Source of the DNA: Fibrobacter sp. UWB4
Lineage (GTDB): Bacteria > Fibrobacterota > Fibrobacteria > Fibrobacterales > Fibrobacteraceae
Direction: 5' to 3'
Length of the DNA: 64,000 nt
NCBI RefSeq assembly: GCF_002210345.1
Contig: NZ_MWQI01000006.1
Coordinates: forward strand, 1 to 64,000
Shown piece by piece: positions 1-64,000 of the stretch. The position numbers and the translations under genes are program-made. The notes beneath the pieces were generated by a model. That model saw nothing but the letters and a program-made list of their open reading frames with translations, was not told the origin of the DNA and made no database searches. Each line of letters opens with the position of its first letter. The first letter of the stretch is position 1.

Positions 1-10
1 CCCGGATCCC

Positions 11-172
11 CTATAATTGCAATTGTCTTAGAGACACAATGTGACACTTAATTTGGATTAAAACTGCGCCGTTATGCGGACCTGCAATATTTGGACTTTG
101 AATATTCCAATTTACCACATTGATAAACTGTCCAAGGAACTTTTGGTTTTGTAGTTTATCCTTATCGTTCAT
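11..172 (-). CDS. Possible 53-aa protein, unrecognised
   Basis: An open frame of 53 codons runs from an ATG near 172 to a TAG at 11. No Shine-Dalgarno stands before the ATG; a TATAAT-like string lies about 9 nt upstream, so it could be read as a short-leader transcript. The product is hydrophilic with many Asn and Gln, has no signal peptide and matches no family I know. It may be chance or the remnant of a gene extending beyond the window edge. Confidence 0.2.
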   Translation of the reverse strand: MNDKDKLQNQKFLGQFINVVNWNIQSPNIAGPHNGAVLIQIKCHIVSLRQLQL

Positions 173-234
173 GATTATACATTATAGAACGTAGGTGAGC
201 GATGTTGCACAGCCTAGGGTGTGAGGATAAGAAC

Positions 235-342
235 ATGGAAAACAATGAAGTTGAAATCAAGAAGGTTGGGCCAATTGTCGAGACTGTCTGGGGCGTGTTC
301 CTGCTTGTGGCGAGCTGCGCGCTAATCGTCTTTGCCGCTTAA
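235..342 (+). CDS. Small single-pass membrane protein (35 aa)
   Basis: The frame begins at ATG 235 behind a GAGGATAAG Shine-Dalgarno with good spacing and ends at TAA 342, just before a strong hairpin terminator at 361. About 16 polar residues (MENNEVEIKKVGPI) are followed by one hydrophobic segment to the C-terminus (VWGVFLLVASCALIVFAA). That is the layout of a bacterial small membrane protein, possibly a subunit or modulator of a larger complex. The partner is unknown and no neighbour suggests one. Ribosome binding site, length and terminator together argue for a real gene. Confidence 0.55.
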   Translation: MENNEVEIKKVGPIVETVWGVFLLVASCALIVFAA

Positions 343-360
343 TCCTTGATTGCAAAAAAA

Positions 361-399
361 AGAAAGTCCGTCTGTGTTGGAGACGGACTTCTTTTTTTC
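361..399. terminator. Hairpin terminator, copy 1 of an identical pair
   Basis: A 10-bp perfect stem (AAGTCCGTCT/AGACGGACTT, loop GTGTTGG) is followed by eight T and preceded by an A-run, so it can stop transcription in both directions: the small gene on + and the lipoprotein gene on -. The same sequence recurs at 1163-1199. Confidence 0.85.
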
Positions 400-410
400 A
401 ATAGTTGGGT

Positions 411-1130
411 TTAATTTTTTATTTCGCTCCAGGCGCATTCGTTAGCAGGCGGGATATATCGGTTGTTGTAGTATGCAGCGCAAACTGTGGGGTTTGGAGC
501 CTTTTCGCATGTAGTATCGCGAATTTCAACGAGCTTGTCATAGACGTCTCTGTTCTTTACAGATCTGAATAGCAATGAGTTCTGGAGGCATTCAAAACAG
601 CATAGTCTGTCATAGACATGCATTGTCTTTTCGATTTTTTCAATCACCTTTGTATCACCTGTGGCAGAAAAATAGGCCCAGTGGGCATCGATATCTTCGC
701 CTTCGCATGTGACCGAGTCCATGAAAAATTCGTGACCTTGAATATACTTGCTTATGCTTTGTTGTGCCGGGAATCCTGTTGGGAAGACTCGCTGAAAATC
801 TTTCTGTTCTTTTTCATCGAGGTGAGACATAATCCAGTTCTCATCAAGGTAATCGCGGTTCTTTAAACTTATGAGGTTGATTAGAGTAGGGTAGTAAACT
901 CTTGCGTTTTCCACATTGAGCGTATTTGCTCTAATTATAGCCACGATGAGTTCGTTCGTGTATTCGGGTTTCATCCTGTAGGCTTCACCGATGAACAGGT
1001 CTACAGAATCGGCTAAGGCGGGAGTTAAATCATCCCGCTTAAAGTTCTCATTTATTTGGGGCTTGAAAAATGCACAGCTTGATAGGACTAGAATGGCTAG
1101 AACAAATGATAGGTATAGTTGCTTTGTCAT
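411..1130 (-). CDS. Predicted lipoprotein of unknown function (239 aa)
   Basis: The N-terminus has a short basic start, a hydrophobic core and a lipobox ending LSSC (Cys19), so the protein should be lipidated and exported to the envelope. The rest is soluble and mainly helical, with several Cys in its second half (for example RLCCFECLQN), possibly disulfide-bonded outside the cytoplasm. I recognise no family. An AAGGA Shine-Dalgarno lies about 9 nt before ATG 1130 and a TATATT lies further upstream. It is bracketed by two identical bidirectional terminators (361-399 and 1163-1199), so it is a single-gene transcription unit. Confidence 0.75.
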   Translation of the reverse strand: MTKQLYLSFVLAILVLSSCAFFKPQINENFKRDDLTPALADSVDLFIGEAYRMKPEYTNELIVAIIRANTLNVENARVYYPTLINLISLKNRDYLDENWIMSHLDEKEQKDFQRVFPTGFPAQQSISKYIQGHEFFMDSVTCEGEDIDAHWAYFSATGDTKVIEKIEKTMHVYDRLCCFECLQNSLLFRSVKNRDVYDKLVEIRDTTCEKAPNPTVCAAYYNNRYIPPANECAWSEIKN

Positions 1131-1162
1131 AAATAATCCTTAGTTTGGTTACAATATACATA

Positions 1163-1199
1163 AAAGTCCGTCTGTGTTGGAGACGGACTTCTTTTTTTA
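1163..1199. terminator. Hairpin terminator, copy 2 of an identical pair
   Basis: It has the same stem, loop and T-tail as at 361-399. It ends the 338-aa gene on the - strand and lies immediately upstream of the lipoprotein gene, so the lipoprotein cassette sits between two identical terminators. Confidence 0.8.
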
Positions 1200-1216
1200 G
1201 AATGCTTTATTGTCTG

Positions 1217-2233
1217 TTACTTTTTTGCTTTCTTTGCCGTTGTGTTAGCGGCGGCCTTCTTTACAAGCTTTGTTTTAATCGGGGTGAATTTAATGCCTTC
1301 GGGAATAAGCTTTGCGATTGCTTTTGCAACTTGCTGTTGACCTTTATCGATTGCTGTAAGGTATTTGACGATCGCCTTGGAAATGTTATTGCAGAATTTT
1401 TCAGGAATATTTTCTTGAAGCTTTTCAAGTGTATTGGCTTTTGCGTTCTTGATATTGATCGAAGGTTGTACATTGAAACCGGCTATCTCGACAGCTTGTT
1501 GTATTGTGAATCGGTTTTCTTGGACGGCTAATGCATAATTTCCTGCATAGAGGCTTGCTGCGGAAGCGACTTCATGGATGTTGTTGAACCAAGGTCCAGT
1601 AGGTCCATGTGGTCCAAAAGGAGGCCCTCCCCAGGGCGTTCCGCATGGCCATGGTTCAAAATCGTCATAGTATCCGCTTGGTATATAACTAGTTATTATG
1701 CTGTGTCTTATTGCTTGTCTGAAAATATTGGTGGCTTCGAAGTCTTTATTCGGAGTGAGTTCAATACTATCGGGAATAAGCTTTTGGGCTTCCTTGATAA
1801 TTTCATTCTGGCCTTTTTCGATGGCCTCTAAGTAACTGATTATAGCCTTGGCTATGTTATTGCTAATTTTTGCAGGAATGTTTTCTCTTAGTTTTGCAAT
1901 AGGACTTATTTTGGAATTCCTGAAGTTGGCAGCTATGCTTGCTTCTAGGCCTGCATTGTGGATAATATCCAGTATTATATCGCCATTTTGCAAAAAGACT
2001 TTTGGGAATCTTACTGAATAATCTTTTACCTCAGCAATGAGTTCACTGATGTGGTGAGGCCATGGTATCGGGTGTCGCCACCAGGGTGTTCCACAAGGCC
2101 ATGGCTCGTAAGTGTCTTTTTTTGTTGAATAAGCCGCAACTAGGGCTGTTACTGCTATTTTATTGAATAATTTGTGGACTTCAGATTCTTGAATTGTTGC
2201 TGTAGAATCTTTTTCATTTGTTTTGTTAGCCAT
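1217..2233 (-). CDS. Two-repeat protein with duplicated EPWPCGTPW motif (338 aa), unknown
   Basis: I do not recognise this protein. It is an internal duplication: residues about 23-161 and 171-318 align. Each repeat has a short helix, then EPWPCGTPW (43-51 and 193-201), then a Pro/Gly/His/Trp-rich stretch, then a helical domain with the landmarks L-ENIP-K--NNI-KAI--YL-AI-KGQ and ending KLIP-(S/G)I--TP. The tail is Lys/Ala-rich. There is no signal peptide or membrane segment, so it is predicted cytoplasmic unless exported by another route. The start at 2233 follows a good AAGGAG. The motif loop looks like a binding surface or a processed peptide, but no modification or export gene lies next to it. 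Confidence 0.7.
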   Translation of the reverse strand: MANKTNEKDSTATIQESEVHKLFNKIAVTALVAAYSTKKDTYEPWPCGTPWWRHPIPWPHHISELIAEVKDYSVRFPKVFLQNGDIILDIIHNAGLEASIAANFRNSKISPIAKLRENIPAKISNNIAKAIISYLEAIEKGQNEIIKEAQKLIPDSIELTPNKDFEATNIFRQAIRHSIITSYIPSGYYDDFEPWPCGTPWGGPPFGPHGPTGPWFNNIHEVASAASLYAGNYALAVQENRFTIQQAVEIAGFNVQPSINIKNAKANTLEKLQENIPEKFCNNISKAIVKYLTAIDKGQQQVAKAIAKLIPEGIKFTPIKTKLVKKAAANTTAKKAKK

Positions 2234-2326
2234 TTTTTTCTCCTTAGGGTATATATATAAGTGTATATATTAAGAAGATAAAAAAGGATTAATGTAAAGT
2301 ATTTTATACAAGTTTGAATTTTTAGT

Positions 2327-2358
2327 ACAAAAAAACGGAATTCGTTCTGAATTCCGTT
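2327..2358 (-). terminator. Terminator of the helicase gene
   Basis: A perfect 10-bp stem (AACGGAATTC/GAATTCCGTT) is followed, on the minus strand, by a run of T. It lies 22 bp beyond the helicase stop. Confidence 0.8.
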
Positions 2359-2380
2359 AAGTTGTTTGTTTTAATTTGAC

Positions 2381-4807
2381 TTAGACTCTTCCGAAACGGC
2401 GTGTCTTGCGGAACGGCTTGTCGCCAAAGCTGCGCTCGTCGCGGTCCTTACGGAAGGGCTTGTCTTCGAACTTGCCGGGCTTGCGGTCGGCGAATTGGCG
2501 CTCACGGCGTGCCTTGCGGTTTTCGAACGGCTTGTCGCCAAAGCTGCGTTCACCACGGTCTTTGCGGAATCCGCCACGGCGTTCATCGTCTCGGAAGCCT
2601 CCCTTGCGGTCGCGATGGAAGCTGCGGCGTTCTTCGCGGCTGGCATGCGGTCTTGTTCCTGGTGCGGGACCCTCGGGTGGTTCGTCGGTCATCACGCGGA
2701 AGCGGGCGTCGTTGCCGCGGATGGTCATTTCGGACAAGATGTCGAGAACGTCTTGCGGGAGTGTGTTCGGGAGTTCAACGGTACTGAACTTGTCAAAGAG
2801 CTTGATGCGGCCGATGTTGCTGCTGTTGATGTTCGCTTCGCCGGCGATTGCACCCACGATGTCGCGCGGGGTGACGTGGTCAATGCGGCCAACGCCGAGG
2901 TAATAGCGCAAGAAGCCTTCTTCGACGCCGTTCAGGCCTTCCTTGCGTTCCTTACGCATACGCTTCTGTTCTTCGCTGTTGAGGCCGAAATCTTCGCCAT
3001 TGCCGAGGAAGTCTCTGCCGCTGCGGACCTTTTCGCGGCGTTCCTTCGGAGCTTCGAGCGGCGGGAGGTTCGGGAAGAGCGGCTGCTTTTTCTGGTACAT
3101 CTTGATGACGGCTGCTGCGATGTCTTCGGCGGTCATTTCGTTGACGGTACCGTCTTCGAGGGCGACGCCATCCTTCATGTTGCAGCCTTCTGCGGCGAGT
3201 GCGCGGACGAGTTCCTTGAACTGGTCGAGTTCACCGTAGCTCACGACGCTCTTGACTTTAGCCTTGAATGCTTCGACGCGCTTTTTGCTGATTTGTTCGG
3301 AGGTCGGCATTTCCATCACGTCAATCGGCTGGCGCGTAGCCTTTTCGATGGTCTTGAGCATACGCTTTTCACGCGGCGTGATGAACAAGATGGCGTTACC
3401 GCTGCGGCCTGCACGACCTGTACGGCCAATGCGGTGCACGTAAGATTCCGTGTCGTACGGAATGTCGTAGTTCACAACGAGTGAAATGCGGTCCACGTCA
3501 ATACCGCGGGCGGCGACGTCTGTTGCGACGACGATATCGAGCTTGCCCATCTTGAGACGGTTGATGGTGCGTTCGCGCATGGACTGGGCGAGGTCGCCGT
3601 TGAGCGGGGCTACGTTGAATCCGCGGCTTTCGAGTTTCTCGGCTACTTCGGTGGTGTTCTGCTTGGTGCGCACGAAAATGAGTACGCCGTCAAATTCTTC
3701 GCCTTCGAGAACGCGGGCGAGCGCTTCGATTTTGTGTTCGTTTTTCACGAGCAAGTAGCGCTGGCAAATGTTTTCGACCGTGGTCGTCTTGCCTTCGATG
3801 CGGGCTTCTTCGTATTCGCCCAAGTGCTGGTCGATAATCTTTTTGACGCTATCCGGCATGGTGGCGCTAAAGAGGGCGCGCTGGGCATCGGCGGGGATTT
3901 CCCTGAGGATGGTTTCCACGTCTTCCATGAAGCCCATGTCGAGCATTTCATCCGCTTCGTCGAGGACGATAGCCTTGACCGCTCCGAGCGAAATAGAACC
4001 GCGCTTGATATGGTCAATCAAACGGCCCGGGGTGGCAACAACGATGCTTGCCTTGCGCTTGAGGGCGCGCAACTGGATTGCAATATCCTGACCGCCATAG
4101 ACCGGAACAACAGTCACGTTCGGCATCTTGACGGCGTATTGCTGGATGGCATCCGAAACCTGGATCGCAAGTTCGCGTGTCGGCGTGAGCACGAGCATGG
4201 ACGTTTCACGTCCGTTGAAGTTGATGCGCGAAAGGAGCGGGAGCGAGAATGCTGCTGTCTTGCCGGTACCAGTCTGTGCTGTTCCGAGAAGATTTGCTCC
4301 CTGCAAAAGCGCCGGAATTGCCTTAGCCTGAATGGGCGAGGGCGTTTCGTAGCCGGCGAGCTTGACGGCTTCGAGAACTTCCGGAGAGAGACCGAGATCG
4401 TCGAAAGTCACCAAAGATTCGTCGCCGACATCTTCTTCGTCTGTAGACTCTTCATTTAAGTTTGCCGGGCTAGTCGCAGCGACTGTTGCTTCATCAGTGG
4501 TTGTGTCATGCCCGGCTTGAACGGGCATTTCCTTTTCAACGCCGCTTACGGCTTCATCATCGTCGATAAATTCGACTTTTTCGCCTTTCTTGATCTTGGA
4601 ATTTGCGCCGGATTCCAGAACTTCGCCGTTATCATCAACGACGATGCCGTCTGGATTTGCGGCAAAGAATGCGGCTTCGTCTGCCTGGTCTTCGTCTGCG
4701 CCGCTTGCGATGGCGTTCAAGAACGCATCCGCTTCGAGCTGCAATTTAGAGTTATCATTATTTTCCGGAACGTCGATTTCCGGGCCGCAAGAAATATCTT
4801 CTGCCAT
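2381..4807 (-). CDS. deaD: DEAD-box RNA helicase, DeaD/CsdA type (808 aa)
   Basis: An ATP-dependent RNA helicase of the DeaD/CsdA group, which act in ribosome assembly and mRNA turnover, often in the cold. Visible in order: an acidic extension (residues 1-130), Q motif (about 134-160), Walker A AQTGTGKT (177-184), PTREL, DEAD (283-286), SAT, RGIDV and HRIGRTGR, a helical linker, then a DbpA-type RNA-binding domain. The basic tail is rich in Arg/Gly and repeats ERSFGDKPF. The protein is longer than E. coli DeaD mainly because of the acidic N-terminus, part of which (around residues 92-102) is encoded by a palindromic repeat of the intergenic type at 4503-4532. The long leader upstream (4808-5040) has no gene and could carry cold-shock control; I see no defined riboswitch there. 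Confidence 0.93.
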   Translation of the reverse strand: MAEDISCGPEIDVPENNDNSKLQLEADAFLNAIASGADEDQADEAAFFAANPDGIVVDDNGEVLESGANSKIKKGEKVEFIDDDEAVSGVEKEMPVQAGHDTTTDEATVAATSPANLNEESTDEEDVGDESLVTFDDLGLSPEVLEAVKLAGYETPSPIQAKAIPALLQGANLLGTAQTGTGKTAAFSLPLLSRINFNGRETSMLVLTPTRELAIQVSDAIQQYAVKMPNVTVVPVYGGQDIAIQLRALKRKASIVVATPGRLIDHIKRGSISLGAVKAIVLDEADEMLDMGFMEDVETILREIPADAQRALFSATMPDSVKKIIDQHLGEYEEARIEGKTTTVENICQRYLLVKNEHKIEALARVLEGEEFDGVLIFVRTKQNTTEVAEKLESRGFNVAPLNGDLAQSMRERTINRLKMGKLDIVVATDVAARGIDVDRISLVVNYDIPYDTESYVHRIGRTGRAGRSGNAILFITPREKRMLKTIEKATRQPIDVMEMPTSEQISKKRVEAFKAKVKSVVSYGELDQFKELVRALAAEGCNMKDGVALEDGTVNEMTAEDIAAAVIKMYQKKQPLFPNLPPLEAPKERREKVRSGRDFLGNGEDFGLNSEEQKRMRKERKEGLNGVEEGFLRYYLGVGRIDHVTPRDIVGAIAGEANINSSNIGRIKLFDKFSTVELPNTLPQDVLDILSEMTIRGNDARFRVMTDEPPEGPAPGTRPHASREERRSFHRDRKGGFRDDERRGGFRKDRGERSFGDKPFENRKARRERQFADRKPGKFEDKPFRKDRDERSFGDKPFRKTRRFGRV
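4503..4532 (+). repeat. Palindromic GTCAT element inside coding sequence
   Basis: GTCATGCCCG, a short loop, then CGGGCATTTCC: the same design as the dispersed intergenic palindromes at 11352, 27860 and 29396. Here it lies in frame within the acidic N-terminal extension of the helicase. Confidence 0.6.
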
Positions 4808-5041
4808 AAGTCACCTTCGGGATCCGTAAACTTCATCTGCAGCACATGCCGCGTCATCACTTTGCTCGAATCGAGCATTCAATAAGCCCCGAAGTGCACT
4901 CGCACTTATAAACCTGAAGTCTGTTGGGTCCCCAATAATTTGCGCCAAATGTAGAAAATAAAGGTTTGAAATCAAAGGTTTTTAAAAACGCTGGTGACGA
5001 AGTAATAAAAAAGAATGTTGCGCCCGCGTCGGAATTTTTCA

Positions 5042-5070
5042 TAGACAGTTTAAATGAATTATACTATATT
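5042..5070 (+). promoter_or_regulatory. Promoter of tRNA-Ser
   Basis: TAGACA (5042-5047), a 17-bp spacer and TATATT (5065-5070), placed 11 nt before the tRNA. It matches the sigma-70 pattern seen at the other tRNA genes here. Confidence 0.6.
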
Positions 5071-5081
5071 ATGCAAACCTC

Positions 5082-5166
5082 GGAGAGATGCCAGAGTGGT
5101 CGAATGGGCCGGTCTCGAAATCCGGAGTCTGTCACAGGACCGAGGGTTCGAATCCCTCTCTCTCCT
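5082..5166 (+). tRNA. tRNA-Ser (anticodon CGA)
   Basis: The acceptor stem GGAGAGA/TCTCTCC, the D-arm, an anticodon loop CTCGAAA with anticodon CGA, a long variable arm typical of class II tRNA, and the T-arm GAGGG-TTCGAAT-CCCTC are all present. The anticodon stem has a U-U opposition at 31-39. CCA is not encoded. It reads UCG codons. Confidence 0.95.
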
Positions 5167-5168
5167 TT

Positions 5169-5208
5169 GAAACAAAAAGCGAAGCCGTAAGGCTTCGCTT
5201 TTTGTTTC
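5169..5208 (+). terminator. Terminator of tRNA-Ser
   Basis: An 18-bp perfect inverted repeat with core AAGCGAAGCC/GGCTTCGCTT and a GTAA loop, beginning three bases after the tRNA. Confidence 0.85.
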
Positions 5209-5221
5209 AAGTGAAATAATA

Positions 5222-5595
5222 GTGGATGAGAACCCTCGCAGAGGGTTCGATTGACCGCGCGAGAGCGAAGCGAACACAGCGCGGTCAAGGATTACGGCCT
5301 CTGGCCGTAACCCGAAGGGCGGCGAAGGAACAGAATGTGACAGAGCCGTCCCATCCCTCTCTCTCCTAGAGAGAGGGTGAAAGGACTAGCGAAATGAAAT
5401 GAGCTAGTTGTCCAATCCCACTCTCTCCTTGGAGTGAGTGAGAATGCTCTCGTATTGAGAGAGAACGTGAGGGAACTGAAAGTGACCGAACGATCCCATC
5501 CCTCTCTCTCCTTTAGAGAGGGCGCTCGAATTGTGAGAGCGTGAAAGGACTAGCGAAATGAAATGAGCTAGTTGTCCATCCCACTCTCTCCTCCC
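5222..5595 (+). repeat. Array of tRNA-Ser 3'-end copies with hairpins
   Basis: The last ~15 bases of tRNA-Ser (ATCCCTCTCTCTCCT) recur four times, near 5351, 5415, 5496 and 5579, alternating CCCTCTCTC and CCCACTCTC forms. Each of the first three is followed by a complementary purine stretch (for example AGAGAGAGGG) that folds back on it. A 35-nt spacer containing GGACTAGCGAAATGAAATG occurs twice. The first 130 bp hold other hairpins: CCCTC/GAGGG, GACCGCGC/GCGCGGTC and TTACGGCC/GGCCGTAA. There is no coding frame. The layout resembles the tRNA-tail repeats (rtT region) of the E. coli tyrT operon. Confidence 0.75.
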
Positions 5596-5699
5596 TCAAA
5601 TTGGTAATAATCTCCCTAAAATGGTAGTTTTTAGCATTTTTCTGGTCTAAAAATGAATTTTTGTAATAAAAATGTATTCTTTTGCGAAAATTATATTAT

Positions 5700-5895
5700 A
5701 TTTATTTACGTGAACGTATCAGAGGGGAGCTTTGATTTGTTTGCAATGGGTGCAAACGCTATTTAGCTTTTAAAAGAAATAAACAGCATAATAAGGAACC
5801 GTGAATACGGTTTTGGTGTATTTGGAGTTTGTTCAAAAGTCTCTCATTCCAACTCGTAAAATACTGTCGCCCTCCAATCGAGGGCGACTTCCCGT
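5700..5895 (+). ncRNA. Possible structured non-coding RNA
   Basis: No gene is visible, but three ordered hairpins lie between an AT-rich promoter-like stretch and a terminator-like stem. They are GTTTGCA/TGCAAAC (5739-5757, extended by AGCT/AGCT at 5728 and 5765), AACCGT-GAAT-ACGGTT (5797-5812), and GTCGCCCTC/GAGGGCGAC (5866-5888) followed by TTCCCGTTTT. I match it to no known RNA family; 6S RNA was considered but the closing-stem pairing was not found. Confidence 0.35.
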
Positions 5896-5930
5896 TTTGC
5901 AAGTTTGGAACTAGTGCTTTGGCGTATGAG

Positions 5931-5961
5931 AAAGGATCGGCTTGATTGCCGGTCCTTTTTT
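5931..5961 (+). terminator. Plus-strand terminator upstream of the tRNA-Glu array
   Basis: GGATCGGC/GCCGGTCC with a T-run. The stem has a T-G wobble only when read on the + strand (it becomes C-A on the other), so it probably ends a + transcript, perhaps the RNA candidate at 5700-5895. Confidence 0.6.
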
Positions 5962-6077
5962 ATACCGCTTTGTGCGGTTAAAAAAAGACCGACTTTTCAG
6001 TCGATCTTTTTATACCCTGTGTCGCGGTTTGCTCGAGGGTATAAAAAAAGAACCCAACTTGCGTTGAGTTCTTTTTA
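5962..6077 (-). repeat. Tandem terminators with tRNA-tail-like spacers, after tRNA-Glu copy 1
   Basis: Reading from the tRNA 3' end there are two stem-loops, GAACTCAAC/GTTGGGTTC and GATCGACT/AGTCGGTC, each preceded by GGTATAAAAAG and followed by T6-T7. The spacers (AACCGC...GGGTATAAAAAG) look like the tRNA-Glu 3' end with its flank. Each stem keeps one T-G wobble in the minus-strand sense. Confidence 0.7.
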
Positions 6078-6150
6078 TACCCCCAAGCGGTTTCGAACCG
6101 CTGTTGCGGGAATGAAAATCCCGAGTCCTGGGCCACTAGACGATAGGGGC
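6078..6150 (-). tRNA. tRNA-Glu (anticodon UUC), copy 1
   Basis: A 73-nt cloverleaf: acceptor GCCCCTA/TGGGGGT, anticodon stem CGGGA/TCCCG with loop TTTTCAT, T-loop TTCGAAA and discriminator A. CCA is not encoded. It is identical to copy 2 at 6420-6492. Confidence 0.95.
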
Positions 6151-6166
6151 GTTTTGTGTGAGGACA

Positions 6167-6194
6167 AATATAGGATTTTATAGAATAATGTCAA
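6167..6194 (-). promoter_or_regulatory. Promoter of tRNA-Glu copy 1
   Basis: On the minus strand: TTGACA, a 16-bp spacer, TATATT, then 16 nt to the tRNA. Copy 2 has the same elements and spacing. Confidence 0.75.
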
Positions 6195-6224
6195 GGGTGG
6201 ATGGATAATTTTTTTTGAGGGGGC

Positions 6225-6419
6225 GCGGCTTTTCATAGTCCGCTCTTTTTATACCCTTTGAAAAGGTTGAAAAAAAGACCAACCTTGTGGTTGATCTTTT
6301 TTATACCCTGTGTCGCGGTTTGCTCGATGGTATAAAAAAAGAACCCAACTTGCGTTGAGTTCTTTTTATACCGCTTGGCGCGGTTACAAAAAAAGCCAAC
6401 CTTGCGGTTGACTTTTTTA
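6225..6419 (-). repeat. Tandem terminators with tRNA-tail-like spacers, after tRNA-Glu copy 2
   Basis: Three clear stem-loops follow the tRNA: AGTCAACC/GGTTGGCT, GAACTCAAC/GTTGGGTTC (identical to one behind copy 1) and GATCAACC/GGTTGGTC. A fourth, degenerate unit follows. Units are separated by AACCNN...GGTATAAAAAG, which resembles the tRNA 3' end plus flank. All three keep a T-G wobble in the minus-strand sense, so selection acts on the minus-strand RNA. Confidence 0.7.
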
Positions 6420-6492
6420 TACCCCCAAGCGGTTTCGAACCGCTGTTGCGGGAATGAAAATCCCGAGTCCTGGGCCACTAGACGATAGGGGC
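6420..6492 (-). tRNA. tRNA-Glu (anticodon UUC), copy 2
   Basis: Identical in all 73 positions to copy 1, 342 bp away, with its own promoter and its own downstream terminator array. The two are separate transcription units arising from a local duplication. Confidence 0.95.
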
Positions 6493-6507
6493 GTTTTGTG
6501 TGCGCCA

Positions 6508-6535
6508 AATATAGATGTTTATAGGAAATTGTCAA
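6508..6535 (-). promoter_or_regulatory. Promoter of tRNA-Glu copy 2
   Basis: Minus-strand TTGACA, 16 bp, TATATT. It occupies the place of an in-frame ATG at 6515 of the divergent ABC gene, so that ATG is unlikely to be the ABC start. Confidence 0.75.
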
Positions 6536-6568
6536 GGGTTTTTATTTGAATTTTTTATTTTTTCTTCC

Positions 6569-8134
6569 GTGATTCTGAAAAAACGGCTAAAAAAGATACT
6601 TTGGCGTGGCGTTTTTCGCTTTTTGCCTGTGGCTTTGCTCGCGAGTGCTGCCGATGCGGCTTTGCTTTGGGGTGTTCGCTCTTTCATGGGGATTCTCCAG
6701 GGCGAGGCGATTTTCTCGCTTGTGCAGTGGCTTGTGCTGATGGTTGTTCTCACGGCGCTTCGCTTTGCCTTTTTTGTCTGGAAAATGAATATTTCCGAAA
6801 AATGGCTTTTTGGCGCTGGCTCTCTTGTGATGGCGTGGTTCCTGCATGCGCTCCGCTCTCTTTCGCCGCGCGTTTTCCATACGCCGGAAGGCGAAATGAA
6901 AGTCGAGGCTGCGTATGAATCGGCTGTTGTTCTGCAATCGAATGGTGGCGTGTTTTTCCAGGCGGTCCAGGCGGTTCTTCAGCTATTGGTGTTTTTGCCT
7001 GTGTTGTTTTACATTTCCTGGCCACTTACGTTGTTCCTCTTTGTTGTCGTTGTTCCGCTTGTGAGCTGGATGCAGCGCAGTCTGCATAAGATGGGGCCTG
7101 CCGAAGAAAACATTTTGACGGAGCGGTCGAGTTTTCGCAATTCGCTTTATCTTGCGCGAAAACTTTTCCGCCGCTGGAGTTCTGGCTTTGAACGCCGCGA
7201 TGTTTCGAACGACTTGATGTCTCAAGTGCGTGTGCTCCGTGATGACGGGGTGGCGGTATCGCTCCGCAAAGGCGTTCTTTCGCTTGTTGCGGAATCGGTC
7301 TCGGTCTTGGCGATGGTCTTTGTGCTTGCGTTTTGCGCGCTCCTGATTTCGAAAGGCTGGATGGACGGCACGGGGCTTGTGCTTTACTGCTCGGCGGTTC
7401 TCCTTTGTTATAAACCTGTGAAGGAATGCGCTCGCGTGATGCCGCAGGCAAGGTCTGCGATGAGTGCGCTTCGCGTTTTGGAAAAGTTCGAAGCGTTGCC
7501 TTCGAAAAAATTGGACTCCAGTTCGGTTGAAAAAAGGTTCTCTTCGGACTTGGATTGTTTGGAAATCAAGCATGGCGATTTTTCTTACGAAGGAGCTTTT
7601 GCTACGCTTTTCAGTAATTTTTCGCTATGCTGGCAAACGAAAAAGCCGGTGCTGGTACGTGGGCGCAATGGCGTTGGCAAATCGACTCTGTTGCGCTTGA
7701 TTGCTGGGCTTGAAGAATGGGATTACGGGAAAATTTCATGTTCCATTCCTTTAAAAAATAATGTGTTCTTTGTGGCCCAGGATTTAGAACTGCCTCCACT
7801 TCATTTGTTGAAAAAGCTTCTAGCACAAGCGAAGTTTGAGGCCGTTGCCGAATTTGCCCGCGCTGCCCGAGTGAACCAGATCGTTGCTAAAGAGGGAATG
7901 TCGGGGGGAGAACGTGCGCGTGTAGCTTTGGCTTGGGCGCTTGCTTCGGATTGCTCGGTAGTCTTGCTGGACGAGCCGTTTGCGTCTGTGGCGCTTGCTG
8001 ACCGCGAATTGCTTTTGAGTGCTTTCCTTGACACGGCGGAACTGCTCCAGAAATGGGTTGTCCTCGTCAGTCACGATGTTCTTTCCCGAGAACAGGAACA
8101 AAGGTTCAATGTTGTGGAGATGGGTGATGCCTGA
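6569..8134 (+). CDS. ABC exporter half-transporter, permease fused to ATPase (521 aa)
   Basis: An N-terminal exporter-type membrane domain with about six hydrophobic helices (residues ~15-285) is fused to an ATPase domain (~325-520). The ATPase has Walker A GRNGVGKST, a Q-loop around VAQD, signature SGGERAR, Walker B VVLLDEP and the H-loop SHD. It probably works as a homodimer. I take GTG 6569 as the start because the in-frame ATG at 6515 falls in the divergent tRNA-Glu promoter; the Shine-Dalgarno is poor in either case. Its 3' end overlaps the methyltransferase gene by 8 nt, and a Kdo transferase follows, so a lipid or cell-surface substrate is plausible. The substrate cannot be read from sequence. 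Confidence 0.85.
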   Translation: MILKKRLKKILWRGVFRFLPVALLASAADAALLWGVRSFMGILQGEAIFSLVQWLVLMVVLTALRFAFFVWKMNISEKWLFGAGSLVMAWFLHALRSLSPRVFHTPEGEMKVEAAYESAVVLQSNGGVFFQAVQAVLQLLVFLPVLFYISWPLTLFLFVVVVPLVSWMQRSLHKMGPAEENILTERSSFRNSLYLARKLFRRWSSGFERRDVSNDLMSQVRVLRDDGVAVSLRKGVLSLVAESVSVLAMVFVLAFCALLISKGWMDGTGLVLYCSAVLLCYKPVKECARVMPQARSAMSALRVLEKFEALPSKKLDSSSVEKRFSSDLDCLEIKHGDFSYEGAFATLFSNFSLCWQTKKPVLVRGRNGVGKSTLLRLIAGLEEWDYGKISCSIPLKNNVFFVAQDLELPPLHLLKKLLAQAKFEAVAEFARAARVNQIVAKEGMSGGERARVALAWALASDCSVVLLDEPFASVALADRELLLSAFLDTAELLQKWVVLVSHDVLSREQEQRFNVVEMGDA

Positions 8135-8741
8135 TACAGAAAATAAGTTTTCTGCGTTTCTGTATCGCTTTCGCGGTTACATCTTGGGTGTAATGGCTGT
8201 AATTCTGGTGTGTGCGCCTCCGGGCAATGAACCCACCGCCCCCCTAATTGCTGTTCTTCTATACATTTTGAGTGCTTTTTTACGAGTGCAGGCTCGCCGG
8301 TTTATCGGCGAACATACTCGTGGCTACGAACATCAGGCGGATGCGCTTGTGACTTGCGGTCCGTACTCTCGCGTGAGGCATCCGCTTTACATTTCCAATA
8401 CTGGTTTTGCTCTTGGAATCGCAATTTTTCATTTGGGTTTTTCGCTTTGGATTTTGCCGCTTATGCTTGTCGTGATTGCGTTCGAGATGGCGCTTTCGCG
8501 AATCGAGGATCGTTTCCTGGAACGGAAATTTGGCGATGTATGGCGCTTATGGGCGAGCGAAACTCCTGCGTTCTTTCCGCGTTTGCGAGCTTCGCATGGC
8601 GACTGTGCTGAAAAATTGCGGATGCTTCCTTTGCAAAGGACCTTCTGGCAGGCTTTTTTTGCGGATTCTTCCACTTGGCTGTGGCTCTTGTTTTGTAATT
8701 TATTACTGGTCGTAAGAAAAGTGGTGGTTTTCTATGTTTAA
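8127..8741 (+). CDS. Isoprenylcysteine carboxyl-methyltransferase-like membrane protein (204 aa)
   Basis: A small integral membrane methyltransferase of the ICMT/PEMT-like superfamily. Four to five hydrophobic segments are visible, with the family signature in the middle: GPYSRVRHPLYISN (the RHP motif that helps bind S-adenosylmethionine), followed by E-RFLE--FGD-W in the second half. Bacterial members methylate lipids or other hydrophobic substrates; the target is unknown. ATG 8127 lies inside the end of the ABC gene behind a GGAG and is preferred over earlier in-frame ATGs. The last 8 nt overlap the next gene, so the three genes are probably translationally coupled. Confidence 0.75.
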   Translation: MPDTENKFSAFLYRFRGYILGVMAVILVCAPPGNEPTAPLIAVLLYILSAFLRVQARRFIGEHTRGYEHQADALVTCGPYSRVRHPLYISNTGFALGIAIFHLGFSLWILPLMLVVIAFEMALSRIEDRFLERKFGDVWRLWASETPAFFPRLRASHGDCAEKLRMLPLQRTFWQAFFADSSTWLWLLFCNLLLVVRKVVVFYV

Positions 8742-9912
8742 GGTTTTTGACATTGCAAGAGAGGCTTTAGGATCTGTAGCCAAAGTTGCTGCAAAAGTAC
8801 CTGTTATAGAAAATAAGTACCATGTGAAATCGCGTCTGCGTGGCCCGTGGCCTAAGGGGCCGTTTCTTTGGATGCATGGCGCAAGTCTTGGCGAATGTAA
8901 GATGCTTTTGAATTTGGCGAAATTCCTCCAGGAGGATTTGCCGAATTGCCCGCGTCTTTTGGTGACGACGCAGAAAGTTGAAGTGGTTTCGTTTATCAAG
9001 GAGTCGGGGGCGGATGTGGCCGCCCATATTGCGCCAGTCGATGCACCTGCAACGATGAAGTCCTTTGTTTCGTCTGTCAAGCCGCTTGGACTTATTCTTG
9101 CCGAAAATGAACTGTGGCCGGGGTATCTTTCCTCGATGCTGCGGATTTCGACTCGGCCGCCTGTGGCTGTTGTTTCGGGGCGCTTCCATCATGCGGTTCC
9201 TGGAATGGACTATGCGGCGATTGGCTTTGTCAGCATGCAGACCGGGTCGGACTTGTCGCGCTTCTTCAGCGTTTCTGCGCGTTCGAACAGCTCGCGGATG
9301 ATGATTGGCGGCGACTGGAAGCTTTTGCCTTGGGTCCGCTCGGGCAAGGCTGTTTTGCCTCCTGAAAATCCGACGGTCGATACTGTATTTGTCTCGATGC
9401 ACATTCAGGAAATGCCGAGTCTCGGTCGCATGATTTTGTCTTCGATCAAGCGCGGTGAATCCGTGGTGCTTATGCCGCGTCGCTTGTCGGAAGTGGATGA
9501 ATTCCGTAAGGCGCTTTGCGGACTTGGGGTATCGGTTGTTGACTGGCCCTTGGTGCAGAGCGGCTCAGTCTCGATGGTTCTCGAGTTTGGCAAGACGAAA
9601 GATGTGTTTGCCGTTTCTAGATCGGCGGTTGTTGGCGGCTCGTTTGCCCGTGGACTTGGCGTTCATGATTTTTGGGAGCCGCTTCAAAGCGGTCTTGCGA
9701 CTTGTGTAGGGCCTTATGCCGCAGGGCAGGAAGAGACTGTGATGACGCTTGTTCGTGAAGGCGTCCTTGCGCAGTTACGCTCGGCTGAGGACTTTTCTCA
9801 GCGCAATAAGCCGGAATCCCGTTTGGTGCAAACATTTCTTGCTCATGAAAGTGCTAAAATTAGTGACTCGTATCAGCAGTTGCTGGAATTTTTGAAAAAC
9901 TTGTTAAAGTAG
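8734..9912 (+). CDS. waaA: 3-deoxy-D-manno-octulosonic acid (Kdo) transferase (392 aa)
   Basis: A GT30 glycosyltransferase of the WaaA/KdtA type, which moves Kdo from CMP-Kdo to lipid A precursor at the inner membrane. The family landmarks are present: WMHGASLGE near residue 50 (the usual WIHAVSVGE), the APVD motif, AENELWP (usual VETELWP), SGRF, and near the C-terminus a GGSFARGLGVHDFWEP-type block with VGPY. The length (392) is slightly below the usual ~420 and the canonical N-terminal membrane anchor is weak. It overlaps the preceding methyltransferase by 8 nt and ispH follows 12 nt on. The neighbouring ABC exporter makes an envelope-lipid operon likely. Confidence 0.8.
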   Translation: MFKVFDIAREALGSVAKVAAKVPVIENKYHVKSRLRGPWPKGPFLWMHGASLGECKMLLNLAKFLQEDLPNCPRLLVTTQKVEVVSFIKESGADVAAHIAPVDAPATMKSFVSSVKPLGLILAENELWPGYLSSMLRISTRPPVAVVSGRFHHAVPGMDYAAIGFVSMQTGSDLSRFFSVSARSNSSRMMIGGDWKLLPWVRSGKAVLPPENPTVDTVFVSMHIQEMPSLGRMILSSIKRGESVVLMPRRLSEVDEFRKALCGLGVSVVDWPLVQSGSVSMVLEFGKTKDVFAVSRSAVVGGSFARGLGVHDFWEPLQSGLATCVGPYAAGQEETVMTLVREGVLAQLRSAEDFSQRNKPESRLVQTFLAHESAKISDSYQQLLEFLKNLLK

Positions 9913-9924
9913 ATTAGGTGAATT

Positions 9925-10857
9925 ATGAAAAAAATCGTTCTGGCTACGCCCCGTGGATTCTGTGCTGGTGTTGACCGTGCAATTCATGTGGTTGAAAAAG
10001 CTATCGAAAAATTTGGTACGCCGATTTATGTGCGCCATGAAATTGTTCATAACAAGTTTGTTGTTGAAACGCTTAAGGACAAGGGCGTTGTCTTTGTCGA
10101 TGAGCTGGATCAAGTGCCGGAAGGATCCGTGGTGATTTTCTCGGCGCATGGCGTTGCTGAACGCATTTATGAAGAGGCTAAAGCCCGTAATTTGCAGGTG
10201 CTTGATGCGAGCTGCCCGCTGGTGCTTAAAGTGCATTTCAGCGCTAAGCGGCATTACAATGCGGGTCGCCATATCATCTTGATTGGGCATGCCGGGCATG
10301 CCGAGGTCGAAGGTACGCTTGGGCAGCTCCCGGAAGGCGCGATTACGCTTATCAGGAACGAAAAAGATGCGGAAATGGTTGATGTGCCTGCCGACAAGGA
10401 GCTGGCTTACATCACGCAGACGACGCTTTCTGTGGCGGAAACTCGCAAGATTATCGAAGCGCTCAAGCGCCGTTTCCCGAACATCATCGGGCCGGATGCG
10501 GGTGATCTTTGCTATGCGACGGGGAACCGCCAGGCGGCAGTTCTCGAGCTGTGCTCCGAGGTGGACATGCTTTTGGTTGTTGGTGCCAAGAATTCCTCGA
10601 ATTCGTCCCGCTTGATGGAGCTTGGGCTTGAACAGGGCCTCCCGAGCCACTTGATTGCGGACGTGAACGATCTTGATCCGGCGTGGTTTGAGGGCATTGA
10701 CACGGTTGGGTTGTCTAGCGGTGCGAGCGCACCGGAGGTGCTGGTCCAGGGCGTTGTCGATTGGCTGAAAGAAAAATTTGGCCCGATAGAAGTTGAAAAT
10801 CTTGTAAAATTAGTGGAAAATACGAAGTTTAACTTGCCAAAAGCATTGCAAGATTAA
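9925..10857 (+). CDS. ispH: 4-hydroxy-3-methylbut-2-enyl diphosphate reductase (310 aa)
   Basis: IspH (LytB) performs the last step of the MEP pathway, reducing HMBPP to IPP and DMAPP with a [4Fe-4S] cluster. The three cluster ligands are Cys13 (RGFCAGV), Cys97 (DASCPLV) and Cys196 (DLCYATGNRQ). The other family blocks are also intact: HEIVHN near 38, SAHGV near 73, GH-GH-EVEGT near 121 and KNSSNS. Length and start are typical. It lies 12 nt after waaA and probably shares its transcript. The gene after it, rpmB, has its own promoter. Confidence 0.97.
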   Translation: MKKIVLATPRGFCAGVDRAIHVVEKAIEKFGTPIYVRHEIVHNKFVVETLKDKGVVFVDELDQVPEGSVVIFSAHGVAERIYEEAKARNLQVLDASCPLVLKVHFSAKRHYNAGRHIILIGHAGHAEVEGTLGQLPEGAITLIRNEKDAEMVDVPADKELAYITQTTLSVAETRKIIEALKRRFPNIIGPDAGDLCYATGNRQAAVLELCSEVDMLLVVGAKNSSNSSRLMELGLEQGLPSHLIADVNDLDPAWFEGIDTVGLSSGASAPEVLVQGVVDWLKEKFGPIEVENLVKLVENTKFNLPKALQD

Positions 10858-10865
10858 CTTTAGCC

Positions 10866-10894
10866 TTGACAGTTTTGAAATTTTTAGCTAAAAT
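10866..10894 (+). promoter_or_regulatory. Promoter of rpmB
   Basis: TTGACA (10866-10871), a 17-bp spacer and TAAAAT (10889-10894): near-consensus sigma-70. The ispH stop lies just upstream. Confidence 0.75.
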
Positions 10895-10924
10895 TGGTGC
10901 CTGTAAAAACAACGGAGTTTTAAT

Positions 10925-11146
10925 ATGAGCCGCATTTGTGAAGTCACCGGCAAAGCCGGTCTCGTGGGCAACATGGTTTCCCACTCTAACCGTAAGAAGT
11001 TGATGAAGCAGCTTCCGAACCTCCAGAAGAAGCGCTTCTACATTCCTGAAGAAGATCGCTGGGTGACGCTCCGCGTTAGCGCTGCTGGTCTCCGCACGAT
11101 CAACAAGCTTGGCATCCAGGCTGTTGCTCAGGAACTCGGAATCTAA
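10925..11146 (+). CDS. rpmB: 50S ribosomal protein L28 (73 aa)
   Basis: A small basic protein of the large subunit. It begins SRICEVTGKAGLVGNMVSHSN, the standard L28 opening, with a single Cys at position 5 (CEVTGK), and continues with RKKLMKQLPNLQKKRF and WVTLRVSA-GLRTI. Length is normal. A GGAG stands about 8 nt before ATG 10925, and the gene has its own promoter and terminator. L33 is not encoded next to it, unlike in E. coli. Confidence 0.97.
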   Translation: MSRICEVTGKAGLVGNMVSHSNRKKLMKQLPNLQKKRFYIPEEDRWVTLRVSAAGLRTINKLGIQAVAQELGI

Positions 11147-11169
11147 TTTCTTAGATTGAAAGTTTGACG

Positions 11170-11200
11170 AAAGCCGCTATGCGTAGCATGGCGGTCTTTT
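11170..11200 (+). terminator. Terminator of rpmB
   Basis: CCGCTATGC/GCATGGCGG-type stem flanked by AAAG and CTTTT. Confidence 0.65.
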
Positions 11201-11235
11201 GTGTATTTGTCGTTTTTTGTGCGGCCACCCGCCTT

Positions 11236-11388
11236 GTTATGCCGGACTCCGATCCGGCATCGGCTTTTTATACAAAAAATGCCCCGGCGCTTAGACCGGG
11301 GCTGACGAATTCTCTTTGTCAAGCCCTACTTGATAGGGCTTCTCCTTTTTTTTAAAGGAGATTCCCGGTCTAGCCGGGAATGACAAGC
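11236..11388. repeat. Cluster of five intergenic palindromes
   Basis: In order: ATGCCGGA-N6-TCCGGCAT (11239), GCCCCGG.../CCGGGGC (11281), AGCCCTA/TAGGGCT (11322), TCTCCTTT/AAAGGAGA (11341) and ATTCCCGG-N5-CCGGGAAT (11361). The last is flanked GGAGATT...AATGACAAG, which is the reverse complement of the GTCAT...ATCTCC element at 29396. The first recurs at 28350. No gene fits the gap between rpmB and the exonuclease; a low-complexity CTACTG-type stretch lies at 11411-11450. Confidence 0.65.
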
Positions 11389-11437
11389 GTATGTCATTCG
11401 AAGATAATTTTACTTCCGACTTCCTACTGTCTACCGC

Positions 11438-12085
11438 CTACTTTCTAATGAACTGCGGGACGCCTTTGTACTTCGCCATGGCCTGCATGATGCTACCCAT
11501 TTCCCATTCCTTTTCCTTGAGGCGGCGGCGGAGGAGGGCGACGAACACTTCCATGAGCATTTCGCAGTCGTACACGGAACGGTGCATCTTTTCTTCGTCG
11601 ATGGTCATCGAGATTTCGCCACGCTTCATGAACATGTTTGCCATGAAGCCGAGCTTGTGGTTTGCAAGTTCCGGCATGATGGTCTTGGAAATGGCAAGGC
11701 TATCGACGACAGGGTTCCCAGGCGTGAACTGCGGGTTCTGTTCGTAGGCGGTGCGCAAGAAGCTGGCGTCGAAGTTTGCGTTGTGGGCTAGCAAAATGGA
11801 TCCCGGTCCGCAGAATGCGGTGAACTGTTTGAGAGCTTCGCCGACCGGAGGTGCGTTTTCGACCATTTTGTCGGTGATGTGGTTCACGTTCGTTGCTTCG
11901 GCGGGGATGAGCATGTTGGGCTTTACGAGCGTGTCAAATTCCGAGATGAGCTTTGGCACGACGCGTCCGTTTTTCACCTCTACAGTGAACTTTACGGCGC
12001 CAATTTCAATGATTTCGTCTTTGCGGTTGACAAGACCAGTCGTTTCTAAGTCGAATGCGACAAATTTTGGAGGTAATGCGATCAC
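11438..12085 (-). CDS. DnaQ-like 3'-5' exonuclease (215 aa)
   Basis: A DEDDh-family exonuclease related to the epsilon proofreading subunit of DNA polymerase III. Exo I is FDLETTGL (D and E metal ligands, residues ~11-18), Exo II is HNANFDASF (~101-109) and Exo III is HRSVYDCEM with the catalytic His about five residues before the Asp. Length fits a stand-alone epsilon-like protein. It could be the replicative epsilon or a repair or RNase T-like enzyme; sequence alone does not decide. Its start overlaps the stop of the upstream DUF374 gene by 4 nt, so the pair is translationally coupled. Confidence 0.85.
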   Translation of the reverse strand: MIALPPKFVAFDLETTGLVNRKDEIIEIGAVKFTVEVKNGRVVPKLISEFDTLVKPNMLIPAEATNVNHITDKMVENAPPVGEALKQFTAFCGPGSILLAHNANFDASFLRTAYEQNPQFTPGNPVVDSLAISKTIMPELANHKLGFMANMFMKRGEISMTIDEEKMHRSVYDCEMLMEVFVALLRRRLKEKEWEMGSIMQAMAKYKGVPQFIRK

Positions 12086-12627
12086 GGCTGTGTTTCCTTA
12101 TTTTGAATATTTTCGGGCAAAAGATACTTAATTTCGATGTCAATAGCTGTCAAAGGGAGCGGAATAATGAAATTATCCCATCCGTTTAGGCGAAAATGCT
12201 TGCCATATTTGATGCAAAAAAGCCAAAGGGGGCGGCCGCTCGCCTTGGAAAGCCACAGGGAACCCGGTTTTACCTGGAGGGCGGGGCCGTGCGGACCGTC
12301 GAGCGCCATGCCGACAAAACGGTCGTTCTTGAGCGATTTTAGCAGATGGCGGACATTTGTGGCCCCGTGCGTGTTGGAACCGCGGGTGACTTCGTAATGG
12401 AGCTGCTTGGCCGCCTGGGCGAAAAATTCGCCGTCGTTTGATTCCGAGACGAGGATGTGGACGTTCTTGTCCTTGAAGGCGGCGGTGCTTGCGAGCAGGT
12501 CCTTGTGCCAGAGTCCGAGGATCCCCGGGCGGAAGTCGTCGGGAACGCGCAGGCGGATGCGGAGGCTCCTCATCCAGAGGGCGCCGAGCGTGGCGAGCAA
12601 TTTTGTCTTCATTTGGGTGAAATTCAC
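12082..12627 (-). CDS. DUF374 lysophospholipid-acyltransferase-like protein (181 aa)
   Basis: The protein carries the DUF374 pattern: an N-terminal hydrophobic/basic start, LWHKDLLAS (the W-H block), SESNDGEFFA, RGSNTHGATN and LDGPHGPALQVKPG, followed by a hydrophobic strand. The family belongs to the LPLAT acyltransferase superfamily and is linked to lipid A or envelope lipid synthesis, though few members have been tested. At 181 aa it is slightly short. It heads a two-gene unit with the exonuclease (ATGA overlap) and starts divergently from tRNA-Cys, about 85 bp away. Confidence 0.75.
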   Translation of the reverse strand: MNFTQMKTKLLATLGALWMRSLRIRLRVPDDFRPGILGLWHKDLLASTAAFKDKNVHILVSESNDGEFFAQAAKQLHYEVTRGSNTHGATNVRHLLKSLKNDRFVGMALDGPHGPALQVKPGSLWLSKASGRPLWLFCIKYGKHFRLNGWDNFIIPLPLTAIDIEIKYLLPENIQNKETQP

Positions 12628-12669
12628 GGCTAAAAATTAAAAAATTTCACTTTTTTTTGCGCGGACCCC

Positions 12670-12698
12670 TTGTAAGGGCGTCTTAAAATACTTATATT
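12670..12698 (+). promoter_or_regulatory. Promoter of tRNA-Cys
   Basis: TTGTAA (12670-12675), 17 bp, TATATT (12693-12698), 14 nt before the tRNA. Confidence 0.65.
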
Positions 12699-12712
12699 GC
12701 GTCTGCAATTAT

Positions 12713-12785
12713 GGCGACGTACCCAAGTTGGTAAGGGGCGAGTCTGCAAAACTCTTATTCGGCGGTTCGAGTCCGCCCGTTGCCT
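12713..12785 (+). tRNA. tRNA-Cys (anticodon GCA)
   Basis: The acceptor GGCGACG/CGTTGCC, the anticodon stem GAGTC-TGCAAAA with anticodon GCA, the T-arm GGCGG-TTCGAGT-CCGCC and the U73 discriminator expected for cysteine are all present. CCA is not encoded. Confidence 0.95.
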
Positions 12786-12788
12786 CTC

Positions 12789-12822
12789 AAAAGACCTTTC
12801 GTGAAAGCGAAAGGTCTTTTTG
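12789..12822 (+). terminator. Terminator of tRNA-Cys
   Basis: A perfect 13-bp stem (AAAAGACCTTTCG/CGAAAGGTCTTTT) with a 6-nt loop and T-run. Confidence 0.85.
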
Positions 12823-12960
12823 TTTTCTCGAGGATTGCGGGAGGCGGGAACCGCGCACTCCATAAAAAAGCCCGCGCATTGAATATGCACGGGTCATGAA
12901 AAATAACTGGATCCTTCCGCCCTTTGGTCGTCAGGATGACGGGGACGCGGGCTGGGAAAC

Positions 12961-13605
12961 TTATTCTGCTGGCGGAAGCGGGTTCTTGCGGGGGCGGCCA
13001 CGCGGGCGCTTGACCGGCATTTCTGCTGCGGCTTCCGGGTGAAGTGCCTTGTTCTTTGCCATGAGCGCTTCGCGGATCTTCTTTGCGCGTTCTTCGATGC
13101 GCTGGCGGGCGAGGTCGGCTGCAGACACGATGACGGTCTTTGGCTTGTCGCCTGGCTTTGCGCCGAACGAGCCCTTGAGGACGCGGCCTGAAGGCGGTTT
13201 GGGCGGTTCCGAGATGACGCTCGTGAGCACTCGCTTGGGCGCTGCTGTGGGAACCGTCTTTTCGATAATCTTCTTGACTTCGGCGTCTTCGGCCTTAGGT
13301 GCGGCGTTCTTTGCGATTTTCTTCAGGATGCTGTTGATTTCGGCATCGTTTTCTGCTTCACGCTGCTTTGCGCTTTCGGGCTTGATGTACTTGGCCACGA
13401 GCGAATTGAACTTGGCGTTTTCGCTCTGCTCTTTGAGTTTTTGGCGCTCGCGCTTGGACGGGCGCTTGGCCCCGTTGTGCTTTTTACCGATAAATTTTTT
13501 CTCTTTGCTTTCCGAGTTGCGAATGATTTCTTCGTCGGAAAGACCACGCAGTTCGGGCGGAACTTCAGTGACTTGAAGAGCCTCTTTTCTAGTGGAATCT
13601 GTCAT
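12961..13605 (-). CDS. Lys-rich protein with C-terminal AT-hook (214 aa)
   Basis: A strongly charged, low-complexity protein with no signal peptide. Much of it is Lys/Glu/Ala, consistent with helix or disorder; KRPSKRERQKLKEQ (~48-61) is very basic. The C-terminus ends VKRPRGRPRKNPLPP: an RGRP core flanked by basic residues, the classical AT-hook that binds the minor groove of AT-rich DNA. A role as a nucleoid-associated or DNA-binding protein is an inference. It is transcribed divergently from the AlkD-like gene, with 150 bp of A/T-rich DNA between them. I recognise no named family. Confidence 0.65.
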   Translation of the reverse strand: MTDSTRKEALQVTEVPPELRGLSDEEIIRNSESKEKKFIGKKHNGAKRPSKRERQKLKEQSENAKFNSLVAKYIKPESAKQREAENDAEINSILKKIAKNAAPKAEDAEVKKIIEKTVPTAAPKRVLTSVISEPPKPPSGRVLKGSFGAKPGDKPKTVIVSAADLARQRIEERAKKIREALMAKNKALHPEAAAEMPVKRPRGRPRKNPLPPAE

Positions 13606-13755
13606 GATTTCTGGGTCTTTAAGCGGTTTTTAGCTTTGTCAAGGTTTTTTTTGCACTTTTTTTGCAAAAAATCTGAGAAAAATTTAAAAAAATTTGAAAA
13701 AAATGCTTGTCAAGGTCTAGAAAAAAAATTCTTTATGGACTATTTTTGGAGTACA

Positions 13756-14418
13756 ATGCTTCGGTTTACACAAGAAATATCTCTCGCTTTGCGCTCTATC
13801 GCTAATGAAGAAGAAGCGCATGAAATGTCTAAGAAGGCTAGGGAGCAATTTGAATTTCTCGGAATCAGATTGGTTCCCCGTCGTGAAGTCACGTACCCGA
13901 TTTTTGACAAGTACCCGCCAAAGGACGGGGACGAACTCGTGTCGAGGGTTGAGGACATGTGGGCGCAGCCGTATAGGGAATTCCAGTACGCGGCTTGTGA
14001 CTACCTGTTCCGCCATCGTGTTCTTCTCGGTGGCCAGCACCTGAATTTTTTGAAAAAGCTCATTAAGACCAGAGCTTGGCGAGACACTGTCGATACCCTC
14101 GCTTCTTGCGTCTTGGGTGATTTGGCGCTACGTCTTCCGGCGTTGCGTACAAAGATTGCCTCCTGGATTCGCGACCCGAACATCTGGGTTCGCCGCAGTG
14201 CAATCATCTTCCAGGTGCAGTACAAGGACCGCACCGACTGGCCGCTTTTGCGTCAGTTCTGCCTCACTTGCGCGAAGGACGACGACTACTACATCCGCAA
14301 CGGCATTGGTCGTGCTCTTTCTGAATACGCCCGCATCAATCCGACTGAAGTCCGCCGCTTTGTCCAAGATAACGCATTTGCTGAACAGACCGCTCAGGAA
14401 ATCTTGCGCCTTATCTAA
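13756..14418 (+). CDS. AlkD-like HEAT-repeat DNA alkylation repair protein (220 aa)
   Basis: Helical repeats match the AlkD family of DNA glycosylases, which remove 3-methyladenine and 7-methylguanine. W108 and D113 (AWRDTVDTLA) and R147 (WVRRSAIIFQ) align with the known AlkD cradle residues Trp109, Asp113 and Arg148. The block DDDYYIRNGIGRALSEYARINP matches the family block in which, as I recall it, Trp187 sits in AIGW; here that position is Arg186. The protein may therefore be an altered or non-catalytic relative. I choose ATG 13756 because GGAG stands just before it, over the in-frame ATG at 13735. No alkylation-repair genes adjoin it. Confidence 0.75.
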   Translation: MLRFTQEISLALRSIANEEEAHEMSKKAREQFEFLGIRLVPRREVTYPIFDKYPPKDGDELVSRVEDMWAQPYREFQYAACDYLFRHRVLLGGQHLNFLKKLIKTRAWRDTVDTLASCVLGDLALRLPALRTKIASWIRDPNIWVRRSAIIFQVQYKDRTDWPLLRQFCLTCAKDDDYYIRNGIGRALSEYARINPTEVRRFVQDNAFAEQTAQEILRLI

Positions 14419-14477
14419 GTGAGATTGCTGGCGATCCGTTAAATTTGCAATGCGAATTGCGCAAAGCCTCGGCTTTT

Positions 14478-14503
14478 AAAGACTCTCGAAAGAGGGTCTT
14501 TTT
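14478..14503. terminator. Terminator shared by convergent genes
   Basis: GACTCTC-GAAA-GAGGGTC with flanking AAA and T6. It follows the AlkD-like gene and abuts the stop of the convergent small gene. Confidence 0.65.
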
Positions 14504-14649
14504 TATTTGCTTTTCTTTTCGGCTTTCCCCTTTTCCTTTAGTGGAAAGCTGAAACGGCCCTGAAGGACGCAGCCTTTTGCCCCTGGGTCGCATTCCTGTT
14601 TGCGTTTCTCGCAAAATGTCTCGTTGAGGTATTTGCATTCCCAGCTCAT
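14503..14649 (-). CDS. Four-cysteine small protein (48 aa)
   Basis: The frame starts at ATG 14649 behind a strong GAAGGAG and runs 48 codons to a TAA at 14503. The sequence begins MSWECKYLNETFCEKRKQ and has Cys at 5, 13, 20 and 27 (C-x7-C-x6-C-x6-C), followed by a Lys-rich tail. The Cys spacing could bind a metal ion or form two disulfides; with no signal peptide, metal binding is likelier. I know similar small Cys-containing hypothetical proteins but no function. It is convergent with the AlkD-like gene. Confidence 0.65.
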   Translation of the reverse strand: MSWECKYLNETFCEKRKQECDPGAKGCVLQGRFSFPLKEKGKAEKKSK

Positions 14650-14774
14650 AAGAATCTCCTTCTTGAAAGAGGTGGTTGTGCTTGCGGCACTTTTATTAAT
14701 CTAAACAAAAAGTGGGCAAATAAGCCTATAATTTTGAGTGGGAATGGTCTAATTAAAATGTATATTGCTTGTAA

Positions 14775-15218
14775 ATGAAGAAAAAACGAGCGAAAAAATC
14801 GGTGAAAAAGTCGTACAAGGCGAAAAGTTTTGTGGGTGTTTGCCTTTTTTTAATACCTGCACTTTTTGTGTTTGTTGTGTTCGGAGTTCAAGTTGGTTAC
14901 GATTTTATTGTAAATGATTTTGATGACATTAGAGAACATTTATCTATATGGTTCTTTGTCGTATATTATGTTTTTATTGGTTTTATACTCTTTTTGATTT
15001 TGAATCTTAACCCGGTAAGGATAAATATTGATGGTGATGAAATTGAGTTTGTCTATGTTTGCCGGAATAAAATTCGCGTAAATATTGATGATGTAAAAGT
15101 GCTGAGCTATGCGGACTATGGAAAAACGTGGTATGCCATAGTGTATGTACGTAAGCGATTGATGCGTATTTCTTCAGCGGAATTCCCGGCTTTGAAATAT
15201 TTGTTTGAAAAAACTTAA
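14775..15218 (+). CDS. Two-helix membrane protein with bPH-like C-terminal domain (147 aa)
   Basis: A very basic start (MKKKRAKKSVKKSYKAK) is followed by two hydrophobic helices (about 19-43 and 57-77). A cytosolic part of about 65 residues follows, with strand-rich pattern (VRINIDGDEIEFVYV, IRVNIDDVKVLSYADYG). That resembles the bacterial PH-like domains attached to membrane hairpins, but the match is by shape only. TATATT ends 8 nt before the ATG and there is no Shine-Dalgarno, so the mRNA may be leaderless. It stands alone, convergent with mqnC. Confidence 0.6.
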   Translation: MKKKRAKKSVKKSYKAKSFVGVCLFLIPALFVFVVFGVQVGYDFIVNDFDDIREHLSIWFFVVYYVFIGFILFLILNLNPVRINIDGDEIEFVYVCRNKIRVNIDDVKVLSYADYGKTWYAIVYVRKRLMRISSAEFPALKYLFEKT

Positions 15219-15223
15219 AAACA

Positions 15224-15328
15224 CTCACCTTAATCAAAGTGGCACTACTAGCGTAGTGCACTTTGTGGCGGCTCGGTCATGGCAAATTGAGCAAGCTCAT
15301 TTGTCACGACTCTCACCTTAATCAAAGT
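15224..15328. repeat. 17-bp copy of the mqnC 3' end plus hairpin
   Basis: CTCACCTTAATCAAAGT occurs at 15312-15328, where it includes the mqnC stop, and again at 15224-15240. Between them is a GCACTAC-TAGC-GTAGTGC hairpin (15242-15259) that may terminate both converging genes. Confidence 0.6.
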
Positions 15329-16352
15329 TGAGGGTTCGTCTGTATGGCGTGAATCCTGCGTTTTTGATGAAATTTTCGGCTTGTTCGATAGTCGTGAGCC
15401 CGTGGTTTTGGAGCACGTTCTCTTCGATGACGATGCTGTTGATGTCGTCGGCGCCGGCATGCAGCCCGAGTTCACCGAGCGAAAGTCCCATGCCGAGGAG
15501 CGAAACTTCGATGTGCGGGACGTTGTCGAGGTACAGGCGGCTGAGCGCGAGCAGCTTGAGGTATTCATCGCCGCGCACATGGCGGATCGGGAACTTGTCT
15601 GTCTGCGGCTGGAACGTCCACACGACAAAGCTCTTGAAACCGCCCGCAATGTCCTGCGTCTTGCGGACGTATTCAAGATGCTCGATGACTTCTTCGGCGG
15701 TTTCGGCGCTGCCGATGACGATGTTTGCACTGCCAGGGAGTCCTTTCTTGTGGCAGGCGGCAAGCGTATCGCTCCATTGCTGTGCCGGAAGTTTTTTCGG
15801 GCTTAAGATTTGACGCATGCGGTCGGAGAGTATCTCGGCGCCTGCGCCCGGGACGGAACTGAGACCTGCATCCTTGAAAATGTCAAGCAGTTCGTCAAGC
15901 GGTATGTTGTTGAATTCCGCAATGCGGACAAGTTCAACCGGCGAGAATCCGCGCACCTTAACGCCCAATTCTTGCGTGAGCATTTTCAGTACGTCGGTGT
16001 AATAGCTGAGCGGAATTTCTTTGTTGACTCCGCCTTGTAAAAAAATCTGGTCGGCGCCTTTGGCTTTAGCTTCGAGCGTCTTTTGACGGATTTCGTCTAA
16101 ACTCAAAATGTACGCTTCGGGGTGCTTTGCAGGGCGGCAAAAACTGCAAAAGCTGCAAGTCACTTCGCAAACGTTCGTGTAGTTCACAATGCGGAACGCC
16201 GTGTAACCGACGCGGTTCCCGGGGAGCTTCGCCTGGCGTACGGTATCGGCTGCTTCGACGACCTCAGTCCAGGGGACGTTCTTTAAAATTTCGAGACCTT
16301 CCGCCGGAGTGAGGCGTTCTTGAGCGATTGCTTTGTTTAACAAGGAATTCAT
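15318..16352 (-). CDS. mqnC: Cyclic dehypoxanthinyl futalosine synthase, radical SAM (344 aa)
   Basis: A radical-SAM enzyme of the futalosine route to menaquinone; it cyclises dehypoxanthine futalosine. The cluster motif is CEVTCSFC (C-x3-C-x2-C, near residue 61), inside the MqnC-type context NYTNVC...HPEAYILS. Further MqnC blocks are LQGGV, GFSPVE, VPGAGAEILSDR, ILSPKKL, VIGSAET-EE-IEHLE and FVVWTFQPQTD. These fit MqnC better than MqnE or CofH. Length is normal. Menaquinone suits the fumarate-reducing lifestyle of Fibrobacter. No other mqn genes are in the window. Confidence 0.88.
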   Translation of the reverse strand: MNSLLNKAIAQERLTPAEGLEILKNVPWTEVVEAADTVRQAKLPGNRVGYTAFRIVNYTNVCEVTCSFCSFCRPAKHPEAYILSLDEIRQKTLEAKAKGADQIFLQGGVNKEIPLSYYTDVLKMLTQELGVKVRGFSPVELVRIAEFNNIPLDELLDIFKDAGLSSVPGAGAEILSDRMRQILSPKKLPAQQWSDTLAACHKKGLPGSANIVIGSAETAEEVIEHLEYVRKTQDIAGGFKSFVVWTFQPQTDKFPIRHVRGDEYLKLLALSRLYLDNVPHIEVSLLGMGLSLGELGLHAGADDINSIVIEENVLQNHGLTTIEQAENFIKNAGFTPYRRTLNFD

Positions 16353-16377
16353 TGGTTAAATAATAGAAAAAATAAAC

Positions 16378-16430
16378 CTCATACCTCAAAGGCTCGAAGA
16401 GCCGACCTCACACCCCATGCCCTGTTGACT
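16378..16430. repeat. Intergenic repeat with CTCAAAGGCTCG motif, copy 1
   Basis: CATACCTCAAAGGCTCG-A-AGAGCCGACCTCA... is shared with 21328-21396 upstream of the Mrp gene; GGCTC/GAGCC forms a short hairpin. The following ~200 bp up to the esterase are non-coding and presumably hold its promoter; I see no riboswitch. Confidence 0.55.
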
Positions 16431-16645
16431 AATTGTCCACGAAACTACTATTGCGGCTTGTGTTTTGGCTCACCGACGAGGATATATTACAGATGGGTTT
16501 AGTTAGGTAGAACACTGGTGTGTCCATGCTTGGTTTTGTGGAACCACGCTGTTGCGTGGCATATCTCCTTGCGTGTATCAAATCAGTTTGGAGGACTTGT
16601 CCTTTCGGGATGAAGAGTTAGGAATGATACAACAGGAGAACAGGT

Positions 16646-18106
16646 ATGAAACACCTCAGTTTAAAGTGTGCAGCAATGGCTCTTGCTTTTGCTGCATCTG
16701 CACAGGCTTTTACCGTTACGGGTAAGGTCAACGATGAAAGCGGCAAGGCTATCGAAAAAGCCTCCGTAGAACTTCTTAAAAACGCACTCAAGACAACGAC
16801 CGATTCCAAGGGCGAATTCAAGCTTTTCAAGGAAGAGGCCAATCCCGGTGATTCCTTGATTGGCATCCATTCCATTCGTCCGAGACTCGGCTATGTGAGC
16901 GTGATGAACGGCGTTCTGTCTTATTCCCAGAGTACGAATGAACCGGTGCGCATTCAGGTCTTTGACGCCGTGGGTTCCCGTGTCTTGAACGAGACCGTTT
17001 ATGGCTCAGGTACGCTTGACATGCAGTCTGTCGTGAAATCTCAGGGTTCTTATTTTGCGCGAGTGAGCGTTGGTAGCGCAAAGAGCAATTTCCGCTTTGC
17101 ATCCAATGGTAATTACGGGGTCTCGTTTGGCGAAGCTGTGGCTCGTGGCCTCAAGAAAGAAGAAGCCGGCGATAGCCTCCGCGTGATTGCAACGGATTAT
17201 GATACGTTGACAGTTGCTCTTTCTAACTTGGATACAAACGTTACACTCAAGCTCAAAAAGACGGTCAAACAGCCGGAATACGCTTACGGTTGGGGCCTCA
17301 AGAACGATCCGGTGCCGACACGTGGTTGTGGCAAGGATACAAAGCTTGACTACAAGTATCGCGGTGACAAGCCGTATATCGATTTCAAGTGGAGCAAGGG
17401 TACGCGTACCGTTCGTATCGATATTCCCAAGAACTACGATAAGAATAATCCGTACAAACTCATTTTCGGTATGCAGTGCATGGGCGGCTGGGCCGGTGGC
17501 GTGCAGGATGAAGGCTATTATGGTCTGAAACCGCTTGATACGGAAAATACAGCCATCTTCGTCGCTCCGGAAGGCAATGGAAACCAGGCCCCGTGGGATC
17601 AGAACGACTACATTCTCTTCGATGAACTTCTTGCATACCTCGAAGGCAACTTCTGCATTGACTCTTCTCGTGTGTTCTCGACCGGCTTTAGCTACGGCTC
17701 CATGTTCTCTAACGGACTTTCCTGGAACCATCAGGACGTGCTCCGTGCTGTTGCCGTGTACGAAACAGCTGAACGCAATATTTGGCTCCCGCAGCGCAAG
17801 CAGATGGGCATCGGCTGGATGGGTGTGCTCGGCTTGCAGGACAATCTCTGCACTCCGGTCATGGGCCGTGCTGCTCGCGATATCATCTTGGAACTCAACT
17901 CCGAAGGTGGCAAGGCCAAGAACGAGCGTGCTCAGGAATACGGTGGTAACGGTCCGCACGTGTGCTATGACTACACGACTGTTGAAGAACGCTTCCCGGT
18001 TCGCTGGTGCACACAGAACGGTGGCCATATCTGGGACCACAAGGATCCGGGTTCGAACCAGTCATGGGTTCCGAAGACCACTTGGGATTTCTTCAATAAG
18101 TTCTAA
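16646..18106 (+). CDS. Secreted CE1-like esterase (feruloyl/acetyl-xylan type), 486 aa
   Basis: A signal peptide (residues 1-21, cleavage after AQA) is followed by a carboxypeptidase-regulatory-like beta domain (22-~75). Next comes a segment at about 95-155 resembling a type-A sorting domain (RIQVFDAVGSRVLNE...GSYFARVSVG). The alpha/beta-hydrolase domain (~235-486) is of the CE1/PHB-depolymerase-like group. The nucleophile is Ser349 in GFSYGSM, the likely acid Asp is near residue 399 and the His is 461 (NGGHIWDH). Several Cys pairs suggest disulfides. It probably releases ferulate or acetate from xylan. GGAG precedes ATG 16646. A sorting-like module in the middle rather than at the end is unusual. 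Confidence 0.8.
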   Translation: MKHLSLKCAAMALAFAASAQAFTVTGKVNDESGKAIEKASVELLKNALKTTTDSKGEFKLFKEEANPGDSLIGIHSIRPRLGYVSVMNGVLSYSQSTNEPVRIQVFDAVGSRVLNETVYGSGTLDMQSVVKSQGSYFARVSVGSAKSNFRFASNGNYGVSFGEAVARGLKKEEAGDSLRVIATDYDTLTVALSNLDTNVTLKLKKTVKQPEYAYGWGLKNDPVPTRGCGKDTKLDYKYRGDKPYIDFKWSKGTRTVRIDIPKNYDKNNPYKLIFGMQCMGGWAGGVQDEGYYGLKPLDTENTAIFVAPEGNGNQAPWDQNDYILFDELLAYLEGNFCIDSSRVFSTGFSYGSMFSNGLSWNHQDVLRAVAVYETAERNIWLPQRKQMGIGWMGVLGLQDNLCTPVMGRAARDIILELNSEGGKAKNERAQEYGGNGPHVCYDYTTVEERFPVRWCTQNGGHIWDHKDPGSNQSWVPKTTWDFFNKF

Positions 18107-18130
18107 TATCTAAGATTCTTTCCTCCTCAC

Positions 18131-18157
18131 AAAACTCTCGGTTTCGGCCGGGAGTTT
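18131..18157 (+). terminator. Terminator of the esterase gene
   Basis: AAAACTCTCGG/CCGGGAGTTTT stem with T5. Confidence 0.75.
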
Positions 18158-18194
18158 TTGCCTCCCCAAAAGCAAAAAAATCAAAAAGTGGCGG

Positions 18195-18437
18195 TTTTTA
18201 CGTTAATTTTAAGTTTTTTTTGAATTTTTGACGTAAAATTTTGATGTTGTCTGTAATTTTTGGGCCGGTTTTTCGATTTTTGCGCTGCTTAACGCCTCAA
18301 AAGTGGCACGAAAATGCTTTTTGAGTGAAAAAATCGGGATAAAAAACGAAAAATGGTCGTTGAAATTCAAGAAATTTGTTATTTTGTATGAAAAATTACG
18401 TAAAATTGGGGCGAAAATTATCGTTTTTGACGTAAAA
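18195..18437. repeat. AT-rich region with four TTTGACGTAAA-type motifs
   Basis: The 400-bp gap between the esterase and the ATPase gene holds no gene. It holds ACGTAA-type sites at 18195 (TTTTTACGTTAA), 18225 (TTTTTGACGTAAAATT), 18393 (AAATTACGTAAAATT) and 18424 (TTTTTGACGTAAAA). The second continues into TGATGTTGTCTGTAAT, which recurs with one change at 56981-57013 beside polA. Confidence 0.6.
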
Positions 18438-18560
18438 AGAGCTGAAAATCATTTTTTTTTTGAAAAAAAATGGATTTTATTTTGTTTGAAAACTAGGGCG
18501 AGTCGTCGCTAATGTTGTAAAAATTTGCCGCTCCGTTGGGCTTTTTCTATCTTTGGGTGC

Positions 18561-19994
18561 ATGGAATTCAAGCGCTTTGAAGCTCTGATCGAGATGTTTC
18601 CGCAGGTGCAGATTTTCAGCACCGAGGGCGAAGATCTCGACCGAGTCATTACTCATTTCTTAAATCAACGTGAAAATGTCTCCACGATGTCGGAGGCTAT
18701 GCAACGTAAAATCCAGCAGGCGTTGGCCCCGTTCTTCCAGCAGCGTTTTATCAGCTTGCACGATGCGGAAGCTCCGCTGGTGCGCAACCTGCTTCTGGAC
18801 AAGAAGTTCTTTTTGCAGACGGACCGCTACATTGACGATATGGCGTGGCCGCTGACTGACCCAGAAAAGCTTGGCGAAGCTTTGAACATTGCTGACCTTG
18901 CCGAAGGGATTCTTGACCGCAAGCTGTTGAGCCTTTCGAACGGCGAACTGCGCCGAGTACTCTTGGCCCGCATGTGGATGGAAAAGCCGGAATGGGTTTA
19001 TTTCAACGACTTGTTTGGCGGACTCGACCCGGAGTACCGTGCGCATTTGGCGGGCTGCGTGGCTGACCTTGCAAAACGTCCGGGCTTGAAAGTCGTGGTG
19101 CGCCTCGCTCGCGAAGATGAACTGCTTCCGGAAATCCCGGCGTTCGTTTATGCTGACAAGACGTTCTCGCAGTATGAAGGTGAACTCCCGAAAGCCGCTG
19201 CAACCCCGAAGTTCAAAAAAGCAGAACTCAAGGATTATGAAATCGTTGATTTGAGACGAGAGAACGGCTCTGGCGAGCCTACAGACGAAAGACGAGAGAG
19301 TTGTGACTCCGCTCATCTCTCGTCTGATTCAGAAATTCTCTTTGACCTTAAGCACGTGAACGTCCGCTTTGGCGATACGGACGTGTTGAAGGACCTTAAC
19401 TGGACGGTTCGCAAGGGTGAACATTGGGCGGTGATGGGCGAAAACGGTGCCGGCAAGAGTACGCTCCTCGGCATGCTTACCGCTGACCATCCGCAGATTT
19501 ACAACAACGACATTACGCTCCTAGGTGAACGTCCGGGGCATGGCCTCAACATTTGGGACCACAAGGCAAAACTCGGATTCTTCTCGCCGGAAATGGCACT
19601 CCAGTACCGCGAAGACTTGAGCCTTCTGGATGTGCTTTGCACAGGATTCACACCGAACCTTTGCCGCGCTGAAAACATCACGTGGGAAGAAAAGGCTAAG
19701 GCTCGCGAATGGCTTACGTACTTGGGCTTTGAAGATACGTCGATTTCTATTCGCAAGATTTCGCCGATTGACAAGCGCCTGGTGCTGATGGCCCGTGCTG
19801 CAATTCGCCCGCCGAAAGTCCTTTTGCTCGACGAACCGACGCAAGGTCTCAAGGGCGAGTATCGCGAAAAGCTGTTCCACCTGTTGCAACTGCTTTCGAC
19901 GGAGACGACGATTATCATGGTCAGCCATTACGAAGAAGAATGGCCGCCTTGCATGACGCATCTCCTCCGCATGCCAAAATTCTCGCTGAATTAG
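18561..19994 (+). CDS. Double ABC ATPase with degenerate first domain, ModF-like (477 aa)
   Basis: A soluble tandem ATP-binding protein with no membrane segment, like ModF/PhrA-type proteins. The first half (1-~215) lacks a Walker A but keeps a signature-like LSNGELRR and a Walker B-like WVYFNDLFGGLD. The second half (~255-477) has Walker A GENGAGKST and Walker B VLLLDEP, but its signature is degraded to ISPIDKR. Only one composite ATP site (Walker A of half 2 with the signature of half 1) can be complete. The linker at residues ~235-260 is encoded by an inverted repeat (AGACGAGAGA...TCTCTCGTCT). ATG 18561 is preferred to the in-frame TTG 18525. crcB follows by 22 nt. Confidence 0.75.
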   Translation: MEFKRFEALIEMFPQVQIFSTEGEDLDRVITHFLNQRENVSTMSEAMQRKIQQALAPFFQQRFISLHDAEAPLVRNLLLDKKFFLQTDRYIDDMAWPLTDPEKLGEALNIADLAEGILDRKLLSLSNGELRRVLLARMWMEKPEWVYFNDLFGGLDPEYRAHLAGCVADLAKRPGLKVVVRLAREDELLPEIPAFVYADKTFSQYEGELPKAAATPKFKKAELKDYEIVDLRRENGSGEPTDERRESCDSAHLSSDSEILFDLKHVNVRFGDTDVLKDLNWTVRKGEHWAVMGENGAGKSTLLGMLTADHPQIYNNDITLLGERPGHGLNIWDHKAKLGFFSPEMALQYREDLSLLDVLCTGFTPNLCRAENITWEEKAKAREWLTYLGFEDTSISIRKISPIDKRLVLMARAAIRPPKVLLLDEPTQGLKGEYREKLFHLLQLLSTETTIIMVSHYEEEWPPCMTHLLRMPKFSLN

Positions 19995-20016
19995 ACGAAC
20001 GCAAAAAGGTCCCGAA

Positions 20017-20385
20017 ATGAACTTCTTATTCGTTGCTCTTGGCGGTGCTCTCGGTAGCGTACTTCGCTACTTCCTTTCGCTTGTGATCCCGAAGGTCGCC
20101 GGGTTCCCGTGGCCGACCTTTGTCGCAAACGTCCTGGGCTGCCTATGCATCGGAATTTTTTCGGGACTCTTCCTCAAGTGCGACTCCCTCTCGCCGAACC
20201 TCAAGCTCTTTTTGGTGACGGGCTTTTGCGGAGGCTTTACGACGTTCAGCACTTTTGCGAGTGAAAACCTGGCGCTTTTGCAAAGCGGAAAATTCGGGAT
20301 GTTCATAGCCTACGCACTCGCCAGTTTTGTACTTGGTGTTGCCGCCTGTTTTGCCGGACTTTACCTCATGGGTTACAATCGGTGA
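20017..20385 (+). CDS. crcB: Fluoride channel CrcB/FluC (122 aa)
   Basis: A small four-helix membrane protein forming a dual-topology dimeric fluoride channel that lowers cytoplasmic F-. Conserved blocks: GGALGSVLRY (8-17), NVLGCLCIG (~39-47) and the phenylalanine-box/Na-site signature TGFCGGFTTFSTFASE (~68-83). Length is normal. No fluoride riboswitch fits in the 22 nt upstream, so it is probably co-transcribed with the ABC ATPase gene. A stretch of TGACTATTGACTAGTGACTA-type low-complexity repeat follows at 20389-20425. Confidence 0.92.
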   Translation: MNFLFVALGGALGSVLRYFLSLVIPKVAGFPWPTFVANVLGCLCIGIFSGLFLKCDSLSPNLKLFLVTGFCGGFTTFSTFASENLALLQSGKFGMFIAYALASFVLGVAACFAGLYLMGYNR

Positions 20386-20546
20386 AACTAATGACTATTG
20401 ACTAGTGACTAATAACCAATTGTCAATCACTTTGTTAAAAAAAGTAAATGTGCATACGCTTCGATAACTTTTGATGTATTTTCTTTTAATACTGACTTAT
20501 GTTGGTTGTAAAAAGGAAAACAAGTTATATCTATCAGGAGTTAATA

Positions 20547-21134
20547 ATGGCAAAAGCAGCAAAAAAAGTTTTGCTTCTGTGTGGCGATTTTACCGAAGAT
20601 TACGAAACGATGGTCCCGTTCCAGTCGATGTCCATGTTGGGTTACCAGGTGGATGCCGTGTGCCCTGACAAGAAGGCGGGCGAAACGGTTGCTACTGCAA
20701 TCCATGATTTCTTGGGCGAGCAGACTTACGCAGAATCCCGTGGGCACAACTTTACCCTCACGGCAGACTTTGATGCTGCGCAGGTAAAGGATTACGAAGG
20801 CTTGTTCATTACGGGTGGCCGCGCTCCGGAATACATTCGCTTGAACGAACGCGTACTCAAAATCGTGAAGGAATTTTTCAAGGCTAAAAAGCCGGTGGCC
20901 GCCATTTGCCATGGTCCGCAGGTCCTTGCTGCAGCCGGCGTCTTGAAAGGCTATAAGGCTACGGCTTACCCAGCCGTTGGCCCGGATATCACTCTTGCTG
21001 GTGGTAAGTATGTGGCTGTGAACGTAGACGAAGCTGTGGTGGACCGCAACTTGGTTACGGCTCCGGCATGGCCTGGCGATACGGCTATTGTCCGTGAGTT
21101 CGTGAAACTCATGGGCGCAAAAATCAAGATTTAA
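20547..21134 (+). CDS. DJ-1/PfpI family protein (195 aa)
   Basis: A class I glutamine-amidotransferase-like fold of the DJ-1/PfpI family; members are proteases, deglycases or chaperones, and the activity here is not decidable. The nucleophile elbow is AAICHGPQ (Cys about residue 117, followed by His), the conserved acid is in the early [15 protein letters not shown] block, and [12 protein letters not shown] matches the family loop. ATG 20547 follows CAGGAG at the right distance and is chosen over the upstream in-frame ATG 20499. It has its own tight terminator and is probably monocistronic. Confidence 0.85.
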
Positions 21135-21184
21135 TATTTGCACAATTTTGCATTTTTAAGTCTCTTAAAAAAATAGCTCTCTTC

Positions 21185-21216
21185 AAAAAGACATATACTT
21201 CGGTATATGTCTTTTT
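21185..21216 (+). terminator. Terminator of the DJ-1/PfpI gene
   Basis: A 14-bp perfect stem (AAAAAGACATATAC/GTATATGTCTTTTT) closed by a TTCG tetraloop, then more T. Confidence 0.9.
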
Positions 21217-21327
21217 TTCTTTCTGGACCTTTTAATGGGGTGAAAAATCTAGCTGTAAAAAGTCCTGGATCTTTTGCGTTGCCCAGGATTGATGGACTGC
21301 GATTTGTTAAATTAAAACAAAAACTTT

Positions 21328-21396
21328 TTTTACCCCATACCTCAAAGCGAGCTTGCTAGCGACCCCATAGTCCAAAGGCTCGTAGAGCCGAGCTGT
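21328..21396. repeat. Intergenic repeat with CTCAAAGGCTCG motif, copy 2
   Basis: Two successive variants: CCCCATACCTCAAAGCGAG... and CCCCATAGTCCAAAGGCTCG followed by TAGAGCCGAGCT. They are related to 16378-16430. The element ends 5 nt before the Mrp start, so it forms the 5' leader of that gene. Confidence 0.55.
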
Positions 21397-21400
21397 AAAA

Positions 21401-22528
21401 ATGCAATTGAATGAGCAAAATATTTTAAGTGCCTTGCGCGCGGTCCAGGATCCGGACTTGCACAAGAATATTGTAGAACTAAACTTTGTTCAAAACCTAA
21501 AAATTGAAGGCACGAAGGTTTCCTTTGATTTGCGCCTCACGACTCCGGCATGCCCGATTCGCGACCGCTTCAAGGACCAGTGCATCACCATCGTGAAAAG
21601 CCTGGGTGCCACCGAAGTCGAAGTGACGCTTACTTCTTCGCAGGGCCGCGTGGGCGAAGACAATTCTGCTGCAAAGGCTCCGCAGAACTCGCACATTGGC
21701 GAAGTGGCACATGTGGTTGCTGTGGCTAGTGGAAAGGGCGGTGTCGGTAAATCGACTGTGACGGCGAACCTCGCTATGGCGCTCAGCCTTTCTGGCGCTC
21801 GCGTGGGTATTCTCGATGCTGACATTTACGGCCCCTCTATGGGCCTCATGTTCGGGATCGACAAGGCTCCTGAAGTTTTCGAAGACAATACGATTGCGCC
21901 TGTCGAGGCGAAAGGCGGCATCAGCATCGTCTCGATGTGCATGTTCGCAGACTCCGACAAGGCGACCATCTGGCGTGGACCGATGGTTTCGCAGATGATC
22001 CAACATTTCATCCATCATGTGCGCTGGGGCAAGCTCGACTACCTCCTCGTGGACTTTCCTCCAGGAACGGGCGACATCCAGCTTACGCTCACGCAGAATT
22101 GCCCGATGGCAGGTGCGGTCGTCGTGACGACTCCGCAGCAGGTGGCTCTCGCCGACTGCCAGAAGGGAATAGCCATGTTCGATAACGTGGGCGTCCCGGT
22201 GATTGGCATTGTCGAGAACATGAGCTACTTCATTTGCGATGAGTGCGGCAAGCACCACAACATTTTCCCTGCCGGTGGCGGTCAGAAGATTGCCGAAAAG
22301 TGGGGTGTGCCGCTTATCGGTAAGGTCCCGATGGAACCTGCTGTTGCAGATTGCGGTGACAGTGGCACTCCGGCCGTGCTCCGCTACCCGAACTCCGAAT
22401 CGGCGAAGGTCTTTATGGATGCCGCCGAAAAGATGGTCCGTACGCTTTCTGTGTTTGAATCTGAAGGCGATGGAGTCCTCAAAAACTTCAATTACGATTT
22501 CGAACAGCTGCCCGTGGAGGAAGTATGA
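21401..22528 (+). CDS. Mrp/ApbC-type iron-sulfur carrier ATPase (375 aa)
   Basis: Residues 1-~95 form a MIP18/DUF59 domain and the remainder a P-loop ATPase of the Mrp/NBP35 group, which carries or transfers Fe-S clusters. The deviant Walker A is SGKGGVGKST (~111-120); DADIYGPSMG and DFPPGTGD follow. The cluster-binding pair is the CDEC of YFICDECGKHH near residue 280. Length fits. There is no clear Shine-Dalgarno before ATG 21401, and the preceding 70 bp are a dispersed repeat. It overlaps the DUF971 gene by 4 nt (ATGA), a common pairing for this family. Confidence 0.92.
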   Translation: MQLNEQNILSALRAVQDPDLHKNIVELNFVQNLKIEGTKVSFDLRLTTPACPIRDRFKDQCITIVKSLGATEVEVTLTSSQGRVGEDNSAAKAPQNSHIGEVAHVVAVASGKGGVGKSTVTANLAMALSLSGARVGILDADIYGPSMGLMFGIDKAPEVFEDNTIAPVEAKGGISIVSMCMFADSDKATIWRGPMVSQMIQHFIHHVRWGKLDYLLVDFPPGTGDIQLTLTQNCPMAGAVVVTTPQQVALADCQKGIAMFDNVGVPVIGIVENMSYFICDECGKHHNIFPAGGGQKIAEKWGVPLIGKVPMEPAVADCGDSGTPAVLRYPNSESAKVFMDAAEKMVRTLSVFESEGDGVLKNFNYDFEQLPVEEV

Positions 22529-22821
22529 TCCAGCCAAAGAAAGTATTCAGGACAAAAGAGGGCAAGCTCGGTTTTGAATGGAATGATGGCAGTCGAGGCG
22601 CCTGCGATGCCCGTACGCTCCGTTTAGCTTGTCCGTGCGCACTTTGTGTGGACGAACATACAGGCGAAAAACTCCTCGATGAATCGACTGTTCCCTTGGA
22701 TGTAAAGCTTGAACACATCCAGTCGATTGGTCGTTATGCCGTGGGGCTTTCTTTTAGCGATGGCCATCGTTCGGGAATTTACCCATACGATAAACTTAAG
22801 GAATTGACGAAATCCGCATAA
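22525..22821 (+). CDS. DUF971 protein (98 aa)
   Basis: A small domain related to the N-terminal part of gamma-butyrobetaine hydroxylase. It has the typical ACDARTLRLACPCALCVDE region with Cys residues that may bind metal (CPCALC) and the end GLSFSDGHRSGIYPYDKL. Stand-alone DUF971 genes often sit beside mrp, as here with an ATGA overlap, which points to iron-sulfur cluster metabolism. The exact role is unknown. The sigma-factor gene follows after 56 nt. Confidence 0.85.
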   Translation: MIQPKKVFRTKEGKLGFEWNDGSRGACDARTLRLACPCALCVDEHTGEKLLDESTVPLDVKLEHIQSIGRYAVGLSFSDGHRSGIYPYDKLKELTKSA

Positions 22822-22877
22822 TAAACCATATTTGAAAGAGTCTAAGACAGTTTGTCCAAGGCAAAAGGTGTTGTTTT

Positions 22878-23726
22878 ATGAGTGATTTTAACGAAGCTCT
22901 TTATTTTCGTGACTTGAATAGGTATCCTACGCTGACTCCGCAGGAGGAATCGGCGCTGTTGAAAATTATCAAGAACGGTGAAACCGAAGAAATTCGAAAG
23001 TCTGCCTTGCAGCGCCTTATCCGTGGCAACTTGCGATTTGTGGTGAGTGTCGCCCGCAAGTACCAGGGTCGTGGTCTTTCGCTTTTGGACCTCATCAATG
23101 AAGGTAACCTCGGTCTTTTCAAGGCGGCTAAGCGCTTTGACATGGACAAGGACGTGAAGTTCATCAGCTATGCCGTGTGGTGGATCCGTCAGTCTATCCA
23201 GAAGGCTTTGTTCGAACAGGTGGGCGCAGTCCGCATTCCGCCTAACAAGCTTGCCCTGGTGAACCGTTTCAAGCGCGCCTTGATGCAGAACGGCGGTGAC
23301 TACGACAAGACCATCTCGATGGAAGAATTTGCCCCGTACGAACGCGATATTGTTGAAGTCATGGAAAAGATTGTCGATATCTCGCTCGACGCTCCGATTG
23401 GCGATGATGCCGGTGTCTCGAGCGCTGATTCTGTGAGTACGCTTATGGACGTGCTCGGCAGCGATGGCAACCAGGACGAGGACATGGAACGCGAAGAGCG
23501 CAAGAAGCTCATCCAGGAAACGCTTTCGTCACTCCCGCAGCGCGAAGAAGAAATCCTCCGCATGTTCTACGGCCTCGATACGGTCGAAGATACGACGCTC
23601 AAGGACATCGGCGAAGACCTCAAACTCAGCCGTGAACGCGTCCGCCAGATCAAGAACAAGACTTTGCGTCGCTTGCAGAAGAGCAAGGAACATAAAGAAA
23701 AACTGGCCGACTTCCTGGAAATCTAA
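22878..23726 (+). CDS. rpoD: RNA polymerase sigma factor, RpoD/SigA group (282 aa)
   Basis: A sigma-70 family factor without region 1.1, like the compact primary sigma factors of Bacteroidetes. Region 1.2/2.1 begins LYFRDLNRYPTLT. Region 2 has NLRFVVSVARKYQGRGLSLLDLINEGNLGL and FISYAVWWIRQSI (2.4). Region 3 follows, and region 4 has TLSSLPQREEEILRMFYGL and LSRERVRQIKNKTLRRL. At 282 aa it fits a primary or group 2 factor. The TTGACA/TATATT promoters here are what such a factor should read. It follows DUF971 by 56 nt and precedes a TPR gene by 11 nt. I am confident of the family, less so that it is the housekeeping factor. Confidence 0.88.
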   Translation: MSDFNEALYFRDLNRYPTLTPQEESALLKIIKNGETEEIRKSALQRLIRGNLRFVVSVARKYQGRGLSLLDLINEGNLGLFKAAKRFDMDKDVKFISYAVWWIRQSIQKALFEQVGAVRIPPNKLALVNRFKRALMQNGGDYDKTISMEEFAPYERDIVEVMEKIVDISLDAPIGDDAGVSSADSVSTLMDVLGSDGNQDEDMEREERKKLIQETLSSLPQREEEILRMFYGLDTVEDTTLKDIGEDLKLSRERVRQIKNKTLRRLQKSKEHKEKLADFLEI

Positions 23727-23737
23727 TTGGAACTCTA

Positions 23738-25459
23738 ATGTCGAATCCTTCATCTGCGCCTCGTACTGCTGCGTACCTCTTTCTGATTTTTTTCTTTGGG
23801 GCGCTGCTTGCGTATGGCGGATTCAAGCTTTATAACAAATACGGACCGTCCAAGACGGTCGTAGGGGAGATACCGTTCGGGCTTGAGGCGGGCACTTCTG
23901 TGCTGAATGGCGATGCTCCGAATTTCAAGGCCGATGTCGAAAGCCTCCCGGTGCAGGCGCAGGCCGAATTCCGCCGTGCAGGTGAACTCTCGCGCAGCGG
24001 GGCGACCAAGGCCGCTTACGAAATCTACGATGCGCTTGTGCTCCTTTACCCGAATGTAGATGCTGCAGTCTGGGGCGAAGTCAATACTTTATTCCATATG
24101 GACTCCGTGTCGGAGTCGATGCGTGACCGCGCTGAACTCTTGATTGGGCGCCTCATGGCGCGTTACCCGAATACGGGCATCAGCTTTTACCTGGACAGCC
24201 GCAAGTCGCTCCTTGCGGGGAACTTGACGGTTGCCGTTGAACTGGCGAAGATGGCAAGCACACGTGCTCCTTCCATTTACGAGATTAGACTTTGGTATGC
24301 GGAACTCCTGCACAAAAATTCCAATTTGCGGGACGCCGCAAACGAATGCCGTGCGGCGATTAGCCTTTCTGCGGGTGACTCGCAGCGCGCGTTTGAACTC
24401 TTGGCGAAAGTCTACCATGACGACGGAATTCTGGACAGTGCGGCACTCGTCGTCGATTACGCCTTGACGCAGTTCCCGCTTTCTTCGGAACTGATGCTTT
24501 TGCGCGGCTACCTTGCTGAATACAATGGCAAGTTTGATGTGGCCGAAAAAACGTACCAGCGCATTCTTGCGTTCCGCCCGGATTACGAAAAGGCTCGTCG
24601 CGCGATGGCGACTATTGGCGAAAAGACAGCTCCTGGCAAGAACGGCCATTATGCAGGCTCCTCTCGTGACCGCGCTCAGGTGGCATGCGACATCCTTGCT
24701 CCGCTGGTCGAACGTTATCCTGAAAACTTGCCGCTCCGTGAAGCCATGGGCATTGCCTATACCAAGGCCCACATGTTTGACATGGCCCGCCGCGAGTTCA
24801 ACTACATCCTCAAGAACGACCCGGATTACCCGGACATCAAGTCTCGCCTGAATGAACTCGAACAAGTGCGCAAGGCTGCCATCGAGGAATACAACAACGG
24901 TCTTACGGCAAACCTGAACCGCGCTGTGGATAGCCTCCGCGAATCCATGATGCCCGAACGGAAACACGACTTCTCGACAAAGTTGGGACATTACCTTGTT
25001 CGCTACGGTGCTTCTTCGCAGGAGTTCTTTAAAAAGTATTCCGCCTCCAATTTTAAACAAGTGAAACGCTTTGTCTGGCAGGAATCCTTCTATGAAAATC
25101 CCTACCATCACACCTATACGGTCGTCTTTGATTCATTGAACCGCTTTAAGGAAGTCCATGTGGTCGTTTTTGATTCCGCTTCTAATTCGAACCATCTTGG
25201 TGTGGCGCCTGAGATCTTTACGCGACTTCTCAAGCAAAATTCCAGAATTTCTGGCATTAGCAACAATACTGGCGAAACGGACTGTGGTGATGGCGTTGTC
25301 ATGGATGCTGCTGTCTGGGAGACCCGCGATAACTTCGAAATCCTGGCCCGAATCGTCGGAAAGCCTGCCGAAGTGCGCATGGTTCGCCTCGATCGCAATA
25401 GATTGCCCCCGTCAGGCATGAAACTTTGCGATTATCTGCCGCTTCTTATGGAATTTTAG
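23738..25459 (+). CDS. Membrane-anchored TPR protein (573 aa)
   Basis: After about 8 residues comes one hydrophobic segment (9-28, AYLFLIFFFGALLAYGGFKL), probably an uncleaved anchor. A long helical array follows (~70-390) with TPR-like periodicity, and then a mixed C-terminal domain of about 170 residues that I do not recognise. The array suggests a periplasmic scaffold. It starts 11 nt after the sigma-factor stop and is followed by a second TPR protein and RlpA, so the three may work together in the envelope. Confidence 0.7.
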   Translation: MSNPSSAPRTAAYLFLIFFFGALLAYGGFKLYNKYGPSKTVVGEIPFGLEAGTSVLNGDAPNFKADVESLPVQAQAEFRRAGELSRSGATKAAYEIYDALVLLYPNVDAAVWGEVNTLFHMDSVSESMRDRAELLIGRLMARYPNTGISFYLDSRKSLLAGNLTVAVELAKMASTRAPSIYEIRLWYAELLHKNSNLRDAANECRAAISLSAGDSQRAFELLAKVYHDDGILDSAALVVDYALTQFPLSSELMLLRGYLAEYNGKFDVAEKTYQRILAFRPDYEKARRAMATIGEKTAPGKNGHYAGSSRDRAQVACDILAPLVERYPENLPLREAMGIAYTKAHMFDMARREFNYILKNDPDYPDIKSRLNELEQVRKAAIEEYNNGLTANLNRAVDSLRESMMPERKHDFSTKLGHYLVRYGASSQEFFKKYSASNFKQVKRFVWQESFYENPYHHTYTVVFDSLNRFKEVHVVVFDSASNSNHLGVAPEIFTRLLKQNSRISGISNNTGETDCGDGVVMDAAVWETRDNFEILARIVGKPAEVRMVRLDRNRLPPSGMKLCDYLPLLMEF

Positions 25460-25485
25460 CTCGCAAATATCTATTTTATAGCTAT

Positions 25486-27402
25486 ATGTTCCGTGGTCGT
25501 TTTTTAGCTTTAATCTTGTTTGCTGCATTGTTGGATGGTTGCACGTGCTGTGCCTATTTGAATCACATGTTCAATGCAGAACGGCTCTATGACGAAGCGA
25601 CCGAATTGCGGACTGCGCGTCTGGACAGCGTTCCTGACGAGACCCAGTCTTATCCCGGAAGCGAGGAATCGCAAAAGTACGAAAAGGTGATTGAAAAAGG
25701 CTCCCGTGTACTGGAACGTTTCCCCAAAAACAAGAAGCGCACTGCTGAAGCCGTCTTCCTCATCGCCGAGTCTTACAGGCACAAGGCCGACTGGCCGAAG
25801 GCCATTACCAAGTACGACGAATACGAACGCTACTTTGCCGATAACGATTCCATGCGTGCTGTAGAATATCAGCGTGCTTACTGCCTCTACCGCAACCAGG
25901 AATTCAATATCAGCCGATTTGCGCTGGAACCAGTCGTTGCTGACAAAAACCACCCTTATTATTTCCAGGGTCTCAATCTTCTCTCGCTTTTGGACGAAAA
26001 GTCCGAAGCCCCGGAACAGGCTATTGCTGCCCTTGAAGCCGTGCTTGCCGATACGAGCGGAACCCCGTACATGAAGGGCAAGGCGCATTTCCGCTTGGCC
26101 GGGCTTTACTACAAGATGGAAAACTGGGACAAGGCCCACTTGCACTATAATGCCAAGGAAATCGAAAATCTGAACGATCGCGAACGCCAGACGGCGGGCG
26201 AGCAGTCGGCGGAATGCCTTGTGAATATGAAGGAATATCTCAAGGCGGCAGATGAATTCAAGAAACTTTATAAAACAGAAGCTTACGAAAGACAGCGTCC
26301 GCTTTATTTAGTGCGCATTGGTGAAACGACGCTTTTGGCCGGTCGCAACGCCGATGCTTACGTGATTTTCAATAAGGTCAATTCGGAATACCCAAAGACG
26401 GAACATTCGTCCCGTAGCTATTTCAACATGGGTGATTACGAACAGTCCAAGACCTTGAATTACGAATTGGCCATGTCTTATTACGACAGCAGCTATATCG
26501 CACGGGCAATCAGTGATTATGGTCAAAAGTCCCGTGATCGCCGTAATGCCTTGAAACGCCTTGTCTCGATGCGTGAAAAGAACAATGAGATTCTCCAAAA
26601 CAAGGATTCGATTCCTGACATGAAATCGTTCTTCAGCAATGAATTCATGATTGCGGAATTGTTCTTGCTCAAGCTTTCCGAAGCGGACAGCGCTGTTACT
26701 AGGCTCACAAACGTGATCGAGAAGTCCGATGATACGGCAAGCGTCATGCGCGCATCGTATGCGAGGGCTTTTATCTATGATGAGTTCTTGCACGATCCCG
26801 ACACGGCTGAAGACCTTTACAAGGAAATCGTCGAGAAGTTCCCGAATACGGAATACGCGAAGCAGGCGCAGGCGAATCTTGGCATGCGTGTCACGATGAA
26901 AACTCGTGAAGACGAAGCCCGTGACCGTTACATGGTTGCAGAAAGCCTGTGGACTGTGGCATCTGAAATACCGGTAAGCAAGATGGATCAAGTGGATTCC
27001 GCTTACGCGACGGCCTTTAACGCTTTTGATGGCGTTTATAAGGACTACCCGCAGACGCAGTCGGGTATTCAGGCTCTTTACATGAAGGCCATTTATTTCC
27101 AGATGACGCCGGAACGCATTGATAGTGCCGTTGCCATTTACCGTAATTTACGTGATAATCATGGCCAGACGACCTGGGGAAAACGTGCCGCCTATGTCCT
27201 GAACACGCGCCTGACAACATCGGACGATGATATTGCAAGACTCCGCAAGCGTACTGCGCAGAATATTGAAAATATCGATAAAAAATCGGCCAAGTATTAT
27301 GAGGAGCTGAAGGCGAAGCCTGAAGAAAAGAAGGCCGACATCATCAGCAAGGAAGACGAAATTCTCGAAAATACGTACAACAGCATGTACGACTTTGAGT
27401 AG
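25486..27402 (+). CDS. TPR lipoprotein (638 aa)
   Basis: I start at ATG 25486, which gives a clean lipoprotein signal: MFRGRF, a hydrophobic core, then LLDGC with Cys18 (a second Cys at 20). An earlier in-frame ATG at 25426 lies inside the preceding gene. The mature part is TPR or Sel1-like helical repeats (ERLYDEATELR..., AEAVFLIAESYRHKADWPKAITKYDEYE...) resembling BamD/YbgF-type envelope scaffolds. The C-terminus is Lys/Glu-rich. It is probably an outer-membrane lipoprotein facing the periplasm. The stop lies 4 nt before the rlpA start. Confidence 0.75.
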   Translation: MFRGRFLALILFAALLDGCTCCAYLNHMFNAERLYDEATELRTARLDSVPDETQSYPGSEESQKYEKVIEKGSRVLERFPKNKKRTAEAVFLIAESYRHKADWPKAITKYDEYERYFADNDSMRAVEYQRAYCLYRNQEFNISRFALEPVVADKNHPYYFQGLNLLSLLDEKSEAPEQAIAALEAVLADTSGTPYMKGKAHFRLAGLYYKMENWDKAHLHYNAKEIENLNDRERQTAGEQSAECLVNMKEYLKAADEFKKLYKTEAYERQRPLYLVRIGETTLLAGRNADAYVIFNKVNSEYPKTEHSSRSYFNMGDYEQSKTLNYELAMSYYDSSYIARAISDYGQKSRDRRNALKRLVSMREKNNEILQNKDSIPDMKSFFSNEFMIAELFLLKLSEADSAVTRLTNVIEKSDDTASVMRASYARAFIYDEFLHDPDTAEDLYKEIVEKFPNTEYAKQAQANLGMRVTMKTREDEARDRYMVAESLWTVASEIPVSKMDQVDSAYATAFNAFDGVYKDYPQTQSGIQALYMKAIYFQMTPERIDSAVAIYRNLRDNHGQTTWGKRAAYVLNTRLTTSDDDIARLRKRTAQNIENIDKKSAKYYEELKAKPEEKKADIISKEDEILENTYNSMYDFE

Positions 27403-27406
27403 GTCT

Positions 27407-27832
27407 ATGGATTCCCGACTTGTTTTTGCGGTTCTCCTTTGTGTCCTGGTGGCTTTTTCGGGTTGCTCTGGATCGACTCACCGCAAGGGATACACCCGTG
27501 TAACTAGCGCTTCCCGTGTTCAGAAAAAAGCGCAAATTGGTTATACGTTTTCGGGAGATGCAAGTTATTACGGTAAGGGGTTTGATGGCAAGAAAACTGC
27601 GAGCGGTGAAATTTTTGACCGCAATGCAATGACTTGTGCGCATCGGTCACTTCCATTCGGAACGAAACTCAAGGTTGTTCGCGTAAAGACGGGAGCTTCT
27701 GTTGTTGTGCGCGTGAATGATCGTGGACCATATGCGAAAAGGCGTGTACTCGATTTAAGCGAAGCTGCGGGCAAAGTGCTTGGACTTGATAAAGCTGGCC
27801 ATGCTCAGGTCACTGCGACTGTGATAGAATAG
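27407..27832 (+). CDS. rlpA: RlpA-like lipoprotein, double-psi beta-barrel (141 aa)
   Basis: A lipoprotein signal ending FSGC (Cys19) is followed by a short linker and the RlpA core: GDASYYGKGFDGKKTASGE-FD, MTCAHRSLPFGTKLKVV and VRVNDRGPYAKRRVLDLSEAA. The family includes lytic transglycosylases acting on denuded peptidoglycan at the septum. The catalytic Asp (NDRGP) and the conserved His are present. No SPOR domain is attached, so targeting must come from the core or a partner. It lies 4 nt after the TPR lipoprotein gene and is probably in that operon. Confidence 0.88.
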   Translation: MDSRLVFAVLLCVLVAFSGCSGSTHRKGYTRVTSASRVQKKAQIGYTFSGDASYYGKGFDGKKTASGEIFDRNAMTCAHRSLPFGTKLKVVRVKTGASVVVRVNDRGPYAKRRVLDLSEAAGKVLGLDKAGHAQVTATVIE

Positions 27833-27862
27833 TTGTTGCGAGTGTAAATGCCGCGACTTGTC

Positions 27863-27884
27863 ATGCCTGCCGCTGAGCAGGCAT
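27863..27884 (+). repeat. Palindromic GTCAT...ATCTCC element
   Basis: GTCATGCCTGC-CGCTGA-GCAGGCATCTCC, 30 bp after rlpA; it may double as a weak terminator. It is followed by a CATCTTGAG...GTCGAAGGG-type intergenic repeat up to about 27975. Confidence 0.6.
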
Positions 27885-28007
27885 CTCCTTTTATCGTGTC
27901 ATCTTGAGTGTGGTTCGACAAGCTCACCAACCTTATTAAGGTCCCTGAGCAAACGAAGTGCGTCGAAGGGCGAAGTATTCAGTCAATTTTTTTTATTAAA
28001 TATGAAA

Positions 28008-28040
28008 ATGTCAGCTTCTGACATCTTGTGATTCTATATT
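28008..28040 (+). promoter_or_regulatory. Operator-like palindrome and -10 of the 73-aa gene
   Basis: ATGTCAG-CTT-CTGACAT is a perfect 7-bp inverted repeat (28008-28024), ending 10 bp before TATATT (28035-28040). It occupies the place of a -35 box, where no TTGACA is present, so a regulator probably binds here. Confidence 0.5.
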
Positions 28041-28078
28041 AGTGCACGTAAAGACACTAAACGCCAAAAGGTGAGTAT

Positions 28079-28300
28079 ATGAATCGCAAAGTAGTTAAAG
28101 TGAATAAGCATGTAGTCGAAATTCCGGAACAGACTCCGTGGGATTCCGGCTTTTCCATTTTCAAACGCCGCATTGGGGAACTGATGCAGTTGAGCGGTAA
28201 CGACGATTCCGTTATTGATGATGACGACTTGATCCCGTATTACCGCATGGGCGAAAGCGAAACATTTGTGCTCTCCGCCCTCGGCTGCTCCATGTGCTAA
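28079..28300 (+). CDS. Orphan acidic 73-aa protein ending in CSMC
   Basis: It starts at ATG 28079 behind AAAAGGTGAG. The first 15 residues are basic (MNRKVVKVNKHVVEI). The middle is acidic (NDDSVIDDDD) and the last four residues are CSMC, a C-x2-C at the very C-terminus (Cys70, Cys73). There is no signal peptide. A terminal CxxC on a short, leader-like acidic chain is seen in some metal-handling proteins and in some precursor peptides, but no modification enzyme lies nearby. It has its own promoter with a palindromic site, and neighbours on both sides are unrelated. I cannot name a family. Confidence 0.6.
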   Translation: MNRKVVKVNKHVVEIPEQTPWDSGFSIFKRRIGELMQLSGNDDSVIDDDDLIPYYRMGESETFVLSALGCSMC

Positions 28301-28349
28301 AAACGCGGCAGTGCCGCGCGAATTTTAGCGTCATTCCCGCAGGAGCCTG

Positions 28350-28375
28350 TCATGCCGGACTTCGTTCCGGCATCG
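28350..28375. repeat. Palindromic GTCATGCCGGA element
   Basis: GTCATGCCGGA-CTTCGT-TCCGGCATCGCC, the same arms as at 11239-11260. It lies just after the stop of the convergent prmC; half of a second unit (GTCATTCCCGC) precedes it. Confidence 0.6.
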
Positions 28376-28387
28376 CCTTACACAGTT

Positions 28388-29368
28388 CTACTTCGCTTTG
28401 TAACTCACGAAGCGGACGTTGTTGCAAAAATCTTTGTGGATTCCCGTGAATTCCAGCCACGGATACTTCTCGGCTTCGGCCTTGAGCATTTCGCCTTGTT
28501 CCGACCCGATTTCGAGCAAAATAGAAGCTCCCGGCTTGAGCTTGCCTTCGGTCTGCTGTAAAAGCTTGCGGACAAGGTCAAGGCCGTCTGCACCGCCAAA
28601 CAATGCGAGGGCCGGGTCGTACTTTGCGACTTCGGGCTGGAGCTTGTCCTTTTCGCTGTCGGGAATGTAGGGGAGGTTTGCAATTAGGCAATCGATTTTG
28701 GGTAAGGTCGCTGAGTCTGCCGAAGCGCCGGCGACATTTGCGATAACGTCTGCGGTCACTGCGTTCAGCAAGTCGCCCTGTGCAAAGGTCAAAGTGCTTG
28801 TCGGGGATGCCGCGCTTGCCGAAGCGTCTGCTGCGGAATTCGCGCTTTGTTCGCTAGAATTGCCCGCAAGGCCGTTTGCTTCTGCATTTGTTCGTGCAAG
28901 GGCGAGCGCGTCTTCGGAAACGTCTGTCGCCAAAATCTTGGCGCCTGCAATTTCTTTAGCACAAGCGATCGAAATGGCGCCTGTGCCAGTGCCGATTTCG
29001 ACGATGAACGGCTTTTCGATGCCCTTGAGGCAGTCTGATGCCATGTCCACGAGCGATTCCGTTTCTGGGCGCGGGATAAGCGCACGGCGGTCGCACTTGA
29101 TAATGAACCCGCGGAAGCTTGTGTCGCCGATGATGTGCTGCAGCGGCTCACTCGTTGCACGACGTGCAACCATCGTGCGAAGCACGTCCAGCTCCGCTGG
29201 CGTGAGCGGCTTTTCGAAGTTCAGGTACAAGTCCATGCGGTTCTTCATCTTGAGACCGTAGCTGATGATGTACTCGGCATCGAGACGTGCATCAGGAATG
29301 CCCTTCTTTTCAAAGAAGACCTTGGTACGGTTCAAAATTTCAAGAACGGTCATCTGCGGCTGTGGCAT
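28388..29368 (-). CDS. prmC: Release factor glutamine methyltransferase (326 aa)
   Basis: PrmC methylates the Gln of the GGQ motif in RF1 and RF2. The N-terminal helical domain (1-~95) is followed by a SAM-binding Rossmann fold with RPETE (~102), VEIGTGTGAISIA (~123-135) and ILATDVS. The catalytic motif, normally NPPY, reads NLPY (~234-237, IANLPYIPD). A low-complexity Ser/Ala stretch (~174-196, SSEQSANSAADAS...) is inserted between the fold and the motif and makes the protein longer than the usual ~280. prfA lies 59 nt upstream on the same strand, the classical pair. Confidence 0.9.
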   Translation of the reverse strand: MPQPQMTVLEILNRTKVFFEKKGIPDARLDAEYIISYGLKMKNRMDLYLNFEKPLTPAELDVLRTMVARRATSEPLQHIIGDTSFRGFIIKCDRRALIPRPETESLVDMASDCLKGIEKPFIVEIGTGTGAISIACAKEIAGAKILATDVSEDALALARTNAEANGLAGNSSEQSANSAADASASAASPTSTLTFAQGDLLNAVTADVIANVAGASADSATLPKIDCLIANLPYIPDSEKDKLQPEVAKYDPALALFGGADGLDLVRKLLQQTEGKLKPGASILLEIGSEQGEMLKAEAEKYPWLEFTGIHKDFCNNVRFVSYKAK

Positions 29369-29395
29369 GGAACTTTCCTTATGGACGTGGCTTTG

Positions 29396-29422
29396 TCATT
29401 CCCGGCTTGACCGGGAATCTCC
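29396..29422 (+). repeat. Palindromic GTCATTCCCGG...ATCTCC element
   Basis: GTCATTCCCGG-CTTGA-CCGGGAATCTCC, between prfA and prmC within their probable operon. It has the same flanks as at 27863 and, reversed, at 11352. Confidence 0.65.
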
Positions 29423-29427
29423 CTTAC

Positions 29428-30504
29428 TTAAGCGTTGAACTTTCCGAGCTTTTCCTGGGCGTTTGCCATCTGGAGACCGTTGATGATTTCATCAAGATCG
29501 CCTGTGACAACCTTGTCCAGGTTGTAAACGGTGAGGCCAATGCGGTGGTCCGTCACGCGGTTCTGCGGATAGTTGTAAGTGCGGATCTTGGCAGAACGGT
29601 CACCAGTACCCACGAGGGCCTTGCGGTTTGCCGCTTCTTCCTTTTCCTTCTTGGCGATGACTGCGTCAAGAATCTTGGAACGCAACATTTCCATAGCGTG
29701 GAGTCTGTTCTGCAACTGGCTACGTTCAGTCTGGCAGCTCACCACCACACCCGTCGGGATATGCGTCAAACGCACGGCGGAGTCCGTCTTGTTGATGTAC
29801 TGACCGCCAGCACCCGAAGAACGGTAGGTGTCCATGTGGATGTCTGCTTCGCGGATTTCCACGTCCACTTCTTCAGCTTCCGGGAGGATTGCGACTGTAG
29901 CTGCAGACGTATGCACGCGGCCCTGCGTTTCCGTTTCCGGCACGCGCTGCACTCGGTGAACGCCACTTTCGAACTTGAGCGTTCCATAGACACTGTCGCC
30001 TTCGATGAACACGCGGATTTCCTTGTAACCGCCTACGGTACCTTCGCTCAAGTCCTGGATGGTCATCTTCCAGCCCATCTTGTCGCAGTAGCCGCGATAC
30101 ATGCGGAACAGGTCGCCTGCGAAAAGTGCGGATTCGTCGCCACCCGTACCGCCGCGAATTTCGAGCGTTGCGTTACGGTAGTCCCACGGATCCTTCGGCA
30201 CCATCAAAATCTGGAGTTCGTCTGTCACTTCGGGGAGCTTCTTTTCGATCTCCGAAATTTCGGCCTTGGCCATTGCGACCATTTCCGGGTCGGAATCGCC
30301 GAGAGCGATCTTGTATTCTTCAAGATCGTCCATCATCTGCAGGTATTCCTTGGCCTTCAAGACGGCCTTTTCGATACCCTTGTACTGCTTGTGAATCTTG
30401 TTGTAACGAGCCTGGTCACCGAGAACATCCGGATTGCCGAGTTCCGATTCCAGTTCTTCGTATTTTTCAATGAGTTTTTTAGCTTTATCTTTCATCGTGC
30501 CCAA
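29428..30504 (-). CDS. prfA: Peptide chain release factor 1 (358 aa)
   Basis: RF1 recognises UAA and UAG. The coiled N-terminal domain (1-~100) is followed by the codon-recognition loop region RVPETETQGRVHTSAATV, with P-E-T in place of the usual PxT, and by the catalytic GGQ in SSGAGGQYINKTDSAVR. Length and start are standard. It has no frameshift and needs none. It lies upstream of prmC and is probably co-transcribed; a palindromic element fills the gap. Confidence 0.96.
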   Translation of the reverse strand: MGTMKDKAKKLIEKYEELESELGNPDVLGDQARYNKIHKQYKGIEKAVLKAKEYLQMMDDLEEYKIALGDSDPEMVAMAKAEISEIEKKLPEVTDELQILMVPKDPWDYRNATLEIRGGTGGDESALFAGDLFRMYRGYCDKMGWKMTIQDLSEGTVGGYKEIRVFIEGDSVYGTLKFESGVHRVQRVPETETQGRVHTSAATVAILPEAEEVDVEIREADIHMDTYRSSGAGGQYINKTDSAVRLTHIPTGVVVSCQTERSQLQNRLHAMEMLRSKILDAVIAKKEKEEAANRKALVGTGDRSAKIRTYNYPQNRVTDHRIGLTVYNLDKVVTGDLDEIINGLQMANAQEKLGKFNA

Positions 30505-30570
30505 ATTTAGTAAATGGCGTCGTCCCTATTCATTACGGTTCCTTAATTACGGGGTCGAAGCGCTAGACTT

Positions 30571-31428
30571 TCACCATTTTTTTGTGAAGTACTCGTCATA
30601 GCCGATTTCCCCGCATCTCAGGGAATCCTTGCGTGAGTATGTTATGGTCACGTGTGGATTTTCCGAAAGCTCCCCGCAGTACGCGAACAGGAAGCCGACA
30701 TGCATATCGAACGGTCTTGCCTCGTAACTACAGTTGTCGGATACATCTGCAATAGAGATGGTGTCTTTTGATATTTTTGTAAGGACGTGTACGGCTGGTG
30801 ATGTGTCCTTGATATTCAGCACGTATAGCGGGCAGCCATTAATTTCGTGTAATGTACCCATTGCTTTTGCCGTTGCCGGGAACAGGTTGCTTAAGTTGTT
30901 ATAATCTTCTTGTGTGGCCGCCTTGTGTAATCCGACTGTTCTTAACGATGCAATTTCAGGGCTTTCGAAACAGGTGCTATTTGTCGCGTCGCAGGAAACA
31001 AAAGTCTTGTTGTATGCAATAACATTCTGGTCGAAAGCGATTTCGGTGATGTTGTATTTTAGGAGGTAGCCGTTAAGGGTGCGGCTGGGAGATATGTCCG
31101 GATTGCCAATGGGGCCACCGCCTGGACCTCCATCGGTCGAATTACTTGAAGATGACGGGGGCGTAGTCGGATTGTCAGAGCTACTCCTTTCGGAAGAAGA
31201 ATAACGTGATGTCGAAGACTGTGCTTTTGAGCTGCTAGAAGACTTGGTTGTTTCTGGAGGTGTCGTGATTTCTTCAGACGAGGAGGATCCTTCATCCAGT
31301 GGCGGACGATTTGCGCTCTGGTTTGGTTCTTCTGCGGTTCCTGCGATTCTGTCTGAACAGGCAAACGAGCAAAGTACAGCGAGTGCCGCTGCATTTGTTG
31401 TCAAAAATTTTTTGAATAGCTTAGTCAT
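30571..31428 (-). CDS. Surface lipoprotein with Ser/Thr/Pro-rich linker (285 aa), unknown
   Basis: A lipoprotein signal ends CSFAC (Cys24). Residues ~40-108 form a low-complexity Ser/Thr/Pro linker (SSSSE, TTPPETTKSSSSSK, GGPGGGPIG) typical of Fibrobacter surface proteins. The C-terminal ~175 residues are a globular domain with several Cys and alternating strands; I know no family. The start ATG overlaps the end of the TIGR02147 gene by 8 nt, so its translation depends on that gene. The same arrangement is found at 49133-51230. Confidence 0.72.
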   Translation of the reverse strand: MTKLFKKFLTTNAAALAVLCSFACSDRIAGTAEEPNQSANRPPLDEGSSSSEEITTPPETTKSSSSSKAQSSTSRYSSSERSSSDNPTTPPSSSSNSTDGGPGGGPIGNPDISPSRTLNGYLLKYNITEIAFDQNVIAYNKTFVSCDATNSTCFESPEIASLRTVGLHKAATQEDYNNLSNLFPATAKAMGTLHEINGCPLYVLNIKDTSPAVHVLTKISKDTISIADVSDNCSYEARPFDMHVGFLFAYCGELSENPHVTITYSRKDSLRCGEIGYDEYFTKKW

Positions 31429-32251
31429 TTCCGTTCTCCCTTGCCTTTCTTGTGAGTGGGAATAACTGTAAATTTAGTCTATAAACTTGATCGATGTTCT
31501 TGTCGCCTGCGGCAATGCTCACGATTTTGCGGCGGCATTCGTCGAGTTCCTTGACGATTTGTTCGTAAGAGTCCTTGGAGATGCCCATGGTGATGCCGCT
31601 GAAGTTTCGTTCGGTGCGGGCAAGATCCAGTGAATTGGCGGCGATTTTCGCCATTTCGCGGTGCATTTCGCGGATGGCGAGCTTGGTTGCCTCGGGGGAA
31701 CCTTTAATGGAGGTTTCCGTCTGGATGTACGTGTTTTCGCCGTTTTTTTTGAGAAATCCCGCTTTTGTCAGGAAATCGAGAGTTTGCTTAATTTCGGTGG
31801 CCGATACATCTGTGTAGCACATTTTGGCAAGCTCTCCCGGGGTGGCGCCTGGCATGAGCGGGGCGAGTTCCCGCAGGACAGGGTTTCTCCAGCTTTCGTA
31901 GAATTCAAATAAGTCACCCTCGATAATCCGGACCTTGTGAATTTTTGCAATGGAAAGCATTTCTTCGTAGGCGGCTTTCTTTTTTGTCTCGTCCGTTTCT
32001 TGGCCGAAGTTGACCATGGCCCTGAAGTAATCCATTTCAAAGCCGACTAACCCCATTGCCTGCCCGGTGCGTTCTATGCCGATGCGGCTCAGGTTGCTTT
32101 TCCCGTCGCAGACGACTTTCATGTACGAAGACGATGAAAAACCGGCGGCTTTGGAGAATTCGCGCCAAGAAAATACATGGCGAAGTTTGCGTTCTTCGTA
32201 GAAGTCGCGCATGTATTTCCGAAAGTCAGAGTACTCGATTATGGATTTCAT
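31421..32251 (-). CDS. TIGR02147 family protein (276 aa)
   Basis: A member of the second-largest paralogous family described from Fibrobacter. The opening MKSIIEYSDFRKYMRDFYEERK and the segment SWREFSKAAGFSSSSYMKVVCDGKSNLS look like a helix-turn-helix of the XRE type. The remainder has ELAPLMPGATPGELAK (a winged-helix-like segment) and the closing SGITMGIS...ELDECRRKIVSIA. A transcription-regulator role is inferred. ATG 32251 is chosen over a 5' extension because it matches the paralogue at 49133. TATATT lies 9 nt upstream with no Shine-Dalgarno, so the transcript may be leaderless. A surface lipoprotein gene overlaps its end. Confidence 0.85.
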   Translation of the reverse strand: MKSIIEYSDFRKYMRDFYEERKLRHVFSWREFSKAAGFSSSSYMKVVCDGKSNLSRIGIERTGQAMGLVGFEMDYFRAMVNFGQETDETKKKAAYEEMLSIAKIHKVRIIEGDLFEFYESWRNPVLRELAPLMPGATPGELAKMCYTDVSATEIKQTLDFLTKAGFLKKNGENTYIQTETSIKGSPEATKLAIREMHREMAKIAANSLDLARTERNFSGITMGISKDSYEQIVKELDECRRKIVSIAAGDKNIDQVYRLNLQLFPLTRKARENGND

Positions 32252-32454
32252 TTGAAGATAAATATAAATTGAAAAGGAATAAAAATTGTTTTTATGCAAC
32301 GTTTTATTGTAAAATTGTCTAAAAATGTGATTTTTGTACTATATGCTACGGTTTTTCTTACATATATGCAACAACTTGTAAAGTTTTAGATACAAAAAGA
32401 TTATTAAAGGGATATTTCCTTCTATTTTGCGGTAAAAAAATTATCTTCTTCTTT

Positions 32455-33588
32455 ATGAGTGTATATGGTTTTTATGCTGAGGTCAATATTGGGTGTGCAT
32501 TGATTTTGATGCTCCTCCTTTATAGCATTAGGAGTTTGCCGACTCCTCAGCTTAAATATTCCCTTTTCAAGAACTTGGTGCGATGGCACATTGTCTATTT
32601 TTTGAGCGATGCCTTATGGTCTCTTGTTAGCGATGGCATTTTACTGAAGAACATATATATGGTTTTGCTGGTAAATTACCTCAATTCCATTCTTTTGCCG
32701 ATCGTGGCCTATAGCTGTTTTGTGTTTTCTGAAATCACGACGCGGACTGAAATGACGCGTGAGCAAATAGAGTGGTTCCAGACGAAACTGCGAATCCCGA
32801 TTTTGATTGAAATGATTCTTCTGCCGATTTCTTATTGGCTGTATCCTGGTTTTTGGCTAGATGAAAATTTGGAGCCACGAGGCTTGTATTATTTTGTACT
32901 TCTTATAATCCCTGCGTCCTATTTTATCATGGCGACGGTTCGTGGCGTTTTGCGGGGATTTGCTTTAAAGGATCGGCAGAACTTGAGAACGTACCTGGTC
33001 GTTGCCTGCTATACTCCTGGTGTTGTCATTGCGGGTGTCGCCCAGCTCTTTTTCTCCATGACTACGCCTATTTTCTGTTTCTGGTGTACGTTTATTATTT
33101 TATTTGTGTACTTGCATTTGCAGAATCAGCTGATTTCGACGGATTCTCTGACGATGCTCAACAACCGCAACCGCCTGAACCACTTTTTGCACCAGCAACG
33201 TGAAGTGAAGAATACTTACGTATTCATGGTGGATGTGGATCATTTCAAGCAGATTAACGATACGTGTGGACATTCCGTTGGTGACAAGGCCCTTGTCCTG
33301 GTGGCGCAAGCTCTGAAGAAATCGTGCGAGCATTTAAATGGATCGGTGTTTCTTTGCCGCTATGGCGGTGATGAGTTTTTGCTATTGGCTCCGACAGAAA
33401 AGCCAAGCGCCGTGGTCGAACAGATTAGGGAATGCTTGCGCGATGAAGTTGTGAAATGGGGAGTCTCGTGCTCTTTCGCTATCGCCGTTAGCGTTGGCTA
33501 TGCCTTGTGGAATGGATCTCCTGATACCTTTAAAGACTGCTTGGTCGAAGCCGACAAGAAAATGTACGAAGACAAACGATTGGCTTAG
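32455..33588 (+). CDS. Membrane diguanylate cyclase (377 aa)
   Basis: The N-terminal ~220 residues contain six or seven hydrophobic segments, a membrane sensor of no recognised type. The C-terminal GGDEF domain starts near SLTMLNNRNRLNHF and has the metal-binding FMVDVDHFKQINDTCGHSVGD block and an intact active-site loop RYGGDEF at residues ~301-307. It should therefore make cyclic di-GMP. I see no RxxD inhibitory site in the five residues where it is expected. It stands alone; its leader has no clear Shine-Dalgarno, and ATG 32455 gives the best fit. Confidence 0.88.
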   Translation: MSVYGFYAEVNIGCALILMLLLYSIRSLPTPQLKYSLFKNLVRWHIVYFLSDALWSLVSDGILLKNIYMVLLVNYLNSILLPIVAYSCFVFSEITTRTEMTREQIEWFQTKLRIPILIEMILLPISYWLYPGFWLDENLEPRGLYYFVLLIIPASYFIMATVRGVLRGFALKDRQNLRTYLVVACYTPGVVIAGVAQLFFSMTTPIFCFWCTFIILFVYLHLQNQLISTDSLTMLNNRNRLNHFLHQQREVKNTYVFMVDVDHFKQINDTCGHSVGDKALVLVAQALKKSCEHLNGSVFLCRYGGDEFLLLAPTEKPSAVVEQIRECLRDEVVKWGVSCSFAIAVSVGYALWNGSPDTFKDCLVEADKKMYEDKRLA

Positions 33589-33604
33589 CGGCTCGCTCGC
33601 CTCA

Positions 33605-33630
33605 GTAACTAGTCACTTCAAACTAGTTAC
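33605..33630. terminator. Hairpin between convergent genes
   Basis: GTAACTAGT-N8-ACTAGTTAC, perfect 9-bp arms, between the cyclase and the MFS gene. It belongs to the TAACTAGT-type repeats also seen near 20389 and 37655-37735. Confidence 0.6.
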
Positions 33631-33635
33631 TTGTT

Positions 33636-34826
33636 TTACCCTTCTAATTTATTCTTCAGGTAATGCTTTGATGTGTATGCAAAGTACATGATGTCGGCGA
33701 TGACTAGTGCTATGCCGCAGACGAAGAATACCTGCTGGTGCATGCCGAAGTGATTTGCCATGGCGCCTCCCACAAGAATTCCTGTACCGATGCCGATGTC
33801 CCAGCCGCTGAGGTATGTGCTGTTTGCAGTCCCGCGCTGATCGTGGCGGGCGAGGTTCACGCACATGGTCTGGTAGCCAGGGAAGATAAGCCCGAGGCTT
33901 GTGCCGATGAGAAATGCGGATGTGAAGAACGCTATAGGACCGTGGCTAAAGGCAAGAAGAAAATAGGCGACAACATTCAAGGTCATGCCGGTGCCGACAA
34001 GGTGTATCAGGTAGCCTCGGTCAATCAGGCGGCCCGTCATGATGCGGTTCATGATAAGCCCTGTGGCAATAAGTGCGTAAAACCAGCCTGAACCGCCGAT
34101 GCCGAGCTCTTTTGCGTAAATGGCGATGTAGTTCGTGACCGGGCCGTACGCGAATCCGACAAAGATGAAGTTTGCAAATTGCGGAACGGCGCGCGTGAGA
34201 AAGAAGCGGTCGAGCGAAAGTGGGGCGCAGATTTTCTTTTCGCGGGGCTTTACCTTGAGCGTCTGCACGAGCACAAGCCCGATAATGCAGAGGGCTATGG
34301 AAATCGCAAAAACGATTGTGTCGCCGAACGCTTCGTAAAGAAACATCCCGGTCATAGGGCCGGTGGCAAAGGCCAAGTTGACGCTGATCCCGAAATAACC
34401 GATGCCTTCGCCTCGGCGACTTGCGGGCAGTGCATCAATAGCCACCGTATTGCTTGCGGTACTGGAAATCCCGAAGAACAGCCCGTGGGCAAAGCGCACG
34501 ACGGCAAGGATCGGCAACAGTCCGACAATCTTGTAGCCTACAAAACAGAGCGAAAATGCGAAAAATGTCCAAAAGTATAGCGGCTTTCGGCTGAATGTAT
34601 CGACGAGGAATCCTGCGAACGGGCGGCAGGCAAGTGCGCCGATCGTGTAAAGCGAAATGATGAATCCGGCGGTCGCGTTGTCCGTCTGGAACTTGTCGAG
34701 AATGAACAACGGCAGAATCGGCAGCAGCTGGTAAAAACTAAAGAACAGCAGAAAATTGGCCGCAGCGACCGTGATGAACGTACGGCTCCAAAGTGTATTG
34801 TTTGTTGTATCGTTTCTTAATTCCAT
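33636..34826 (-). CDS. Major facilitator superfamily transporter (396 aa)
   Basis: Twelve hydrophobic helices, with the MFS motif A-like loop GFLVDTFSRKPLY between helices 2 and 3 (~76-88) and its degenerate repeat GRLIDRGYL in the second half. Length is typical of drug or sugar exporters of the MFS-1 group. The substrate cannot be told. It is divergent from the TIGR02171 gene with only 32 bp between the starts, so the two promoters must overlap. Confidence 0.85.
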   Translation of the reverse strand: MELRNDTTNNTLWSRTFITVAAANFLLFFSFYQLLPILPLFILDKFQTDNATAGFIISLYTIGALACRPFAGFLVDTFSRKPLYFWTFFAFSLCFVGYKIVGLLPILAVVRFAHGLFFGISSTASNTVAIDALPASRRGEGIGYFGISVNLAFATGPMTGMFLYEAFGDTIVFAISIALCIIGLVLVQTLKVKPREKKICAPLSLDRFFLTRAVPQFANFIFVGFAYGPVTNYIAIYAKELGIGGSGWFYALIATGLIMNRIMTGRLIDRGYLIHLVGTGMTLNVVAYFLLAFSHGPIAFFTSAFLIGTSLGLIFPGYQTMCVNLARHDQRGTANSTYLSGWDIGIGTGILVGGAMANHFGMHQQVFFVCGIALVIADIMYFAYTSKHYLKNKLEG

Positions 34827-34858
34827 GGGAGTAGTAAAAAAATAGTATATTTAACTCT

Positions 34859-37648
34859 ATGAAATATATGGAGTTAACAGCTTTTCTGCTCTTTTTTTGT
34901 ATGATGGGCGTTGTATCTTGTACGGAGCCGAATCATTATTCGGATGTTTGTTCGGTGCCGAATGATTATTCAGATATTTTTAGAATGACGCCTGCGGATG
35001 TTGAAAGTGGAATCATCGAGGGGATGCTCCACGTAAAATCGACTGGGAAGAAGACACTGGTCGGTACAAATGATGTTTCCGCTAAAGCCCTAGAACGCCC
35101 GCAGATGAAGGTTGAATTTACCTATGATTTCGATTTGGGGCGCCATGAAGTCATTTGTAATGATTTTAATGAAATGATGAAGAATGTTTCGGGCTTGAAA
35201 GTCGATTGCCCTGAAGATTCGGTTCCTGCTGCTAATGTGACATTTTATGATGCCGTTCTATATGCAAATGCGATGAGCAAAAAGCATGGGGCTGACACGG
35301 CTTATGAGTATTCCTCGAAAGAACTCGATGCTGAAAAGCACTGTGTGAAAATGAAAAATTTTAAGTTCAATCCTAAAGTGGATGGCTTTAGGTTGCCAAC
35401 GGAGGCTGAATGGGTCTTTGTGGCATCTGCAGCATGGTCGCCAAAAAATAGCTGGAATGCCTATAATTCTGATAATAAAGTCCATAAAGTCTGTTCGTTG
35501 ATTGACAATGCGACTTTCTGTGATATGGCAGGAAACATGCTGGAACTTGTAAATGACTGGTATGGATCATTTAAAGATACTACAGTTGCCAATTTTGTAG
35601 GTTCGATGGACGGGGATGCTCTTGGTTCCTGCGTGGTAAAAGGCGGCAGCTATTATAGCGCTCCGACATCGGTGAATTTGTACAATAGGGGAGATACTTA
35701 TCCAATTTTATCTTCAACTAGAGGGGATTATATAGGATTTCGTCTTGCTTATGGTTCTATTCCAGAAGCGACTTGGTTCCTGTATAACGGAAATACGGTC
35801 ACTGTTCCTGTAGTCCCTCAGATAGAATCTTCTGAAATAAAAAAGCTCACAAATTCATATCAGGCGAAACTCGTCTTTCGGAATGATGAAACGGGTGGAC
35901 TCGTTTATGTGAATTTTGCAAAAAATATGGGCATGTATCTGATCGAAGACACTGTAAATGTGTACCATCCTGAAATTTCTCCAGATGGAAAGCGTGTTGC
36001 GTTTTGCACGTCAATAGAAGGCTCTGAAAGGGAATCTGTTGTTTATGTTCGTGATTTGAATGAGTCTGGAAGCAATTTGGTTATGTTGCCCGATGAACAT
36101 GCGGCTATTCCGAGATGGCGTGTTAATCCTAATGGCGATACCGTCATTGTCTATGTGTCTTCTGCGGGGAATAATAAGGGTGAACAGTTTATGCAGAAGA
36201 GCACATGGCAAGTCAAGTTTGCAAATGGAAAATTTGGTGTACCAGAGAAACTTTTTGATGGCGCGTATCATGGAGGTGTTTCAAAGGACAACCTCTTTGC
36301 TGTTTCTTCATCGCCGCTGTTGCGGGCCAGACTCTCAGACGGGAAAAAACGTGATGATGTGATTTGGTATAATGGCGAACAGGCCTGTAATGCATCGCTT
36401 GCAAAAGATGGTACAAACCGTACGTTGTTCCTTGACTTTGGAGGCTCGGCCGGTCGAGAATTTGTTGGAAGTGGTTATGGCGTTCATGAAAGATTACTTG
36501 TTGTCGATAGTACAGGACAAATTATTCAAACTGTAGTGGCGCCTGCTGGATATACGTTCGACCATACGGAATGGGTTGGAGGACTGTTGAAGGATTCGGC
36601 AAGTAATTTAGTTGTAGCGACGCTCACCGATGCTAATGGCTCACACCATAAGGTGGCCCTAGTCAATTTGGACAATGGTGATGTCGTGCCGCTTGCTGAA
36701 GGCGAGGAATTGTGGCACCCTAGTTTGTGGATCTGGCAGAATAGCCCGAATGTTCCCAAGCCTGTTGTCGATTTTGACAGTGCCGGTCTTTATTTTGACA
36801 GCGATAATGAAGAAGTGATTGGAGCCTCTACTGGATTTATATCTGAGGAAATGGGGATCAAGATGCAGTCGTTTTGGAAAAATCATGACAAGGCGAGTGT
36901 TTTTACTTTTGGAAGTTCCATGATGCTGAATGCGGTTATCGAGGATTCGATAAAGTCCTATAAAACCGTGAATATGGGTATATCTTTGACGGATATTCAT
37001 TTGCATGATTATTTGATTAGGCACTATGTCCTGCCGTATGCGCCTCACGTCAAGTATCTCGTCGTAGAATTGTCTCCTGGATTTTTTTATAGGCATATTT
37101 CGTTTTTATCTGGTCCTGTCCTTTCGACTTCACCGGGTATTGTATATGATAGTAAGCATCTGTTGCCTGAAACGAAAAATGAAATTGCAGAGTTGAGTCA
37201 GTATCAGCAATTCCCGAAGGTCTTGCTAGGACAGCAGTATATTGAGGGAACTTTCCTCCTGCCATCTCTGAATTGGGGATTTCCGAATGTATTGGCGGAT
37301 ACCACGGGAATGGTATTTGACGATCCGTCTTTGCAGAACAACTTAAATATTCTAAAGGCGTTAAAGAAAACCGCCGATTCTTGCGGTGTAAAACTTATTG
37401 CTGCCATTCCGCCACGCAATCCAAAGTTTAAGGATACGAAAGCTTTTGACCCGTATGGCCCGAGTTGGGACGTGGCGCACCAGATTATCGATGCGGTTAA
37501 GGATATGGGCATCGTTATTTTTGATGAATACAAAGATGGCCACCACGACTATACCGACGCGATGGCCTTTAATTCTAGCCATGTGAGCTATCTTGGAGCG
37601 GCTCAGTTTTCGGCGCGTTTAGATGCCTTGCTGAAATCGCTGGAATAA
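34859..37648 (+). CDS. TIGR02171 family giant lipoprotein (929 aa)
   Basis: A family of about 900-aa proteins defined from F. succinogenes, function unknown. A lipoprotein signal ends VVSC (Cys21). Residues ~75-295 resemble the formylglycine-generating-enzyme (SUMF1) fold: GRHEVICNDFNEM, FYDAVLYANAMSKKHG, FRLPTEAEWVFVA, VVKGGSYY, GFRLAYG. Residues ~320-600 are TolB-like propeller strands (HPEISPDGKRVAF, WRVNPNGDTV). The C-terminal part has an SGNH-hydrolase look: FTFGSSMML near 680 and FNSSHVSYLGAAQFSARL near 904. TATATT lies 7 nt before the ATG with no Shine-Dalgarno. Confidence 0.82.
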   Translation: MKYMELTAFLLFFCMMGVVSCTEPNHYSDVCSVPNDYSDIFRMTPADVESGIIEGMLHVKSTGKKTLVGTNDVSAKALERPQMKVEFTYDFDLGRHEVICNDFNEMMKNVSGLKVDCPEDSVPAANVTFYDAVLYANAMSKKHGADTAYEYSSKELDAEKHCVKMKNFKFNPKVDGFRLPTEAEWVFVASAAWSPKNSWNAYNSDNKVHKVCSLIDNATFCDMAGNMLELVNDWYGSFKDTTVANFVGSMDGDALGSCVVKGGSYYSAPTSVNLYNRGDTYPILSSTRGDYIGFRLAYGSIPEATWFLYNGNTVTVPVVPQIESSEIKKLTNSYQAKLVFRNDETGGLVYVNFAKNMGMYLIEDTVNVYHPEISPDGKRVAFCTSIEGSERESVVYVRDLNESGSNLVMLPDEHAAIPRWRVNPNGDTVIVYVSSAGNNKGEQFMQKSTWQVKFANGKFGVPEKLFDGAYHGGVSKDNLFAVSSSPLLRARLSDGKKRDDVIWYNGEQACNASLAKDGTNRTLFLDFGGSAGREFVGSGYGVHERLLVVDSTGQIIQTVVAPAGYTFDHTEWVGGLLKDSASNLVVATLTDANGSHHKVALVNLDNGDVVPLAEGEELWHPSLWIWQNSPNVPKPVVDFDSAGLYFDSDNEEVIGASTGFISEEMGIKMQSFWKNHDKASVFTFGSSMMLNAVIEDSIKSYKTVNMGISLTDIHLHDYLIRHYVLPYAPHVKYLVVELSPGFFYRHISFLSGPVLSTSPGIVYDSKHLLPETKNEIAELSQYQQFPKVLLGQQYIEGTFLLPSLNWGFPNVLADTTGMVFDDPSLQNNLNILKALKKTADSCGVKLIAAIPPRNPKFKDTKAFDPYGPSWDVAHQIIDAVKDMGIVIFDEYKDGHHDYTDAMAFNSSHVSYLGAAQFSARLDALLKSLE

Positions 37649-37736
37649 GTCGCTAGTTGTTAGTCATTAGTCGATAGTCTAAAGTATGGCGACGAAGTCG
37701 CGAATATGAAACCAATAACTAATGACTATTGACCAG

Positions 37737-38897
37737 TTACTTCTTTTCAAGAGCGACGAGCGTTTCGAGGTGCGGGGTGCCCGGGAACAAGTCCATCGGC
37801 AACACTTCCTTGACTCGGTAGCCGTAACGTTCCCATTCGGCGAGGGCGCCTGGGATTTCGTCGGTGCCGCAGAAAATGTGGAGCACACGCACAGGCTTGC
37901 GCATCGCAAGAGCGCGGATGACGCCCGGTTCTGTTCCCTTGCGCGGCGGGTCCAACAAAATGCGTTCCGGTTCGCCAGGGATCGGCCGCGGAAGTCTCAT
38001 TTGCACAAACGTCTCGTCAATCTTGCCGGCGATGAACTTGTAGTTTTTCTTCAAGAATCTAGCGGATGCCTTCGCGCAATCGATGGACGGACCTTCCCAT
38101 TCCACGCCGAGCACGGACTTGGCGGCTTCACCGAGTGCAAAACTGAAGAGACCGTAACCGCAGTAAAGGTCCAAGAAGTGGTCGCCCTTTTCAAGACCGA
38201 GCAAGCGGCTTGCGGACTTGATGAGATTGTGGATCTGGCTTTCGTTGATCTGGCTGAATCCCGTTACCGGATATTTGAGCCTGAAATGGCCGAGGTCGAG
38301 CGAAAGTTCGCGCGGGCCGTAAAGTTGCTTGAAGTTGAGCGTGTCTGTCGGTCGCTTGGCTTCGAGATAGTAGTTGGAACCAGTCGGGTCTACGTAGGCA
38401 TGTGCTGCGGTTACGTGGTACGGGCTCTGCTGCAAGACTTCGGAAATCTGCTTGAGCTTGCGCACGATGCTTGCATCGAGCTTTTTCACGTTGAAAATCA
38501 CGACGCGGTACTTGTACGTGCCACGGATGATGAGCCAGTTGAGCGCATAAGCGAGCGGCTTGTATGCCGGCGTGATGAGCTTGTCGAACAGCAAGCGGTA
38601 AATGGCGTTGTGTTCTTCGGGTTCCAAAATGCTATCGTATTCGTTAAAGCGGAGGTCGCCCGGCTTCATTTCGACTTGGCGCTTGGACGTCGTGCGATAA
38701 TTGCGCGGCATGGGGCTTGCCACAATCGGCTGCGGACCGCGTGCAAGGCGGTTGACTTCCCAAAATTCGCGGATGGCTTCGTTCTTGACCTTGAGTTCGT
38801 CTTTGTAATCGAGCGGAGCGAGGGTCTCGCCGTAAGCGGAATCCGATTCCTTCGTATAATTCGGGAGGTTATGGGCTATTGCTTGTTCAAAAAACAT
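37737..38897 (-). CDS. TrmA/RlmD-family RNA uracil-5-methyltransferase (386 aa)
   Basis: A SAM-dependent RNA m5U methyltransferase. The family blocks present are GFSQINESQIHNLI (~205), LDLYCGYGLFSFAL (motif I, ~235) and ILLDPPRKGTEPGV (motif IV). The Cys block reads HIFCGTDEIPGALAEW, where the family usually has SCNP. There is no TRAM domain and no N-terminal Fe-S Cys set, so it is not a standard RlmD. tRNA m5U54 or an rRNA uridine could be the target. I start at ATG 38897 because AGAGGA precedes it; an in-frame TTG at 38921 is poorer. A run of TGACTAATAACTA-type repeats lies just beyond its stop at 37655-37735. Confidence 0.8.
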   Translation of the reverse strand: MFFEQAIAHNLPNYTKESDSAYGETLAPLDYKDELKVKNEAIREFWEVNRLARGPQPIVASPMPRNYRTTSKRQVEMKPGDLRFNEYDSILEPEEHNAIYRLLFDKLITPAYKPLAYALNWLIIRGTYKYRVVIFNVKKLDASIVRKLKQISEVLQQSPYHVTAAHAYVDPTGSNYYLEAKRPTDTLNFKQLYGPRELSLDLGHFRLKYPVTGFSQINESQIHNLIKSASRLLGLEKGDHFLDLYCGYGLFSFALGEAAKSVLGVEWEGPSIDCAKASARFLKKNYKFIAGKIDETFVQMRLPRPIPGEPERILLDPPRKGTEPGVIRALAMRKPVRVLHIFCGTDEIPGALAEWERYGYRVKEVLPMDLFPGTPHLETLVALEKK

Positions 38898-39191
38898 GAA
38901 ATCCTCTTTTTCTACCCTCAAATTTAAAAAGTTCCCGGAAAGTTTAAAGTCTATTTTTATGCTAAATGGCTGTATGCTGTGGTTTGTTGTTTTTGGTCTG
39001 ATCTCGTCATTCTCGACCGAAGGGAGGGAAACTATTATTTCCCGTATCTACGTTTGTAATAGGATACAGTAATGTCTTGTAGTTGGTGATTGTATGAATC
39101 AACGGCTAATGACGAAAAATCTCGAAATGCTTTTCTGGCACTTCGAGATTTTGTACATTTGTTGACAAAAGTTTTGAGTTGGGGTGATTTT

Positions 39192-40064
39192 ATGAATTAT
39201 ACTCGTTTGCTTGTTTTATCCGCAATCTTCTCGACAATGGTTTTTATCGCTTGTGATGACGGTAATTCTGCTTCGCAGGTGGATGATTTTTCACCGTCGC
39301 AAGAAACGGTGGAGGCCGGTCGGACTTGTGTTCTTCTGCCTGCTTGCGATGCAATGGTCTTGCAAAATATTAATACCTGGCACTTTGTGCGCAAGGATGC
39401 GTTTGGCAAAGATGTTGAATACACTTACAAGGCCGATGGCCGGGATCTGATTCTGACCATCAAAAATGGGGATGGTTCTGTTAACTCCAAGACTTATTTC
39501 ATGTACAATATGGAATCTGATGCCGGTGTGGAAATGGCATACAGTGCGGCAAAGGCTACCTGTAAGGACGGCGGTGGTAATGACAGAACGACGAAGGTGT
39601 GCTCATCTGTTTCTTCATCGATCCCATATGTATCTTTGACGGATGATCGCGACGGAAAAACATATAAAATCGTAGAAATAGGAAGCCAATGGTGGATGGC
39701 TGAAAATCTCACTTATGGAAGAGATGACGGTTTCTATGGCTGGTCTTCTGCTCTAAATTCTTGCCCTTCCGGCTGGCATCTTCCTTCGGTAAGAGAGTTT
39801 GAAACGTTGGTTGATGCTGTGGGCGGGGGTTCGAATGTTGATTCTGTGCTTGAATTGGCTAAAAACCTGAATGATAGTACGTCTTTGGCATTTTTTTGGA
39901 GCTCGGATTCCTGTGAGGTTACGGCTTATGACCGTAGGTATCCCATTCCGTCAGAAGAGTTTGCTTATTCTATGGAATTGAATTACTATAGCAAAAGTGT
40001 GTACATTGGTAGATGGTTGAAGTATCAGAGTGCTTTTGTCCGTTGCGTCAAGGATGATGAATAA
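39192..40064 (+). CDS. Fib_succ_major domain (TIGR02145) lipoprotein (290 aa)
   Basis: I start at ATG 39192 behind GGGGTG, which gives a lipoprotein signal ending FIAC (Cys21). The C-terminal half is the major paralogous domain of Fibrobacter: DDRDGKTYKIVEIGSQWWMAENLTYG, then SALNSCPSGWHLPSVREFETLVDAVGG, the FWSSD block and closing VRCVKDD. The family is secreted or surface-exposed and distantly related to FISUMP proteins; no activity is established. The N-terminal ~100 residues are specific to this protein. Nothing indicates an operon. The 290 bp upstream, after the RNA methyltransferase start, hold no gene I can support. Confidence 0.85.
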   Translation: MNYTRLLVLSAIFSTMVFIACDDGNSASQVDDFSPSQETVEAGRTCVLLPACDAMVLQNINTWHFVRKDAFGKDVEYTYKADGRDLILTIKNGDGSVNSKTYFMYNMESDAGVEMAYSAAKATCKDGGGNDRTTKVCSSVSSSIPYVSLTDDRDGKTYKIVEIGSQWWMAENLTYGRDDGFYGWSSALNSCPSGWHLPSVREFETLVDAVGGGSNVDSVLELAKNLNDSTSLAFFWSSDSCEVTAYDRRYPIPSEEFAYSMELNYYSKSVYIGRWLKYQSAFVRCVKDDE

Positions 40065-40107
40065 TTGAAATTTGAAAAAGTGACTTGCTAAGGATACTGT
40101 TGAATTG

Positions 40108-40142
40108 AAAAAAACTCTGGCTTTGAAGCTGGAGTTTTTTTT
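40108..40142 (+). terminator. Terminator of the Fib_succ_major gene
   Basis: AACTCTGGCT-TTGA-AGCTGGAGTT, 10 bp with two wobbles, and T8. Confidence 0.7.
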
Positions 40143-40316
40143 CTGTGAAAAATTTTACAAAAAAAATAGCGGGCCAAATAGCACGAAAAAGCGTGTATAT
40201 AAAGTGGTGGAGGAATGTGTTCTCTGCTGCGTTACGACGCGGTCCGTAAAAAGGGAACTTTCTAATGATTAAAGTTTGTACTTGTGATAAAGCTAAAGTT
40301 GCTTATTTAAAATTTA

Positions 40317-40335
40317 ATAATTATATTATAATTAT
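40317..40335. promoter_or_regulatory. AT-rich palindrome upstream of brnT
   Basis: ATAATTATATTATAATTAT, symmetric except for the centre, 15 bp before the brnT start. It could be both the -10 region and the site where the BrnT-BrnA complex represses its own operon. Confidence 0.45.
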
Positions 40336-40349
40336 AGCGCGGGCATTGT

Positions 40350-40664
40350 ATGCAAATAGAATTCGCGTGGGATGAAAAGAAAAATGCGATTAATCAAAAG
40401 AAGCATGATGTTTCGTTTGAGGAGGCTAAAACTTGTTTTGAAGATGAATATGCGAGGGTGTTCTTTGATGTGGAGCATTCAGCTCAGGAAGATAGGTCTA
40501 TTCTTATTGGGTTGTCGTCTTGTTTAAGAACACTAGTTGTTGTCTTTACTGAATGGAATGGCTTGAATCCCGATGTGTTGGTGAATCGTATAATCAGTGC
40601 CCGGAAAGCAACGAAAAAGGAATTTCAATATTATTGGAACGCGAGAAAAGGAGATTGCTTATGA
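40350..40664 (+). CDS. brnT: BrnT family toxin (104 aa)
   Basis: A type II toxin of the BrnT (DUF497) family, RelE-like ribonucleases that stop translation. The sequence follows the family closely: FAWDEKKNAINQKKHDVSFEEAKTCF, then DVEHSAQEDRSILIGLSS, LVVVFTE and RIISARKATKKEFQYY. About ten residues (NGLNPDVLVN) are inserted between VFTEW and RIISARKA compared with the usual form; whether this alters the fold is unclear. Its stop overlaps the antitoxin start (ATGA). Toxin-first order is standard for brnTA. The Shine-Dalgarno is weak. Confidence 0.9.
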   Translation: MQIEFAWDEKKNAINQKKHDVSFEEAKTCFEDEYARVFFDVEHSAQEDRSILIGLSSCLRTLVVVFTEWNGLNPDVLVNRIISARKATKKEFQYYWNARKGDCL

Positions 40665-40876
40665 AGAAAGAATATGATTTTTCAAAAATGAAGGCGGTGA
40701 AGAACCCGTATGCCAAAGTTCTTAAGAAACAAATTACAATAAGGCTGAACGTTGAAACGATCGACTATTTCAAGAATATGGCCGAGGAACTTGGTATTCC
40801 GTATCAGGTACTGATGGATTCGTACCTGACGGATTGTGCGAACGCCAAACGCAAGTTGAAAATCTCGTGGAGGTAA
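40661..40876 (+). CDS. brnA: BrnA-type antitoxin (71 aa)
   Basis: A small basic protein with a ribbon-helix-helix segment (KKQITIRLNVETIDYFKNMAEELGIPYQVLMDSYLTDCA). It is placed directly after brnT with a 4-nt overlap and has a GGAG before ATG 40661. It should neutralise BrnT and bind the operon promoter. BrnA proteins are usually about 80-100 aa with a longer N-terminal part; this one is short and looks like the CopG-like variant, so the family name rests partly on context. Confidence 0.8.
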   Translation: MKKEYDFSKMKAVKNPYAKVLKKQITIRLNVETIDYFKNMAEELGIPYQVLMDSYLTDCANAKRKLKISWR

Positions 40877-40914
40877 AAGGCCGCGTGTATGGCGCTCCCG
40901 GCATCCCGTTGAAT

Positions 40915-41005
40915 AAAAAAAGACCTCTCGGAAGAGAGGTTTGTGAAAAAAAAGACCTCTCGGAAGAGAGGTTTGTGAAAAAAAAGACCTCCCAAAGGGA
41001 GGTCT
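40915..41005 (-). terminator. Three tandem terminators behind tRNA-Gly
   Basis: Reading from the tRNA: AGACCTCCC/GGGAGGTCT, then two identical AACCTCTC/GAGAGGT units, each followed by T7-T8 and joined by CACAA. One stem would suffice for a tRNA gene. They also face the converging brnTA transcript. Confidence 0.8.
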
Positions 41006-41008
41006 AAG

Positions 41009-41080
41009 AGCGGCGGACCGGGATCGAACCGGCAACCATTAGCTTGGAAGGCTAAGGCTCTACCATTGAGCTACCGCCGC
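41009..41080 (-). tRNA. tRNA-Gly (anticodon UCC)
   Basis: The acceptor GCGGCGG/CCGCCGC, the D-arm, the anticodon stem TTAGC/GCTAA with loop CTTCCAA and T-arm CCGGTTCGATCCCGG form a good cloverleaf. CCA is not encoded. A TATAAT -10 lies at 41091-41096 on the minus strand. It is divergent from infC. Confidence 0.95.
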
Positions 41081-41208
41081 GAGCATGACAATTATACTAA
41101 AATATGACGATTTTTAAAGGGGTTCTTAAAAAAGTTGTTGGAAAAATATGAAAAAAATTCTAAATTTACGCTCGCATTAACAAAACAATCATATCAGAGG
41201 TAGCATAC

Positions 41209-41820
41209 TTGTTCCCTAATCCGCGCGATCGTCGCATGCCCAACCGTCCCAGCGATGGGACCCGTATCAACGAAGATATCCATATCTCTCCGATTCGTCT
41301 CGTGAAAGAAGATGGCGAAGCTATCATCATCGAGACGAGCAAGGCATTGCAGATGGCGAAAGACGCCGGACTGGACCTTGTGGAAGTCTCCCCGAATGCT
41401 AAGCCGCCTGTCTGCCGCATCATCAACTACGGCAAGTACAAGTTCGAACAACTGAAGAAGGCTAAGGCTGCAAAGGCCAAACAGCACGTGGTGAAGCTCA
41501 AGGAAATCAAGATGCATCCGAAGACTGCCGAGAACGACTACCAGTACCGCATCAAGCAGGCTGGCGAGTTCTTGCAGGACGGTATGAAGGTAAAGCTTAT
41601 CATGCAGTTCCGTGGACGCGAAATGGCGCACATGGACTACGGCAAGCGCCTTATGGAACGCGCCAAGGAAGACTTGGCCCCGTTTGGCGATTTGGAAATG
41701 GATTCGCGGGTGGAAGGCAACACAATGCTTTCTATCTACGGTCCAAAACGTGGTGCCGGTAAGAAACAAGACCAGGCACCGAAGCCCGTAACCGAGCCAA
41801 AGGCAGCAGGTGAGGCTTAA
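41209..41820 (+). CDS. infC: Translation initiation factor IF-3 (203 aa)
   Basis: IF-3 binds the 30S subunit and checks the start codon. The N-domain begins GTRINEDIHISPIRLV, the linker is Lys-rich (GKYKFEQLKKAKAAKAKQ) and the C-domain has KLKEIKMHPKTAENDYQYRIKQA and KLIMQFRGREMAH. The start is taken as TTG 41209 after AGAGG; the first in-frame ATG, at 41236, would remove nine residues. infC commonly uses a rare start codon that IF-3 itself rejects, giving autoregulation. A C-terminal Lys/Pro/Ala tail extends past the usual end. rpmI and rplT follow in the standard order. Confidence 0.95.
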   Translation: MFPNPRDRRMPNRPSDGTRINEDIHISPIRLVKEDGEAIIIETSKALQMAKDAGLDLVEVSPNAKPPVCRIINYGKYKFEQLKKAKAAKAKQHVVKLKEIKMHPKTAENDYQYRIKQAGEFLQDGMKVKLIMQFRGREMAHMDYGKRLMERAKEDLAPFGDLEMDSRVEGNTMLSIYGPKRGAGKKQDQAPKPVTEPKAAGEA

Positions 41821-41841
41821 CTATTAACCTACGAGGTAAAA

Positions 41842-42039
41842 ATGCCTAAGATGAAAACTCACAGCGGTGCTAAGAAGCGCTTCCGCGTGACTGGTTCCGG
41901 CCATGTCAAGTTCAAGCGCGCTGGTATGCGCCACATTCAAGCTAAGATGAACACTAAGCGTAAGCGTAACCTTCGTAAGGGCGCTCTCGTTAAGAAAGTC
42001 GATACCTATCATGTCAAGCGTCTGCTTGTCGTAGCATAA
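41842..42039 (+). CDS. rpmI: 50S ribosomal protein L35 (65 aa)
   Basis: A small, very basic large-subunit protein: [20 protein letters not shown], then [21 protein letters not shown]. This is normal in length and content. It lies between infC (22 nt) and rplT (12 nt) with good Shine-Dalgarno GAGG. In other bacteria L20 represses this operon by binding mRNA ahead of rpmI; the 22-nt gap leaves room only if the site extends into infC. Confidence 0.97.
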
Positions 42040-42050
42040 GGAGAGTAAGA

Positions 42051-42401
42051 ATGCCACGCGCAAAAACTAGAGTTCCTTCCCGCGAACGCCGCAAAAAAAT
42101 CCTCAAGGCCGCCAAGGGTTACTATGGCCGCCGCAAGTCGAACCTTCGCCTTGCTATTGACGCCGTTGCCCACGCTGGTCAGTATGCCTATGCACACCGC
42201 CGCGACAAGAAGGGTGATTTCCGCTCTCTGTGGATCACTCGCTTGAACGCTGCTGTTCGTGAATTCGGCATCAGCTATAGCCAGTTCATTTACAAGCTTT
42301 CCAAGGCTAACATCAACATGAACCGCAAGGTTCTCGCTGACTTGGCCGTCGCCGATCCGGCAGCTTTTGCTAAGGTCGTCGAAATCGTGAAGGCTGCTTA
42401 A
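42051..42401 (+). CDS. rplT: 50S ribosomal protein L20 (116 aa)
   Basis: An assembly protein of the large subunit. It shows the long basic N-terminal helix ([25 protein letters not shown]), [47 protein letters not shown] and a C-terminal [12 protein letters not shown]. Length is normal. The 3' end of the gene, with the terminator, is repeated 245 bp downstream at 42590-42708. Confidence 0.97.
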
Positions 42402-42430
42402 GTCCTGACTTAGCGAAAACGCGAGAAATT

Positions 42431-42462
42431 GTGCCCCGCCCGAAAAGGCGGGGCACTTTTGC
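42431..42462 (+). terminator. Terminator of the infC-rpmI-rplT operon
   Basis: GTGCCCCGCC-CGAAAA-GGCGGGGCAC, a perfect 10-bp stem followed by TTTTG. Confidence 0.85.
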
Positions 42463-42589
42463 TTTGTTCTGCTTTAAGGCAACGGCCAAGTGTGAGCCGG
42501 AGTCGCCAGGCGTAATCTGGCGATGTAGGCGAGAGCATGCGAATAGTCGGAGTCTCGTTTTTTGATCAATGAGCATGCGGTCGTGTCCC

Positions 42590-42708
42590 GCCGTCGCCGA
42601 TCCGGCAGCATTTGCCAAGGTCGTCGAAATCGTGAAGGCTGCTTAAGTCCTGACTTAGCGAAAACGCGAGAAATTGTGCCCCGCCCGAAAAGGCGGGGTA
42701 CTTTTCTT
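42590..42708 (+). pseudogene. Duplicated 3' end of rplT plus terminator
   Basis: About 120 bp repeat 42345-42463 with only a few changes: the last ~18 codons of rplT ([18 protein letters not shown]), its stop, the spacer and the terminator. In the copy the stem ends GGTAC instead of GGCAC, which keeps pairing through G-U on the + strand. The copy has no start. The two non-coding stretches around it (42470-42589 and 42710-42905) carry short hairpins, such as TGACGC-AAA-GCGTCA at 42830, and GGGCATGACAAG half-palindromes near 42880, but no gene. Confidence 0.75.
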
Positions 42709-42910
42709 TTTGCATTGAAAAGGATATGCCCTCCCCATACGCGGATCATGCTCACATATGTGCTAGTAGCATTCAAGGCGAGTGTCGCGACAGGCTGCTT
42801 GCAGACTGTCATGATTGAGCCGAAGAAGCTGACGCAAAGCGTCAAAGCACTAAGTGATCAAAGAACTCGGAGGCGGGCATGACAAGCGTCGTCGGGCATG
42901 ACAAGTTGTT

Positions 42911-44182
42911 TTAAAAGAAATCCACGTCGAGGACGGTTTTCTTTTTGCTTTTGGGTTCAACGACGGCGATGGAATATTTTGCTGTGCTGAGTAGGCGGTT
43001 GACGGTCGCAAGGACTTCGTCTTCGGTGATGGCGTGGATTTTCTTTTCGACATCTTCCATCGTGTGGAATTCGCCGAGGTGGAGCGTCTGTTCCGCCATG
43101 CGCAACACTCGCTTCTCGGGGCTGTCGGCGCCGAGATGCAGCCCGCCGAGGATGTTCGTCTTGGTGCGTTCGAACTCATCCTTGATGAACCCGTGGCGCA
43201 GGAACTTCTTGACTTCGGCGATGGAAAGCGCAAGTGCAGTCTTGAGCTGGTGCGGTTCGGTCGCAAGGGCAACGCCCCAGTCCACGCAGTCCTTGTAAAG
43301 GTCGGCGGTGGAATATACAGAATAGGCAAGGCCCTTGTCTTCGCGGATTTTCTGGAACAGGCGTGAAGCCATGCCGGCGCCCATCGCTACGTTGAAAAGC
43401 GAAAAAGCGCAACGGTCGCGGTCGTTCATCAGCGAACGGTCAAAACTCAGTCCCCAGAAAAGGTTTGATTGTGTGATGTCGCTTTTTTGAACAATCTTGA
43501 CGCTCTGATGAGATGTGTAAATATCTTCCGGAATAGTTCCGTTAATCTTTTTTTGTTCAAACTTTTGAGCACAAAGTTCTACTAGTTCTTCGTGCTTGAC
43601 CTTGCCCGAGGCGCAGACGTAGAGCGGAATTTCGTCAGTGACCTGGTGCCCGTACTTTAGCATCTGTTTGCGCGTGAGCGACTGGACTTGCTTCACGTTC
43701 CCGGTGATGGAATGCGCAATGCCGCAGCCTTTAAAATGGATGGCGTTAAAAACGTCGCCTACAAGTTCTTCGGGAATGTCGTCGTAGCTGTGGACTTCCT
43801 CGATGATGACGTGGCGCTCCTTTTCCATTTCTTTCTTGTCAAAGCGCGGGTGCATGAGCATGTCCGAAATCACGTCAATGGCAAGCGGCATGTCGCTGCT
43901 TTCGACTTGCGCGTAAAAGCCCGTCTCCTGGCGTGTTGTGTATGCTTCGAGATTCCCGCCGCGGTCTTCGATGGCGTGTGCAATTTCGAGTGCGGTGCGG
44001 TTTTCTGTTCCCTTGAAAACGAGGTGCTCGTAAAAATGGCTGAGCCCGAATTCATCGTGTGCTTCGTGGCGGCTCCCGCGCGGAACCCAGACGCCGACGG
44101 CTGCAGAATAGGCGTGCGGCATGTAATCCGTTAAAATGGTAATTCCGTTTTCGAGGACAGTCTGTTTGATGTTTTGTTTCAT
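42911..44182 (-). CDS. M16 family zinc peptidase (423 aa)
   Basis: A processing-protease-like peptidase of the pitrilysin family. The inverted zinc motif HFYEH (His49, Glu52, His53) lies in GLSHFYEHLVFKGTENR, with the distal Glu around residue 129 (HVIIEEVHSYDD). The Arg-rich C-terminal half contains the usual SRLFQKIREDKGLAYSV. At 423 aa it is the single-subunit length of bacterial PqqL/YmxG-like peptidases. No signal peptide is present, so it acts in the cytoplasm or is exported by an unknown route. It stands alone, divergent from maeB. Confidence 0.92.
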   Translation of the reverse strand: MKQNIKQTVLENGITILTDYMPHAYSAAVGVWVPRGSRHEAHDEFGLSHFYEHLVFKGTENRTALEIAHAIEDRGGNLEAYTTRQETGFYAQVESSDMPLAIDVISDMLMHPRFDKKEMEKERHVIIEEVHSYDDIPEELVGDVFNAIHFKGCGIAHSITGNVKQVQSLTRKQMLKYGHQVTDEIPLYVCASGKVKHEELVELCAQKFEQKKINGTIPEDIYTSHQSVKIVQKSDITQSNLFWGLSFDRSLMNDRDRCAFSLFNVAMGAGMASRLFQKIREDKGLAYSVYSTADLYKDCVDWGVALATEPHQLKTALALSIAEVKKFLRHGFIKDEFERTKTNILGGLHLGADSPEKRVLRMAEQTLHLGEFHTMEDVEKKIHAITEDEVLATVNRLLSTAKYSIAVVEPKSKKKTVLDVDFF

Positions 44183-44347
44183 TTTTTGTAATACGCGCGT
44201 CTTATGGGAGCTGTAAGTTGCGTTTGCGGCTTAACGATAGCAATTTTGGGTTAAAATGTAACAAAAAACACATTTTTGGCACCCTTTCAATGCTGTGTAA
44301 ATTTTTCTAAATTCTGCAACGTAAAAAATGATTCACAGGAGAACGAA

Positions 44348-46669
44348 ATGGGAAAAGACTTAAAGGAAATGGCTCTTCAATACCATTCCATGGGCAAGCC
44401 GGGCAAGATCGAAATCGTGCCCACCAAGCCGCACAGCACACAGACGGACTTGGGCCTTGCATACACGCCGGGTGTGGCTTCACCGTGTCTTGAAATTGAA
44501 AAAGACCAGAACCTCGCTTACGAATACACGGGCAAGGGCAACCTCGTCGCTGTGATCAGTAACGGTACGGCTGTGCTTGGTCTCGGCGATATTGGCGCAC
44601 TCGCTGGTAAGCCGGTGATGGAAGGCAAGGCCTTGCTTTTCAAGATTTATGCGGGCATTGACGTGTTCGACATCGAAATCAACGAAAAGGATCCGAAGAA
44701 GTTTATCGAAATTGTGAAGGGCATTGCCCCGACGTTCGGCGGCATCAACCTCGAAGATATCAAGGCTCCGGAATGCTTCGAAATCGAAGACACGCTCAAG
44801 GCTGAACTTGATATTCCGGTGATGCACGATGACCAGCACGGTACGGCTATCATTTCTTCCGCTGGTCTCTTGAATGCTATCGAAGTTGCAGGCAAGAGCA
44901 TTCGCAACGTGAAGATGGTTGTGAACGGCGCTGGCGCTGCCGCTTGCGCTTGCACGAGACTTTATCTGTCTCTCGGTCTCAAGAAAGAAAATCTTGTGAT
45001 GTGCGATAGCAAGGGCGTTATCCGCAAGGACCGCAAGGGTCTCACCGAAGCAAAGGCTTTCTTTGCAACGGAACGCACCGACATCGAAACGCTCGAAGAC
45101 GCCATGAAGGGCGCAGACGTGTTCGTCGGCCTCTCCAAGGGTAACATCCTCACTCGCGAAATGGTCCGCAGCATGGCCGACCAGCCGATTGTCTTTGCTC
45201 TTGCAAACCCGACTCCGGAAATCAGCTACGAAGAAGCTATGGCAAGCCGTGGCGACCTCATCTTTGCAACGGGCCGTAGCGACTATCCGAACCAGGTGAA
45301 CAACGTTATCGGTTTCCCGTACATCTTCCGTGGTGCTCTCGACGTTCGTGCAACGACGATCAACGAACATATGAAGCACGCCGCTGTCCGCGCGATTGCC
45401 GCTCTCGCTCACAAGCCGGTTCCGGATGTGGTGAACATTGCATACAACGCACAGCGTTTCACGTTCGGCAAGGAATACTTGATTCCGAAGCCCTTGGATC
45501 CGCGCCTCCTTACGGAAGTTTCTATCGCTGTTGCCAAGGCTGCTATTGAAAGTGGCGTGGCCCGCAAGCCGATTACCGATTGGGACGCTTACTACGATCG
45601 CCTCCGCGACATGATGGGTTATGACAACAAGCTCATCCGTCAGTTCAGCGATACCGCCCGCAGCAACCCGAAGCGCGTCGTGTTTGCCGAAAGCAACCTC
45701 AACATGCTCAAGGCTGCTGTCCAGGCTCAGGCCGAAGGCATTGCACACCCGATTATGCTTGGCAACCCGGAACGCATCCAGATGATTGCCCAGCGCGAAC
45801 AGCTCGATCTCACGGGCATCAAGATTGTGAACCCGCGTTCTCCGGAAGAATTCGAACGCCGCCGCAACTACGCTGCAATTTACGCTGAAGAAAACGGCCG
45901 CAATGGCGTGACCTTCGAAGAAGCACGTGACGACATGTTTGAACCGAACCACTTCGGTATGATGATGGTGAAGGTCGGCGATGCCGATGCGCTTATTTCC
46001 GGTGGCTATTCCAAGTACTCCGAAACGATTGAACTTGCTAAGGAAATTATCGGTATCCGTCCGGAATACAAGCACTTCGGTGCTATGCATATCCTCAGCA
46101 CTAAGAAGGGTACGTTCTTCCTCGCCGATACGCTCGTGAACCGCGATCCTGATGCCGAAACGCTCGTGGATATCGTAAAGCTCACGCACGACGCTGTCCG
46201 CTTCTTCGCTCACGAACCGGTGATGGCTATGCTCAGCTACGCAAACTTCGGTTCTGATAAGGAAGCTGCTCGCGGCACTGTGAACAAGGTCCGCGAAGCC
46301 GTGAAGACGATTCACGAACAGTATCCGGACTACGTTCTCGATGGCGAAATGCAGGTGAATGTGGCTCTCGACAAGGATCTTCGCGATACGAAGTATCCGT
46401 TCAACAAGATCAAGGGCCAGACTGTGAACACGCTCATCTTCCCGTGCCTCTCTTCTGCAAATACCACTTGCAAGATGCTCCTCGAAATGGGCGTTGGCGA
46501 ATCTATCGGTCCTGTGCAGATGGGCCTTAACAAGCCGGTGCACTTCACCGACTCCGACGCTTCTGTTCACGATATCTTCAACTTGACCGTTGCCGCCGTC
46601 ATCGACGCCATCGTTCAGGAAAAGAAGGACGAAGAAAAGAACAAGAAGAAGTTCGACAAGATCTGGTAA
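44348..46669 (+). CDS. maeB: NADP-dependent malic enzyme with phosphotransacetylase-like domain (773 aa)
   Basis: MaeB decarboxylates malate to pyruvate and makes NADPH. The malic domain (1-~430) has [44 protein letters not shown] (metal-binding) and an NAD(P) fold ([12 protein letters not shown]). The C-terminal domain (~440-773) resembles phosphate acetyltransferase and is thought to be regulatory, not catalytic. The total matches E. coli MaeB (759). I start at ATG 44348 after ACAGGAG; earlier in-frame codons are not plausible. C4-acid metabolism is central in Fibrobacter, which makes succinate. Confidence 0.95.
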
Positions 46670-46718
46670 GTCGCGATTTTCGTTCGCCACAGCGCGGGCG
46701 CATCTCTTAGCTCTTTAA

Positions 46719-46752
46719 AAGTCGCCGCGGGTAAAACTGCGGTGATTTTTTT
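46719..46752 (+). terminator. Terminator of maeB
   Basis: TCGCCGC-GGGTAAAACT-GCGGTGA with T8. The stem and loop recur at 48967-48994 behind the second lipoprotein. Confidence 0.75.
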
Positions 46753-46845
46753 TGATAAAATTGCGCTATTTTGTCTAAGAATGAATTTGTTTGATTCGCT
46801 TGTACTGCTTTTTGTATATATTAAGTGCATAAAAGGGGGCTTGGA

Positions 46846-47808
46846 ATGAAAAAGAACTTTTTTTGTGGCTTGGCTGCTTTTACGGCGCTTGCACTTATTG
46901 CCTGTTCGGGTGATAATAGCCCAATTGTTGTGATTGACCCGGTTGCAGGAGATTCTTCCAGTTCTGTAGTTGAGCAGTCTTCAAGCTCTATTGTAGAGGA
47001 GTCGTCGAGTTCGGCGATTGTTGAATCTTCGAGTTCGTCTTTTGTTCTTTCGTCTAGCGGTGAAGTTTCTTCAAGCTCATTTGTGAATTCTTCCTCCAGT
47101 TCGATTACCAAACCTTCGTCTAGTTCGATTGCGGTGTCTTCATCCAGCGAGTGCCATGGTATGATATGGTTTGGTCTAGAAGGTACAAATCGTGTTCCTG
47201 TTGAAGAGTGTGCTGGATCTTCGTGGCCCCAAAATGTTGTTGCCGATGGCCGTTGGTACGCGGAAACAGATAACAAGGATGGCGGAAAATCGTCTGTCGT
47301 TTGGCCGGTGGAATTTACAGATGGTGTTGATTCAATTTTGGCAATCGAGGAGCACTGTTCTGGTATCTGCGGTACGGCTGCTTTGGATAAGGGGTCATTG
47401 CCGTATCAGCCATTTGTGTCGGTCGGCTTTACGCTTGCGAGGGATAGTTCGGGCAATCCTGTTCCTGTCGATGTGTCGAACTGGGGTGGTATTTGTATCC
47501 ATTATACGTCTGATATTCCGCCTTCGCTAGAATTGGATTTGGACGATTCTGTTGTGGAAGTACTGGAAGGTGCTGTGCCTGGCGCGGGTTTGTCGAAAGC
47601 TTCTACTGTGCAGTATAAATGCATTCAGTGGAGTGATTTTAAAATTCCGTCCTGGTTTAGAGGTGATGATCAAGGTTGGAAGGAAGATACGGGGACTAAG
47701 GCGGCAAAGCGGCTTGTCGGCGTGAAATTTAGGTTACAGACTTCATCTGGAAACTATAAGTTTAATGTTATCTCAATATGCGCTTATAATTCGTGGTCCT
47801 GTTACTAA
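46846..47808 (+). CDS. Ser-rich-linker surface lipoprotein, paralogue 1 (320 aa)
   Basis: A lipoprotein signal ends LIAC (Cys19). Residues ~35-103 are a linker of Ser4-Ser5 blocks spaced by VVEQ, IVEE, AIVE and similar. The C-terminal domain (~110-320) is shared with two neighbours: W-NVVADGRWYAETDNKDGG-SSVVWPVEF, then EHCSGICGTAALDKGSL-Y-PFVSVGF and PVDVSNWGGICIHY. It looks like a beta-sandwich with conserved Cys, perhaps carbohydrate-binding, but that is inference. ATG 46846 follows AAGGGGGC. The upstream ~85 bp are nearly repeated before paralogue 2. Confidence 0.8.
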   Translation: MKKNFFCGLAAFTALALIACSGDNSPIVVIDPVAGDSSSSVVEQSSSSIVEESSSSAIVESSSSSFVLSSSGEVSSSSFVNSSSSSITKPSSSSIAVSSSSECHGMIWFGLEGTNRVPVEECAGSSWPQNVVADGRWYAETDNKDGGKSSVVWPVEFTDGVDSILAIEEHCSGICGTAALDKGSLPYQPFVSVGFTLARDSSGNPVPVDVSNWGGICIHYTSDIPPSLELDLDDSVVEVLEGAVPGAGLSKASTVQYKCIQWSDFKIPSWFRGDDQGWKEDTGTKAAKRLVGVKFRLQTSSGNYKFNVISICAYNSWSCY

Positions 47809-47912
47809 GGTCCAGTTTGGTGTTTTTTTTGCGCTATTTTGTCTAAGAATGAATTTGTTTAATTCGTTTGTTCTCTTTTTATGTATATTAAATGCATAAA
47901 AGGAGGCGTGGT

Positions 47913-48932
47913 TTGAAAAAGAACTTTTTTGGGGGCTTGGTTGGCTTTTCGGCGCTTGCCCTTATTGCCTGTGCTGATGATAATGGCGCAAATGTGATTG
48001 ACCCGATTGCGGGTGATTCTTCTAGTTCTGTAATTGAGCAGTCCTCAAGCTCTATTGTAGAGGAGTCGTCGAGTTCGGTAACTGTTGAATCCTCGAGCTC
48101 AGCCATTGCTGAATCCTCCAGTTCGTCATTTGAACTTTCTTCTAGCGATGAAGTTTCTTCTAGTTCGCAGGATAATTCTTCGTCTAGTTTGCAGTCCGAT
48201 CCTTCGTCTAGCTCAATTGCCAAATCTTCTGTCAGTGAGTGTCGTGGTTTAATCTGGTTTGGTAATGATCCGGAGGAGGGGGTGCGCGTACCTGTTGAGA
48301 CATGTGCTGAATCTTCGTGGCCGAAAAATGTAGTTGCCGATGGTGTTTGGCGCATTATGGAAACGGACGGCGAGGACGGTGGAAAATCGTCTATCGTTTG
48401 GCCGGTGGAATTTGTTGATGGCATTGATACGATGGCTGCGGTTAAGGATTCATGTTATGGAATCTGTGGAACGGCGGCTTTGGATAAGGGATCATTGACG
48501 TATAATCCTTTTGTATCGATTGGCTTTACGCTTGCGAGGGATGGCTCTGGCAATTCGGTTCCTGTTGATGTTTCGAACTGGGGTGGTATTTGCATTTCTT
48601 ATATGTCTGAAGTTTCGCCTTCGCTAGAATTGGATTTGGGAGATTCCGTCAATACGAAAGTGCTGAATTATGCAGTGCCGTCAGCAGGGCTGACGAAAGT
48701 GTCTTCGGTAACGTCAAAATGCATTCCGTGGAGTTCCTTTAGAATTCCGTCCTGGTTTAATGGTGATGATCGTGGTTGGAAGGATGATACGGGGGCTAAG
48801 GCTGCTAAGCAGCTTGTTGGCGTGAGGATTAGATTACAGGAAAAACCCAAAAATGGCGGCTATAAGTTTTATATAACGACAATATCTGCTTATAATTCGG
48901 GGGCCGCTTTCTATGCCGCAGGTTCTGACTAG
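47913..48932 (+). CDS. Ser-rich-linker surface lipoprotein, paralogue 2 (339 aa)
   Basis: A tandem duplicate of the preceding gene with the same layout: signal with lipobox LIAC, Ser-rich linker (~35-120, two blocks longer than paralogue 1), then the W-NVVADG...GICGTAALDKGSLTYNPFVSIGF...PVDVSNWGGICISY domain. I take TTG 47913 as the start because it aligns with the ATG of paralogue 1 and lies 6 nt behind AGGAGGC. The in-frame ATG 47892 precedes the Shine-Dalgarno and would add seven basic residues. The C-terminus carries a short extra segment (FYAAGSD). The maeB-type terminator follows. Confidence 0.8.
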   Translation: MKKNFFGGLVGFSALALIACADDNGANVIDPIAGDSSSSVIEQSSSSIVEESSSSVTVESSSSAIAESSSSSFELSSSDEVSSSSQDNSSSSLQSDPSSSSIAKSSVSECRGLIWFGNDPEEGVRVPVETCAESSWPKNVVADGVWRIMETDGEDGGKSSIVWPVEFVDGIDTMAAVKDSCYGICGTAALDKGSLTYNPFVSIGFTLARDGSGNSVPVDVSNWGGICISYMSEVSPSLELDLGDSVNTKVLNYAVPSAGLTKVSSVTSKCIPWSSFRIPSWFNGDDRGWKDDTGAKAAKQLVGVRIRLQEKPKNGGYKFYITTISAYNSGAAFYAAGSD

Positions 48933-48966
48933 CCGTTAGTGGATTGTAAATGTCTTTTTCGAGAAA

Positions 48967-48994
48967 CGCCGCGGGTAAAACTGCGGCGATTTCC
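48967..48994 (+). terminator. Second copy of the maeB-type terminator
   Basis: CGCCGC-GGGTAAAACT-GCGGCG followed by ATTTCC. It has the same loop as at 46719-46752 but a poorer T-tail. Confidence 0.6.
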
Positions 48995-49095
48995 GTATAC
49001 AGTACAGGGTGTACTATATAGTATGAAGAAGTTTTCTGTGTTAGGGTGAATTTGCTTATTTTGATGTAAAATAACAAATAATGTACTATAAAATA

Positions 49096-49124
49096 TTGAC
49101 TGACGGTTTTGACGAGTATATATT
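49096..49124 (+). promoter_or_regulatory. Promoter of the second TIGR02147 gene
   Basis: TTGACT (49096-49101), 17 bp, TATATT (49119-49124). The expected transcription start (about 49131) lies 2 nt before the ATG at 49133, so the mRNA would be leaderless. Confidence 0.65.
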
Positions 49125-49132
49125 TTACTTGT

Positions 49133-49966
49133 ATGAAACCGATAATTGAATATCAGGATTATCACGCTTATTTGGGCGACTACTATGAAGAGCGTAAGCG
49201 TACTTCGGCGTTTTCGTGGCGTGAATTTGCAAAGATTGCCGGTTTTGTTTCGCCTTCGTACCTTAAGATGGTTTGTGAAAATAAAACCAAACTGAGTAAG
49301 GCTACGATGGGCCGTGTTGCTGAAGCCATCGGACTTGTCGGTTTTGAAGTGCGGTATTTCGAAGCCATGGTCCAGTTCGGTAATGCGAAAACAGATGAAG
49401 CTAAGAAAGTGTTTTTAGATCAAATGCAATCGATGGTGTTTGAACATAAGGTTCGAATTATCGATAAGGATGCGTTTGAATTTTATGACAGCTGGAAAAA
49501 TCCTGTAGTACGAGAATTGGCGCCTTTGATGCCGGGCGCCTTGCCGGCCGATATTGCAAAAGTCTGTACTCAGGAAATTTCTGCACAGGAAGTCCGTAAG
49601 TCGTTGCAGTTCCTGGAACATAAGGGTTTTCTCAAACAAGTTGATGAAAATGTCTACAAGCAAACGGAAAAGTCCGTGGAAGGCTCCAAAGAAGGGCTTC
49701 CGATTGCGATACGGTCGATGCACCGCCAGATGGGATACCTTGCTATAGATTCTCTAGACCGTTTTGCGACGAATGAACGCAATGTTACGGGCATTACCAT
49801 GGGTGTCAATCGCCAAACTTATGAACGTATTGTCCACGAGCTGGATGAGTGCCGTAAACGGATTGTGGCTATTGCTGAAGAATGTAGCGACATTAGGCAG
49901 GTCTATAGATTGAATTTACAGTTTTTCCCGCTTTCAAAAGAAGTGGTAAAAAACGAGGAGGCTTAG
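49133..49966 (+). CDS. TIGR02147 family protein, second copy (277 aa)
   Basis: A paralogue of the gene at 31421-32251. It opens MKPIIEYQDYHAYLGDYYEERK, then SWREFAKIAGFVSPSYLKMVCENKTKLS, again like a helix-turn-helix. It shares ELAPLMPGALPADIAKVC, the wing-like HKGFLKQVDENVYKQTE and the end NVTGITMGVN...ELDECRKRIVAIAEE. A regulator role is inferred. ATG 49133 begins the conserved part; TATATT ends 8 nt upstream and no Shine-Dalgarno is present. The next gene starts 2 nt after its stop, behind a GAGGAGG lying in its own 3' end. Confidence 0.85.
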   Translation: MKPIIEYQDYHAYLGDYYEERKRTSAFSWREFAKIAGFVSPSYLKMVCENKTKLSKATMGRVAEAIGLVGFEVRYFEAMVQFGNAKTDEAKKVFLDQMQSMVFEHKVRIIDKDAFEFYDSWKNPVVRELAPLMPGALPADIAKVCTQEISAQEVRKSLQFLEHKGFLKQVDENVYKQTEKSVEGSKEGLPIAIRSMHRQMGYLAIDSLDRFATNERNVTGITMGVNRQTYERIVHELDECRKRIVAIAEECSDIRQVYRLNLQFFPLSKEVVKNEEA

Positions 49967-49967
49967 G

Positions 49968-51230
49968 ATGTTGAAAAAACTGTACTTGGTGTGTGGCGTG
50001 GTGGCTCTTGCCTTGGGTTGTTCTGGGACTTCTACGGAACCGAATACTTTTACGGGAGGCGGTGTTTTGTGGAATCCTGAGGCGGGTGACCTGGCTGTCA
50101 ATACGGCCGTTTATGCTACGACATGGCCGAAAGGTGCTGTTGAAAATGGTCACTGGTTCTGGGAAGTACAGACTGATGTTGAGGATGGCGGCCTTTCGAT
50201 GATTGAATGGCCTGTTGCCCCAGGTGATGGTGCAGATCCTTTGGCTCCTATTATCGAGACTTGCAGCGGTATTTGCGGAACGGCTGTTTTGAAAACGGGT
50301 GATTTGTATTACCATCCGTTTGTATCGCTTGGATTCGTTCTGGCAAATAATGAAATTGGCGAATCTGTGCCGGTAGATGTCTCGAATTGGGGTGGCATCT
50401 GCGTTTCCTATTCGTCTGATGCAAGTCCTACGCTGGAGCTGGATCTGGGCGAAGAAGTGAATGAATCCCTTGGTTACGGTCAGCCTGCTGCTGCGTTGCC
50501 TAAAACGTACGATGGGGCTGTTGTTTCGAAATGCTTGAGCTGGGATGATTTCTTGATACCATCTTGGGCGAGGGCGAATGTCCCTGCGTACTGGAAGGGA
50601 AACGCTGGCGCGAAGGCTGCAAAGCAACTCGTTGCTGTTCGGTTTAAATTCCAGGCGATTGAAGGCGGGTATAAGTTTAACATCAAGTCTGTAAGGACTT
50701 TGTCCGGGGTTTCTTTTGACTATGGTTATCTGCAGCCTCCTGTTGATGATTCTGAGGATCGCCGAGGCTCGATTGGCGGGGATGGCGATAAAACGGACTC
50801 GGTTGACGTAAAGCGCCGTTCTGGAGATCTAGTCTATGAGGCTCTTGATTCGGTACTGGATTCATTGCTTAGCGGGGTGACTGGTGATGAAACGGAAGGT
50901 CCGTGGTTCTGGAGCATGGATGACGAAGCTCTCTATCTGAAGCACAATTTTGAGGATAATGAGCCTGATGCGTCTGTTCGCCTGTTTCAGCTGAAGGATG
51001 GGGTTGAAAAGCCTGTTTCGGTAGAAAACTTGAATTGGGAAGAGATGTGTCTTGCTTATAAGTCGAAAGAATTTTTGACATTGAAGTTTAACTTAAACCG
51101 TATGCCGAAAAATTTGCTTGGCGATAGAACGTCAATTACATTGCCGATAGGCCAGTTTGGAAAAGATAATTGTGTCAGTTCAGATGACCTTCCGGTAATG
51201 CTTTCTGGCTTGCTGCAAAGCTCTAAATGA
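49968..51230 (+). CDS. Lipoprotein paralogue 3 of the NWGGIC family (420 aa)
   Basis: A lipoprotein signal ends LGC (Cys18), with no Ser-rich linker. The first domain (~25-245) matches the two lipoproteins upstream: TWPKGAVENGHWFW-VQTDVEDGG, ETCSGICGTAVLKTGDLYYHPFVSLGF, PVDVSNWGGICVSY and a C-LSWDDFLIPSW block. A linker (DSEDRRGSIGGDGDKTDS) leads to a second, diverged copy (~295-420: GPWFWSMDDEALYLKHN, NLNWEEMCLAYKSKEFLTLKFNL). It is coupled to the TIGR02147 gene with a 2-nt gap, which suggests the TIGR02147 protein controls or assists it. It is convergent with the GH5 cellulase. Confidence 0.8.
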   Translation: MLKKLYLVCGVVALALGCSGTSTEPNTFTGGGVLWNPEAGDLAVNTAVYATTWPKGAVENGHWFWEVQTDVEDGGLSMIEWPVAPGDGADPLAPIIETCSGICGTAVLKTGDLYYHPFVSLGFVLANNEIGESVPVDVSNWGGICVSYSSDASPTLELDLGEEVNESLGYGQPAAALPKTYDGAVVSKCLSWDDFLIPSWARANVPAYWKGNAGAKAAKQLVAVRFKFQAIEGGYKFNIKSVRTLSGVSFDYGYLQPPVDDSEDRRGSIGGDGDKTDSVDVKRRSGDLVYEALDSVLDSLLSGVTGDETEGPWFWSMDDEALYLKHNFEDNEPDASVRLFQLKDGVEKPVSVENLNWEEMCLAYKSKEFLTLKFNLNRMPKNLLGDRTSITLPIGQFGKDNCVSSDDLPVMLSGLLQSSK

Positions 51231-51260
51231 TTTTTTAAACTCCTTGGGGAGGAGGACAAC

Positions 51261-51292
51261 AAAAGGACCCGGCGAAAGCCGGGTCCTTTTCC
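51261..51292. terminator. Bidirectional terminator between convergent genes
   Basis: AAAAGGACCCGGC-GAAA-GCCGGGTCCTTTT, a 13-bp perfect stem with a GAAA loop, serving the lipoprotein (+) and the cellulase (-). Confidence 0.92.
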
Positions 51293-51314
51293 AAACAACA
51301 GGAGAATTAGTTTC

Positions 51315-53405
51315 TTAGCGGAGCTTGATCTGCTTAACGCTCTTCTGGCTGCCCATCTTGACGATGAGGACTGCTGCGCCGCGAGCGCTTGTATTCAGCT
51401 GGACTTCGTTTGCGCCGGCCTTTGCGTTGAAGCTTTGCTGAGCGATAATCTGACCCATGCTGTTCATGAGCGTTGCGGTACCGCGTGTAGCCTTGTTGGT
51501 GTTGAAGGTGGCCTTCACTGTACCCGGCTGCACGTTTACGAGCATTCTGGATGCGGCGACAGCGCGCGGCATGCAGATTCCGATGGAACCCTTGCCCCAG
51601 TCGCCATTTGCGTTTGCCGGGATGAGTTCGCCCTTGGCGATACCTTCCAGCTTCGGCTTCTTGGTGTTGAAGTTCTGGAGTGTGTCTGCGGTGCCGTCGG
51701 CCTTCCAGAGGAGGATGTTGTCGAGGTACATGTCGCCAGTGAATTGTGTGCCGTAAACGTTGATGCCGATGGCATTAACCTTGGAAAGGTCCGTGAAGGC
51801 GAGCTGATCGTCGCCGTCGCCGAATTCGATCTTGTAATTCTTGAAGGTTCCGAGGTCATCGACGTTACCGAGGCTGATTTCCTTCCAGTCCCAGCTGCCG
51901 GACATGTTGAAGAGGGAAACGCTTGCCCAGCCGTATTCGCCGCAGCCATCGCGGGTTGCGTCCAAGCACGGGCCTGCGGATTCGCCTGCGACTCGCATGT
52001 CGAAGGAGATGGCTACGTACTGGCTCCAGCTCTTGTTGACGTCGATACGCATGGTGCCTGCTTCGCTAGAGTCGGACTGTACGGTCTTGTAAATGATGTG
52101 GAGGGCGTTGTTGCCGTCGGTGATTTCTGGGTTTTCCTTGATGGTGGAGTCGATGGAATTGCCCGGAATTGCGGCGAGGTCGTAAGCTTCGCGCATGGCG
52201 TTGAGGGTTTCGTAATCGGTGATGTCGCCGACTTTACCCTGGTACTTGTTGGTCTGGCGGCGGATAATGGTGAAGTTGCCGTTGCCTTCATCGCCGGTAT
52301 CCCACACGCAAGGGACGAGGCCGTTCTTCTTTGCTGCTGCGACCGTGTAGCCGTACCAAGCGGCGCGAGCCTTCAGGTGGGTTTTAAGATTGTTGCCGGA
52401 AAGTTCGTCGAGACGCTTGACGGCACCCATTTCGCCGATCACGACCGGGATGCCCTTATCGTAGAAGCGAGTCTTGAGGCCGCTGAAGAGCTGGTCGATG
52501 GATTTCTTGGAGCCGAGAGCCGAGCCGGAGCATGTGTGGGCTGCGTCGTTACCTGGAGTCTGGTCTTCCCAGTAGTAGAACATCTTGCCCCAGTCTTCGT
52601 CACCGCTAGTCATCAAGGAGAACTGATAGGGATAGAAGTGGACTTCGGCCATGGTGTAGCCTTCGCCAGCCGGGTCAACCGGGTAAAGTTCAGAGAGGAG
52701 CGGAGCCTTGTCAATTTCGGTACGCGGGGACTGCACAACCACGATACGGGTGGCGTTGTTGCCGCCGGTGGCGCGCACAGCCTTGAGGCAGGCTTCATGG
52801 AATTTCTTGAGGACCTGCATACGGGTGGCGTCGAATGCCCACTGGCCGTTGTCGGCACCGCCGTTCCACGGGTCGTTTACGCCCGGTTCGTTAGCGGAAG
52901 CGAAAATGAGGTGTTCGTCGTAAGCGGCGAACTTGGTGGCGATTTGGGTCCAGTAAGATTCCTGCTTGGCGGCGACTGCGTCTGCAGAGCTGTTTACGAG
53001 GCCGGTCTTGTCGTAGCCTTCGCCGTCAAAGACGTGGTCTTCGAGCCAGCCGCCGTCCCAGTGGCTGTTCAAAATGGCGTACATGCCGTTGTTGATGACG
53101 AGGTCCACGACCGTCTTCACGGAGTCGAGCCAGCCAGCGTTGATGGTGCCGTTGGAGGCGTGGGAGTCCCAAGCGCAAGGAATACGCACGGTCGTAAAAC
53201 CAGCGTCCTTGATTGCCTTCACGTAAGCGGCGTCCGGGAACGGGTTGCCCCAAAGGGTCGGATTTTCAGGAACTTCCATCGTGTTTCCGATGTTGTAGCC
53301 GAGACCCATCAGAGGATAAATTTCGGTTGCCTTGGGAAGAGCAAATGCCGAAGCTGCGGCCAGAAGGATCGAGCTAGCGGCGATGCCAAAGGTGTTCAAT
53401 CTCAT
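51315..53405 (-). CDS. GH5 endoglucanase with C-terminal sorting domain (696 aa)
   Basis: A secreted family 5 glycoside hydrolase, probably a cellulase. The signal peptide (1-22) is followed by the catalytic domain (~30-400): GYNIGNTMEVP, VRIPCAW, SHWDGGW, acid/base Glu173 in ASANEPG, VHFYPYQF and nucleophile Glu325 in VVIGEMGA. Residues ~410-590 form a beta-sandwich of carbohydrate-binding type (SWSQYVAISFDMRV...MYLDNILLWKA). The last ~70 residues (TATLMNSMGQIIAQQSFNAK, ending AVLIVKMGSQKSVKQIKLR) fit a type-A sorting domain used by the type IX secretion system. Fibrobacter cellulases are cell-surface enzymes, which agrees. Confidence 0.9.
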   Translation of the reverse strand: MRLNTFGIAASSILLAAASAFALPKATEIYPLMGLGYNIGNTMEVPENPTLWGNPFPDAAYVKAIKDAGFTTVRIPCAWDSHASNGTINAGWLDSVKTVVDLVINNGMYAILNSHWDGGWLEDHVFDGEGYDKTGLVNSSADAVAAKQESYWTQIATKFAAYDEHLIFASANEPGVNDPWNGGADNGQWAFDATRMQVLKKFHEACLKAVRATGGNNATRIVVVQSPRTEIDKAPLLSELYPVDPAGEGYTMAEVHFYPYQFSLMTSGDEDWGKMFYYWEDQTPGNDAAHTCSGSALGSKKSIDQLFSGLKTRFYDKGIPVVIGEMGAVKRLDELSGNNLKTHLKARAAWYGYTVAAAKKNGLVPCVWDTGDEGNGNFTIIRRQTNKYQGKVGDITDYETLNAMREAYDLAAIPGNSIDSTIKENPEITDGNNALHIIYKTVQSDSSEAGTMRIDVNKSWSQYVAISFDMRVAGESAGPCLDATRDGCGEYGWASVSLFNMSGSWDWKEISLGNVDDLGTFKNYKIEFGDGDDQLAFTDLSKVNAIGINVYGTQFTGDMYLDNILLWKADGTADTLQNFNTKKPKLEGIAKGELIPANANGDWGKGSIGICMPRAVAASRMLVNVQPGTVKATFNTNKATRGTATLMNSMGQIIAQQSFNAKAGANEVQLNTSARGAAVLIVKMGSQKSVKQIKLR

Positions 53406-53801
53406 GTCTAAGACTCCTTGTTGAGACTTGTGATTGGGTGCCGTTTCGCTGGAATTTTTATGATTTTAGAAATTTTTTGAGAACATAATTGGGCGTTGTA
53501 ACCTGATCTCAAGCATCCCTTTTTCTCATACACGCGAGAATACACCCGTATTTCGCTTTATAATATACTTGAAAGCGATTGAAATCGCAACAGAAAAATT
53601 ATTTACATAGAAATAAATAGCATGTTTGTAAGAACAAACGTGGTCTAAATCACGTCTGTCTGAGAACTTTTTTTGAGAACATGAGATCGGCGCGGGAGCC
53701 GAACGGTTCTGTGAGTCAAAAGCGACCCGTATAAACGGGTCGTGTTGACGAGAGCGAGGCGATGAAGGAATATTTCGAGTGAATTTGAGCCGAACGGTCT
53801 T
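53406..53801. other. Non-coding region between cellulase and polA
   Basis: No gene is visible. TTTTTTGAGAACAT occurs twice (near 53470 and 53668), each followed by a T/A-rich or G-rich stretch, and GAGCCGAACGGT occurs twice (near 53697 and 53787). CGACCCGT-ATAA-ACGGGTCG (53723-53742) is a hairpin that may end polA transcription. The cellulase promoter should lie at 53420-53650, where GAAAGCGATTGAAATCGC is a short inverted repeat. Confidence 0.45.
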
Positions 53802-56720
53802 TTAATGTGCTTCGAGCCAGTTTTTGCCGAATCCGACGCTCGCGACGAGTGGAACTTTAAGTTCCATGGCGCCCTCCATTTCGGACTTGACCATGGCAGA
53901 TAGCTCTTCGACTTGATCCTTCGGGCACTCGAACACGAGTTCGTCGTGCACCTGGAGCATCATGCGGAGCGGGAGGTTCTCATCGTTGATGCGTTTTTGG
54001 ATGCGAATCATGGCAATCTTGATGAGGTCGGCAGCGCTGCCCTGCACGGGGGTGTTCACGGCCATGCGCTCGGCCATTTGCGATTCCATGCGGTCGGAAC
54101 TGTCAATGCCTGCGATGTAGCGGCGGCGGCCCGAAAGCGTTTCGACGTAGCCGTCGCGGTGGGCGGCTGCCTTAGTGTCGTCAATGAACTTTTGTACGCC
54201 CTGGTACATTTCGAAGTAGCCGTCGATAAAGCTCTTGGCCTGTGCCATTGGAATTTTCAAATCGCGGGAGAGGCGGAAGGCGGTCATGCCGTAGAGCACG
54301 CCGAAGTTCACGACCTTCGCGTCGCGTCGCATGTCGGCGGTCACGTCTTCGAGGCTGACGCGGTTGATGGCGGCGGCCGTGCGGGCGTGGATGTCGATGC
54401 CTTCCTTGTAGCTTTCGATGAGGGCAACGTCCCCGCTCAGGTGGGCGAGCATGCGGAGCTCAATCTGCGAGTAGTCCACTGCGAGAATCACGTTGTTCGG
54501 GTTCTGCGGTACGAATGCGGCACGGATTTGCTTGCCGAGATCGCTACGGACGGGGATGTTTTGCAAGTTCGGGTCGCGGCTCGAAAGGCGGCCTGTCGCG
54601 GTACCCCACTGGATAAAGCTCGTGTGGATGCGCTTCGTGTCCGGATTCACAAGCGTCGGGAGCACAGAAACGTAGGTGCTCTGCATCTTCTTGAGTTCGC
54701 GGTATTCGATGACCGCAAAGACAATGGGGTGTGCACTGCGGAAGCTGAGTTCTTCGAGGACGGCTGCATCGGTGCTGCGCTTTTTGATTTCGGGGAGGCC
54801 GAGCGTGTCAAAGAGCACTTCGCCGAGTTGCTTGGGCGAACCGATGTTGAACTCGCAACCCGCCATGTCGCAGATTTCTTTTTCGAGCTTTTCGATGCGG
54901 TGCTGCAAATCGGTTTCGAGCTTCTTGAGAATCTTGGTATCGACAAATGCGCCGACGCCTTCCATCTGGTAAAGCACCTTGAGGAGCGGCATTTCTTGGC
55001 TGAAGAAGTACTTTTCGTAGTCGTACTTCTGGAGCTTCATGCGGAGCGGAGCCCAGAGGCGGAGCGTGTAGACGGCGTCTTCGGCGCCGTATTCGGTGGC
55101 GTCCTTGATGGGGGTGCGGTTGAACGTGATTTGATTCTTGCCGCGTCCGATGAGGTTTTCAATCGGAATCATCTCGTGCTGCAAAAGTTGCATCACCTGA
55201 TTGTCGAGGCCGAGCCCGGTTTGGCCGGGCGAGAGCATCCACGCGGCAATGAGCGTATCGACAATGTTTGCGGAATCGATTTGCTTTTGCGTGAGTCCGA
55301 AGGTGCGGGCGAGAACGTGCAAGTCGAATTTCGCGTTGTGGAAAACGAGGGAACGCTTGCATGCTTCAATAATCACGTCGCTATTGCAAGAGTCCGCGCT
55401 TTTTGAACTGCCGCCGTGTTGCTTGGAACTGCTGGCGGGGAGTGAGCAAGAATCGTTCCAAAATTCGATGAACCACTTTTGGGTGGCGTTGAAGTCGAAG
55501 TTGCCGCCTTTGCCGGCAGGGTACGGGAATCCAATGTCATCGGTATGCCCGAGCGGAATGTAGTAGCCCTTGGGAACGCAGCCATCTTTTGCGGCTGCGG
55601 CAAGGCAAAGCCCCACAATGCTGCATTGCATCGGATCGAGTCCGTCGGTTTCGGTGTCGATGCCGATTTCGGTCGCCTTGTCGAATTCCTTCTTCATTTG
55701 CTCGAATGTTTCTTCGTTGTCAACGCAGATGTAGGTGGGCGGAATGTCGGCGGGTGGTTCGGCAGGCTCACCAACCTTGTTGTTCTCGGCCCCCGTCGCT
55801 GAGTCGTCGGAATCGTCGTTGCGTACAAAACCAGTCTTGCTCGGAACGTTTTCGAGCAAGCGGATGAGGCTGTTGATTTCGTGTTCCCTGAAAATGTTTT
55901 CGAGCGTGTCGCTGTGGATGCCGCAGAATTCGAGTGCATCGAGATTGCCGTGGTAGGCGCGCTTTGTCTGTAGCGTCACAAGTTCGCGGCTGAGGAACGC
56001 CTGTTCCTTGTTGTTCGCGAGGTTGTCGTGCAAACCTTTCTTCTTGATGTTGTCGAGGTTTGCGTAAATGTTGTCCATGTCGCCGTATTCGGTCAACAGC
56101 TGGATGGCGGTCTTGGGGCCGACTTTCGGGACTCCTGGAACGTTATCGCTCGAGTCTCCCATGAGGGCGAGGTAGTCGCGGATTTTTTCAGGCGGAATGC
56201 CGTATTTTTCGAGGACTTGCTGTGGTCCAAAATCGATGCCGTCGGCGCCTTTTTCCAAGTGGAAAAGGTGGATCTTGTCGGTCACGATTTGCGACATGTC
56301 CTTGTCTTTGCTGATAATCACGACGTGGTCAAAACCGGCTTTGACGGCGGCTTCGGCAGCGCTCGCCATCACGTCGTCGGCTTCGTAGCCCGGTTCTGAC
56401 AAAAGTGGGATGCCGCTTGCTTCCATCGATTCGCAGAGAAGCGGCATTTGTGCCGCCATTTCTTCGGGCATGGGGCCGCGATTGGCCTTGTAGTCCGGAT
56501 AAAGTTCGTGGCGGAAAGTCTTTGTGTGCGCGACATCGCGTGCAATCGCAAAATGCGTGGGCTTGTGCTTTGCCAAAATGCGGAGGACTGCACCCCAGTA
56601 GCCGTGCATCATGGAAACGTCTTCGCCCTTGCTGTTGACGAGCGGGTTCTGGCTGTATGCGTAGAACATGCGGAACGCGAGTGCGAAAGAATCGAGAAGT
56701 AGTAAAGTCTTTTCTGCCAT
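53802..56720 (-). CDS. polA: DNA polymerase I (972 aa)
   Basis: All three domains are present. The 5'-nuclease (1-~290) begins LLLDSFALAFRMFYAY and has YEADDVMAS, GDSSDNVPGVPKVGPKTA. The 3'-5' proofreading domain (~335-560) keeps its acidic residues: IDTETDGLDP, FHNAKFDLH and YGAEDAVYTL. The polymerase domain has motif A VDYSQIELRMLAHLSGD, motif B RRDAKVVNFGVLYGM and motif C QVHDELVFEC. It is slightly longer than E. coli Pol I (928) through a Ser-rich insertion (CSLPASSSKQHGGSSKSADSC) within the exonuclease domain. It functions in Okazaki-fragment maturation and repair. It is transcribed alone. Confidence 0.97.
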   Translation of the reverse strand: MAEKTLLLLDSFALAFRMFYAYSQNPLVNSKGEDVSMMHGYWGAVLRILAKHKPTHFAIARDVAHTKTFRHELYPDYKANRGPMPEEMAAQMPLLCESMEASGIPLLSEPGYEADDVMASAAEAAVKAGFDHVVIISKDKDMSQIVTDKIHLFHLEKGADGIDFGPQQVLEKYGIPPEKIRDYLALMGDSSDNVPGVPKVGPKTAIQLLTEYGDMDNIYANLDNIKKKGLHDNLANNKEQAFLSRELVTLQTKRAYHGNLDALEFCGIHSDTLENIFREHEINSLIRLLENVPSKTGFVRNDDSDDSATGAENNKVGEPAEPPADIPPTYICVDNEETFEQMKKEFDKATEIGIDTETDGLDPMQCSIVGLCLAAAAKDGCVPKGYYIPLGHTDDIGFPYPAGKGGNFDFNATQKWFIEFWNDSCSLPASSSKQHGGSSKSADSCNSDVIIEACKRSLVFHNAKFDLHVLARTFGLTQKQIDSANIVDTLIAAWMLSPGQTGLGLDNQVMQLLQHEMIPIENLIGRGKNQITFNRTPIKDATEYGAEDAVYTLRLWAPLRMKLQKYDYEKYFFSQEMPLLKVLYQMEGVGAFVDTKILKKLETDLQHRIEKLEKEICDMAGCEFNIGSPKQLGEVLFDTLGLPEIKKRSTDAAVLEELSFRSAHPIVFAVIEYRELKKMQSTYVSVLPTLVNPDTKRIHTSFIQWGTATGRLSSRDPNLQNIPVRSDLGKQIRAAFVPQNPNNVILAVDYSQIELRMLAHLSGDVALIESYKEGIDIHARTAAAINRVSLEDVTADMRRDAKVVNFGVLYGMTAFRLSRDLKIPMAQAKSFIDGYFEMYQGVQKFIDDTKAAAHRDGYVETLSGRRRYIAGIDSSDRMESQMAERMAVNTPVQGSAADLIKIAMIRIQKRINDENLPLRMMLQVHDELVFECPKDQVEELSAMVKSEMEGAMELKVPLVASVGFGKNWLEAH

Positions 56721-56762
56721 ACTGGGGAATGTAGAAATTAGTAGGTAGTAGGAAGTAGGAAG

Positions 56763-56912
56763 TAGGCAGGAAATTGTGAGAGAAAAGTGCTTGTGGGTGT
56801 TGCGCTCGTGAACTTGCTTGCCTGTATAACCGAGCCGAAGCGGTTTGCTCGGAGTGAAATTTGTAGGCAGTAGACAGGAAATTGTAGGAGAAATGGGCTT
56901 GCGAGTGTTGTG
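56763..56912. repeat. Two-copy tandem repeat upstream of polA
   Basis: A 41-nt unit (GTAGGCAGGAAATTGTGAGA... and GTAGACAGGAAATTGTAGGA..., both ending GAGTGTTG or GGGTGTTG) occurs at 56763 and 56869. It is preceded by GTAGGTAGTAGGAAGTAGGA low-complexity sequence (56741-56762) of the kind also seen near 11411. Confidence 0.6.
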
Positions 56913-56950
56913 AAAGGCTGCGATAAACTCAAATTTTTGAAAAATGGCGA

Positions 56951-57197
56951 AATTTACGTCAAAAAAGCTTGATTTGCGTTTGTTTGACGTAAATTTGTGA
57001 TGTTGTCTGCAATGTTTTTGCCTGAAACTTAGTTTTTGGTTAATGTTTTGTCCGTAAAATGGCTGAAAATGGTGTTTGATTGTTTTGAAATGATTCTAAA
57101 AATTGGAAAAATGGAGGATTGTATCTGAAATTTTGTTAATTTATTTTGAATTTTACGTAAATATCTTATGCTTCTGTGGCTTTTTGACGTAAAATTT
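56951..57197. repeat. Second AT-rich region with four TTTGACGTAAA-type motifs
   Basis: Sites at 56951 (AATTTACGTCAAAA), 56981 (TGTTTGACGTAAAT), 57149 (AATTTTACGTAAAT) and 57181 (TTTTTGACGTAAAATTT). The second continues into GTGATGTTGTCTGCAAT, matching 18240-18256. No gene fits between polA and the epimerase/dehydratase gene. Confidence 0.6.
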
Positions 57198-57219
57198 GCT
57201 CAAATTTCAATTTTTTTGT

Positions 57220-58911
57220 TTAAACACGATTTTGTACAAACGCTTTGTGCAGATTCTTGATCACATCGCTGGGGAGCATGCTGAATGCGCCGAGTTCTTC
57301 GCGCGTGATGCGGCCTGCTTTCTGGTGCAAAAGTGCGCCGAGTATGGCTGCTTCGGGAGTCGCCAAACCTTGTGCGAGGAGTGCTACGATAATTCCCGAA
57401 AGCACATCTCCGCTCCCGCCTTTAGCCATTCCAGAATTTGCAACAGGAATGATATAGACATTCCCGTCTGGCGAGGCAATATATGTTGGAGCGCCTTTTA
57501 GCAAAATGACTTTATCTGTACTTTGAGCGATTTCTCTTAAACGGCTTGGGGTTTCACAGCAGTTGGCAGGAAGTTCTCCGAAGAGTCTTGCAAATTCTCG
57601 CACGTGTGGCGTCAAGATTGCTGGCGATTGCAAATTGTGCAGGTATTCGATGACGGCCTGAATTTTCGACTTCTCGTCGTGATGTACCATGCCGTATCTG
57701 GGGCTTGTGTCGTCCAACATTGCAATTGCATTCAAGGCATCGGCATCAATGACTGTTGGCGCCTTGAGCTGCGGGAGTAATGCGAGAACGGCTTGTACCG
57801 TGCCTGCGTTTGTCGAAAGCCCGGGGCCAATGGCAATTGCGCTTGCGTATTTTGCGCGTTTTAGCAATGTCGGAATGTGCTCTTGCTGCAAAGTCCCGTG
57901 ATTCTCGGAATTTTCGTCGTTTGCCCTATCTTCAAGACTGCAAAAAACTGGTTCTGAAAGCTTAGTCTGGATAATCGGCGCAATCGCTTCCGTTGTTGCA
58001 AGCGTAACTAATCCCGCGCCGCTGCGGAGCGCGGCTTCTGTGCAAAGCGCTGCTGCGCCCGGCATGTCTTTGGAACCTGCGATGATGAACGCTGTTCCTT
58101 GATTTCGCTTGTCGCCCCATTCATCGCGCTTGGGCAAAAGTTGCGGAATTGCTTCTTCTGTGACGAGGTAATTCTTTTCGTCAAATTGCAGGACGACTTT
58201 GTCAGGATAGCTTAGCGGGGCGACAACTGCTTTTCCGAATGCGGGGCCACCTTCTTTAGTGTAGGCGTCCAAACGCGGGAATCCGAACAGCATGGTTTCG
58301 TTCGCGTGAATGCAAATGTCATTGCGAACATGCGCTCCTGAATCGTAACCTGTGGGCGCATCTGCGGCAATGACAGGAAGCATGCTTTCGCTGATGATTT
58401 CTACGGCTGTTGCAAATTCCAGGCGAAGTTCGCCTTTAGCGCCGTTTCCGAGCATGCAATCGACGATGAGCTTGAAACCGTCGTGCAAAAGGAGCGATGC
58501 TTGCCTGGGTTCTTCGTTGATCTTCTTGAAGTCAAAAAGAGAACCGCCTGCCTGCAAAAAATCGTCAAGCGCTAATTTGGCTTCGTTCTTGAATTTGCTT
58601 TCTGGAGCAAGGCTAAAAACTGTACTTTGGATCCCGCCTTGCAAAAGAAGTTTTGCAAGTACAAGCCCGTCTCCGCCGTTGTTCCCGCTACCGATAAAAA
58701 TGGCGATGGGCGCAAGTGCTTTTGATTGCACGAACTTGAATAATGCAAGGCCGGCCTCTTGCATTAACGTGTATCCGCTTTGGATGACGTCGTTTTCTGA
58801 AGGATCGCTCGCCGTCTTTTTTGCTAAAAATCCTTTTGACGCAGCGTCGAGATTGCGCATGCCTTCGGTCGAAAGGACCGGCTGCAAATTTAAGGACTGG
58901 AGCGAACGCAT
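57220..58911 (-). CDS. nnr: Bifunctional NAD(P)HX epimerase/dehydratase (563 aa)
   Basis: A metabolite-repair enzyme fusing two activities: the N-terminal YjeF epimerase (1-~235) and the C-terminal ADP-dependent (S)-NAD(P)HX dehydratase (~240-563, ribokinase-like). Signatures: FIGSGNNGGDGLVLAKLL (~92-109), VDCMLGNGAKGE and DAPTGYDSG in the first part; GSKDMPGAA, AIGPGLSTN and SGMAKGGSGDVLSGIIVALLAQ in the second. Length fits the fused form, often called nnr. It is preceded 5 nt away on the same strand by the outer-membrane protein gene, so they may share a transcript. Confidence 0.93.
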   Translation of the reverse strand: MRSLQSLNLQPVLSTEGMRNLDAASKGFLAKKTASDPSENDVIQSGYTLMQEAGLALFKFVQSKALAPIAIFIGSGNNGGDGLVLAKLLLQGGIQSTVFSLAPESKFKNEAKLALDDFLQAGGSLFDFKKINEEPRQASLLLHDGFKLIVDCMLGNGAKGELRLEFATAVEIISESMLPVIAADAPTGYDSGAHVRNDICIHANETMLFGFPRLDAYTKEGGPAFGKAVVAPLSYPDKVVLQFDEKNYLVTEEAIPQLLPKRDEWGDKRNQGTAFIIAGSKDMPGAAALCTEAALRSGAGLVTLATTEAIAPIIQTKLSEPVFCSLEDRANDENSENHGTLQQEHIPTLLKRAKYASAIAIGPGLSTNAGTVQAVLALLPQLKAPTVIDADALNAIAMLDDTSPRYGMVHHDEKSKIQAVIEYLHNLQSPAILTPHVREFARLFGELPANCCETPSRLREIAQSTDKVILLKGAPTYIASPDGNVYIIPVANSGMAKGGSGDVLSGIIVALLAQGLATPEAAILGALLHQKAGRITREELGAFSMLPSDVIKNLHKAFVQNRV

Positions 58912-58916
58912 TTTGA

Positions 58917-59717
58917 TTAAATGAACCAGTAGGTGATACCTATCTTGTACATCATCGTGTGGGCGCCCTTGAGATTGAGCGTTGACCAGCTGCTGTTGTC
59001 ATCTTTGCCGGGCTTGAAATCTTCATCGTAGTAATATTTAACATCGGGGAAAACTTCGTTGAATCCCATGTACCAACGGAATCCGATGGATAAGTTGTCT
59101 AAAACATAGTATCCCGCGCCGATATTGATGCCAAGTTCAACTGGGGCTTGTTCGATATGTTCGAATTCCATGCCGCCATCAATCTTGTAACTTCCGTGGA
59201 CGTTGATTGAAATTTGTGGACCGACTTCAAGATAGAACGTATTTGTGATGGATCCGCGCATGAAAAATGCGAGATCGATAAACATTTGGTTGTAGCTTCT
59301 GTAAAGGTTATCTTCTTCGTCTTCGTGGTTCAGGTTCAAAAAGCGGAACGCGATTTCTGGAGAGAAGTTCAGGCCGTCGATGATGTCAAAACGAAGTGTT
59401 GCACCAAAATCGCCGCCAAAACCGCTCGGCTCGTCTAGACCGTCGGAAAGATCTTTAAATCCCCAGAAATTTCCGAAAATAAATGAAGCTTTTGCGCCGA
59501 TGCCGATATTGCCTTTCTTAGGTGCAGGAACAGGCTGTTCGTCGATAGGCATGGCGTCGTTGGTTTGTGCATCTGCTGCGGGCTGTGCGTCGATGGGCGC
59601 TGCCGCTTGTGCTGGGGCTGTTTGTTGTGCGTCGATAGGGGCGGCTGTCGTTGGTTGTGCGGAAACAATGGCTGTTGCGCAAAGTGCGGTCAAAATGACG
59701 GTTGCAAATTTCTTCAT
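58917..59717 (-). CDS. Predicted outer-membrane beta-barrel protein (266 aa)
   Basis: I start at ATG 59717 behind AAAAGGAG, giving MKKFATVILTALCATAIVSAQ, a signal peptide cleaved after about residue 21. Residues ~22-67 are an Ala/Pro/Gln linker with the imperfect repeat APIDAQQ/PIDAQPAA. The remainder (~75-266) alternates amphipathic strands and aromatic girdles and ends WFI, as in OmpA/OprF-like or PorT-like barrels. A structural or pore role in the outer membrane is likely; substrate unknown. It precedes nnr by 5 nt. Confidence 0.7.
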   Translation of the reverse strand: MKKFATVILTALCATAIVSAQPTTAAPIDAQQTAPAQAAAPIDAQPAADAQTNDAMPIDEQPVPAPKKGNIGIGAKASFIFGNFWGFKDLSDGLDEPSGFGGDFGATLRFDIIDGLNFSPEIAFRFLNLNHEDEEDNLYRSYNQMFIDLAFFMRGSITNTFYLEVGPQISINVHGSYKIDGGMEFEHIEQAPVELGINIGAGYYVLDNLSIGFRWYMGFNEVFPDVKYYYDEDFKPGKDDNSSWSTLNLKGAHTMMYKIGITYWFI

Positions 59718-59866
59718 AAAAACTCCTTTTTGAGGCAATTCTGATGATTGACCCCTAACTTGTAATGAAAATATAATAAAGACGGCGTTGCATTGTTGTC
59801 GTAATAGACGCTAAAGAGTCTTTTTGGAGGGAAAGTGACCCTTGCCATGTTAAATGAAAATATGTA

Positions 59867-59888
59867 TATATGAATTGTTGTTCATGTA
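59867..59888. promoter_or_regulatory. ArsR/SmtB-type operator
   Basis: TATATGAATTGTTGTTCATG contains TGAA-N6-TTCA, the core of the SmtB-type metal-responsive operator, in extended inverted repeat, 22 nt before the regulator gene. Confidence 0.65.
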
Positions 59889-59909
59889 TTTAAACTATTA
59901 AAAACGGGT

Positions 59910-60236
59910 ATGGATATGCATAAAGAACCGAATACGCAAAATGTTTCGCTCGATACGCTATTTGAACTGTCTGAATTCTTCAAGTTCTTTGGCGATACGA
60001 CGCGCATTCGCGTGATTCACTTGCTCCTTTCGGGCGAGATGTCCGTGAGTGCCATTGCTGAAAAATTGAACCTTGAACAGTCTGTGGTGAGCCACCAGCT
60101 GCGTATTTTGCGCACGGCGAATCTTGTGAAGCCGACTCGTGACGGCCGCAAAATTTATTACTCGCTCGATGACGAGCATATCGGCGAGATTTTCAATACG
60201 GGTCTTGCTCACATTTTGCATAAGAAGAAGGGCTAA
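59910..60236 (+). CDS. ArsR/SmtB family regulator, zinc-type (108 aa)
   Basis: A winged-helix metal sensor that leaves DNA when metal binds. The helix-turn-helix is SVSAIAEKLNLEQSVVSHQLRILRTANLV (~45-73) and the wing RDGRKIYYSL. There is no Cys, so the arsenic or cadmium alpha3N sites are absent. The alpha5 site of SmtB/CzrA is matched: Asp88, His90, His101 and His104 (D-x-H-x10-H-x2-H/E). Zinc (or cobalt) is the likely signal. A matching operator lies upstream, and the metal permease follows by 2 nt. Confidence 0.9.
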   Translation: MDMHKEPNTQNVSLDTLFELSEFFKFFGDTTRIRVIHLLLSGEMSVSAIAEKLNLEQSVVSHQLRILRTANLVKPTRDGRKIYYSLDDEHIGEIFNTGLAHILHKKKG

Positions 60237-60238
60237 AA

Positions 60239-61795
60239 ATGAATTTTGTTACTGATTTTGTCTGGGAATTTATCACACTTTTTTCGGAGATGGCTCCATT
60301 CCTTTTGCTTGGCTTTTTGCTTGCTGGAATTTTGCATGTATGGGTGCCGAATCATTTGTATGTGCCTAAGATTGCAAAGTCGAATTTTGCGTCGGTGCTC
60401 TGGGCGGCAATCTTTGGCGTCCCGCTTCCGATTTGTAGCTGCGGTGTGATTCCGACATCGATTGCAATCCGCAAGGAAGGCGCAAGCAAGGGCGCTAGCG
60501 TGAGTTTCTTGATTTCGACTCCTGCGACGGGAGTGGATTCCATCTTGGCGACGTATTCGCTGTTGGGACTCCCGTTCGCTATTTTGCGCCCGGTGGCGGC
60601 GTTTGTGACGGCGCTGTTTGGCGGCGTTCTGACGAACTTTGCAACGCGTGGTGAACCTGTAGAAAATGCTGCTGCGGTGCATGCTGATTCGGCAGTGAAA
60701 CACGAACATCACGATCATGAACATCACCACGACCATGATGATTGCGACAATGATCATTGCGAATGTGGCTGTCATCATCACGAACACGAACATTGCGGTT
60801 GCTGCTGTGACGATGACCATGAACACTGTGAATGCGGCGGCCCTTCGGCAGGCTCAGGGACCTTCACGGGAAAGATTAAAGAGACGTTCCGCTATGGCCT
60901 TGTGAACATGGTGGGCGATGTGAGCAAGTGGCTCATGATCGGTCTTGTGCTTGGTGCGTTGATCTCTGCATTTGTTCCGAATGAACTGTTCCTTGCGCTG
61001 CGTGAATACCCGATTCTCTGCATGGTCTGCGTATTGCTTTTGGCAATGCCGATGTACACGTGTGCTACGGGTTCCATCCCGCTTGCACTTGCCCTTGTGG
61101 CGAAGGGAATTACTCCGGGGGCAGCCCTTGTGCTTTTGATGGCTGGGCCTGCAACGAGTATCGCTTCGATGCTTGTGGTCGGTAAGGCTTTTGGCAAGCG
61201 CACTCTCGCTGCATACTTGTTCTCGATTGCATTTGGCGCGATGTTCTTTGGCTTTATCGTCGATACGTTCTTTATGGACACGTTCCTCTCGGCGATGCTC
61301 CCGCAAGGTGCTGCGGATTGCCATGGACACGAGGCTTTAGGCGTGTTCGATTACGTTTGCGCTGGACTCTTGGCTGCATTTATGCTGTACGCAAAGTTTG
61401 CACATAAGGGCTGTGACGGTCATTGCGGTTGCGGCTGTGGCTGCGGCGATTCCTGCAAGTGCGCGGACTCTTGCGAAGATGACCACGATCACTGTGAATG
61501 CGGCGACTCTTGTGGATGCCACGAACATGGTGAACACGATCATCATGAGCATCATCACGAACATGCCGAGCCGGTCTCTAAAACCTACCGCGTGAACGGC
61601 ATGAATTGCAGCCATTGCAAGGCTTGTGTCGAGAAAGCGGTTCGCCCGCTCGATGGGGTTGTATTTGCTGAAGCCGATGTTGCAAGCAAATCGTTGCACG
61701 TAGAATGGCACGACGACGATGATATCGACGAGACCGCTTTGAAAACGGCTGTTGAAGAAGCTGGCTTTGAATTTGTCGGAGCTGCTAACGCTTAA
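60239..61795 (+). CDS. SO_0444-type Cu/Zn efflux permease with His-rich loops and HMA domain (518 aa)
   Basis: A DUF318-type permease with two sets of about four helices. The helix break PLPICSCGVIPTSIAIRKEGAS (~60-82) is the family signature, repeated as AMPMYTCATGSIPLALALV in the second half. Between the halves lies a His/Asp/Cys-rich loop (EHHDHEHHHDHDDCDNDHCE) and near the C-terminus a second (~390-445). A heavy-metal-associated domain ends the protein (YRVNGMNCSHCKACVEKAV, CxxC at ~457-460). It should export Zn or Cu, as the adjacent zinc-type ArsR suggests. The stop overlaps the convergent gene by 4 nt. Confidence 0.9.
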   Translation: MNFVTDFVWEFITLFSEMAPFLLLGFLLAGILHVWVPNHLYVPKIAKSNFASVLWAAIFGVPLPICSCGVIPTSIAIRKEGASKGASVSFLISTPATGVDSILATYSLLGLPFAILRPVAAFVTALFGGVLTNFATRGEPVENAAAVHADSAVKHEHHDHEHHHDHDDCDNDHCECGCHHHEHEHCGCCCDDDHEHCECGGPSAGSGTFTGKIKETFRYGLVNMVGDVSKWLMIGLVLGALISAFVPNELFLALREYPILCMVCVLLLAMPMYTCATGSIPLALALVAKGITPGAALVLLMAGPATSIASMLVVGKAFGKRTLAAYLFSIAFGAMFFGFIVDTFFMDTFLSAMLPQGAADCHGHEALGVFDYVCAGLLAAFMLYAKFAHKGCDGHCGCGCGCGDSCKCADSCEDDHDHCECGDSCGCHEHGEHDHHEHHHEHAEPVSKTYRVNGMNCSHCKACVEKAVRPLDGVVFAEADVASKSLHVEWHDDDDIDETALKTAVEEAGFEFVGAANA

Positions 61796-62781
61796 AATTC
61801 GCGTTTCCAGCTAAGCGCTATTCTATCAAAATACCATTCGCGTCCAGATTTTACAAGGTGAGGTTCTTCCTCACCTTTTGTGTGTTCGGTCGAGAAACTT
61901 CTGCGGCTTGAAATTGTTGTGGAAACGATCAAAGAATTTTTATCGTTCAGGGCGAGCTTTACGATAAAGTGAAGTTTGGCTATCATGAATTTATTGTAAG
62001 TATCGGCAAACTGTCCATAGTCTTTTTTGCTGTATTGCCCGTAAAGATTTGCCATGATGCCGACCATTTCGACAAATAGGGGCATCTTGTAGCCGATCAT
62101 CGCTGTAAAATCGTAACCTAGTCCGTTTACATATCCTTCAGTGTTTTGCCAAGCCCAAAAAGTTCCTTTGTCTATGCCTGTAATTCCCTGATAGATCATT
62201 TGGTAATAGGTGTATAGGATGACGTGCGTCCAGTCGCCTTCGATAAGAGCGCCTGTATCGAACTGGAATGTTGCGCCGAGCCAGTGCGTGTGGTAGTAGT
62301 GCGTGAATGGAGTCAGGTTTTCGTATTTGCTGTTCTGGAATTTACAAAAGCCTTCGAAACCGAGTAAATTCCAGCCGGTTCCTATGCTTGCGCCAGCGTC
62401 AACAAGGAGGAACGGCAATGGTGAAAATGTGACGGTTACGATTGGGCGGATGGTGAGCGGCGAAAATTCCATTGAACCTTTTAGTTCGACATCGGCGCTG
62501 GATAGAAGTGCACCTTCGCCAAGCGGGGTGGGGATCGTGTATGAGGTTGCCCAAGTTGCTTTGGCGAGAATCCCGTCGAATGGGCCGGTCACTTTGGCGA
62601 AGTGATCGCCACCTTTTTTGTAATTGCTTTTGAGGTAGTATGCTCCATCAACGGTTAGCGTGTGCTCGAATTTTTTTTCGTCTTCGGCAAAGGAATGCGT
62701 TGCCGAAAACGGAAGTATTATGGCGACAAATGCCGCTGTCGTAAATACACCTGAAACTTTTTCTAGAAGAGAATATTTCAT
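61792..62781 (-). CDS. Predicted outer-membrane protein (329 aa), unknown
   Basis: A signal peptide (1-~31, ending HSFA) is followed by a strand-rich chain with many Tyr/Phe/Trp and Gly turns, closing WKREF with a terminal Phe, the usual end of an outer-membrane barrel. I recognise no family. Start ATG 62781 follows AGAGGATG and a TATATT. Its last 4 nt overlap the end of the metal permease gene on the other strand. The next gene upstream ends 24 bp from its start. Confidence 0.65.
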   Translation of the reverse strand: MKYSLLEKVSGVFTTAAFVAIILPFSATHSFAEDEKKFEHTLTVDGAYYLKSNYKKGGDHFAKVTGPFDGILAKATWATSYTIPTPLGEGALLSSADVELKGSMEFSPLTIRPIVTVTFSPLPFLLVDAGASIGTGWNLLGFEGFCKFQNSKYENLTPFTHYYHTHWLGATFQFDTGALIEGDWTHVILYTYYQMIYQGITGIDKGTFWAWQNTEGYVNGLGYDFTAMIGYKMPLFVEMVGIMANLYGQYSKKDYGQFADTYNKFMIAKLHFIVKLALNDKNSLIVSTTISSRRSFSTEHTKGEEEPHLVKSGREWYFDRIALSWKREF

Positions 62782-62805
62782 ACCAACATCCTCTTCTAAT
62801 ATAAT

Positions 62806-64000
62806 CTAAACTTCGCCGATGTGTGCAAGTTTTAATAGCGGCATTCCGGCCTCTCGGCTTTCGTCGAGATTGACCGTGAAATCGATGCTCCAGTCGTTAA
62901 AACCTTCTTCGTCCTGGAGCATTTGCTGTATCTGCATAATGTTCCCTTCGTACGTGACGATAGTGTGGCTGAGTGCTCGACCTTCTACGTCCATGCGGAA
63001 CTTGTGGTGCTCGGCAGTGTAGGCGGCCATCGTTTCGATGAGTCGTTTTTCCGTCCACGGCGTTCCTTCGGCATCGGCTAAAAGCTCGCCTTCGGCAAGG
63101 TCGTCGGCAAGACTGTCCAGGACATCCGAGAAGTCTTGCTTTTGCAAACTCATCATAATCTGGAAAATGCGCTGGCGTACCATGTTGAGGAATCGCTTCT
63201 TGTCGTACGTGATGTCTGCGGCGGCCTTGTCTGCACCGAAAGCCTTTTCGACTTCGTCTTCGGAAGCGCCTTCGTCCAAGCGCTTCTGGTAATCTTCCGG
63301 GTGCGCCATCTTTTCCCATTCTTCCAAGAGGCTCGAGTCCACGCGGCGGATCATTTCGCCGAGGTAGTCCTGCATTTCCAGGAGTTCTTCGTTCTTGTAG
63401 CCGTCGGGTACGGTCTGAGAAAGCACCTTGTAAACGCCGTTCAAATGGCGGAGCAAAATGGCTTCCATGCGCTGCAAGTTGTATTGCTTCACGTAACCGC
63501 TGAATGTCGTGAAATTCTCGAACATCTCGCGCACGATGGACTTGGGTTCAATGTTTTCGTCCACCCACGGGTGAATGTCGGCAAAAGCATCGAACGTGTC
63601 GTAAATAAAATCACGCAGCGGTTTCGGGTATTCGACTTTTTCAAGCTCTTCGAGGCGCTGGTTGTATTCCATGCCTTGTGCCTTGAGTTCGTTCATGCGG
63701 GCATCGCGAGCCTTGCTCTGCTGGATGCGCAAAATGGCTTCGGGATTTTCGAGAATGCTTTCGCACAAGGTAATGACGTCGAGTGCGTATTCCGGCGAAT
63801 CCTTGTCGAGCTTCGGGAGCGTGTCGAGCAGGTACAGCGAAAGCGGCTGGTTCATCGAAAAGTCGTCTTGCAAGTTCATGTTCACGCGCAAGTGGCTGTA
63901 GCCTTCGGCAACGGCGGGCACAAACTCGATAATCTTCTTTTCGACGAGACTCCTGAACAGCAAAAAGGCGCGGTGCTGCAATTGCTTCTTGCTTGCTGCA
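62806..64000 (-). CDS. C-terminal part of a DUF3516 helicase-like protein (398+ aa, partial)
   Basis: The frame is open through the window edge, so the start lies beyond 64000; the TTG at 63981 is not a real start. The visible ~398 residues match the DUF3516 region found behind the helicase core in some DEAD/DEAH (Ski2/HelY-like) proteins: helical, rich in Glu/Lys/Arg, with YPKPLRDFIYDTFDAFADIHPWV, REMFENFTTFSGYVKQYNLQR and TYDKKRFLNMVRQRIFQIM. The Walker motifs should lie outside the window. Function is presumed to be RNA helicase. Confidence 0.75.
   Translation of the reverse strand, partial: AASKKQLQHRAFLLFRSLVEKKIIEFVPAVAEGYSHLRVNMNLQDDFSMNQPLSLYLLDTLPKLDKDSPEYALDVITLCESILENPEAILRIQQSKARDARMNELKAQGMEYNQRLEELEKVEYPKPLRDFIYDTFDAFADIHPWVDENIEPKSIVREMFENFTTFSGYVKQYNLQRMEAILLRHLNGVYKVLSQTVPDGYKNEELLEMQDYLGEMIRRVDSSLLEEWEKMAHPEDYQKRLDEGASEDEVEKAFGADKAAADITYDKKRFLNMVRQRIFQIMMSLQKQDFSDVLDSLADDLAEGELLADAEGTPWTEKRLIETMAAYTAEHHKFRMDVEGRALSHTIVTYEGNIMQIQQMLQDEEGFNDWSIDFTVNLDESREAGMPLLKLAHIGEV

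Follow-up and report, generated by a model that had tools for sequence, protein, structure and literature searches.

Tandem terminators behind the tRNA-Glu genes of Fibrobacter: a probable minisatellite-like back-up array whose spacers resemble the tRNA 3' end

In Fibrobacter sp. UWB4, each of two identical tRNA-Glu genes is followed by a row of hairpins with the features of intrinsic terminators, and such rows differ in the number and order of their units between the species of the genus. With a probability of about 0.75, these rows represent a minisatellite-like array of back-up terminators, in which units made of a tRNA tail plus a terminator have been duplicated and recombined and are kept by selection on the RNA hairpin. 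The anatomy of the arrays, their variation, the exchange of units and the pair-keeping changes were observed directly. The window referred to below is the whole stretch of DNA that was analysed, 64,000 nucleotides in length.

The original prediction had described two identical tRNA-Glu genes with a string of terminators behind each. This agrees with the ARAGORN annotation and with the finding that both tRNA-Glu(TTC) genes are contained in an identical 89-nt block. The genes do not encode CCA; the gene end reads ...GGGGGTA and is followed by TAAAAA. The features of the locus are listed in the direction of tRNA transcription.

6506 to 6535, minus strand: promoter-like element TTGACA-16-TATATT(TG), 5' of the first tRNA-Glu copy (predicted by consensus scan)
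6420 to 6492, minus strand: tRNA-Glu(TTC), first copy (ARAGORN and Rfam RF00005)
6388 to 6418, minus strand: terminator hairpin 1, GTCAACC-GCAA-GGTTGGC with A and T tracts (folding, -15.4 kcal/mol in the minus sense and -10.2 in the plus sense)
6368 to 6387, minus strand: spacer AACCGCGCCAAGCGGTAT, which resembles the tRNA 3' end and is itself a small stem (sequence)
6334 to 6367, minus strand: terminator hairpin 2, GAACTCAAC-GCAA-GTTGGGTTC (identical copy at 6043-6076)
6303 to 6333, minus strand: long spacer ATACCATCGAGCAAACCGCGACACAGGGTAT (sequence)
6270 to 6302, minus strand: terminator hairpin 3, GATCAACC-ACAA-GGTTGGTC (sequence and folding)
6251 to 6269, minus strand: spacer CAACCTTTTCAAAGGGTAT (sequence)
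6223 to 6256, minus strand: truncated fourth unit without a working terminator hairpin (-7.3 kcal/mol, no T run)
6165 to 6194, minus strand: promoter-like element TTGACA-16-TATATT(TG), 5' of the second tRNA-Glu copy (predicted by consensus scan)
6078 to 6150, minus strand: tRNA-Glu(TTC), second copy, identical in sequence to the first (ARAGORN)
6043 to 6076, minus strand: terminator hairpin A, identical to hairpin 2 (sequence comparison)
6012 to 6042, minus strand: long spacer ATACCCTCGAGCAAACCGCGACACAGGGTAT (sequence)
5980 to 6011, minus strand: terminator hairpin B, GATCGACT-GAAA-AGTCGGTC (sequence and folding)
5962 to 5979, minus strand: spacer AACCGCACAAAGCGGTAT (sequence)
5931 to 5961, plus strand: opposite-facing terminator GGATCGGC-TTGATT-GCCGGTCC-TTTTTT (-17.9 kcal/mol in the plus sense, -13.4 in the minus sense)

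The first tail thus comprises three terminator hairpins followed by an incomplete fourth unit, the second tail two hairpins. Two to four stem-loops per gene had been predicted; two and three of them stand as terminators, and the fourth is a truncated unit that does not form one. The four quoted pairs of hairpin arms and the spacers of the form AACC...GGTATAAAAA were all recovered in the sequence, and the prediction has to be corrected in that the two tails share more than the tRNA, namely the hairpin GAACTCAAC-GCAA-GTTGGGTTC. The long spacers, e.g. at 6012-6042, start with ATACCC and end with GGGTAT. As a separate observation, one terminator's U tract and ATACCC might base-pair with the GGGTATAAAAA of the following terminator and give an alternative structure that might compete with the terminators. 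Both promoter-like elements (6165-6194 and 6506-6535, minus strand) read TTGACA-16-TATATTTG, and their end in TATATTTG recalls the Bacteroidota -7 element TAnnTTTG.

Folding energies of the tail hairpins range from -15.4 to -16.3 kcal/mol in minus-sense RNA and from -10.2 to -12.6 kcal/mol in plus-sense RNA. Stable stem-loops with stems of at least 7 pairs are directly followed by T runs of about 7 on the sense strand, so that the tail hairpins are best regarded as putative intrinsic (Rho-independent) terminators. In each hairpin quoted in the original prediction one T-G pair is present, as had been claimed, which is a wobble in the minus-sense RNA and a C-A mismatch in the plus-sense RNA. For the hairpin at 5931-5961, which lies immediately beyond the range given in the original prediction, the T run, the better energy and the T-G wobble all lie on the plus strand, and this hairpin probably ends a convergent non-coding RNA.

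A search of 80 genomes of Fibrobacter, bacteria of rumen and gut, yielded nearly all of a collection of about 160 different tRNA-Glu tails; a few came from outside the genus and were excluded from later counts. The genome collections hold one genome per species, and the variation seen is therefore variation between species. Across Fibrobacter, one to seven hairpins were found per tRNA-Glu tail; some zero counts came from tails cut by contig ends, some chains included hairpins of the neighbouring RNA, and a stricter recount was made. About half of the Fibrobacter tRNA-Glu loci have a single terminator, and tRNA-Glu loci checked from other families of the phylum have at most one each. The array is therefore a lineage-variable expansion and not a fixed feature, and the extra terminators are not essential.

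The repeat unit consists of spacer plus hairpin and measures about 50-60 nt. Near-perfect tandem arrays were found in two genomes, with a 51-nt unit repeated 6.2 times (L102, genome G094) and a 50-nt unit repeated 6.1 times (L134, genome G097). In a third locus (L105, G063) two units alternate in the order ABABA, and in a further one (L033, G005) two tails contain the same units in permuted order, every hairpin together with its own spacer. Altogether 22 hairpins occupy both a tRNA-adjacent and an internal position, in another or in the same locus, a pattern to be expected from crossovers within the common GGGTATAAAAA block, which includes the tRNA's own 3' end. Head-to-tail copies of a fixed unit in variable number, the hallmark of a minisatellite, were accordingly seen between species; TRF found no array in the window itself, where the units have diverged. 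The arrays are unlikely to be an assembly artefact, being present in genomes of about 10 or fewer contigs (G081, G082, G083 and G004).

Mean folding energies were -18.1 kcal/mol at array position 1, -15.7 at position 2, -16.6 at position 3 and -14.2 at position 4 and beyond, and energies and U runs are terminator-like at every position among the hairpins measured, which had to have a T run. In the tRNA-Glu tails, 120 wobbles fit the RNA of tRNA sense as compared to 23 that are wobbles only in the antisense. Ordinary oriented Fibrobacter terminators gave the same ratio (38 to 8), and strand-specific wobbles as a special feature of tRNA-Glu tails were rejected on these grounds. The wobble bias thus marks the hairpins as terminators, nothing more.

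Selection for RNA structure, proposed in the original prediction, is supported by double changes that keep pairs and by wobbles fitting the tRNA-sense RNA. When segments were picked by their flanks, blind to folding, 104 of 121 had paired ends as compared to 11 after shuffling; these segments contained 69 T-G and 14 G-T pairs, and wobbles possible only on the other strand were rarer (11 A-C, 2 C-A). Of the couples formed by tetraloop hairpins, 174 are distinguished by a single base pair; in 109 of these, both sides had changed. Intermediates such as GAGCTCAAC/GTTGGGTTC (G-U) stand between A-U and G-C forms. A hand-picked set of 32 hairpins showed double changes at all eight pairs and a covariation score of 0.936, whereas shuffled controls scored 0.312 and slid controls no more than 0.173; these hairpins were chosen from pairing ones, and their 100% pairing is not evidence. 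The genus-wide hairpin counts, the 174 couples and the hand-picked set were all selected for pairing and are inflated, the flank-picked test is less biased, and the sequences are related by descent, so that the counts do not represent independent events. The stems are in summary kept by compensatory change, as intrinsic terminators would require, on a basis that includes a set chosen for pairing. T-G pairs would be lost under a DNA-level process that perfects palindromes; that they persist points to the RNA.

The spacers argue for an origin from the tRNA gene itself. Each unit combines a spacer AACCGC...GGGTATAAAAA, similar to the tRNA 3' end, with a hairpin of the GNRA type and a U tract. In one species (L219, G065) the spacer (ACAACCGCTTGGAGTTATACG; ACAACCGCTTGGAGTTATACGAAAAG) reproduces, almost without change, the 3' strand of the T arm and the acceptor end of its own tRNA, AACCGCTTGGAGGTA. 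Similarly, the spacers GGGGTACTAAAAATG in a tRNA-Glu(CTC) tail (L075) resemble the end of that same tRNA gene. Of 85 distinct spacers, which are not independent, 62 contain CCGC, as compared to 5.7 expected after shuffling. The older spacers have kept AACCGC and GGGTATAAAAA, separated by 6-7 nucleotides as compared to 5 in the tRNA, and their middle GACAAA differs from the TTGG of the tRNA. Because middle and gap depart from the tRNA, the proposed tRNA origin of the older spacers draws on two motifs, AACCGC and GGTATAAAAA, and on the single recent copy in L219. The repeated copying of a module of tRNA tail plus terminator, as originally suggested, is borne out by the 50-51 nt period repeated about six times, the exchange of units and this near-intact spacer copy.

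The duplication route, termination itself and its benefit are deduced from sequence, and we propose the following course of events. Each tRNA-Glu gene would be a separate transcription unit with its own variable array of intrinsic terminators. The units were probably born when a segment comprising the 3' strand of the T arm, the acceptor end and the first terminator was duplicated in tandem, and would multiply, vanish and swap places by recombination between near-identical blocks, including the tRNA 3' end. Point changes would then build up while selection keeps the minus-sense RNA folding. Each hairpin may halt part of the RNA polymerases, and the row could serve as a fail-safe that keeps polymerases leaving a strongly expressed tRNA gene from running on into the following tRNA copy or into a convergent RNA. 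Fail-safe termination is the most likely function of the array, provided that the hairpins terminate as predicted. Genomes with a convergent RNA beside the array have 2-7 hairpins as compared to 0-4 in genomes without it (Mann-Whitney p = 2e-6), a link between longer arrays and the convergent RNA that is suggestive only, as these genomes may be one clade.

In the window, the convergent RNA corresponds to a candidate unannotated non-coding RNA of about 250 nt at 5690-5961 on the plus strand, with a promoter-like TATATT and the terminator 5931-5961. Its body is highly conserved, with 80% mean column identity over 15 aligned loci, and the stem GTCGCCCTC/GAGGGCGAC has double changes at two pairs. 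It was found in 17 of the 80 genomes of the genus, one of these being a weak match to the end only, and had no Rfam match. A contig labelled Treponema sp. RGIG9962 (L135) carries both a Fibrobacter tRNA-Glu array and the conserved stem of this RNA; the label is probably a binning error.

Several other explanations were considered. The arrays might be the remains of longer tandem tRNA-Glu clusters, from which the tRNA bodies were deleted and the tails left, without benefit beyond the first terminator. The tandem duplication of tRNA-Glu genes in many species, the tRNA 3' end motif in the spacers and the truncated unit at the far end of one array would fit this scenario, which we nevertheless regard as unlikely: near-identical six-unit arrays expand without tRNA bodies, and downstream hairpins retain strong energies, U runs and pair-keeping changes. 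With still less confidence, the array could be viewed as a fast-evolving tuning device, in which the number of units would determine the amounts of tRNA-Glu precursor that are terminated, processed or read through, and in which recombination with the tRNA's own end would change copy number and alter the trailer too.

It appears improbable that excised trailer hairpins serve as small RNAs, or the spacer GGUA-UAAAAA as a decoy for 3' processing, copy number tuning the maturation of tRNA-Glu. The sequence surrounding the 3' cleavage site of the tRNA does recur in the spacers, and one tail scored 40 bits against the Bacteroides sRNA BTnc231 (RF04180), in which hairpins likewise alternate with U tracts. 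This value is far below the family threshold of 80.4 bits, gives no evidence of homology and is best read as a shared architecture of hairpins and U tracts; in the Rfam search tRNAs alone were above threshold, several sRNA models matching below it by composition. The arms of the hairpins are moreover not conserved in sequence between species, unlike those of an RNA with targets.

Since tRNA 3' ends are common attachment sites and the spacers resemble the tRNA end, the units could also be scars of integrative elements, each having left a partial copy of it. This is very unlikely, as each repeat contains a terminator and little else, with a period of 50-51 nt unlike such scars, and the five neighbouring proteins scanned in this genome (DeaD, an ABC protein, PEMT, a kdo-transferase-like protein and LytB) included no integrase or element remains.

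In the entire genome of 3.58 Mb, the pattern GGTATAAAAA-N14-30-TTTTTT occurs only at the five sites described here and at the tRNA-Glu(CTC) locus, and the reversed control gave zero matches. Weaker matches elsewhere in this genome and in G013 are ordinary single terminators. Most of the tRNA genes examined in this genome have one terminator; more than one in a row was found only for tRNA-Glu and tRNA-Gly(TCC). Among the relatives that GTDB names, those sharing this tRNA end belong almost exclusively to Fibrobacter. A dispersed repeat is rejected on the basis of the genome-wide pattern search, and a small mobile palindromic element (REP or MITE-like) inserting repeatedly into tRNA-Glu tails, although the units are palindromic and repeated, can practically be dismissed in view of zero dispersed copies, the strict head-to-tail arrangement with a fixed period and the lack of an integrase or transposase in the five neighbouring genes scanned.

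The preferred reading, a recombining array of back-up terminators, has parallels in known systems. As in E. coli rrnB, where the tandem intrinsic terminators T1-T2 lie behind a stable RNA gene, several terminators of hairpin and U tract follow each other behind a strongly transcribed RNA gene; unlike there, Fibrobacter has up to seven, the repeat unit includes a copy of the tRNA 3' end, and number and order vary by species. With bacterial minisatellites or VNTRs the arrays share homogenised head-to-tail units of 50-51 nt in variable number, but the Fibrobacter unit is a terminator with compensated arms, which preserves structure rather than sequence. Terminators in a row and tandem repeats are both known; what is new is their union in an array apparently seeded by the tRNA end, with exchange of units and compensated arms. 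The open-access literature searched contained nothing on tandem terminators behind Fibrobacter tRNAs.

These loci offer a natural series of terminators that apparently originated from the end of the gene itself, multiplied as a tandem repeat and diverged under selection for RNA pairing, with the A-U, G-U and G-C forms of one hairpin still visible as intermediates. About 100 related terminators form a panel for measuring the effects of stem, wobble, loop and number on termination, and the array allows one to ask whether selection favours redundant terminators where stable RNA genes converge.

Two further tandem arrangements were noted in this genome. Behind tRNA-Gly(TCC) (41008-41080, minus strand), in the same window, lie three tandem terminators (40915-40991) with a period of 32, two of them identical and one related; this tail is similar to those of tRNA-Glu but differs in that its spacer lacks a copy of the tRNA end and its copies have hardly diverged. 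At C1:818938-819448 (L002-L004), three tandem tRNA-Lys genes follow each other in exact 219-base steps.
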